Positions 1-33,243 of a DNA stretch of 33,243 nt are shown here, in pieces. Numbering within the stretch: the first letter of the stretch is position 1; the number at the start of each line of letters is the position of its first letter. The notes under the pieces are model-generated. The model was not told where the DNA came from, did no database searches, and worked only from the letters and a program-made list of their open reading frames with translations. The position numbers were made by a program, and so were the translations under genes. This DNA is from Thiomicrorhabdus sp. (GTDB lineage: Bacteria; Pseudomonadota; Gammaproteobacteria; Thiomicrospirales; Thiomicrospiraceae): positions 1-33,243 of the forward strand of contig WFNQ01000262.1 in the NCBI GenBank assembly GCA_015488565.1. Reading direction: 5' to 3'.

Positions 1-1199
<1,199 letters not shown>

Positions 1200-1259
1200 T
1201 CACTTTTATAATTAAATTGAATAAGTAACGACTCAGCGACTTCGGTTATTTATAACTCG

Positions 1260-1283
1260 AAGAATCGTTCTTGAATGATTCTT
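1260..1283. other. Stem-loop between hisZ and purA
   Basis: AAGAATC-G-TTC pairs with GAA-T-GATTCTT around a two-base loop, giving a ten-pair stem with one G-U. No T-run follows on the minus strand, so it is not a standard intrinsic terminator. It lies in the hisZ-purA gap and could affect transcript stability or processing. Confidence 0.4.
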
Positions 1284-1295
1284 TACTCGACAAAA

Positions 1296-2471
1296 TCATG
1301 CACTAACAACGCACCATTGACCACCGTCATTCGATAAATACTGGTCGCCTTTCATCAAAGTATTCGCATCATACATTTTAATGACTTTCATACCAGATGC
1401 CTTCAACGCCACTATTTTTTCTTGCAGTGCTTTATCGGCTTGTGAGGGTGCATACACCACGCCCGCTTGCAAAACAGGCGCTGACTCAAGCAAGTCGAGT
1501 GCTAAACGTAAATCCAAACTAAAGCCCGTTGCAGGTAACGCTAACCCAAATTCAGAACCAATGTTATCGTAACGTCCACCTTTACAAATCGGTAACAAAA
1601 ACCCATCGGCACTGTAACAGGCAAAAATAATGCCCGTATGGTATTGATAACCACGAATATCGGCTAAGTCTAAATGAATGGCGTTACTGTGCATAGCACT
1701 TAAAAATGAGATGACCGTGTCTAAACGCTCAACCGCATCGTTTAACACAGGCGAGATAGGCGATAAACACGTTTTTGCTTGTGCAATCACATCTGTTGCA
1801 TCACCACACAAAGTCAATAAAACAGTAAACGCACCCGAAACCGGTTCAGGCAGGGTCGTTTCAGCCAAAAACTGTTTATACTCAGGTAACGCTTTGCGCT
1901 CAAAAATATCAATTAATTGAGTCGTTTGCCCTTCATTTAAACCAGCCAGTGAAATCAACTCATCCACAATACCCACGTGTCCCAAGCTAACCTTACTGTT
2001 TTCTAAATTCAGCATCTGCATGGATTCAAGCATTAATTCAATGATTTCAATATCACTTTCAACCCCTGCATGACCAAACATTTCAGCACCAAGCTGAATA
2101 GGACTACGAGATCCTTTCGCTTTATTGTTGCGTGTTTTCAATACTTCGCCGGCATAACATAAACGAGAAATACGATCGGATGCTTTTAAACGATTGCTGA
2201 CAATACGAGCCACTTGTGGTGTCATGTCTGCACGAACGCCCATCATTTTACCGCTCTCTTGATCGGTAAAACGACACGTATCGACCGCCATATGACGTGC
2301 TGTTCCAGTCAACAACGAGTCGGTAAACTCGGCAAGTGGTGGCAATACCAAATCGTATCCTGACAGGTTAAAGCCATCCATTAACTTACGGCGATAATAT
2401 TCCAGTTTTTGGGCTTGAGGGGGCAGAAGGTCTTCTAAACCATCTGGCGTAAACCAAGTAGATTGTTGCAT
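1296..2471 (-). CDS. hisZ: ATP phosphoribosyltransferase regulatory subunit HisZ
   Basis: HisZ is a histidyl-tRNA-synthetase-like protein without aminoacylation activity. It binds the short form of HisG and makes the first enzyme of histidine biosynthesis active and feedback-sensitive. The 391-residue protein begins with the typical FTPDGLEDLLPPQA stretch. It has the class II synthetase motif 2-like region (VRADMTPQVARI, about residues 79-90) and the C-terminal GGRYDNI segment near 297-303. Length matches HisZ (about 390) rather than HisS, which would carry an extra anticodon-binding domain. A purine-rich AGAAAGAAG stretch precedes the ATG. The DUF2065-hisZ-purA order is common in gammaproteobacteria that have the short HisG. 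hisG itself is not in the window. Confidence 0.95.
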   Translation of the reverse strand: MQQSTWFTPDGLEDLLPPQAQKLEYYRRKLMDGFNLSGYDLVLPPLAEFTDSLLTGTARHMAVDTCRFTDQESGKMMGVRADMTPQVARIVSNRLKASDRISRLCYAGEVLKTRNNKAKGSRSPIQLGAEMFGHAGVESDIEIIELMLESMQMLNLENSKVSLGHVGIVDELISLAGLNEGQTTQLIDIFERKALPEYKQFLAETTLPEPVSGAFTVLLTLCGDATDVIAQAKTCLSPISPVLNDAVERLDTVISFLSAMHSNAIHLDLADIRGYQYHTGIIFACYSADGFLLPICKGGRYDNIGSEFGLALPATGFSLDLRLALDLLESAPVLQAGVVYAPSQADKALQEKIVALKASGMKVIKMYDANTLMKGDQYLSNDGGQWCVVSA

Positions 2472-2508
2472 TAAATCACTTCTTTCTAATTACTAAATTG
2501 GAGGAGTT

Positions 2509-2534
2509 GTCTGTTTTTCATTACAAAAACAGAC
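2509..2534. other. Perfect 10-bp stem-loop after the DUF2065 gene
   Basis: GTCTGTTTTT and AAAAACAGAC form a perfect stem around CATTAC, beginning five bases beyond the DUF2065 stop codon and ending about 40 bases before the hisZ start. There is no T-run downstream on the minus strand. It is more likely a processing or stability hairpin, or a weak attenuator, than a full terminator. Confidence 0.45.
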
Positions 2535-2538
2535 AAAA

Positions 2539-2730
2539 TCATTCACTTAAAAACATTAATACCAACATGCCAATGGTAATGGATACCAATCCCATGATGC
2601 GTAACTCTTTTTCTGAAGCCTGAACTGCGGCGGTCATCATTCGCTTCCAAGCATTTGGAAAGACAAAAGGTAAAATACCTTCAATAATAAAGACCAAAGC
2701 AATGGCTGCAATTAAAGTTGTTTCTAACAT
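2539..2730 (-). CDS. yjeT: DUF2065 small inner-membrane protein (YjeT-like)
   Basis: A 63-residue protein with two predicted membrane segments (about residues 4-24 and 44-61) separated by a short polar stretch (FPNAWKRMM...EKELRIMG) that is the recognisable core of the DUF2065/YjeT family. The function is not established. It sits between hflC and hisZ/purA, the same place as yjeT in Escherichia coli, which supports the assignment. It is separated from hflC by a terminator-like hairpin, so it may be expressed at a lower level than hflKC. Confidence 0.88.
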   Translation of the reverse strand: MLETTLIAAIALVFIIEGILPFVFPNAWKRMMTAAVQASEKELRIMGLVSITIGMLVLMFLSE

Positions 2731-2754
2731 TTTTTGAGACCTTTATTCGGCCAT

Positions 2755-2778
2755 AAAAAAGGCGAGGAGACCCCCACC
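2755..2778 (-). terminator. Intrinsic terminator or attenuator after hflC
   Basis: On the minus strand GGTGGGG pairs with CTCGCC-type bases (about seven pairs including wobbles) around a short loop, directly followed by six T residues (A-run at 2755-2760 on the plus strand). It lies between hflC and the DUF2065 gene. Because the operon continues in the same direction, partial read-through is likely. Confidence 0.6.
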
Positions 2779-2797
2779 TTGATACAATCAGCTTCGT

Positions 2798-3655
2798 TTA
2801 CTGAGATGACTGATTAAAATATTTAAAGAAATCTGACTTAGGATCAACTAATAAAATATCGGATTTATCTTTAAAAGAGGCTTTGTATGCATTGATACTA
2901 TGATAGAAAGAGTAGAACTCAGCATCCAAATTATACGCCTTAGCATAAATCTCAGCCGCTTTCGCATCCCCCTTACCACGAAGAACCTCTGCTTCACTGT
3001 ACGCATCCGCTAGGATAACCACGCGCTGACGATCGGCATCGGCTCTGATTTTTTCAGCCGCTTCCGACCCTTTTGAGCGTAAGTCTTTCGCAACACGATT
3101 ACGTTCCGCTTCCATTCTACGGTAAACCGATTGACTAATGTCTTTCGCTAAATCAATTCGTTTAATACGAATATCTTCAATTTCAATACCAAATGAGTTG
3201 GCCGCTAATGCCGTTGTGGCTTTAATTTTATTTGCGATATCAACACGTTCTGCTGAAATCACCTCTTTAACGGTACGATTACCAAATTCAGCTCGTAAGC
3301 CATCTTTTACAATCTGTCCCAGTTTCATACCCGCTTGACGGTTATCCCCGTTCATGGTGGTATAAAACATCTCAACATCTGAAATACGCCACTTTACAAA
3401 CGAATCCACGACCAAGTTTTTCTTTTCACTCGTCAAGTAACGCTCTGGATTTGCATCCAACGTTTGTAACCGTGCATCAAACTTACGTACATTATTAATA
3501 AATGGCATTTTAAAGTGTAAGCCAGGCTCTACATCTGCTTTTACAATTTCCCCTAAACGAAGAACCACTCCGGTTTCCCATTGGTTCACCACATAAACGG
3601 AGTTACTGCCCACAAATAAAACAGCCGCCGCTAATATTCCAAGTATCGGTTTCAT
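2798..3655 (-). CDS. hflC: FtsH protease modulator HflC
   Basis: HflC forms, with HflK, a large periplasmic-facing cage around the membrane protease FtsH and modulates its access to membrane substrates. The 285-residue protein has an N-terminal membrane anchor (about residues 4-20) and a SPFH/band-7 domain (about 20-190, with VVNQWETGVVLRLGEI). An alpha-helical stretch rich in charged residues and alanine follows (RRMEAERNRVAKDLRSKGSE, then EKIRADADRQRV) that is characteristic of HflC. The start codon overlaps the hflK stop (TAATG), implying translational coupling and equal synthesis of the two subunits. Confidence 0.96.
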   Translation of the reverse strand: MKPILGILAAAVLFVGSNSVYVVNQWETGVVLRLGEIVKADVEPGLHFKMPFINNVRKFDARLQTLDANPERYLTSEKKNLVVDSFVKWRISDVEMFYTTMNGDNRQAGMKLGQIVKDGLRAEFGNRTVKEVISAERVDIANKIKATTALAANSFGIEIEDIRIKRIDLAKDISQSVYRRMEAERNRVAKDLRSKGSEAAEKIRADADRQRVVILADAYSEAEVLRGKGDAKAAEIYAKAYNLDAEFYSFYHSINAYKASFKDKSDILLVDPKSDFFKYFNQSSQ

Positions 3656-4893
3656 TAACGTAGTTCCCTATTTTTCAAATAATCACGAATATTGGTTTTC
3701 TGACTGCTTGAAGTATTTTGATGATTATTTACCGCCCCAGTGTTAACAGGCGCAACTTGTTGCGGTGGTGCAAACGGAATGCTTGCTTGACCTTGATTGA
3801 CCATTTTATCTAACGGTAAATACAATAAATTATTACTGCTATCCGATCCAACAAACACCTTACTGGTATTACTTAATACCGTTGACATCGCATCAATATA
3901 CAGACGATTACGCGTGACTTCTGGTGCTTTTTGATACTCGGTAACAATACTGGTAAAACGGGCTGCCTCACCGACCGCCTGAGCAATCACTCGATCATGA
4001 TAAGCACTGGCTTCTTCTAGCTCTCGCGCTGCTTTACCACGAGATTTTGGTAAAATATCATTTGAATACGCTTCGGCTTCGTTAATCAAACGCTCTCTGT
4101 CTTCTCGCGCCTTAACCACATCCGCAAAAGCCGATTGTACTTGCTCTGGTGGTTGAGCATCTTGCAAGTTAACACTGGTAACAATTAACCCCGTTTTATA
4201 CTCATCTAAGCGGTCTTGTGTTAACTCTTTTACACGAGAAACAACTTCATCACGCCCTTCTGTTAAAACAAAGTCCATCGTGCTTTGTCCAACGACTTCT
4301 CGCAAGGTGCTCTCTACAACTGCACGTAACGTCATATCAGGATCTGATACGTCAAATAAATATTGATTGGCACTTTGTATTTGATATTGCACAGCAATTT
4401 TTAAGTCCACAATATTTTCATCTTTGGTCAACATCAAAGACTCATTTGGAACAGTTCCAGTTTTAGTACGAGTGGTATCAGAACGATAACCAATTTCAGC
4501 GGTACGAATTTGATCGACGTTCACAATACGAACGGTTTCAATAGGGTAAGGAATGTGCCAGTGCGGCCCGGCTTTTGTCTCTTCAACAAACGAACCAAAC
4601 TGAGTGACAACACCTCGCTCTGCAGGGTCAACAATATAGATACCCGAGAGCAACCAAACGGTTCCAACGACACCCAAAATAACTGAACCACCTCGACCAC
4701 CGATGCCTCCGCCACCTTTTTTGCCAAACTTATCGCTTGCGCCCCCAAAAATCTTCTGAGCCTTTTTCAGTAACTCATCAATATCATCATTTTTTGGGTT
4801 TCTAGGGGGCTTTTGATCGCCACCACCATTATTGTTTTTTCCTGAGTTTCCCCAAGGATCCTGCCCAGACTTACCGGGTTCATTCCAAGCCAT
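3655..4893 (-). CDS. hflK: FtsH protease modulator HflK
   Basis: Partner of HflC in the FtsH-HflKC complex. The 412-residue protein starts with a glycine/proline/lysine-rich cytoplasmic segment (MAWNEPGKSGQDPWG, then GGGDQKPPRNPKNDDIDELL). It has one membrane anchor at about residues 70-88, a SPFH domain (about 88-270, DPAERGVVTQFGSF) and a charged helix (RERLINEAEAYSNDILPKSRG). The tail is low in complexity and rich in Asn, Gln and Ser. GGAG lies eight bases before the ATG. An AT-rich nine-pair hairpin (4921-4941) lies in the leader. hflX is upstream with a 152-bp gap that holds a possible promoter. Confidence 0.96.
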   Translation of the reverse strand: MAWNEPGKSGQDPWGNSGKNNNGGGDQKPPRNPKNDDIDELLKKAQKIFGGASDKFGKKGGGGIGGRGGSVILGVVGTVWLLSGIYIVDPAERGVVTQFGSFVEETKAGPHWHIPYPIETVRIVNVDQIRTAEIGYRSDTTRTKTGTVPNESLMLTKDENIVDLKIAVQYQIQSANQYLFDVSDPDMTLRAVVESTLREVVGQSTMDFVLTEGRDEVVSRVKELTQDRLDEYKTGLIVTSVNLQDAQPPEQVQSAFADVVKAREDRERLINEAEAYSNDILPKSRGKAARELEEASAYHDRVIAQAVGEAARFTSIVTEYQKAPEVTRNRLYIDAMSTVLSNTSKVFVGSDSSNNLLYLPLDKMVNQGQASIPFAPPQQVAPVNTGAVNNHQNTSSSQKTNIRDYLKNRELR

Positions 4894-4986
4894 TCAAACA
4901 TCTCCATGTTTCGTGCAATCGTTTTTAGAAAATCTAAAAACCGCATCAATCTAGTGATCTGCATTTTTACAGACACGATTCCTCAT

Positions 4987-5015
4987 ATTCTAGTGAGATT
5001 ATCGCTAAAAGTCAC
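4987..5015 (-). promoter_or_regulatory. Possible sigma-70 promoter for hflKC
   Basis: On the minus strand GTGACT, a 17-base spacer and TAGAAT lie in the hflX-hflK gap, about 95 bases before the hflK start. The match is moderate (four and five of six). It would allow hflKC to be expressed apart from the upstream genes. Confidence 0.35.
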
Positions 5016-5045
5016 CTATTAAAATAATTTATAACAAATATTTAT

Positions 5046-6341
5046 TCAACCCAAAACATTTGCCTGAATCAATTCAGGCCAGTTTTTAACGACATTCCAC
5101 TCTTGAATGGTTAAGGACATTTTAAATAAACTATTGCCTTCGTCATCAAATCCTTCCTCTAAAATCGACCCTAAAGAGTATAACTCAGCACGCTTTTTAC
5201 CCGCATCGACTTTAAGTGTTAACGACACAGTTAAAAATGCCCCCTTAAAAAAGGAAGCAACAGCCTCTAATAATAAGTCCATACCATCGCCGCTTTTAGC
5301 CGACACCCAAACACGCTGCGAGACGCCCTCATCATTACAGTCCACTTTCGCCTCAACACTAGGCTCTAACCGATCAATTTTATTAAACACCATTAGTTGT
5401 GGTACCGATTCTGCACCCACCTCTTGAATCACCTCATGTACGTCGGCAATTTTTTCGTCTCGATGCGGATCTGATGCATCCACTAGATGAACCAACAGGT
5501 CTGCCTCACGCGTCTCTTCCAGTGTAGAGCGAAATGCGGAAACTAAGTCATGAGGAATGTGCCGAATAAAGCCAACCGTATCGGCAAAAATAACGCGCCC
5601 TGCTCCGGGAAGGTGTACTCGACGCAAAGTTGAATCTAAGGTTGCAAACAAGCGATCTTCCGCATACACACCTGCCGAAGTCATTTGATTAAATAGAGTG
5701 GATTTTCCCGCATTGGTATAACCAATAATGGTTATTACTGGAATTTCCGTACGCTTACGTGCCTCTTGCCCCAAACCACGTTGTTTACGGACTTTTTCAA
5801 TTTTTCTTTCAAGCGACTTAATGCGCCCTTGAACCAAGCGTCGATCCGACTCAAGTTGAGTTTCTCCTGGGCCGCGTGCCCCTATCCCACCTTGGCGATC
5901 CAGATGTGTCCACCCCTTTACTAAGCGAGTTGACATGCGCTTAAGCAGCGCCAATTCAACCTGTAATTTCCCCTCATGAGAGCGCGCTCTTTGGGCAAAA
6001 ATATCTAAAATCAATCCGACTCGATCCAATACCTGACATTGCACGAGTTCAGATAAATTACGCTCTTGAGCTGGTGTTAATGCATGGTTCACAATTACTA
6101 CATCGGCTTCATGCAACTCAACCGCTTGCTGGATTTCCTCTGCCTTACCTTTGCCTACAAAATATTTAGAATCGGGTCTTTGACGCTTAGTACCGAGTAA
6201 AGTGCAAACCTCCGCACCTGCGGAATCAACCAGCTCATAAAACTCATCCAAATCTTCACGATCTGATTCATGATAAAAATCGACATGAACCAACACGGCT
6301 TTTTCAAGCTCACGCCGTTCAAGACGGTCAAATAATTCCAT
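5046..6341 (-). CDS. hflX: GTPase HflX, ribosome-associated
   Basis: HflX is an Obg-class GTPase that binds the 50S subunit and splits stalled or heat-damaged 70S ribosomes. The 431-residue protein has the HflX N-terminal domain (about 10-190), including the glycine-rich segment GIGARGPGETQLE that defines the family. The GTPase domain follows with G1 GYTNAGKST (about 207-215), G3 DTVGF followed by RHIPHDLVSAFRSTLEE, and G4 NKID. It lies downstream of hfq with a terminator-like hairpin between them, as in E. coli where hfq and hflX share transcripts. Length is typical. Confidence 0.96.
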   Translation of the reverse strand: MELFDRLERRELEKAVLVHVDFYHESDREDLDEFYELVDSAGAEVCTLLGTKRQRPDSKYFVGKGKAEEIQQAVELHEADVVIVNHALTPAQERNLSELVQCQVLDRVGLILDIFAQRARSHEGKLQVELALLKRMSTRLVKGWTHLDRQGGIGARGPGETQLESDRRLVQGRIKSLERKIEKVRKQRGLGQEARKRTEIPVITIIGYTNAGKSTLFNQMTSAGVYAEDRLFATLDSTLRRVHLPGAGRVIFADTVGFIRHIPHDLVSAFRSTLEETREADLLVHLVDASDPHRDEKIADVHEVIQEVGAESVPQLMVFNKIDRLEPSVEAKVDCNDEGVSQRVWVSAKSGDGMDLLLEAVASFFKGAFLTVSLTLKVDAGKKRAELYSLGSILEEGFDDEGNSLFKMSLTIQEWNVVKNWPELIQANVLG

Positions 6342-6370
6342 ATAGCATTACATCTCTTATTTTTATTTTT

Positions 6371-6428
6371 TTGACAAAAAAAATCCCCCAGATTTTCACA
6401 CTCAATCGTTCCGTGAAAAAGAGGGGGA
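6371..6428 (-). terminator. Intrinsic terminator or attenuator between hfq and hflX
   Basis: TCCCCC (6384-6389) pairs with GGGGGA (6423-6428) and TTTTCAC with GTGAAAA, with a 3x3 internal loop between and a loop of about 13 bases. Reading leftwards the hairpin is followed by a run of eight T residues. It would stop much of the hfq transcript and let only part continue into hflX. Confidence 0.65.
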
Positions 6429-6453
6429 GGTCTTTTTTAAAAAAAGGGTTAAA

Positions 6454-6717
6454 TCACTCAATGGATTCTTTTGAATCAAACGATTCTTCATAAAGTTTAG
6501 GATCACGTGCAGGCACAATGGTTGAAATAGCGTGTTTATACACCATCTGCGTCACCGTGCTTCTTAACAACACCACAAACTGATCAAACGAATCTACTTT
6601 TCCTTGCAATTTAACCCCATTCACCAGGTAAACCGAGACATTAATGCGCTCTTTGCGTAAAGCATTTAAATAAGGATCCTGAATCGGTAATGCTCTAGCA
6701 CTCTTTTTCTCTTCCAT
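6454..6717 (-). CDS. hfq: RNA chaperone Hfq
   Basis: Hfq is a hexameric Sm-like protein that pairs small regulatory RNAs with mRNAs. The sequence shows the Sm1 core with [22 protein letters not shown], and the Sm2 motif YKHAIST (family consensus YKHA). A short acidic tail follows. A start two codons further upstream (ATG at 6723) is possible, but the AGGA box lies six bases before the ATG at 6717 and directly abuts the other, so 6717 is preferred, giving 87 residues. In relatives hfq directly follows miaA. Here a SulP transporter gene separates them. A terminator-like hairpin follows the gene. Confidence 0.95.
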
Positions 6718-6753
6718 GGTCATTCCTATTATTATATTTTTTTAAAAAATAAC

Positions 6754-8070
6754 TCAGTTAATTTCTTGCTCATCTTCTTTAAACTTGCGGAAATATTTTC
6801 GAACAATCGTGCCTGCAGGCATACTGTCCACTTTTGAAAAGATAACATAACTAATAACCGCATGGATGACTAACGTAATAATTAACCCTTCAAAAATACC
6901 GACCTGAAAAACCAATAAACCACAAACCGTTGCAAGCAATACGGCATAAGGACCATGAGTTGCCACATGCAACAGACCCAACACCATTTTAATCCCCACA
7001 AACGTCATAATAATAGCTAATGCAAAGTACGGTAAATTATCTAAATACTGAACATTAAAGACAAAGAAAGCGATTAACAAACCAATCACCAACACCGATA
7101 ACTTAGTATAAGCTCCGGCTAAACGGTTGGTTGAAGACTTGGCTAGTCCATCTAAATTGGTCATTCCGCCAAAAAAGCTGGCTCCCATATTAGAGACCCA
7201 AATAGACAGTAACGAATTGTTCGAATTACAAGGGCGTTTTAATGGATCAATTTTTTCAATCGCCGCATTACTCATAACCTGCTCAATCACATCAACTACC
7301 GCCAGCATTAATGCAAAAAAGATAGCATACACCCACAAATAAACCGAATCAAAATCAGGAATAGGTAAACCAATATTAAACTCAACGTCCTCTACCTTCA
7401 GCATTCTGACATCAATCAAAAGCGATGCCACAATACCAAATACAATCAAAGCAAAATACGGTAATGCAGGCTTGGTATCCTTAAACTTCTTAAACAACCC
7501 AAGAAATAAAATTGCACCAATAATAGACAAAACAATCACTTGAATACGTGCGTCCGTCCAAAACTCTTCACCCACCGCCATGCCTACCGGTAGCATCCAA
7601 AGAAACGGTAAAAACTTCAAGGCGATTTTTAAACCAATCCCAGCTAACAACCCCTCGACCAAATAAGGAGGAACCGCTTTTAACAGATAGCGTTGCCAAT
7701 CATACTTCCAAATAATGGCTTGAAAAGTGGCCGTCATAAAAATAACAAACGCCATATTTTCAATACCAAATGTTGCCACACCCATCGCTAAAATAGGGGC
7801 TAATCCAGCGGCAATCCCCGGTGCACCAATAAAGTTACCAGGACGAAACCAAGCAAATAAAAAACCGATAAAAGAAGCAAAAGCAACCGTCGCTAATCCC
7901 ACCTGAATAGGGTAATCAGACATCATTGCAATACCAATTGACAATGGAATCGCCATCGTCGCCGTAATCACACCCGCTTGAATATCTCGACCAGCATATT
8001 TAGCCACAAATGCAGCAGAACCGTGTTCGACGCTCTGAGTTTCCTCAGTATTTATATTTTTTTTAGTCAT
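6754..8070 (-). CDS. SulP-family anion transporter without STAS domain
   Basis: A 438-residue polytopic membrane protein with roughly 10-12 hydrophobic segments and a SulP (SLC26-like) core. The N-terminal RDIQAGVITATMAIPLSIGIAM is the family's TM1 signature, followed by GAPGIAAGLAPILA. SulP proteins move sulfate, bicarbonate or other anions. Some autotrophic gammaproteobacteria use SulP members for dissolved inorganic carbon uptake. The substrate cannot be read from sequence. The C-terminus ends after the last membrane segment with a short basic tail (VRKYFRKFKEDEQ), so the cytoplasmic STAS domain typical of the family is absent. It sits inside the conserved miaA-hfq junction and has its own promoter candidate, which suggests a separately regulated insertion. 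Confidence 0.85.
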   Translation of the reverse strand: MTKKNINTEETQSVEHGSAAFVAKYAGRDIQAGVITATMAIPLSIGIAMMSDYPIQVGLATVAFASFIGFLFAWFRPGNFIGAPGIAAGLAPILAMGVATFGIENMAFVIFMTATFQAIIWKYDWQRYLLKAVPPYLVEGLLAGIGLKIALKFLPFLWMLPVGMAVGEEFWTDARIQVIVLSIIGAILFLGLFKKFKDTKPALPYFALIVFGIVASLLIDVRMLKVEDVEFNIGLPIPDFDSVYLWVYAIFFALMLAVVDVIEQVMSNAAIEKIDPLKRPCNSNNSLLSIWVSNMGASFFGGMTNLDGLAKSSTNRLAGAYTKLSVLVIGLLIAFFVFNVQYLDNLPYFALAIIMTFVGIKMVLGLLHVATHGPYAVLLATVCGLLVFQVGIFEGLIITLVIHAVISYVIFSKVDSMPAGTIVRKYFRKFKEDEQEIN

Positions 8071-8106
8071 CGTTTTATTATAACCTTATCGTAATAGACC
8101 CATTAA

Positions 8107-8131
8107 GCGCAAGGAACCTCTGGGATTGCGC
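8107..8131 (-). other. Stem-loop in the sulP leader
   Basis: GCGCAA (8107-8112) and TTGCGC (8126-8131) form a perfect six-pair stem with a 13-base loop, between the predicted start of transcription (near 8145) and the sulP ATG. No T-run follows. It could shape the leader mRNA or be a protein-binding dyad. Confidence 0.35.
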
Positions 8132-8151
8132 GGTACATTAAAGCACGTGCT

Positions 8152-8180
8152 AATATAACCACAAAACACGCCCTTGTAAA
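8152..8180 (-). promoter_or_regulatory. Sigma-70 promoter for the SulP gene
   Basis: On the minus strand TTTACA, exactly 17 bases, then TATATT, in the gap between miaA and the transporter gene. Both boxes match five of six consensus bases with ideal spacing. Transcription would start near 8145 and give a leader of about 75 bases. Confidence 0.6.
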
Positions 8181-8226
8181 TCTTAGTCGCCACCCACTGT
8201 TACAGAGATACAGTAAATAAAGTAAC

Positions 8227-9183
8227 TTAAACCGCCTTTTTCAAACAATCTAACAATAGCCCAAGACGCTCTTTTGGCGTGGTTTGATAGGGGTCTATTT
8301 TAATTAAATCGGGTTCTTTTCTTAACCATGTTAATTGGCGTTTTGCCAGTTGGCGTGTCGCGACCAATCCTTTATATACAAACATTTCGTAGTCGTATTC
8401 GCCTGTTAAAAACAGCCAAGCTTGGCGATAACCTACACTGCGCATAGAGGTGGTATCAGCGGTTAGATTACCCTGTTCAAACAGAGATTTCACTTCGGAT
8501 AAAAAACCCGCTTCGAGCATGGACTCAAATCGCTTACCAATTTGGGCGTGGAGTTTGGCGCGATCCTCAGGGATAAGTCCTATTTTGATGAGCTTAAATG
8601 CCGTTAAGCCGGCTTTGGGTTCCGCGCGTAATTCGGTTAACGTTTTACCCGAAATGTCATACACCTCTAAAGCACGAATAAGCCGCTGGGGATCATTGGG
8701 GTGAATACGTAACGCAGATTCAGGATCGATTTTTTCTAAACGCTGATGCAGCTTTTCTGGGCTGTCTTGCCAAATCTTTTGCAACGTTGCTCGAATGGCC
8801 TCATTTGCGGAAGGTAGCTCATTCATTCCCTGTTGTAAGGCGTTGTAATACATCATCGTTCCGCCCACTAACACAGGCAGTTTGCCACGTGAAAATATCT
8901 CTTCAACCAGCCGAGACACATCTTCAACAAACTCAGACGCCGAATAGCTCTCTTGTGGGTCATGGGTATTAATTAAATGGTGTGGCACGGCTTCTTGCTC
9001 TTGGCGACTGGGTTTAGCCGTGCCAATATCCATTTCCCTGTAAATCAAAGCGGAATCCACACTGATGATTTCAATTGGCAGTACCTTGGCTAAATCCATC
9101 GATAACTGACTCTTGCCTGAAGCCGTTGGCCCCATTAAGGCCAAACACTGTTTTTGCTCAATAAGCTTTTGAATAAGTTCCAC
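8227..9183 (-). CDS. miaA: tRNA dimethylallyltransferase MiaA
   Basis: MiaA adds a dimethylallyl group to N6 of adenosine 37 in tRNAs that read codons starting with U. The protein shows the P-loop GPTASGKS near its start, the DSALIYREMDIGTAKPS signature, HHLI, and later VGGTMMYYNALQQG, all typical of the family. The frame is open back to 9261 inside mutL, but a GTG at 9183, two bases after the mutL stop and preceded by GGACAG, gives 319 residues. That matches the usual MiaA length (about 310-320) and the MiaA N-terminus, so it is taken as the start. Translational coupling to mutL is likely. Confidence 0.94.
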   Translation of the reverse strand: MELIQKLIEQKQCLALMGPTASGKSQLSMDLAKVLPIEIISVDSALIYREMDIGTAKPSRQEQEAVPHHLINTHDPQESYSASEFVEDVSRLVEEIFSRGKLPVLVGGTMMYYNALQQGMNELPSANEAIRATLQKIWQDSPEKLHQRLEKIDPESALRIHPNDPQRLIRALEVYDISGKTLTELRAEPKAGLTAFKLIKIGLIPEDRAKLHAQIGKRFESMLEAGFLSEVKSLFEQGNLTADTTSMRSVGYRQAWLFLTGEYDYEMFVYKGLVATRQLAKRQLTWLRKEPDLIKIDPYQTTPKERLGLLLDCLKKAV

Positions 9184-9185
9184 GA

Positions 9186-11066
9186 TTACTGTCCACGCAT
9201 AAATAAGCTGTCTAACTGTTCCATCGAAATCTGTACCCACGTCGGGCGACCGTGATTGCACTGATCCGAACGTTCGGTTACTTCCATCTCACGCAGTAAC
9301 GCGTTCATTTCGGCGAGCGTTAACTGCCGATTGGCACGTACGGCACCATGACACGCCATGGTGGAAAGCATTTCATTAATTAAATCTTCAACTTGTTGCG
9401 TTTGCCCTGCTACAGATAAATCAGCAATCATGTCATTGATTAACCCGACCACATCACTTTTTACCAGTAAAGCGGGCACGGCGGTAATTTTCAACTGCTC
9501 TGGTCCAAGTGGTTCAATTTCGAACCCGAGTTTATTAAACCCGGCCTGATTTGATTGCCACACCGCAATTTGAGAGGCATCTAATGCCATCGCGATTGGC
9601 ACCAATAACGGCTGACTAATGAGGCGATCACTCTCCCACTGTTTTTTAAATCGCTCATACACCACGCGTTCATGTGCCGCGTGCATATCAACCAAGACTA
9701 ATCCGTGTTGATTTTCGGCCAAAATATAGACCCCATGTAACTGTGCTTTGGCAAACCCCAAGCGGGGCGTATTGCTTGAATCGGTTAACACGGAGTCGTA
9801 GGCGGTTACTGGCTCAGCCACACCCTCTTTTCGTCGCTGATCGATCATACTTTGCAATTCACGATTGACACTGGACGATTCGTTCGGCTGTTGAAATGCC
9901 ATCGCCGTCTGCACATCCTGTTGCGACAAACCTTTTGAAAAGAAGGCAGGCGAACCGCTTGAAAAGCTGCCCGTGGAAGGAAGTCCCATCGCCTGATTAA
10001 GCGATGCGCCACTGCCCGATTCGGATGCCACGGGTTTGGCAACAAAGTCGCGTATAGAACGGCGTAAAAAATCATACACCCAGCGGCCATTGGCAAAACG
10101 CACTTCATACTTAGCGGGATGTACATTCACATCCACTAACGCATTGGGAATCTCTAAAAATAATAAATACGCGGGATGGCGACCGTGATACAGCACATCG
10201 GTATACGCCTGTTTCACCGCATAAGACAACAAGCGATCTCGTACAATACGACCATTTACAAATAAATACTGCATATCCGTTTGACTGCGATTAAAGGTGG
10301 GCAGTCCTACCCAGCCTGTGATGCGAATATCTTGTGCCTCGCAGGTAATCTCTAAGGACTGCTCGACAAACGGTTTTCCCACCAATTGTGATAAGCGCTT
10401 AATTAAACTGTTTTGATCGGTCACAGCTTGAACTTGACGCACCACTTTTTGATTATGTAGCAGCTTAAAACTAATTTCGGGACGACTTAACATCACTCGC
10501 TTAACCAGTTGGTCAATATGGGTAAATTCGGTTTTAGCGGCTCTTAAGAATTTTTTTCGAGCGGGCGTATTAAAAAATAGATCGGTCACACTAATGCGTG
10601 TACCAACATTGCCTGAGGCAGGTTTTAACGTACTCCACGCCCCTTCCCCTTCGGAACGCAATAACCACGCGGCCTTGTCCGATTCATGTCGGCTCACAAT
10701 TTCAAATCGAGATACCGAGCTGATACTGGCCAATGCCTCGCCTCGAAATCCAAGCGTGCCAACTTCGGCCAAATCCGCTCCTGTTTTAATTTTACTTGTG
10801 GCATGGCGGCTCACCGCTAAAAGCAGTTCATCCTTAGGAATCCCCGAGCCATTATCTGAGATGACAATGGATTTCTCCCCCCCCTCTTCAATCCAGATAT
10901 CAATCGACGTCGCCCCCGAATCCAGTGCATTTTCCAGCAACTCTTTCACTACCGAGGCGGGGCGTTCGACCACCTCGCCCGCGGCAATTTGATCGGCCAA
11001 GTAAGAGGGCAGCGCTTCAATGGCTTGTCGTGTCATGGGTGGGGAGGGTTGAGAAACGGTCTTCAC
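9186..11066 (-). CDS. mutL: DNA mismatch repair protein MutL
   Basis: MutL couples mismatch recognition by MutS to strand incision and removal. The 626-residue protein has the GHKL ATPase motifs IAAGEVVERPASVVKELLEN (about 28-47), DNGSGI (70-75) and TLGFRGEALASISS. A variable linker (about 345-430) precedes the C-terminal dimerisation domain, which contains HAAHERVVYERFK. The C-terminal CHGAVRANR and CNHGRP segments are typical. A GTG start two bases after the rluB stop, with GAGG upstream, is given. An ATG ten codons downstream (11036) would better fit some homologues. Codons for EEGGEK (residues 60-65) are written with a run of eight G, which makes this repair gene itself prone to slippage. 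Confidence 0.96.
   Translation of the reverse strand: MKTVSQPSPPMTRQAIEALPSYLADQIAAGEVVERPASVVKELLENALDSGATSIDIWIEEGGEKSIVISDNGSGIPKDELLLAVSRHATSKIKTGADLAEVGTLGFRGEALASISSVSRFEIVSRHESDKAAWLLRSEGEGAWSTLKPASGNVGTRISVTDLFFNTPARKKFLRAAKTEFTHIDQLVKRVMLSRPEISFKLLHNQKVVRQVQAVTDQNSLIKRLSQLVGKPFVEQSLEITCEAQDIRITGWVGLPTFNRSQTDMQYLFVNGRIVRDRLLSYAVKQAYTDVLYHGRHPAYLLFLEIPNALVDVNVHPAKYEVRFANGRWVYDFLRRSIRDFVAKPVASESGSGASLNQAMGLPSTGSFSSGSPAFFSKGLSQQDVQTAMAFQQPNESSSVNRELQSMIDQRRKEGVAEPVTAYDSVLTDSSNTPRLGFAKAQLHGVYILAENQHGLVLVDMHAAHERVVYERFKKQWESDRLISQPLLVPIAMALDASQIAVWQSNQAGFNKLGFEIEPLGPEQLKITAVPALLVKSDVVGLINDMIADLSVAGQTQQVEDLINEMLSTMACHGAVRANRQLTLAEMNALLREMEVTERSDQCNHGRPTWVQISMEQLDSLFMRGQ
10871..10885 (+). 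repeat. Poly-C motif (ATTTCT-C8-T) inside mutL
   Basis: ATTTCT followed by eight C and T, encoding EEGGEK on the minus strand at a conserved, un-expanded position of MutL. It is one of the recurring AATTTTCTCCCCCCCT-type motifs. Confidence 0.6.
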
Positions 11067-11068
11067 GC

Positions 11069-11989
11069 TTAACGACGTCCTCTTTTAAAGCGCGATTTAC
11101 CATCACTTAAATCATGAATGGTTTTTTGCTTACGATTTAACTGTTTATTCATCGCTCTGGCTTGTCGGTCGGTGGTTTTAATTCGGCCTTGCTGACTGCG
11201 CATATCAGGACGTGCTTCTTCAGATAAATCAACCGATTTAAGTAGTTGATTCACTTGTTTCCACGATAACTCTTCGGTTTTTCCTTTGCGTAGGTTTTTA
11301 GGAATGGTAAACAGGCCGTAACGTACGCGGTGCAAACGACTGACAGGATGCCCTTGAGACTCCCAAATACGGCGTACTTCACGGTACTTTCCTTGTTTAA
11401 GGGTGACTTTAAACCATTTATTTTGTCCTTCGTCTGCTTGTTTCATTTTTTGGATGCGAGTAAAACGTGCCACGCCATCTTCCAACGTCACGCCTTTGAG
11501 CATTTGCTTAATCGTGGCCTCGGTCACATCGCCAAACACACGCACCGTATATTCACGCTCCATCTCATAGGAGGGGTGCATCATTCGATTGGCCAGTTCA
11601 CCATTATTGGTTAAAATCATCAAACCGCTGGTGTTTAAATCCAAACGCCCAATACTAATCCAGCGCCCATTTATAATACGAGGCAGTTGCTCAAAAATAG
11701 TCTCCCGCCCTTTTTCATCGTTTCGAGTACAAATTCGCCCTTCGGGTTTATTGTAAAGAATGACTTTAGTGGGCTGCCTTTCAAGACGTGACTCTTTAAT
11801 TAAGCGATCTTTTACCATGATGCGATCATCTTCTGTCGCACGATCACCTAATTTTGCGACACGTCCATTGACCTTAACATGCCCTTCTGCAATCAGCGGT
11901 TCAACCGAACGTCTGGAGCCAAAACCGGCTCGGGCTAAAATTTTTTGTAGTTTTTCACTGTTGGGGTTAGGCGTTGTAGACGATGTCAT
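11069..11989 (-). CDS. rluB: 23S rRNA pseudouridine synthase RluB
   Basis: Converts a uridine in helix 80 of 23S rRNA (2605 in E. coli) to pseudouridine. The protein has an S4 RNA-binding domain at its start (EKLQKILARAGFGSRRS), the RsuA/RluB catalytic motif GRLDLNTSGLMILTNNGEL with the catalytic aspartate, and KQGKYREVRRIWESQGH. A long basic tail (about 245-306) is typical of RluB. The frame opens at a TTG (12010), but that codon has no ribosome-binding site and lies next to a poly-G run. The ATG at 11989 follows AAAGAGAAC and is preferred (306 residues). mutL starts two bases after its stop. Confidence 0.93.
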   Translation of the reverse strand: MTSSTTPNPNSEKLQKILARAGFGSRRSVEPLIAEGHVKVNGRVAKLGDRATEDDRIMVKDRLIKESRLERQPTKVILYNKPEGRICTRNDEKGRETIFEQLPRIINGRWISIGRLDLNTSGLMILTNNGELANRMMHPSYEMEREYTVRVFGDVTEATIKQMLKGVTLEDGVARFTRIQKMKQADEGQNKWFKVTLKQGKYREVRRIWESQGHPVSRLHRVRYGLFTIPKNLRKGKTEELSWKQVNQLLKSVDLSEEARPDMRSQQGRIKTTDRQARAMNKQLNRKQKTIHDLSDGKSRFKRGRR

Positions 11990-12013
11990 TCTGTTCTCTT
12001 TGGTTATCAATAA

Positions 12014-12029
12014 GGGGGGGGGAGAAATT
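12014..12029 (-). repeat. Poly-G/C motif (AATTTCT-C9-T on minus) upstream of rluB
   Basis: Nine G followed by AGAAATTT in the gap between the M50 protease gene and rluB. It is followed on the plus strand by CGCTTTTTAAAGCG, a small dyad. Another copy of the recurring motif, here in inverse orientation and 25 bases before the rluB start. Confidence 0.6.
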
Positions 12030-12056
12030 TCTGTGCCGCTTTTTAAAGCGACTTGA

Positions 12057-12719
12057 TTAAACGCCTACCAAGCTAAATAGGAGCCCTTTTATTATTTCAA
12101 AAGGCCCTATAATTAAGGGAGCAAGCCAGCCTAAGAGCATTAATCCAATTAAGATAAAAAAGCCATAGGGTGCAATACGGTTAAACTGCCAAGCCAAACG
12201 TTTTGATAAAAATGCTGAGGCAATGTGACTGCCGTCTAATGGCGGAATAGGCAGTAAGTTTAGAATGCCTAAAATTAAGTTAATGCTAACCCCTGCCACG
12301 CCACTGTAAATCAAAAACAGCCCAATATCAGGACTACTCGCCTGCAACAGCATCCCTATTTTAAGTATCACAGCCCACGCAATGGCCATTAAAAAATTAG
12401 ATACGGGGCCAGCAATAGCGACCCACGCCATATCTCTACGCGGTGATTTAAAGTTATTGGCGTTTACAGGAACGGGTTTTGCCCAACCAAAGACAAAGCC
12501 AGTAAAGGTCAGCAATACGATTGGCACTAAAATAGTTCCAATCGGATCAATGTGTTTAATTGGGTTCAAGGTTAAACGCCCTAACATTCTGGCAGATTGA
12601 TCGCCAAATTTAGAGGCCACCCAACCGTGGGCAAATTCATGAACGGTAATGGCAAAAATAACGGGCAACGCCCAGACTGCTATTTTTTGTATTAACGTAA
12701 GCTCGGGTAATCCCATCAT
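12057..12719 (-). CDS. Site-2 protease family (M50) membrane metalloprotease
   Basis: A 220-residue polytopic membrane protein with the zinc-binding motif HEFAHG near residue 27 and the second conserved block NLLPIPPLDGSHI near 153-165, where the aspartate is the third metal ligand. These define the compact rhomboid-unrelated S2P group often called YwhC-like. Such proteases cleave substrates within the membrane. The physiological target here is unknown. About five membrane segments are visible. The ATG overlaps the stop codon of the upstream yciO-like gene (TGATG), so the two are probably translated together. It lacks the PDZ domain of RseP. Confidence 0.9.
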   Translation of the reverse strand: MMGLPELTLIQKIAVWALPVIFAITVHEFAHGWVASKFGDQSARMLGRLTLNPIKHIDPIGTILVPIVLLTFTGFVFGWAKPVPVNANNFKSPRRDMAWVAIAGPVSNFLMAIAWAVILKIGMLLQASSPDIGLFLIYSGVAGVSINLILGILNLLPIPPLDGSHIASAFLSKRLAWQFNRIAPYGFFILIGLMLLGWLAPLIIGPFEIIKGLLFSLVGV

Positions 12720-13354
12720 CAGTTTACAAACTCTCCTTGTCCTTGACGAAGCAACTTTGGCTCGTCTTCGGTAAAATCAATCACGGTAGTCGGTTCAAAC
12801 CCACTGTAACCTCCGTCTAATACGGCATCTAAAAGATGCCCTAACTCTTCTTGAATCGACCAGCCATCCGTCATGGGGTGCTCCTCTCCCGGTAAAATAA
12901 GCGAGGCTGTCATCAACGGCTTATCAAAAAAGGCCAATAACGCATTGGTCACAATATTAGGTGTGACACGTAACCCTATATTTTTACGCTTAGGCGACTG
13001 CAGCCTCTTAGGTACTTCACGACTGGCGGGCAAAATAAAGGTATACGGGCCAGGCAAATGACTTTTTAAATAACGAAACTGCGTGTTACCTACTTTAGCG
13101 TATTCCGATAAATTGCTTAAATCGCGGCACATCAACGTAAAATCATGCTTATCGTCCAATCGACGAATAAAACGAATAATTTCCACCCCTTTTTTACTGT
13201 CTAACAAACAGCCCAAAGCATACCCAGACTCCGTTGGGTAAGCAATAACCCCCCCTTTATTTAATATGGCAACCACTTGTTCCAGCAGTCTTTTTTGTGG
13301 ATTGTCGGGGTGTACGCTAATATAAGCGCAAGGATTTGGTAAAATTTTATTCAC
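12719..13354 (-). CDS. yciO: YciO/YrdC/Sua5-family protein (YciO-like)
   Basis: A 211-residue protein of the YrdC-like fold. Visible signatures are GGVIAYPTESGYALGCLL (about 34-51), IIRFIRR..KHDFTLMC, LPGPYTFILPAS and NIGLRVTP. Members that make threonylcarbamoyl-AMP for tRNA (TsaC/Sua5) carry a K-R-S-N set. The sequence here (YPTESGYALGC, KHDFTLMC, GLRVTP) is closer to YciO, whose role is less certain. In E. coli yciO is next to the RNase AM gene, as here. A TATAAT box on the minus strand at 13392-13397 in the 73-bp gap may be part of its promoter, but no good -35 box is seen. Stop overlaps the start of the M50 gene. Confidence 0.87.
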   Translation of the reverse strand: MNKILPNPCAYISVHPDNPQKRLLEQVVAILNKGGVIAYPTESGYALGCLLDSKKGVEIIRFIRRLDDKHDFTLMCRDLSNLSEYAKVGNTQFRYLKSHLPGPYTFILPASREVPKRLQSPKRKNIGLRVTPNIVTNALLAFFDKPLMTASLILPGEEHPMTDGWSIQEELGHLLDAVLDGGYSGFEPTTVIDFTEDEPKLLRQGQGEFVN

Positions 13355-13427
13355 TAAATTGTCCAGCTCAAATTTAAATATAATACCCTAAATTATACCG
13401 CGTTAAATTGCTTCTTAAGTACATATC

Positions 13428-14297
13428 TTAAGGTGTTTCAGCGGTTTCAAAAATCACTCCTGTTTTAAACAGTGTCCAAACAGGGGTGACTTTACTGGGT
13501 AGAGGGGCTAACCAACCCAACCCCCGCCAGCTATGTTCGGGGCGATGAAAATCCGACCCTAATGAGGCCGCCAGCCCCTGCGCACAGGCTCGGTCAGCCA
13601 TGCCCGTAATATCGGCAGAGTGACGAGGCTGGTTAACCACTTCCATCGCTTGTCCACCCGCTTGCTTAAAGTCAGTAATCAAGGCATTCAACTTACGGCT
13701 GGTCATTTTATAGACTTTAGGGTGTGCGATAACAGCCACGCCCCCTGCTTGAATAATCCACTGCACTACCTCCGCTAAAGGTGGCCAATCATGTTTCACA
13801 TAGCCCACACGACCTTTTTTTAGGTAACGATCAAATGCTTGCGAAGCGTCTTTTACTAAACGCTCTTCAATCAACAGTTGTGCAAAATGGCCGCGCCCCA
13901 CCACGCCTTCGCCCACCATGCACTCTATTTTAGAGCGTACATTCTCTACATTAAAATCATGACGCGCTTCCAGCTTGCTCATGATTTGGGTTGCTCTTTC
14001 CCAGCGAGAGGCGCGAATCCCTGCCAAACCTTGCTGTAAACCGACATGAGTTACATCGACATCCAACCCAACAATATGAATCGTGCTGCCTCGCCATTCG
14101 CAGCTGATTTCAACCCCCGAAATCAATTGCACCTGATTCTGCTGCGCATACTCAATGACCGATTCATAACCAGCGGTGGTATCGTGGTCGGTAATGGCAA
14201 GGCATTTCACCTCATGCTTTACCGCTAAATCAATTAACTGCTTCGGTGATAATGCCCCATCCGATGCCGTGGTATGACAGTGAAAATCCAGTTTCAT
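13428..14297 (-). CDS. rnm: PHP-domain 5'-3' exoribonuclease (RNase AM/YciV-like)
   Basis: A 289-residue metal-dependent phosphoesterase of the PHP family. The metal-binding blocks are all visible: FHCHTTASDG (about 5-14), ITDHDT (35-40), GVEISCEW, IAHPKVY and GSDFHRPEH near the end. E. coli YciV (formerly TrpH, now RNase AM) degrades short RNAs and trims 5' ends of rRNA. The neighbouring YciO-like gene matches the E. coli order. It diverges from yciB over a 90-bp gap that must hold both promoters. Confidence 0.9.
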   Translation of the reverse strand: MKLDFHCHTTASDGALSPKQLIDLAVKHEVKCLAITDHDTTAGYESVIEYAQQNQVQLISGVEISCEWRGSTIHIVGLDVDVTHVGLQQGLAGIRASRWERATQIMSKLEARHDFNVENVRSKIECMVGEGVVGRGHFAQLLIEERLVKDASQAFDRYLKKGRVGYVKHDWPPLAEVVQWIIQAGGVAVIAHPKVYKMTSRKLNALITDFKQAGGQAMEVVNQPRHSADITGMADRACAQGLAASLGSDFHRPEHSWRGLGWLAPLPSKVTPVWTLFKTGVIFETAETP

Positions 14298-14387
14298 ATA
14301 CTATTTATAGTCCATTTACTTTTAATCAAGGGGAAACCCATATAAAATCTTACGCACAATCCCCCAAAAAACCCAAAAAGGTTCTGA

Positions 14388-14978
14388 ATGAAGTTATTAT
14401 TTGACATGTTTCCCGTCGTGCTATTTTTTATCGCGTATAAGATGTACGATATTTACACAGCCACCGCGGTTATTATTGCTGCGACCATTGTACAGGTGCT
14501 TTACGTTTATATAAAACATAAACGAGTGGAAAAAATACATGTTATTACACTGGTTTTAGTGGTGTTACTTGGTGGACTTACCTTAATACTGCAAGACGAA
14601 AACTTTATTAAATGGAAACCCACTATTGTTAACTGGGGGTTTGCTGTCGTCTTCTTAGGCAGTCATTACATTGGTCAAAAGCCCATTATTCAACGCATGA
14701 TGGATGGTATGATTGGCTTACCTGAGCTAGTTTGGAATCGCTTAAGCTGGTTATGGATTGGGTTTTTTATACTTTCAGGTGTCGCTAATATCTATGTGGC
14801 CTTTAATTACGACACCGATACGTGGGTTAATTTTAAACTATTTGGCTTAATGGCCATGACCATTGTGTTTATTATTTTGCAAGGCGTCTACATCAATCGC
14901 CACATGCAAGATGTAGAACCCGCGCCCAATACAAACGACACCGAACATTCAACCGATAAAAATGACACGACAAAATGA
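14388..14978 (+). CDS. yciB: Inner-membrane septation protein YciB/IspA-type
   Basis: A 196-residue membrane protein with five to six hydrophobic segments. It shows the family signatures MKLLFDMFPVVLFFIAYK at the start, GGLTLILQDENFIKWKPTIV in the centre and WNRLSWLWIGFFI later. YciB works with cell-envelope synthesis and septation proteins, and its loss alters intracellular septation in Shigella. The C-terminal 20 residues are hydrophilic and specific to this organism. AAGG precedes the ATG. yciI follows 13 bases after its stop. Confidence 0.93.
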   Translation: MKLLFDMFPVVLFFIAYKMYDIYTATAVIIAATIVQVLYVYIKHKRVEKIHVITLVLVVLLGGLTLILQDENFIKWKPTIVNWGFAVVFLGSHYIGQKPIIQRMMDGMIGLPELVWNRLSWLWIGFFILSGVANIYVAFNYDTDTWVNFKLFGLMAMTIVFIILQGVYINRHMQDVEPAPNTNDTEHSTDKNDTTK

Positions 14979-14991
14979 GAGTTTAAATAAG

Positions 14992-15297
14992 ATGCTATAT
15001 TCTATCTTTGCTTACGATGTAAAAAACAGCCTTCCCCTTAGGGCACAAGCTCGCACTGAACATATTGCTCGATTAAAAGCACTTGATGAGGCGGGTCGTT
15101 TACTGCTGGCGGGCCCAAACCCCGCCATTGATAGTGACACGCCGGGCGAAGCTGGGTTTACAGGCAGTTTAATTGTCGCCAAATTTAAAAGTTTAGAAGA
15201 GGCCAAATTATGGGCTTCTCAAGACCCCTATATTGAGGCAGGTGTCTATGACAAAACCGAGGTTAAACCCTTTAAAAAAGTATTGCCAGCCGTTTAA
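14992..15297 (+). CDS. yciI: YciI-like ferredoxin-fold protein
   Basis: A 101-residue protein of the YCII family (MLYSIFAYDVKNSLPLR, HIARLKALDEAGRLLLAGP, DPYIEAGVYDKTEVKPFKK). The conserved histidine and aspartate of the family pocket are present. Function is unknown, although related domains act in dechlorination or as sigma-factor partners. The frame is open back to 14962, inside yciB, but homologues begin at MLYSIFAYD, so the ATG at 14992 is chosen. A GAGAG box lies about ten bases upstream. Confidence 0.92.
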   Translation: MLYSIFAYDVKNSLPLRAQARTEHIARLKALDEAGRLLLAGPNPAIDSDTPGEAGFTGSLIVAKFKSLEEAKLWASQDPYIEAGVYDKTEVKPFKKVLPAV

Positions 15298-15315
15298 TCA
15301 ATTAAGGAATCCCCC

Positions 15316-15801
15316 ATGTCCAATGTCGCCTATTTAATTCCAAAACGAAATCAAAAAACCGCTCTTACTGCCCTCACGGCATTAGAAAATGGATTAGACG
15401 CGCCCGTCGAATTAATGGACACTGAATTTATCCAAATTCCTTTGCTCGGCTGGACTTCCGCTGGAGAACCAATTCAAATAGAGATGGATTACGATACGGT
15501 CTCTGTCCCCGCCAGCATGGTCAAAAAAGAGACCTTCGCCCTGCGCGTTAAAGGTAATTCGATGATTGATGAAAACATTAAGTGTGGCGACATTGTGATT
15601 ATCGAACGCCGCTCTTCTGCCGAAAATGGGGAATCGGTGGTGGTTCGCATCAATAATGAAGAGGTCACCATGAAAAAACTCTACATCGAAAAAACAGGGG
15701 TACGACTGCAACCCGCCAATTCCGATATACCTCCTATTATTTTAAAGAATGCCGATATTGAAATATTAGGCATTGTGACTGGTATTTTAAGGCAACCTTA
15801 A
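15316..15801 (+). CDS. LexA-like S24 peptidase without DNA-binding domain
   Basis: A 161-residue protein whose residues 40-160 closely follow the LexA C-terminal auto-protease. IPLLGWTSAGEPI carries the Ala49-Gly50 scissile bond, FALRVKGNSMIDENIKCGD the nucleophile Ser82, and EVTMKKLY the general-base Lys120. Spacing between these residues is within two of that in LexA. The first 40 residues (PKRNQKTALTALTALENGL) are too short for, and do not resemble, the winged-helix domain of LexA, and no helix-turn-helix lies upstream in frame. UmuD has a similar architecture, but the match is nearer LexA and no umuC is adjacent. AAGGA precedes the ATG. It may be a RecA-responsive or constitutive self-cleaving factor. 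The role is unknown. Confidence 0.85.
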   Translation: MSNVAYLIPKRNQKTALTALTALENGLDAPVELMDTEFIQIPLLGWTSAGEPIQIEMDYDTVSVPASMVKKETFALRVKGNSMIDENIKCGDIVIIERRSSAENGESVVVRINNEEVTMKKLYIEKTGVRLQPANSDIPPIILKNADIEILGIVTGILRQP

Positions 15802-15807
15802 GGAAGT

Positions 15808-16341
15808 ATGGCGATGCCCCAATCCAACCTAAAAAACCAAAATTCTCCCCCCCCTATTCGGCTTTTTGTCACTGGTGGAACACTGGATAAACAGTATCAA
15901 GAAACCACTGGCGAGCTTGTGTTTCCTAATACCCATTTGCCGATTATATTACAAGAAGCCAATGTCTCTTTACCCATAGAAACCACCGTATTAATGCAAA
16001 AAGACAGTTTAGAGATTACCGAAGACGAACGAATTCAAATTTGCCAAGCGTGTATTGAGACCCCTCAGCAAAAAATTATCATCACCCATGGAACAGATAC
16101 CATGGTGAATACCGCTACAGCACTCAGCCGAACCCCCGAGCTGAAGAATAAAACCATTATTCTCACCGGCGCAATGCGGCCTTTTATGCTCGGACACTCC
16201 GATGCCAGCTTTAATTTAGGCTCGGCACTCATGGCAGTACAACTTGCTAAAACGGGCATTTACATTGCCATGAACGGCCAACTATTTCAAGCTAACCAAG
16301 TACAAAAAAATCGACGACTTGGCTTGTTTACTGAGCTTTAA
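15808..16341 (+). CDS. Short asparaginase-fold protein
   Basis: A 177-residue protein matching only the N-terminal domain of type I/II asparaginases. RLFVTGGTLDKQYQ carries the first catalytic threonine. KIIITHGTDTMVNTATAL carries the second catalytic Thr-Asp pair, and TIILTGAMRPFMLGHSDASFN is the third conserved block. It ends with KNRRLGLFTEL, the natural end of a recognised class of single-domain asparaginase-like proteins, so it is not a truncation. The activity of this class is not established. AAGGA lies four bases before the ATG. A second ATG two codons on is also possible. It starts six bases after the S24 gene, suggesting an operon. Codons for NSPPP contain a poly-C run of eight. Confidence 0.85.
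   Translation: MAMPQSNLKNQNSPPPIRLFVTGGTLDKQYQETTGELVFPNTHLPIILQEANVSLPIETTVLMQKDSLEITEDERIQICQACIETPQQKIIITHGTDTMVNTATALSRTPELKNKTIILTGAMRPFMLGHSDASFNLGSALMAVQLAKTGIYIAMNGQLFQANQVQKNRRLGLFTEL
15841..15855 (+). repeat. Poly-C motif (AATTCT-C8-T) in asparaginase-like gene
   Basis: AATTCT, eight C, T near the 5' end of the gene, coding for the variable N-terminal NSPPP just before the conserved core. A copy of the recurring motif. Confidence 0.6.
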
Positions 16342-16357
16342 AAAGCTAAGTAAACAA
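16324..16357 (+). other. Long stem-loop spanning the asparaginase-like stop codon
   Basis: TTGTTTAC-TG-AGCTTT pairs with AAAGCT-AA-GTAAACAA, 15 pairs with one mismatch and a two-base loop. It includes the stop codon and ends 38 bases before the TonB receptor start. It has no T-run. It could limit read-through or stabilise the upstream mRNA. Confidence 0.5.
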
Positions 16358-16395
16358 CCCAAATACACCTAATTTAAAACTAAAACGAGCTCTGC

Positions 16396-18447
16396 ATGTC
16401 ACCCAAATTCTCCCCCCTATCAACCACACTATTCACTTGCTTAATCGCCACATCGCTTACCACTCATGCCAATACCACCCTACTGGCTCCTGTGGTTGTC
16501 ACGGCTGACTTACGAGAAGAAGCGGAGCAAAATCTGCCTGCCAGCATTGAGGTAACGACTCAAAGCGAACTGCAAGATCAAGGCGTCATGCATTTTGATG
16601 ACATACTGCTTAAAACAGCCAATGTAAACGTCTCTGGACAAAGCTCCCGAGCGCGTCATATTCAAATTCGTGGTATTGGTCAACGAGATGAGTATACCGG
16701 AGCACCGAATGCCAGCGTTGGGTTTACCATTGATGACATGGATTTCAGTGGCATTGCCATGACGGCAAACCTCTTTGATATCAAACAAGTTGAAGTGCTC
16801 AAAGGCCCTCAAAATATCCGCTTTGGTCAAAGTGCGATTGCAGGTTTAATTAACCTCCAAACCAATGAGCCCACCCCTTATCAAGAAGGCATGGTCGAAG
16901 CCACCATTGGACAAGACAATCAAAGAGAGCTGGGGGTTATGAGCAGTGGCGCATTGGGTGACCAAAAAAATGCGCCACAATATCGCATTGCTCTGTTTAA
17001 ACATAACAGCGATGGCTTTCGACGTAATGCTACATTAAATCGTAACGACACCAATGCGCGTGATGAGCAGATGCTTCGAGCTAAGCTTCGCTTCTTTCCA
17101 AGCCAAGATGCTCAAATAGACGTTACCTTACTTCACAGTGATTTAAACAATGGCTATGATGCATGGGCACGAGACAATCGCTTTACCACTTACTCTAATC
17201 AACCAGGTAAAGACACGCAACTCTCTAATGGGCTTTCCATTAAGGCCACATCAACGGCCAACCCTAATTATCAATTGATTGCAAAAACCAGCCTTGTAAA
17301 TTCCGATATGTTGTATAGCTACGATGAAGATTGGACCAGTGCCTCCAATGGAACGTACCTCAATAAAAAACACCGTAGAACACTCAGCCAAGAGTTACGC
17401 TGGATATCAACCCCTCAATCTCGTATTGCCAATCAGATCGACTGGCTCTTTGGGCTGTATGCCTCTAAACTGGATGAACGCAATAAAACAGAATATTGGG
17501 GCAATTCAGCCAGCGATTTTACACTGGTTAAAACGGCCGCCTTTACCCAGTTTGATTACCACCTCTCCCCTAAATCAACCATTACGATTGGTGCGCGTGC
17601 CGAACAAAATAGCAGTGACTTTAGCAATAGTGCCAATGAAAACGACTCACCCGAAGAAGCGTTATGGGGAGGCAACTTAGCCTATCGCTACACTTTCAAC
17701 CCCAATTACACAGCATTTGCAGGCATTACCCGTGGCTATAAAGCAGGTGGGTTTAATACGGGGCAACCCAGTGGCACCGCAGAGCAATATTTAAAGTACC
17801 AAGATGAAACCTTAATTAATTATGAAATTGGCTTAAAAAGTCACCGACCAGAGCTGGGATTAAAAACCAATATCTCCGCGTTTTATATGGATCGTATTGA
17901 CCCTCAATTTGATGGCTATACCTACGATCCCAGCTCTTTTACCAACTGGGTCTTTTATACCGAAAATTTTGATTCGGCTCAAAACTACGGTATAGAGGCC
18001 GACTTTAATTGGCAACTAAACAACCAGTTCACCGCCTATGGCAGTCTAGGGTTATTACAAACCTCGGTGTCTGGTACACCTTTAAACAGTGCCTTTACCG
18101 TTGACGGACGCGAACAAGCACATGCACCCACTTATCAAATCAATTTAGGCACAACCTACCGCGCCAGTAATGGATGGTATGCCCAAGCCGATATAACAGC
18201 GTTAGACCGCTTTTATTTTGATAACGTACACAATGCCCAATCAAATAACTACCGACTTATCAATGCTCGCATTGGCTTTGAAGACAAAGACTACGAGATA
18301 TATCTGTGGGCCAAAAACCTAACCGATGAAACCTACGCCACACGCGGTTATAATTTTGATTTTAACGCCCCCTACACCAACCCAACCACCTATGTACGCT
18401 TAGGCGACCCAAGACAATTTGGTGTCACAAGCCGAGTGTATTTTTAA
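16396..18447 (+). CDS. TonB-dependent outer-membrane receptor, probably for thiamine
   Basis: A 683-residue outer-membrane receptor. A signal peptide (about 1-25, cleavage near THA) is followed by the TonB-box-like LAPVVVTAD. The plug domain (about 45-155) contains RHIQIRGIGQRDEYTG and KQVEVLKGPQNIRFGQSAIAG. The 22-strand barrel ends in the C-terminal pattern RQFGVTSRVYF with terminal Phe. Substrate is inferred from the two genes that follow: a thiamine-binding-fold protein overlapping its stop codon (TAATG) and a PnuC-type transporter. No THI-box/TPP riboswitch is visible in the 54-bp leader or before the operon. A poly-C motif lies in the signal-peptide codons. Receptor identity is firm, substrate moderate. 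Confidence 0.88.
   Translation: MSPKFSPLSTTLFTCLIATSLTTHANTTLLAPVVVTADLREEAEQNLPASIEVTTQSELQDQGVMHFDDILLKTANVNVSGQSSRARHIQIRGIGQRDEYTGAPNASVGFTIDDMDFSGIAMTANLFDIKQVEVLKGPQNIRFGQSAIAGLINLQTNEPTPYQEGMVEATIGQDNQRELGVMSSGALGDQKNAPQYRIALFKHNSDGFRRNATLNRNDTNARDEQMLRAKLRFFPSQDAQIDVTLLHSDLNNGYDAWARDNRFTTYSNQPGKDTQLSNGLSIKATSTANPNYQLIAKTSLVNSDMLYSYDEDWTSASNGTYLNKKHRRTLSQELRWISTPQSRIANQIDWLFGLYASKLDERNKTEYWGNSASDFTLVKTAAFTQFDYHLSPKSTITIGARAEQNSSDFSNSANENDSPEEALWGGNLAYRYTFNPNYTAFAGITRGYKAGGFNTGQPSGTAEQYLKYQDETLINYEIGLKSHRPELGLKTNISAFYMDRIDPQFDGYTYDPSSFTNWVFYTENFDSAQNYGIEADFNWQLNNQFTAYGSLGLLQTSVSGTPLNSAFTVDGREQAHAPTYQINLGTTYRASNGWYAQADITALDRFYFDNVHNAQSNNYRLINARIGFEDKDYEIYLWAKNLTDETYATRGYNFDFNAPYTNPTTYVRLGDPRQFGVTSRVYF
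16406..16418 (+). repeat. Poly-C motif (AATTCT-C6-T) in TonB receptor signal peptide
   Basis: AATTCT, six C, T within codons 4-8 of the receptor (KFSPL), a region of low sequence constraint. A shorter copy of the recurring motif. Confidence 0.45.
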
Positions 18448-18713
18448 TGAGAATTTCCATCGACATCAGTATGTACCCATTACAGGACGCTTACTGCCAA
18501 CCCATTCTTGATTTTATTGAACGGGTGGAGCAACTTCCTAATATCAACGTTCAGCGTAATAGCTTAAGCACGCAAATATTTGGCGAATACCGTTCCGTAA
18601 TGGATGCGTTAGACCATGAAATACAACACGTATTAAAAAAAATACCTGAAACGGTATTTGTGATAAAGCTCATTGGTATGGATCGAAATAAAGCCAATAT
18701 TCATGCTTGTTGA
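18447..18713 (+). CDS. Thiamine-binding (MTH1187/YkoF-type) protein
   Basis: An 88-residue protein of the thiamine_BP/MTH1187 superfamily, a ferredoxin-like fold. It begins MRISIDISMYPLQDAY and has the usual FGEYRSVMDALDHEI and FVIKLIGMDR segments. YkoF of Bacillus binds thiamine with two such modules. Single-module members are common and assemble as oligomers. No signal peptide is present, so it is cytoplasmic unless exported otherwise. It overlaps the receptor gene by one base and the pnuC gene by 11 bases, so the three are almost certainly co-translated. It may chaperone or sense thiamine or its pyrimidine precursor. Confidence 0.82.
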   Translation: MRISIDISMYPLQDAYCQPILDFIERVEQLPNINVQRNSLSTQIFGEYRSVMDALDHEIQHVLKKIPETVFVIKLIGMDRNKANIHAC

Positions 18714-19338
18714 AAATGAGATAAGTCTCTTTAACACCATAACAACCAGCTTGCTTGCACAGTCTGGTTGGGAGTGGCTGGCGGCCAGCTTAGGCATAAC
18801 TTATGTATTATTAGCCTCCAAAACCTCTATTTGGTGTTGGCCTGCGGCGTTTGTCAGCACACTCATTTACACGTTATTATTTTGGGAAGGACAACTTCCC
18901 ATGCAGATGCTACTCAATGCTTACTACATGGGCATGGCCATCTACGGCTTTGCTCTCTGGCGACAACACAGCCAGTCCAATGCCACGCTTTCCATCACTA
19001 ATCGTCCACTTATATTTCACCTAACCTTCATAGGAGTAGGCATCCTATTAACAGGCATCATCGGTTTTTATTTAGCCAACCAACCCAATGCCAAACTTCC
19101 CTATCTTGATGCCATTATTATGGTTTTTTCGGTAATGAACATGGTTTTAATGGCAAAAAAAATCATCGAAAGCTGGCTCTATTGGATGGTCATTAACACG
19201 CTGGCGATTATGCTTTTTTTTCAAACGGGTTACTACGCCACCCTTATTATGTACTCTGTCTATTTAATACTCGCTTTTTATGGGTATTACCACTGGAAAA
19301 AGCTTAAAACCGCTCAGGATGCGCCATCCAACAATTAA
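18703..19338 (+). CDS. pnuC: PnuC/PnuT-type vitamin transporter
   Basis: A 211-residue protein with about seven membrane segments and the PnuC signatures WEWLAASLGITYVLLASKTS and WCWPAAFVSTLIYTLLFWEG, with later NAYYMGMAIYGFALW. PnuC-type proteins carry out facilitated diffusion of nicotinamide riboside (PnuC), thiamine (PnuT) or riboflavin (PnuX), with trapping by phosphorylation. The upstream thiamine-binding-fold gene argues for thiamine. The frame is open from a TTG at 18673, but the ATG at 18703 fits the family better. No clear ribosome-binding site is seen, consistent with coupling to the overlapping upstream gene. Its last 35 bases overlap the 3' end of the convergent kinase gene. Confidence 0.86.
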   Translation: MLVENEISLFNTITTSLLAQSGWEWLAASLGITYVLLASKTSIWCWPAAFVSTLIYTLLFWEGQLPMQMLLNAYYMGMAIYGFALWRQHSQSNATLSITNRPLIFHLTFIGVGILLTGIIGFYLANQPNAKLPYLDAIIMVFSVMNMVLMAKKIIESWLYWMVINTLAIMLFFQTGYYATLIMYSVYLILAFYGYYHWKKLKTAQDAPSNN

Positions 19339-20341
19339 AATCCCGCACGCCCAATACATTCATTTGAAACAACAATACGCGATACACCAATCGCGCTAAC
19401 GTTAAATCCGGTAGTGCATGATACGGTGTATAAACCGACAAAAACACTTCCGCTTGCTTTGGCGTTAATACATATTCCAGCATCACCAACTCTAGCTCTC
19501 TGGGGGCCCACACCATTGCATCTAAATCCAGCAACGCTAAATTTCTCCCCCCCTCTAATTGCAAAAATTGATCCCAACGGAAATCCAGCATAATCGGTTG
19601 AAAGCCATTGATGTTCAATTCATCCACTAAAGCCACCGTTCTCTCCATCGTCTCAACAGGAACGGTTGGGGTTTTATTTAACATCAATAACGTCTGTTTT
19701 AGGTTACGCTTCCATCTCGTTTTAGTCTTATGGCTAGAAGCCATGCTCTCCTCAAACAGCGCCCCAAAACAAGGCGCACTGTGTTGATGCAATAACGCTA
19801 CATGTTCGGCAATTTTCGCCACCTGATTTAAAGTCAATCGTTCCGCCGTAAGCCCTTGTCCCTCTAAATACTCTGTTAATAAAAATCCTGAAAATCTTAC
19901 TCCAGAGCACCCTCTCTTGAGCAAGCTCAATTCACCTTGCACTCCAGAGCACCCTCTCTTGAGCAAGCTCAATTCACCTTGTATCCCCCCCTCCTCCAAT
20001 GCATCCTGACTAGAAGCTGAATGAAGCAGCTTAGGAATAACCAAGGGTGACCAAGTGGCGATGCTTTGATACACACGGGCGTATTGGCCAAGACTGGATG
20101 CCAATTCAAATTCAAACACCCCCTCAACGGCTTGCCAAAAAGCAGGCGAGGCGCCATTGGATGTTGAGGACAGCTTTAAAAAACGCTTTTCCGAATCAAA
20201 CTGACACAACCAAAGTTGATGCGTACCATCCTCAAAGCCAGAGGGAATATTTTTAGCCCATTCACAACCCGAAAACAACGCCTGGTGCTCTGCACTTAAC
20301 AATGAATAAAAACAGGGGGGGGAAAAATTAAGCTTGCTCAA
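19304..20341 (-). CDS. Kinase-fold phosphotransferase (possible thiamine kinase) interrupted by repeats
   Basis: A 345-residue protein with an aminoglycoside-phosphotransferase/ThiK-like fold. A hinge-like FLLTEYLEGQGLTAERL (about 153-169) is followed by a Brenner-type loop MLDFRWDQFL (251-260; the usual His is replaced and Gln stands in for Asn) and by ALLDLDAMVWAPRELELV. Its position, converging on pnuC, suggests phosphorylation of the imported vitamin, but the substrate is unproven. Residues 121-148 are two tandem copies of QGELSLLKRGCSGV, encoded by a 42-bp repeat also present outside the gene. The frame begins at a TTG inside another copy of that repeat (20327-20359), and no ATG exists before the conserved part. 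The true start is therefore uncertain. Confidence 0.65.
   Translation of the reverse strand: MSKLNFSPPCFYSLLSAEHQALFSGCEWAKNIPSGFEDGTHQLWLCQFDSEKRFLKLSSTSNGASPAFWQAVEGVFEFELASSLGQYARVYQSIATWSPLVIPKLLHSASSQDALEEGGIQGELSLLKRGCSGVQGELSLLKRGCSGVRFSGFLLTEYLEGQGLTAERLTLNQVAKIAEHVALLHQHSAPCFGALFEESMASSHKTKTRWKRNLKQTLLMLNKTPTVPVETMERTVALVDELNINGFQPIMLDFRWDQFLQLEGGRNLALLDLDAMVWAPRELELVMLEYVLTPKQAEVFLSVYTPYHALPDLTLARLVYRVLLFQMNVLGVRDFNCWMAHPERF
19539..19554 (+). repeat. Poly-C motif (AAATTTCT-C7-T) in the kinase gene
   Basis: AAATTTCT, seven C, T, encoding LEGGRNLA on the minus strand just before the metal-binding LLDLD motif. A copy of the recurring motif in a coding region with no apparent insertion. 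Confidence 0.6.
19899..19982 (-). repeat. 42-bp tandem repeat (two copies) inside the kinase gene
   Basis: Two directly adjacent 42-bp units (19899-19940 and 19941-19982) differing at one base. On the minus strand each contains two small dyads, TTGAGC-TT-GCTCAA and AGAG-GGTG-CTCT. The length is a multiple of three, so the frame is kept, and the units encode QGELSLLKRGCSGV twice. A diverged 33-bp copy lies in inverted orientation at 20327-20359. A run of seven C (19985-19991) directly flanks it, as in the intergenic copy. Confidence 0.9.
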
Positions 20342-20401
20342 AAGAGGGTACTCTGGGGCAGATTTTTTTCAATGTGATTTTGTTGCAATTTTCTCCCCCC
20401 C
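20315..20401. repeat. Composite poly-G-ended palindromic repeat with internal double hairpin
   Basis: The left end is eight G followed by AAAAATT. The right end is AATTTTCT followed by seven C, so the ends are inverted copies. Between them lie a 33-bp match (20327-20359) to the kinase tandem repeat, then AGATTTTTTT, which also follows the coding copies in shorter form. The left end overlaps the first codons of the kinase frame. Confidence 0.75.
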
Positions 20402-20436
20402 TGCGTTTAAGTCCATATTATAAATGCTGTCGGCAT

Positions 20437-20455
20437 AAAAAAAGGCAAAATGCCT
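20437..20455 (-). terminator. Small intrinsic-terminator-like hairpin
   Basis: On the minus strand AGGCA-TTT-TGCCT is followed by seven T. It lies about 100 bases before the kinase frame and points in its direction. It could be an attenuator in the kinase leader, or it could block antisense transcription from pcm. In the surrounding stretch 20402-20560 no gene is seen, apart from a poly-C run at 20516-20523. Confidence 0.45.
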
Positions 20456-20510
20456 AAACTACCCAGCATTAATGCATGCATAACTCGACACATAACTATT
20501 TAATTCGTAC

Positions 20511-20524
20511 GAAATCCCCCCCCT
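20511..20524 (+). repeat. Poly-C motif (GAAAT-C8-T) between kinase and pcm
   Basis: GAAAT, eight C, TCTC. A variant of the recurring motif lacking the TTCT step, about 110 bases from both the kinase 5' repeat and the pcm start. Confidence 0.4.
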
Positions 20525-20560
20525 CTCTTCCATCTATCCGCATCTATCTCAACTTATCAT

Positions 20561-20588
20561 TTATAAAACCCTTTTTTTTAGATATAAT
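20561..20588 (+). promoter_or_regulatory. Likely sigma-70 promoter for pcm
   Basis: TATAAT (20583-20588) with TTATAA 16 bases upstream (four of six matches). Transcription would start about 40 bases before the pcm ATG. The -10 box is perfect and the -35 box weak. Confidence 0.5.
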
Positions 20589-20632
20589 CGCGGGATTAAA
20601 AAAATCGACATTACTTAAAAAAGGATATTCGC

Positions 20633-21289
20633 ATGGATTTAGATCAGGCTCGTTTTTTCATGGTAGAACAACAAATTCGACCTTGGGATGTCCTTGACCC
20701 AAAAATTCTTGATTTATTATTGGAAACACCACGCCACCTTTTTGTTGAAAAAGAGCATGAAGCACTGGCTTATAGCGACATTGAACTGCCCATTGGTCAA
20801 TCACAAACGATGATGTTCCCTCGTGTGGAAGGTCGTTTATTGCAGGCGGTTGATATTGATGATTCCGAAAAAGTATTGGAAGTTGGAACAGGAAGTGGTT
20901 ATTTAACGGCCTTAATCGCAAAACAAGCCAAATCGGTTGATACGGTTGAACTGCACCCATCCATTCAAGAGAGCGCAAAAGCGCGTTTAAAGGCATTTGA
21001 TAACATCAAGTTCCATACAGGCGATGCAATTGATCGCTGGAATGATGGCCAAGAGTACGATGTGATTATACTGACTGGCTCAGTAAGAGAAGTATCACAA
21101 GCGTATAAAGAAAAACTGACATTAGGAGGGCGTTTATGTGTTGTTGCTGGTCATTCACCCGCGATGACCGCTCAAGTCGTCACTCGAATTAGCCCAGAAG
21201 AGTGGGAAGTTGAAACGTTATTTGAAACCGATTTAACAGCGCTTACCTCTCCAAAACAATCAAATGCTGAGAACCGCTTTACTTTTTAG
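20633..21289 (+). CDS. pcm: Protein-L-isoaspartate O-methyltransferase-like protein
   Basis: A 218-residue SAM-dependent methyltransferase of the PCMT family. It shows the N-terminal MVEQQIRPWDVLDPKILDLL, the substrate-site stretch YSDIELPIGQSQTM, and motif I VLEVGTGSGYLTALIA. PCMT repairs isoaspartyl damage in proteins. This version matches the group often found beside tolC in gammaproteobacteria, whose substrate may differ from classical Pcm. tolC is not next door here. AAGGA lies seven bases before the ATG. It is monocistronic, facing the flagellar genes across a repeat-filled gap. Confidence 0.88.
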   Translation: MDLDQARFFMVEQQIRPWDVLDPKILDLLLETPRHLFVEKEHEALAYSDIELPIGQSQTMMFPRVEGRLLQAVDIDDSEKVLEVGTGSGYLTALIAKQAKSVDTVELHPSIQESAKARLKAFDNIKFHTGDAIDRWNDGQEYDVIILTGSVREVSQAYKEKLTLGGRLCVVAGHSPAMTAQVVTRISPEEWEVETLFETDLTALTSPKQSNAENRFTF

Positions 21290-21444
21290 CCCGCCCCCAC
21301 GACAACAAAGAAAGGGCTTACAGAAAACAAACAAATAAACGTCTGCTCTTTTACCCCCTGACAAGGGAAGGGCCTGCGGAAAACAAACAATAAACGCTTG
21401 CTCTTTTACTCCCTCCCCTGACAAGGGGAGGGCTGGGGTGGGGT
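21290..21444. repeat. Tandem 56-60-bp GC-rich palindromic repeats between pcm and fliT
   Basis: Two units (21314-21369 and 21370-21429) share GAAAACAAACAA(A)TAAACG, TGCTCTTTTAC and CCCTGACAAGGG, followed by a partial third (21430-21440). The last junction forms CCCTCCCC-TGACAA-GGGGAGGG, a strong dyad, next to GGGCTGGGGTGGGG. It resembles the CCCTCCCC/GGGGAGGG palindromic repeats widespread in proteobacteria. It sits in a convergent gap and may act as a two-way terminator. Confidence 0.75.
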
Positions 21445-21735
21445 TCATTCAAGATAGGACTTAATCGAAGAAATATTCTTAGTATTTTGTCCCAGCTCTT
21501 TTGAAAGTGTCTTCTGCTTTGATTCAACACATGCCTGAATTTTTTGATTATCTTTCAAAATTTCCAGCCCTACTTGCCTTAATTCATCACCATACTGGCT
21601 AACAGAGGATTGTAACCGTTCCAGCCAACCGCTTTCTAAGGCCGATAACCGAGACCAATCACTCTGTTGTGCCGCATCCAGCATGTTTTTAGAATGGGAC
21701 AAAAGTTGTAACTTTGTCATTTCAAGCGTATTCAC
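21445..21735 (-). CDS. fliT: FliT-like flagellar export chaperone
   Basis: A 96-residue, mostly alpha-helical protein with little conservation, identified as FliT-like from size, helical pattern (KLQLLSHSKNMLDAAQQSDWSRLSALESGW) and its place directly after fliD-fliS. FliT-type chaperones hold the cap protein FliD before export and can feed back on flagellar gene control. It starts four bases after the fliS stop, so it is part of the same operon. The DW..L..LE pattern is common in the family. Identity rests mostly on context. Confidence 0.75.
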   Translation of the reverse strand: MNTLEMTKLQLLSHSKNMLDAAQQSDWSRLSALESGWLERLQSSVSQYGDELRQVGLEILKDNQKIQACVESKQKTLSKELGQNTKNISSIKSYLE

Positions 21736-21739
21736 CAGT

Positions 21740-22174
21740 TTAACCTTTCACTTTATCGAGTTGCTCTTTTGAAACCCGTTTAAAATTGTCGGGCATCTCC
21801 CGCCAAGCCTCACTGACTATGGTAATGTGGCCTAATACCTCATCTAACAATGTCATATCATTATGGGCCGATACTTTAAACAAGGTACGATAGCAATAGT
21901 CGTATAAGTCGTATAAATTTTGTGCGACATCCCCCCCTTTTTTTAGGTCAACACCAACTCTTAAAGCATTTAGAATGGCAAGTGCTTTATTAATATGCTC
22001 CGCCTTCTTTTCATAGTTTTTTTGTTCAATAAACACTTTTGCTAGGTTCATGTTTTTAATGGCTCCGTCATAGAGCATTTCAACCAATTTGTGAGGTGTC
22101 GCTTCAGACACCGCGGTTTCAACATAGTTATTAGCATATTGTTTTATAAATTGTTTTTTAAGCGCTAAATTCAT
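21740..22174 (-). CDS. fliS: Flagellin export chaperone FliS
   Basis: FliS binds the C-terminus of flagellin in the cytoplasm and prevents early polymerisation. The 144-residue protein has the typical core YVETAVSEATPHKLVEMLYDGAI near residues 17-39, with HINKALAILNALR and LYDLYDYCYRTL further on. Length is standard (about 130-145). It lies 18 bases after fliD. A run of seven C at 21931-21937 (coding KKGGD) is a homopolymer tract within the gene. Confidence 0.95.
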   Translation of the reverse strand: MNLALKKQFIKQYANNYVETAVSEATPHKLVEMLYDGAIKNMNLAKVFIEQKNYEKKAEHINKALAILNALRVGVDLKKGGDVAQNLYDLYDYCYRTLFKVSAHNDMTLLDEVLGHITIVSEAWREMPDNFKRVSKEQLDKVKG

Positions 22175-22192
22175 GGCGTCATCCTACCAACA

Positions 22193-24514
22193 TTAGTTGT
22201 TATTATTATTTGAAAAGGTTGCGGTTAAAAAATCACTGGTTTGCTGTGTACTGGACAACAACGTTTGCAAGGCCCCAAAATCTAATTTATATTTTAATAA
22301 AAGCTTATCGTAACGGAGATCTAACTTCTCTCTTTTTTCTTCATAGTCGGTGCTCTTTTCACTCAATGATTCAATTCGATTTTTAACCAACCCGTTATCA
22401 TCTTCAAACAGACGCTGAATCGTCTCTTCTAAACGACTTGCAAACCCTTGTGAAAAGTTAATATCCCCTCTGGCTCCCGTAATACCGCCTAAGACTTCAA
22501 ACTCCAGTCCTCGTACTTCTGCAGGTGTGGCTCCAATTGCAGCATAATCGGATATTTTAATTTTTCGTCCATCCACACTGTCTACATAAGCCCCCAAGCT
22601 CAAAGAGCCCGATGCGGTGGTAATTGTGCCATCGACATTGACCCCCGTATCGGTTAAGTTTGCGGTTAACCCAGCATTAGCAAAACCAGAGAAATTTGAT
22701 AAGCTAACATCGGAAGCGAGTCCATAACGATCAGAAGTAATTGCTAATACACCACCTGAGCTAGAGACACTCACACCAGCACCCGATGAGGCGACCTCTG
22801 AAAGTCCATTAATGGTGTTTTGTAGGTTATTGGATAACTCATCTAACGTATACTTTCCTGCTCCAATGGTGGCCGTTACGGCTGTCGAAGCATCAATAGA
22901 AACATCCAGTGTGGCTGGCGTTGCTAAATCGATTAATGGATCACCGGTATAAGCCGTATTCGCAGAAAAACCTTGATTTCCCATGCTCACCAACGAGGAT
23001 AAATCAAGCGTACCATCTGCCGTGGTTAACTCATAGCGGGATTGTGAACTGTCATACGCCACCGAAACGGTTGGCCCCGCTAACGCCGCATTAATATCAG
23101 CCTGCATTTGAGTGGCAACGTCCTCTTTGGTTGCATAAGTACCTGCGGTCAAACTTACTGCAACATTGGCCGCTCCATTAATCGAAACTTGCAACCCAGC
23201 ACCAGCATCAACGGTTAAAGCCGCTAATGGATCAAAGACACGATCGCCATTGGCTCTAAACTCATTGGCCGCATAAGTGACTGCACCGCCAGAAACGGTC
23301 GCACGTTCGGCCACCTGAGTAATATCAAGGGCATAATTTCCTGCTAAGGTCTCTTCATTCCCCCCTATGACATTAATTAATGGGTCGGTGCTGGCTCCCC
23401 CTTTGGCAAAAATAAAACTCAACGACTCCAAGTTATTCATAGCCACGCTGTTTAATAACGCACTGTCCAGAGCCATTTTCCCATCTCGATCAAATGAGAT
23501 TCCTACGGATGCGAGGGTATTCGGATCGGTTAACTGAGGAATAGCACCGCTCAACGCATCTCTTAATTGCCCTTTTAAATCTCGTAATAAAGAGCTACCC
23601 GATAGATCGCCAAAATAATCAAACTCGGGTGACTCTTGCTCTGCGGCAGTCAAAGAACGATAAGAACCTAAATCAGCCAAAATGGTATCAAGTTGGTTAT
23701 ATACCTCGACAAAATTAGAAACCGTATCCACTATTTTTTGTGAATCCGATGCGACACTGACGCTTTGTGCAACGCTTGAAACCGAATTTAACTGAATACT
23801 TAGCCCATCAATCACATTGCTAAAATCATTGGTGCTATTGGCAACATTTAATCCATTAATGGTCATAACCGCATCTTGGGCTTCACTGGTCGTCGTCATG
23901 CCATTCACATCAAAATCGGCCAATCCTGATAGGGTAATATTAGAGGCGGCACCGGTATTTTTAGAGGTAAACATGATTTGATACTGTCCACCATTGTTCA
24001 CAATGGCGGCGTTAACACCGTAGTCACCATTATTTACAATGGCCTGCAAACCTTCTAATGTATTGTTGGAGGCATCAATCACAATGTCTTTTGTCTGCCC
24101 ACCCACACTAATGCTTAATGTACCTGTCGAAATGGTATCTGACGCCGAACTGTAAGCCTTGTTAGAAACAATGGTATTGGCCTGAGCTAACTGTTTTGAT
24201 TCAATTTGATACGCACCCGAAACCGTTTCCCCCGTTGCTTGTACCGAGACAACCGACTCATCCGAAGAGGTGACTAGGCGTGATTCAAAAATGTTAGGGG
24301 AGGATAAATCAACAAGATAGGAGTTAAAGGCTTGAATATTGGTTTCTAAGTACGTTAATGCACCCAGTTCCGTATTGGTTTTTTCTTCTTTTTTATCTAA
24401 GATTGCACGCGGGCCTGCAACACCTGCTTCTGCCAGCACCTTTGCCATGTTGCCGCTGTCAAATGTGCTGTTTGTTAGGCTATTTAATAACGTAGTACCA
24501 ATATCGTTTGCCAT
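22193..24514 (-). CDS. fliD: Flagellar cap protein FliD, enlarged
   Basis: FliD forms the cap at the filament tip and guides flagellin assembly. The N-terminal coiled domain (about 1-110) includes KTNTELGALTYLETNIQAFN and GAYQIESKQLAQANTIVSNK. A hook-IN motif is at about 214-245 (AVMTINGLNVANSTNDFSNV). The C-terminal domain (about 255-400 and 665-773) ends in the helix pair RIESLSEKSTDYEEKREKLD and QTLLSSTQQTSDFLTATF. At 773 residues it is far longer than the usual 450-480. Residues about 430-610 hold two tandem domains with the pattern AGTYATKEDVATQMQADINA and GAGKYTLDELSNNLQNTING. CGAGGAGAA precedes the ATG and a sigma-54 promoter lies upstream. Confidence 0.94.
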   Translation of the reverse strand: MANDIGTTLLNSLTNSTFDSGNMAKVLAEAGVAGPRAILDKKEEKTNTELGALTYLETNIQAFNSYLVDLSSPNIFESRLVTSSDESVVSVQATGETVSGAYQIESKQLAQANTIVSNKAYSSASDTISTGTLSISVGGQTKDIVIDASNNTLEGLQAIVNNGDYGVNAAIVNNGGQYQIMFTSKNTGAASNITLSGLADFDVNGMTTTSEAQDAVMTINGLNVANSTNDFSNVIDGLSIQLNSVSSVAQSVSVASDSQKIVDTVSNFVEVYNQLDTILADLGSYRSLTAAEQESPEFDYFGDLSGSSLLRDLKGQLRDALSGAIPQLTDPNTLASVGISFDRDGKMALDSALLNSVAMNNLESLSFIFAKGGASTDPLINVIGGNEETLAGNYALDITQVAERATVSGGAVTYAANEFRANGDRVFDPLAALTVDAGAGLQVSINGAANVAVSLTAGTYATKEDVATQMQADINAALAGPTVSVAYDSSQSRYELTTADGTLDLSSLVSMGNQGFSANTAYTGDPLIDLATPATLDVSIDASTAVTATIGAGKYTLDELSNNLQNTINGLSEVASSGAGVSVSSSGGVLAITSDRYGLASDVSLSNFSGFANAGLTANLTDTGVNVDGTITTASGSLSLGAYVDSVDGRKIKISDYAAIGATPAEVRGLEFEVLGGITGARGDINFSQGFASRLEETIQRLFEDDNGLVKNRIESLSEKSTDYEEKREKLDLRYDKLLLKYKLDFGALQTLLSSTQQTSDFLTATFSNNNNN

Positions 24515-24586
24515 CTTTATTCTCCTCGTCGGTAAGACATTTTTTAAAACTAAAAAGCTTAACCAAGTATTACATTCCCTGAATTA

Positions 24587-24603
24587 AGCACTAAAAATGC
24601 CAA
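24587..24603 (-). promoter_or_regulatory. Sigma-54 promoter for fliD-fliS-fliT
   Basis: On the minus strand TTGGCA-TTTTTAG-TGCT has GG and GC separated by exactly ten bases, as required at -24/-12, and TGGCA plus TGC match consensus. Transcription would start near 24576, about 60 bases before the fliD ATG. RpoN control of fliD is common in polar-flagellate gammaproteobacteria. Confidence 0.75.
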
Positions 24604-24721
24604 TACCTAATTTTTATCGTTTCGCATACCTAAAGAAATCGGCTCATTGTAAAAAAACTTTAGGAAAGAACGACGAACCTGTCTGAGAATAAAACAAATA
24701 CCAGTAAAATTAACTCCTAGG

Positions 24722-24869
24722 GAGCCTGTCGGACTTAGGTGGTCGTCACGAGAAAAAGCCATTTTTTCGATCATTTGAGGCGAACATTGAGTATATTTAA
24801 CAAAATTGATCGGAAAAATGGGCCTAAATAGCTTTTTCGCAGTAGATTCATCCTAAATCCGACTGGCTC
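24722..24869. repeat. 148-bp MITE-like inverted-repeat element
   Basis: The ends match as imperfect inverted repeats: GAGCCTGTCGGACTTAGG on the left and GAGCCAGTCGGATTTAGG (complement) on the right. Internal arms also pair (GAAAAAGC, then CATTTTT(T/C)CGATCA), so the whole element can fold into one long hairpin. No open reading frame lies inside. It abuts the rnhA stop codon and lies upstream of the fliD promoter. A target duplication is not evident. The rest of the gap 24604-24721 shows nothing recognisable. Confidence 0.75.
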
Positions 24870-25646
24870 TTAACCTGCTCGTAAAGACAAAATATGAGCG
24901 ATACTACTTTTATCTTGATATGGAAGAAAGGCTTTTTCTTTACGCTGAATCGCCAACATAGACATTCTATCGGCAAGTTCATTACCTTCTACACCAACAT
25001 GCCCATTCACATGAAGTACTTGAACCTGATTTTTAATCGTTTGATAACGCGCAAACATCTCTTGAATGAGAGGGAGGTTTTTAATTTCCCCCCCCGCCTT
25101 TTTCCACCCCTTTTTTTGCCACCCCACCGCCCATTGCGTTATACACTGAATGGCGTATTTAGAGTCACAAAAAATGGCCACACTTTGTCCAGATTCGCTT
25201 TCTGTTTTTGCTAAGATAAACGCTTGATTTAGCGCATTCAGCTCTGCGGTATTATTGGTTCCTGCTGGATTATAACAACCATACCAAAGCGACTCTAACG
25301 CCTCATTACGATACACAGCCATTCCTGAACCTGCTTTACCAGGATTAGGATCACAACCGCCATCGGTATACATTTTAACGTTGATGGGCATGTGAGCAAT
25401 CTCAGCGGCCGTATAGGTTTTAACGCCATTGGCCGTAGACTTTCGTGAGGTTGATTTCGATTTTTTTTCTCCCCCCCCTGTTGCGCTTGAACGCCCTGTT
25501 TTAAAAGCGGCTTCGGCCTCCTGTAAACTTAAAAAAGACTTATACTTTGCCCCTGCAAACTTATCAATCTGCTGTTTACAACTGTTCCAATCACGATAAA
25601 TTCCTGGCGTTCTGCCCTGCCATACAACGTAAAATTTCTTGGCCAT
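24870..25646 (-). CDS. rnhA: Ribonuclease HI with N-terminal hybrid-binding domain
   Basis: Cleaves RNA in RNA-DNA hybrids. Residues 4-48 form a hybrid-binding (viroplasmin-like) domain with FYVVWQGRTPGIYRDWNSCK and KSFLSLQEAE. A low-complexity linker (about 50-85) follows, then the RNase H domain with the four acidic catalytic residues visible as Asp95 (YTDGGCDPNPG), Glu135 (NNTAELNAL), Asp161 (CDSKYA) and Asp226 (NELADRM). This eukaryote-like architecture is found in a minority of bacteria. The start overlaps the RIO kinase stop (TAATG). Two G8 runs lie in the gene, one in the linker (codons 57-60) and one in AGGEIKN (184-190). Confidence 0.95.
   Translation of the reverse strand: MAKKFYVVWQGRTPGIYRDWNSCKQQIDKFAGAKYKSFLSLQEAEAAFKTGRSSATGGGEKKSKSTSRKSTANGVKTYTAAEIAHMPINVKMYTDGGCDPNPGKAGSGMAVYRNEALESLWYGCYNPAGTNNTAELNALNQAFILAKTESESGQSVAIFCDSKYAIQCITQWAVGWQKKGWKKAGGEIKNLPLIQEMFARYQTIKNQVQVLHVNGHVGVEGNELADRMSMLAIQRKEKAFLPYQDKSSIAHILSLRAG
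25085..25096 (+). repeat. Poly-C motif (ATTTC8) in rnhA catalytic domain
   Basis: AATTT followed by eight C, encoding AGGEIKN in the RNase H domain. A variant lacking the CT step and the final T. Confidence 0.4.
25461..25479 (+). repeat. Poly-C motif (TTTTCT-C8-T) in rnhA linker
   Basis: Eight T, CT, eight C, T: two adjacent homopolymers encoding TGGGEKKS in the linker between the two domains. A frame slip here would leave the hybrid-binding domain alone. Confidence 0.55.
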
Positions 25647-26500
25647 TAATTACTTTCCGCCATTTTTAAACGCTCTTGACGCCTCTCTTCTTCTGCCAGT
25701 ACCGCTTTAATTTCTTCTAAAACAGAATCGACATTCGCCGTTTCTTCTTTTACGTGATACAAGCCCGTAAGCTCCAAATCAAGATGTAAATCACCTGCTT
25801 CAAACAGTGCCCACATCTCTTTGGCGTACTGTGTTTTTAACAGTTCTGGTGCATATTGGGCATAGTAATTAGTGATGTTATCCACATCACGCGTAAGCAT
25901 CCGCTTAGCACTATTATTGGCAGCGGCATCAACCGCTTGAGGCAGGTCAATAATAACTGGACCATACTCATCAACCAATACATTAAACTCCGATAAATCA
26001 CCATGTATCACCCCCACACACAGCATTCTCATAATGTAGTTCATCACAATCTCATGATCTTCTCGTGCTTGTTCTGCACTCATCGAAATATCATTTAAAC
26101 GTGGAGCAATATCTCCCTCTTCATCGGTAATCAGCTCCATGAGTAATACGCCATCAAAACAGCCGTAGGGTTCTGGTACTCTAATTCCTGCATTGGCTAA
26201 CTTATAGAGCGCGTCCACTTCGGCACTTTGCCAAATAGTTTCTTGCTCTTTACGCCCAAACTTAGACCCTTTTTGCATGGCACGAGCACGGCGGCTGTTA
26301 CGAACTTTTCGCCCTTCTTGATACTCAACGGCTTTTTTAAAACTGCGTTTACTGGCTTCCTTGTATACTTTGGCACAACGGATTTCATCGCCACAGCGCA
26401 CTGAAAAAACATCGGCCTCTTTACCACTCATTAACCGACGAATGACTTCATCAACTAGCCCGTCCTCTACCAGAGGTAAAATTCGTTTAGGTGTTTTCAT
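25646..26500 (-). CDS. RIO-type atypical serine kinase (PA4780-like)
   Basis: A RIO1-like protein kinase with SGKEADVFSVRCGDEIRCAKVY (nucleotide loop and Lys), the catalytic loop VIHGDLSEFNVLVD and metal-binding IIDLPQAVD. Bacterial members start MKTPKRI.PLVEDGLVDEV, which corresponds to the ATG at 26500 and gives 284 residues. The frame is open to an ATG at 26569, adding 23 residues (KISLQKSFLELDSRSRG) not expected in the family. GGGGG lies about 13 bases before the chosen ATG. Neither start has a strong ribosome site. The gene is translationally coupled to rnhA. The substrate of bacterial RIO kinases is unknown. Confidence 0.88.
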   Translation of the reverse strand: MKTPKRILPLVEDGLVDEVIRRLMSGKEADVFSVRCGDEIRCAKVYKEASKRSFKKAVEYQEGRKVRNSRRARAMQKGSKFGRKEQETIWQSAEVDALYKLANAGIRVPEPYGCFDGVLLMELITDEEGDIAPRLNDISMSAEQAREDHEIVMNYIMRMLCVGVIHGDLSEFNVLVDEYGPVIIDLPQAVDAAANNSAKRMLTRDVDNITNYYAQYAPELLKTQYAKEMWALFEAGDLHLDLELTGLYHVKEETANVDSVLEEIKAVLAEEERRQERLKMAESN

Positions 26501-26604
26501 ACAGAGTAATTTCCCCCTACTCCTACTGTCCAATTCGAGAAAAGATTTTTGCAACGAAATCTTTTTCATTTGCTGATTTTACAGGATTTTGCTTTTTTAG
26601 ACAT

Positions 26605-26629
26605 AAAAAAAGCGCTCAACGCGCTTTTA
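26605..26629 (-). terminator. Intrinsic terminator after the rhodanese gene
   Basis: AGCGC-TCAAC-GCGCT flanked by A-run and T-run, so it can act both ways. Reading leftwards it is followed by seven T. It separates the rhodanese gene from the RIO-rnhA pair. Confidence 0.75.
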
Positions 26630-26657
26630 TAAAATAGTAAAACAGCTCTTACTCATA

Positions 26658-26957
26658 TTAACCAGTACACTGATTCCACGCCATATAGGACCCTAAATTA
26701 TGTACCTCATTAAACCCTTGAGATAGTAAAATTTGCATCGCCATATGAGAACGTTGCCCAGAACGGCAAAAAACCACAACAGGTAACTCTTTTTGTAATT
26801 TATGAATTCCTATATAATCAATGTCTTGTAAAGGGATATTAATTGCACCAGGCAACTTACTGCTTTCAAACTCTTCTGGCGTACGAACATCCACCAATTG
26901 GGCATTCTTCTCTTTAATCAAACGCTTTGCATCTTCACACGGAATAAACATAACCAC
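26658..26957 (-). CDS. Single-domain rhodanese-like sulfurtransferase
   Basis: A 99-residue rhodanese-fold protein resembling GlpE/PspE-type enzymes, which transfer sulfane sulfur. It shows LVDVRTPEEFESSKLPGAIN (about 21-40) and the active-site loop VVFCRSGQRSHMA with the catalytic Cys. No signal peptide is present, so it is cytoplasmic. Start is GTG at 26957, five bases after AGGAG. An ATG two codons further on (26951) is the alternative. It is monocistronic with its own terminator and diverges from purB. The partner is unknown. Confidence 0.88.
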   Translation of the reverse strand: MVMFIPCEDAKRLIKEKNAQLVDVRTPEEFESSKLPGAINIPLQDIDYIGIHKLQKELPVVVFCRSGQRSHMAMQILLSQGFNEVHNLGSYMAWNQCTG

Positions 26958-28670
<1,713 letters not shown>

Positions 28671-28698
28671 ATATACTCCCCCCTCTCAGCCAAACAAC

Positions 28699-28724
28699 AA
28701 GCCCCACGATTGGGGCTTTTTATT
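28699..28724 (+). terminator. Intrinsic terminator of purB
   Basis: AAGCCCC-ACGATT-GGGGCTT followed by TTTATTTT. A seven-pair GC-rich stem 28 bases after the purB stop. Confidence 0.85.
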
Positions 28725-28738
28725 TTCTCCCCCCCCCT
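28724..28738 (+). repeat. Poly-C motif (TTTTCT-C9-T) after the purB terminator
   Basis: TATTTTCT, nine C, TCTTTT directly adjoining the purB terminator. A second, shorter C6 run lies at 28678-28683. A copy of the recurring motif in an intergenic place. Confidence 0.6.
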
Positions 28739-28767
28739 CTTTTCTAAATCGACTCAAGGCCTCTCTA

Positions 28768-29952
28768 ATGATTCAATTTAACGACACCACTTTACATACT
28801 TTTTTAAATGAATTTTGGCAAAAAAAACCACTGGTACTTCGCAATGCACTGCCTAATTTTGAAAGCACCCTGTCTGCTGAAGAGCTAGGCGGCCTTTCAC
28901 TAGAAGAGGAAGTCGAGAGTCGCATTGTTATCCAGAAGGGAGAAAAAGACTATCAACTACTCAAAGGGCCCTTTACGCCACAAACCTATGAAACACTGCC
29001 CGATTCCCACTGGACATTACTGATTCAAGGGGTCGACCGTCTTATTCCTGAAGTGACCGATCTACTAAATGATTTTGATTTTCTACCACGCTGGCGCATT
29101 GATGACATCATGATTAGCTACGCCGTTAAGGGGGGGAATGTAGGGCCTCATTTTGATCACTACGATGTTTTTTTACTGCAAGCGGCGGGTCAACGAAACT
29201 GGAAGCTCACCTCAAAAGACTGCACCATAAATAACTACATCCAAGGCGTTGATTTACGCTTAATGGAAACCTTTCAAGTCGAAGAAGAATTTACCTTTAA
29301 AGCAGGCGACATACTCTACCTTCCCCCTAAATGGGGACATCACGGTGTCGCACTGGACGATGAATGCATCACTTACTCCATCGGCTATCGAAGCTACCGA
29401 GGCCAAGAACTCTGGGACAGCTTTGGCGACCACCTATGTGAAATGAACGCCTTTAAAACCCTTTACTCCGATCCAACTTGGCCAGAAAACCTCAACCCTG
29501 CCGAAATTACCCAAGCCGCCAGTCAACAGGCACAAACGTTACTGCAAAGCGTGCTACAAGATGAGAACTTAATCAAAACATGGTTTGGACGCTTTGCCAC
29601 ACAACTTGACCAACAAGCCGCACAGCAACTTCCCGAGCCACTAACCGAAACAGAAACCCCCACATTCGAAGATTTTATTGGCGCACTTCAAGTCGAAATA
29701 GGCTTTATTAAAGACCCTGTGTGTCGATTTGCTTACAGCCATGTTAAAAATCAAGACGAAAAAACACAAACCCTACTCTATATTAACGGCGCAATCTGGA
29801 ACACTTTTTCAGCCAGTCCACACTTTATCGCTCAACTCGCCAACCAGTCCTTTTTAACCCAAGAAGAGATTCAACAAGCCAGTCAAAATGAAAACAACAT
29901 CAAGCTTCTATTTGACCTGTGGAAACTGCAATACTTAATTTTTATCGAATAA
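28768..29952 (+). CDS. roxA: Ribosomal protein uL16 arginine hydroxylase RoxA/YcfD
   Basis: A JmjC-type 2-oxoglutarate/iron oxygenase that hydroxylates an arginine of ribosomal protein uL16. The 394-residue protein opens with FLNEFWQKKPLVLRNALPNF, the substrate-entry signature of the family. The iron-binding HxD lies in GPHFDHYDVFLLQAAGQRNW and the distal His in LPPKWGHHGVAL. The C-terminal half holds the dimerisation and winged-helix segments. Length is close to E. coli YcfD (373). A run of seven G at 29130-29136 encodes KGGN just before the HxD motif. AAGG precedes the ATG. Confidence 0.93.
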   Translation: MIQFNDTTLHTFLNEFWQKKPLVLRNALPNFESTLSAEELGGLSLEEEVESRIVIQKGEKDYQLLKGPFTPQTYETLPDSHWTLLIQGVDRLIPEVTDLLNDFDFLPRWRIDDIMISYAVKGGNVGPHFDHYDVFLLQAAGQRNWKLTSKDCTINNYIQGVDLRLMETFQVEEEFTFKAGDILYLPPKWGHHGVALDDECITYSIGYRSYRGQELWDSFGDHLCEMNAFKTLYSDPTWPENLNPAEITQAASQQAQTLLQSVLQDENLIKTWFGRFATQLDQQAAQQLPEPLTETETPTFEDFIGALQVEIGFIKDPVCRFAYSHVKNQDEKTQTLLYINGAIWNTFSASPHFIAQLANQSFLTQEEIQQASQNENNIKLLFDLWKLQYLIFIE

Positions 29953-29992
29953 GCGCCATCATCCTGAAATAAATCTGTCATAAGATCATAAC

Positions 29993-30021
29993 TTTACACT
30001 TATATAAATTTAACTTATAAT
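29993..30021 (+). promoter_or_regulatory. Strong sigma-70 promoter for the 47-residue gene
   Basis: TTTACA, exactly 17 bases, TATAAT. Five and six of six consensus bases at ideal spacing, making this the best sigma-70 match seen in the window. It predicts a leader of about 38 bases ending in AAGGA. Confidence 0.75.
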
Positions 30022-30065
30022 GAGCTAATAAAATTTATGAACAGACATTGAAGGAAAATTAACCA

Positions 30066-30209
30066 ATGAAAAAAATATCACGAAACAAACAAAAAGACAG
30101 ACGACCTCTCGCAGGCCTATTCGGACTCAAGCAAATATTGCTTGTTCCTTTATCCATTTTTGGCATCATAGCCTCCCTTACCAACATAGCGATATACAGC
30201 GCACTATAA
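30066..30209 (+). CDS. Unrecognised 47-residue membrane protein
   Basis: ATG at 30066 to TAA at 30209. The protein starts with a strongly basic stretch (MKKISRNKQKDRRPLAG), followed by a hydrophobic segment of about 21 residues (QILLVPLSIFGIIASLTNIA) and a short tail. A cytoplasmic-N single-pass protein is predicted. AAGGA lies ten bases before the ATG, the promoter upstream is near-consensus, and an intrinsic terminator follows, so it looks like a real independent transcription unit. I do not recognise the family. It may be an accessory subunit or a regulator of a membrane complex. The cytochrome c gene is next on the same strand. Confidence 0.7.
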   Translation: MKKISRNKQKDRRPLAGLFGLKQILLVPLSIFGIIASLTNIAIYSAL

Positions 30210-30216
30210 ACTCCCG

Positions 30217-30237
30217 CCTATTTATCCCATAAATAGG
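30217..30237. other. Perfect 9-bp hairpin after the small gene
   Basis: CCTATTTAT-CCC-ATAAATAGG, seven bases after the small gene's stop. AT-rich with no T-run. It probably helps 3'-end stability together with the terminator that follows. Confidence 0.5.
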
Positions 30238-30243
30238 ATTTAT

Positions 30244-30293
30244 AACGATTCAGATTACCCACAAAAATAAGTCATCTGAATCGTTCCTTTTTT
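30244..30293 (+). terminator. Intrinsic terminator of the small gene
   Basis: AACGATTCAGAT and ATCTGAATCGTT form a perfect 12-pair stem with an 18-base loop, followed by CC and six T. It ends about 70 bases before the cytochrome gene. Confidence 0.8.
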
Positions 30294-30362
30294 ACCCTAT
30301 TCCCCTCATAAATCATGTAGCATAGATAACCTACTTAATTACAATAAACAGGTAATGATCTC

Positions 30363-30995
30363 ATGAAATTTATTACTCTAATCTCTACAGCTCTGTTAGT
30401 CGGTTTTTTATTTATCTGGTTTGGCCTCTTTAATATGTCAGCAAAAGATAAACACTGGGACATTACAACAGAATTGATTGAATTCGTTCGAGAACGATCC
30501 ATTGAAGTACGTGCTGAAACCATTCAAGTGCCTGATTTATCCAGTGCCGAAATGATTTCAAATGGCGCTAAAAACTTTGATGCCATGTGCTCTCAATGTC
30601 ACTTAGCCCCTGCCATGGAACCAACAGAGTTACATCTAGGCCTCTACCCTCAACCCCCCGTTTTTTATAAAGAAAAACACAACGATCATGGTTCTGAAAA
30701 CACCTTTTGGGTCATCAAAAATGGGCTTAAAATGACAGGAATGCCAGCTTGGGGTGACTTTCATACAGATGGACAAATATGGGAAATGGTTGCCTTTATA
30801 AACAACTTCAGTGGCATGTCTGAAACGGAGTACAAAAATTTAGTCGGTGAAGGTGGACATACTCACAAAGAGGGCTTTGGACACGATAGCCATGATACCA
30901 AAACAGATTCAACCTCCCATGACTCACTGCTTAATACAAATGAGCTACCCAGTAACAACGATCATAGCGATTCACATGACGATCACAGTCACTAA
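30363..30995 (+). CDS. Membrane-anchored monohaem cytochrome c with His-rich tail
   Basis: A 210-residue cytochrome. An N-terminal membrane anchor (about 4-24) is followed by a linker and a class I-like cytochrome domain with the haem site CSQCH (76-80). The probable axial methionine is Met127 in TGMPAWG, and WEMVAFINNFSGMS is the C-terminal helix. The last 45 residues (166-210) contain nine His and many Asp, Ser and Asn (HTHKEGFGHDSHD, then NNDHSDSHDDHSH), which suggests metal binding. It faces the periplasm and is probably an electron carrier to or from a membrane complex. No oxidase genes adjoin it. The tail is at the 3' end just before a terminator. Confidence 0.87.
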   Translation: MKFITLISTALLVGFLFIWFGLFNMSAKDKHWDITTELIEFVRERSIEVRAETIQVPDLSSAEMISNGAKNFDAMCSQCHLAPAMEPTELHLGLYPQPPVFYKEKHNDHGSENTFWVIKNGLKMTGMPAWGDFHTDGQIWEMVAFINNFSGMSETEYKNLVGEGGHTHKEGFGHDSHDTKTDSTSHDSLLNTNELPSNNDHSDSHDDHSH

Positions 30996-31001
30996 AAATA
31001 C

Positions 31002-31045
31002 AAAATGGCTGGCGAATGACGGAACTACTCACCGCCAGCCATTTT
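31002..31045. terminator. Two-way intrinsic terminator after the cytochrome gene
   Basis: AAAATGGCTGGCG and CGCCAGCCATTTT form a perfect 13-pair stem with an 18-base loop, starting six bases after the cytochrome stop. Four A and four T at the base allow function in both directions. Confidence 0.8.
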
Positions 31046-31094
31046 AAAAGAGATTACCGAACTTCGTGAGTTTAATGTTGTTTTGTTGAACCAA

Positions 31095-31139
31095 GGGGGG
31101 GGAAAAATATTTTGGATTAAAATTTTCTCCCCCTCCCCC
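31095..31139. repeat. Poly-G-ended palindromic repeat, copy 1
   Basis: Eight G, AAAAATATTTTGGATT, AAAATTTTCT, then C5-T-C5. The outer arms are inverted copies of the recurring motif. The core ATATTTTGGATT is shared with the copy at 33106. It lies between two convergent genes, the cytochrome and the PEP-CTERM gene. Confidence 0.8.
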
Positions 31140-31170
31140 TGCTTTTACTATCTACTCTATTCAAATAAAT

Positions 31171-31199
31171 AAAAAAAGCCCCGATTAACTTCGGGGCTT
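31171..31199 (-). terminator. Intrinsic terminator of the PEP-CTERM gene
   Basis: AAGCCCCGA-TTAACT-TCGGGGCTT, a perfect nine-pair stem. Reading leftwards it is followed by seven T (A-run 31171-31177). It lies 31 bases beyond the stop codon. Confidence 0.85.
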
Positions 31200-31230
31200 A
31201 ATATCAATATCGTAAGATCGATATTTTTGG

Positions 31231-31887
31231 TTAGGCTGTTTTTCTTCTGGCAAAAAAGCCAATGCCGGCCAATCCAAGTGCCATAAGTGTCAATACTGAG
31301 GGTTCAGGTACTGGAGAAACATTAAATGAGCTAATATCCCATCGAATCTGGTCATCGCGGAAATTGCCTGTCGTTGATACGCCAAAATCCATCCAGTGCC
31401 AGTCTGGGTTATTTATGTCAGCTAATGAAATGTTTGTCCAGTCTGACAGATCAGGAAGCAGGGTATCATTCCAAAGCTGGCCATCAGCATTGTCTTTAAG
31501 TACACCAAATTGCATGCTGCCTGTTGTGTAACCATTCAGCGGCGTACTGGCAAAGCCGCTTCCCACTGTAAACCCATCCGCAGGTTGAGTTGCCGAGCCA
31601 TTTTGCTGGTCATTTTGAACATTAAAATAACTGCTACCTGTTGAGCTGGCTGTGAAGATGCTACCCAAAGATATTGAAAATGATAACAAGCTATCAGATG
31701 AGCTAAGGTCTGAGTCGTAAGTGAAAGAGCCTTGTACAGAGTCATTTAAACTGACGGTACTACCAGAAAGTAAAGAGCCTAAGTCCGTCACGGAACCCTC
31801 ATAGTCAACCTGAATAATTGCAGATTGAGATACGGAGCTGAAAAGTAAAGCGGAAGCGCCTATCAATAGAATTTTATATTTATTCAT
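31231..31887 (-). CDS. PEP-CTERM sorting-domain protein
   Basis: A 218-residue exported protein. A signal peptide (about 1-23, ending SQSA) is followed by a Ser/Gly/Asp-rich, beta-type body with no catalytic motif visible. The C-terminal sorting signal is VPEPSVLTLMALGLAGIGFF and then ARRK. Such proteins are handled by an EpsH/exosortase system and linked to exopolysaccharide. No exosortase gene is in this window. GAGGGA lies six bases before the ATG. The gene has its own terminator and a possible promoter, so it is monocistronic. Confidence 0.88.
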   Translation of the reverse strand: MNKYKILLIGASALLFSSVSQSAIIQVDYEGSVTDLGSLLSGSTVSLNDSVQGSFTYDSDLSSSDSLLSFSISLGSIFTASSTGSSYFNVQNDQQNGSATQPADGFTVGSGFASTPLNGYTTGSMQFGVLKDNADGQLWNDTLLPDLSDWTNISLADINNPDWHWMDFGVSTTGNFRDDQIRWDISSFNVSPVPEPSVLTLMALGLAGIGFFARRKTA

Positions 31888-31958
31888 GCTATATCCCTCT
31901 ATAATTTTTTATAATTATTGCTGGTATTTTTAGTTACTTATCATGAAACATGCAGTAT

Positions 31959-31986
31959 TTTATAGCAAACAACTGCACTAAGTAAA
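31959..31986 (-). promoter_or_regulatory. Possible promoter of the PEP-CTERM gene
   Basis: On the minus strand TTTACT, 16 bases, TATAAA, about 70 bases before the ATG. A dyad GTCAC-N6-GTGAC (32012-32027) lies just upstream and could be an operator. Confidence 0.4.
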
Positions 31987-32061
31987 AACACGGTCAGTAT
32001 AGCATAAATATGTCACTAGGTCGTGACTAATTTTATGGAGTCCCTGCCAAAAAAGAAGACA

Positions 32062-32204
32062 GGGGTCAAATCTTGACTTAATATAATTTATTCTCAGTAT
32101 ATTATGATTTTTTTATCCTGTTTTTATCATTGCACATAGCGGGAATGGACACTTATTTCCCAAAAAAACTCTTTCTTAACTATATTAAATCAAGATTTGA
32201 CCCC
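32062..32204. repeat. 143-bp inverted-repeat element (MITE or REP-like)
   Basis: The ends are GGGGTCAAATCTTGACTT and its inverted partner. The 24-base arms (32062-32085 and 32181-32204) differ at one base. The inside is AT-rich with no coding frame. Similar GGGGTCAAATCTTGA-type ends occur near REP-associated tyrosine transposases (established knowledge, not verified here), but no transposase gene is present. It fills the gap between the DUF4105 and PEP-CTERM genes and starts 20 bases after the DUF4105 stop. Confidence 0.85.
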
Positions 32205-32224
32205 TTTATCCACAAACGAAATTT

Positions 32225-32971
32225 TTATATGGGGATGAGCGTTTTAGCTTGAATTTCTTCAAAGCTCATATTAGGCATATCAATCAAATCAAAATCATAC
32301 AGTGTTTTAGCTGTATTTCCGGGAGCTAATGTTTGAAAATACCAAGGGTATTTTTGCTTCGTTAAAATAGACACATGCTTAACAAGTTGGTTTGTACAGT
32401 TTTTGAAAAGCAGGTGATACATTTCAGGCTTTTCATTGAGTCTATTCACTTCGGCAGCAATGAGCATAAATAATTCACGTGCTTTTTCTTTAGTCTCTTT
32501 TATAGGATAAAGATGTGTAGATTCTCGGTTCAATTTACGAATCCCAAACAGATCGTCGGGCGTGGCGAGTACATAGATCAACTCAAACTGAGCGAATAAC
32601 CCGCCTTGTATGGAAAATTTTTCGCCCACTTCTCGCCTTGCTTCAACAGATACGCCAAGTTCTCGCCCATCATCCAGTACAAAAACCAAAAAGACATGTG
32701 CAACCTCACTAATCACAGAGAAATGAGAGACGGCGACTTTAAGCCCTACAATTTTATCTAGCTGAAATTGCATGTCTTGGTAACTAACCTTGCTTACCGA
32801 CTCCCATTTATAATCACGAATATTTTTTACGCGAATACTTGGATTATCTTTATCACCTTGAATGTCGACCCGCGCTAATAAACGATGTTCATCGACCCAA
32901 TTTCCGTTTTGTTTTGGCTCGGTAAAAAAGTACAGCATGGCCATGGCTAAACTCAAAAAAATGAGCGGCAC
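32225..32971 (-). CDS. DUF4105 domain membrane-anchored protein
   Basis: A 248-residue protein with an N-terminal membrane segment (about 2-17) and a DUF4105 region. Conserved signs are HVFLVFVLDDGRELGVSVEARRE, the central LIYVLATPDDLFGIR and YHLLFKNCTNQLVKHV with the Asn-Cys-Thr triad of the family, which suggests a papain-like hydrolase fold facing the periplasm. The substrate is unknown. The given start is a GTG without a clear ribosome site. The same frame stays open upstream to 33049 and encodes a basic stretch (IKKIFKIFIKWFVV) that would complete the anchor, but it contains no ATG, GTG or TTG. Either a rare start codon or a frameshift is possible. Confidence 0.75.
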   Translation of the reverse strand: MPLIFLSLAMAMLYFFTEPKQNGNWVDEHRLLARVDIQGDKDNPSIRVKNIRDYKWESVSKVSYQDMQFQLDKIVGLKVAVSHFSVISEVAHVFLVFVLDDGRELGVSVEARREVGEKFSIQGGLFAQFELIYVLATPDDLFGIRKLNRESTHLYPIKETKEKARELFMLIAAEVNRLNEKPEMYHLLFKNCTNQLVKHVSILTKQKYPWYFQTLAPGNTAKTLYDFDLIDMPNMSFEEIQAKTLIPI

Positions 32972-33105
32972 GACAAACCATTTAATAAAAATTTTAAAAA
33001 TCTTTTTGATAAGAGATGTCCTACCATGATGAATGAATATAACTGATTATATCGACAAAAAACACCTTGATCCCACTTATTCGACTATCTCTGGTTGCCA
33101 GTAGA

Positions 33106-33152
33106 GGGGGGGGGAAATATTTTGGATTGTAAAATTCTTCCCCCCCCCCTCC
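33106..33152. repeat. Poly-G-ended palindromic repeat, copy 2
   Basis: Nine G, AAATATTTTGGATTGT, AAAATTCTT, ten C, T, CCC. Arms and core correspond to the copy at 31095-31139 with small changes. It lies upstream of the DUF4105 gene. Confidence 0.8.
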
Positions 33153-33243
33153 CAGGGCCAACGCATTAAAATAATTGTTATTAATCATGAGCTTATGGTT
33201 TTACCTGTATTTTAGGGAAGATTATTTTTACTAAACTAAGAGC
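33153..33243. other. Right edge, nothing recognised
   Basis: AT-rich sequence with a short dyad (ATTAAAATAATTGTTATTAAT region) and no supported gene or signal. Confidence 0.4.

Follow-up and report, generated by a model that had tools for sequence, protein, structure and literature searches.

The kinase locus and its tandem insert

The DNA analyzed here (the window, 33,243 nucleotides) belongs to G000, a Thiomicrorhabdus MAG represented by a 1.79-Mb draft of 267 contigs. A minus-strand open reading frame in the window (Table 1) is translated as ...EEGGI-QGELSLLKRGCSGV-QGELSLLKRGCSGV-RFSG..., the doubled peptide being encoded by two units of a dispersed 42-bp repeat. PF01636 is matched by six of the seven kinase family members (best value 5e-8; 0.022 for the window protein by itself), and on this basis the gene is an APH-family phosphotransferase. 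An in-frame 42-bp tandem in a phosphotransferase gene had been proposed in an earlier note on this DNA, and Tandem Repeats Finder, the translation and the family match to PF01636 all bear it out. No Rfam match was obtained anywhere in the window, so that a known RNA family was rejected. Just past a PCMT-like gene lies another tandem repeat, of 55 bp and ~2.2 copies, which reads an ALPLSGEG-like peptide in antisense and appears unrelated to the 42-bp unit.

Table 1 Features of the window around the interrupted kinase gene
Feature	Coordinates	Strand	Remarks
APH-family phosphotransferase gene with insertion	19304..20341	-	345 aa from TTG at 20341; ORF and orthologue scan
Tandem of two 42-bp units	19898..19981	-	Tandem Repeats Finder: perfect 42-bp period at 19899-19981, 100% identity
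42-bp unit, copy 1 in reading order	19940..19981	-	In frame (QGELSLLKRGCSGV)
42-bp unit, tandem copy 2	19898..19939	-	In frame (QGELSLLKRGCSGV); top profile match of the genome, 7.5e-16
G7 run	19985..19991	-	5' half of the G-run motif entered by the unit
AGATTTT tract	19891..19897	-	3' half of the split G-run motif
Second G-run motif in the kinase gene	19538..19554	-	Unit-free (AGGGGGGGAGAAATTTA)
Third unit copy	20325..20360	+	5' end decayed (model positions 7-42); overlaps kinase start
G8 run	20315..20322	+	At 5' end of third copy
C7 run	20395..20401	+	Closes palindromic shell around third copy
55-bp tandem repeat	21305..21427		Just past PCMT-like gene
G-run motif positions	10877, 12014, 15847, 19547, 25088, 25471, 28729, 31095, 33106-33149		

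In a search of 40 relatives, matches to the kinase were interrupted at the insert (residues 119-147 in the closest relatives), and the 28 residues are missing from all orthologous kinases aligned, more than 20 relatives in total; the alignment that could have refuted an insertion thus came out in its favor. At the DNA level, the window sequence minus 84 bp is equal in length to the empty sites of the two nearest relatives, G011 (GAAGAGGGGGG-TAGAAATTTTTCAGG) and G022 (GAAGAAGGGGGGGGGAATTTTTTCGG), in both of which the G-run is present without the unit. Directly upstream of the G022 orthologue lies a Y1/RAYT transposase gene (L106 901-1881, contig C28) with no adjoining 42-bp unit. It can be regarded as virtually ruled out that the kinase inherited this segment from its ancestor or gained it merely by duplicating native coding sequence locally: slippage could indeed make a perfect two-unit tandem, but the absence of the 28 residues from every orthologue examined refutes the ancestral version, and the same unit is present in unrelated genes and spacers throughout the genome.

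A 42-bp repeat family restricted to six genomes

The pattern of the 42-bp unit (CAAGGTGAATTGAGCTTGCTCAAGAGAGGGTRCTCTGGRGYA) has three matches in the window versus none in shuffled sequences, and its core has 55 matches at up to 3 mismatches in the window genome, compared to 3 for the reversed control. A wider genome search, suggested in the earlier note, places the unit in many other genes and spacers. Using a sequence profile built on 47 distinct units, we counted 48 copies in the window genome, 17 in G011, 16 in G043, 6 in G022, 4 in G045 and 3 in G016, whereas the other 26 genomes of the genus yielded only three marginal matches overall (0-2 each), none of them convincing. Among GTDB genomes, the unit core is matched exactly in four Thiomicrorhabdus MAGs only. 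The carriers are all drafts, and most if not all of them are MAGs. A total of 77 distinct copies, including those in tandems and in a MITE (see below), were read; units occur in tandem arrays and copies decay in place. An exact-pattern scan of viral contigs and blastn against phages and plasmids recovered no unit, and a phage or plasmid vehicle was rejected on these grounds.

At least 14 loci, the window kinase included, contain unit copies inside open reading frames. In G000, these are the genes for KdsD, MurE, CoaE, a CHASE/PAS histidine kinase and an AddA/RecB-like helicase, which carries two copies in opposite orientations; further internal copies are found in TruD of G011, in an ABC ATPase of G022, and in AmgK, RarA, a YgjP-like protein and two unnamed proteins of G043. 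Three of the six frames of the unit are open and three contain stops; given also that 42 is divisible by three, the unit can be read through as 14 residues. Internal copies read QGELSLLKRGCSGV at 10 of the 14 loci and the antisense TPEHPLLSKLNSPC at the remaining 4, and the third open frame, YSRAPSLEQAQFTL, is used near N-termini only. It should be noted that ascertainment exaggerates this excess of open frames, because a closed-frame insertion would not appear as an intact open reading frame. Inserts occur, among others, in DNA-repair and tRNA-modification genes (L114, AddA/RecB-like; L225, RarA; L116, TruD), categories in which intragenic REPs of other bacteria have likewise been reported (PMC3733652).

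Empty and filled sites

Orthologues from sister genomes were aligned for nine loci. The insert is missing from orthologues at all of them with the exception of the first AddA site, and eight of the nine insertions were seen in one genome only. At the first AddA site, G045 and G016 are without insert, and G043 apparently carries what is probably, from its sequence, a decayed and diverged form of the same segment. Independently, when CoaE is compared at the sequence level with a dephospho-CoA kinase of solved structure (1vhl), the segment shows up as extra. Together with an exact 42-bp insertion in a MITE, these filled and empty pairs support the earlier proposal of a mobile element tolerated within a protein.

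In the cleanest pairs, the unit is located between the G-run and (A)GAAAATTT: for the ABC ATPase, the empty CAAACAGGGGGGGAGAAAATTTCTTCCCCCCC of G011 corresponds to the filled CAGATAGGGGGGGGA-unit-GAAAATTTATCCCCCCC of G022; for TruD, the empty GTTGAGGGGGGGGGAGAAAATTTAATCG of G016 to GAAGAGGGGGGG-unit-GAAAATTTAATTG of G011; and for the second AddA site (site b), the empty GGGGGGGGGATATTTTCGGGTGG of G043 to GGGGGGGG-unit-GGAATATTTTCGGGTGG of G000. For most loci, the G-run motif is found at the corresponding place in one or more of the empty sister sites; the unit thus enters a pre-existing motif, between the G-run and the A/T tract. A G-run of at least 4 is present within 14 bp upstream of 40 of the 77 copies, as opposed to 2.3% of random positions. 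At the KdsD and AmgK loci, the motif, too, is missing from some sisters, indicating that the motif itself is gained and lost. No consistent target-site duplication was detected, and only some sites have TA on both sides. The unit is inserted as a discrete 42-bp block, usually at the junction of a G7-10 run and ARAAATTTT.

An artefact of assembly or binning of MAGs appears very improbable. The genomes are drafts and long G-runs are error-prone; however, the six genomes were assembled separately and agree with one another, the difference between filled and empty sites is 42 bp and leaves the frames intact, and the copies nested in the MITE represent the same unit.

A clade-specific G-run motif at the usual insertion site

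The G-run and AGATTTT stretches beside the repeat, already pointed out in the earlier note, are indeed present, but they constitute a separate clade-specific motif rather than part of the unit. This motif consists of G7-10 followed by ARAAATTTT (also A-G7..10-ARAAATTTT). With up to 2 mismatches allowed, AGGGGGGGARAAATTTT has 139-228 copies in each of the six unit-carrying genomes (10-20 for the reversed pattern) and 0-2 copies in each of the other 26 genomes of the genus, and at 1 mismatch there are practically no copies in the other sampled genera of the family. Stretches across the genome amounting to 292 kb contain 97 runs of G7 or longer, which extrapolates to 600 such runs per genome, with a bump at length 8, compared to 1 in 120 kb outside the clade; the extrapolated number of motif copies in the window genome is likewise ~600. 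Of the G7+ runs, 71% fall in open reading frames, versus 85% of the sequence being coding, and ~38-43% of them are followed by the A-tract pattern, as against 2-4% of the G4-5 runs. Convergent motif pairs make palindromes, as at window positions 33106-33149.

In several respects, the motif resembles the DNA uptake sequences (USS/DUS): it is present in hundreds of copies on both strands, is strongly over-represented in a defined clade, is under-represented yet common in genes, has a core followed by an A/T tract, and forms some inverted pairs that are possible transcription terminators. Several of these traits are on record for uptake sequences (PMC2346458). Unlike USS/DUS, the motif has a homopolymeric G7-10 core. 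In the literature searched, neither the motif nor the site preference of the unit was found described. To our knowledge, its sequence differs from any described DUS or USS. The motif may be considered a candidate uptake-type sequence, in the absence of functional data. Only tentatively can we suggest that this motif, possibly uptake-type or otherwise maintained by the host, is the landing site of the 42-bp unit and its port of entry for in-frame insertions at permissive gene loops, and that motif and parasite expanded together in the six species.

Units nested in a MITE

A separate MITE with the ends GAGACCTTTGCACGA (TIR) measures 159 bp when unit-free and typically 201 bp with the unit. This MITE, with elements of 159-201 bp at L070, L076, L077, L085, L089, L093, L186, L191 and L192, is shared across Thiomicrorhabdus, and unit-free copies extend to the outgroup G018. 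In G011 and G045, the unit is nested in this MITE at two positions as an exact 42-bp insertion, between CACGGA and TAAAAAAGG and, in the opposite orientation, between GCCAGCTA and TTCGC. MITE copies of G011 share one unit insertion position, which suggests that multiplication of the MITE in this genome copied the nested unit. Neither insertion point contains a G-run motif.

These copies bear on whether any transposing enzyme is involved. Ectopic recombination or gene conversion among G-run motifs, perhaps via natural transformation, could in principle suffice if one motif gained the 42-bp insert and the shared flanks then copied it. Such a scenario accommodates the presence of unit and motif in exactly the same six genomes, the many copies lying within the motif, and the sister empty sites that are usually motif-bearing. 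Nonetheless, we consider it unlikely, although not negligible, because the shared flanks comprise merely ~8 bp per side and the MITE copies lack the motif at the insertion point, yet the TruD coding copy of G011 shares their subtype (GGTGCCCTGGGGTA). Recombination between motifs is hence not the whole story, and gene conversion as the sole route is weakened by the MITE-nested copies.

Units at gene starts

The earlier note had also placed a related copy in inverse orientation outside the kinase gene. The copy, its plus-strand orientation and its G8 and C7 flanks were recovered, but it overlaps the kinase start instead of lying outside the gene. Its arms are 81-90% complementary to the coding copies. 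The TTG at 20341, antisense within this third copy, is the start of the annotated-length kinase open reading frame, and the window has nothing that corresponds to the ATG of the sister kinase (ATGAGCACCCCC in G022). Units at gene starts were observed at window 20325-20341, L004 897-1538, L002 24-641, L066, L062, L016 and L065; the kinase, MobA, TadA, a GHMP kinase and other proteins may owe TTG starts or N-terminal residues to these units. In the window genome, three tandem units (L001 62-187, contig C44) contrast with two (L002, contig C106), both at contig ends. The two tandems look like they adjoin the same tadA start, and the difference suggests strain-level copy-number variation within the population.

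Domestication of the inserts, with the peptide or the DNA selected for regulation, as a linker or for start-codon supply, would fit the absence of an upstream ATG from the kinase and MobA open reading frames, to which units may provide the start codon or the N-terminus, as well as the reading frame kept in diverged copies such as that of AmgK. It is nevertheless very improbable, given that the host proteins are unrelated, that the insertions fall in variable loops and with few exceptions are confined to a single genome, and that three frames are used.

Unit structure and relation to known repeats

Two dyads are present in the unit. The longer, of 14 bp (TTGAGCTTGCTCAA), shows compensatory changes (TTGAGTTTACTCAA, TGGAGCTTGCTCCA), and the shorter, of 10 bp (AGGGTRCYCT), one-sided changes only. 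In the 14-bp dyad, three pairs show double changes and 95.4% of cells are paired; there are 7 double-changed cells, compared to a shuffled mean of 2.2. On its own strand, a single unit folds weakly, little better than shuffles, whereas the fold of the reverse strand has a z of -2.45; an alternative pairing of the unit shows no excess of covariation. A stable RNA hairpin as the functional unit was rejected in view of the weak own-strand fold and the lack of covariation excess for the alternative pairing. The palindromic character proposed earlier therefore holds for the two dyads, with some covariation in the longer one, but not for one long hairpin, palindromy being modest.

Palindromic repeats that code for protein have been described chiefly in Rickettsiales, in an archaeon and in some REP-bearing genomes. 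Like the Rickettsia palindromic elements (RPEs) and the protein-coding palindromes of Wolbachia, the unit is a dispersed non-autonomous repeat found in frame in tolerant loops of unrelated housekeeping genes and in spacers; in those systems, too, insertion is in frame in housekeeping genes and spacers and the mobilizing enzyme is unknown (PMC10969869, PMC2229807, PMC2996958). In-frame presence in unrelated conserved genes combined with absence from orthologues (nine loci) is a property of RPEs that the unit shares. By contrast, RPEs measure ~105-150 bp, form a long stem-loop and carry terminal inverted repeats of 12 bp, whereas the unit is 42 bp, has two small dyads and weak single-strand folds, and lacks a long stem-loop or terminal inverted repeats; furthermore, its host is a gammaproteobacterium whose genus is free-living, and it favors a defined G-run motif. 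The likeness to RPEs drawn in the earlier note is thus one of behavior, not of identity.

With REPs, the unit shares a size near the 20-40 bp range, a dyad with a 2-nt loop, clusters and intragenic copies (PMC3733652), and the complementary changes in its short 14-bp dyad are REP-like. However, the unit consensus has no GTAG or CGTC beside the dyad; the only GTAG is one that spans the 3' junction of some copies, with T at column 41 in 35 of 53. Five of the six genomes contain Y1_Tnp loci, 11 in total, and no unit was found in the flanking stretches examined; G016 has units with no Y1_Tnp match. Mobilization in the RAYT/REP manner was rejected for want of a unit near any Y1_Tnp locus in these stretches. 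Finally, the unit resembles bacterial MITEs in being a short, non-autonomous, mobile repeat, but its ends (CAAGG.../...GGRGYA) are not inverted repeats and no target-site duplication is established. By analogy, the unit would work like RPEs and intragenic REPs yet belong to neither, nor to MITEs, because it fails the size and hairpin of RPEs, the tag and RAYT neighbor of REPs, and the inverted ends of MITEs.

Implications for the evolution of protein-coding repeats

Collectively, we consider it likely that the tandem in the window is a pair of 42-bp non-autonomous mobile repeats of a six-species Thiomicrorhabdus clade, moved in trans and with a target preference for G-run junctions. Under the mechanism that we infer, an unidentified enzyme would move the unit in trans in the manner of REPs and RPEs, favoring G-run/A-tract junctions; selection would retain only open-frame insertions at flexible loops that tolerate 14 residues; and the unit would also hitch-hike inside the 159-bp MITE in G011 and G045. 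The interrupted genes may be translated through the insert into working proteins, an inference without expression or enzyme data. The mobilizing enzyme was not found, the Y1/RAYT genes having no adjoining unit.

The question addressed by these observations is how protein-coding repeats enter genes without breaking them. Small selfish DNA appears to build new protein segments outside the Rickettsia group, where the phenomenon is best known, and related genomes provide the states before and after insertion at many genes, including those for MurE, KdsD and CoaE, which serve the cell envelope and coenzyme A and are probably essential. A rule is visible, the unit entering a G-run motif that is already in frame at tolerant positions. 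With the before and after states and this entry rule at hand, both the insertion mechanism and the effects on the enzymes become directly testable.
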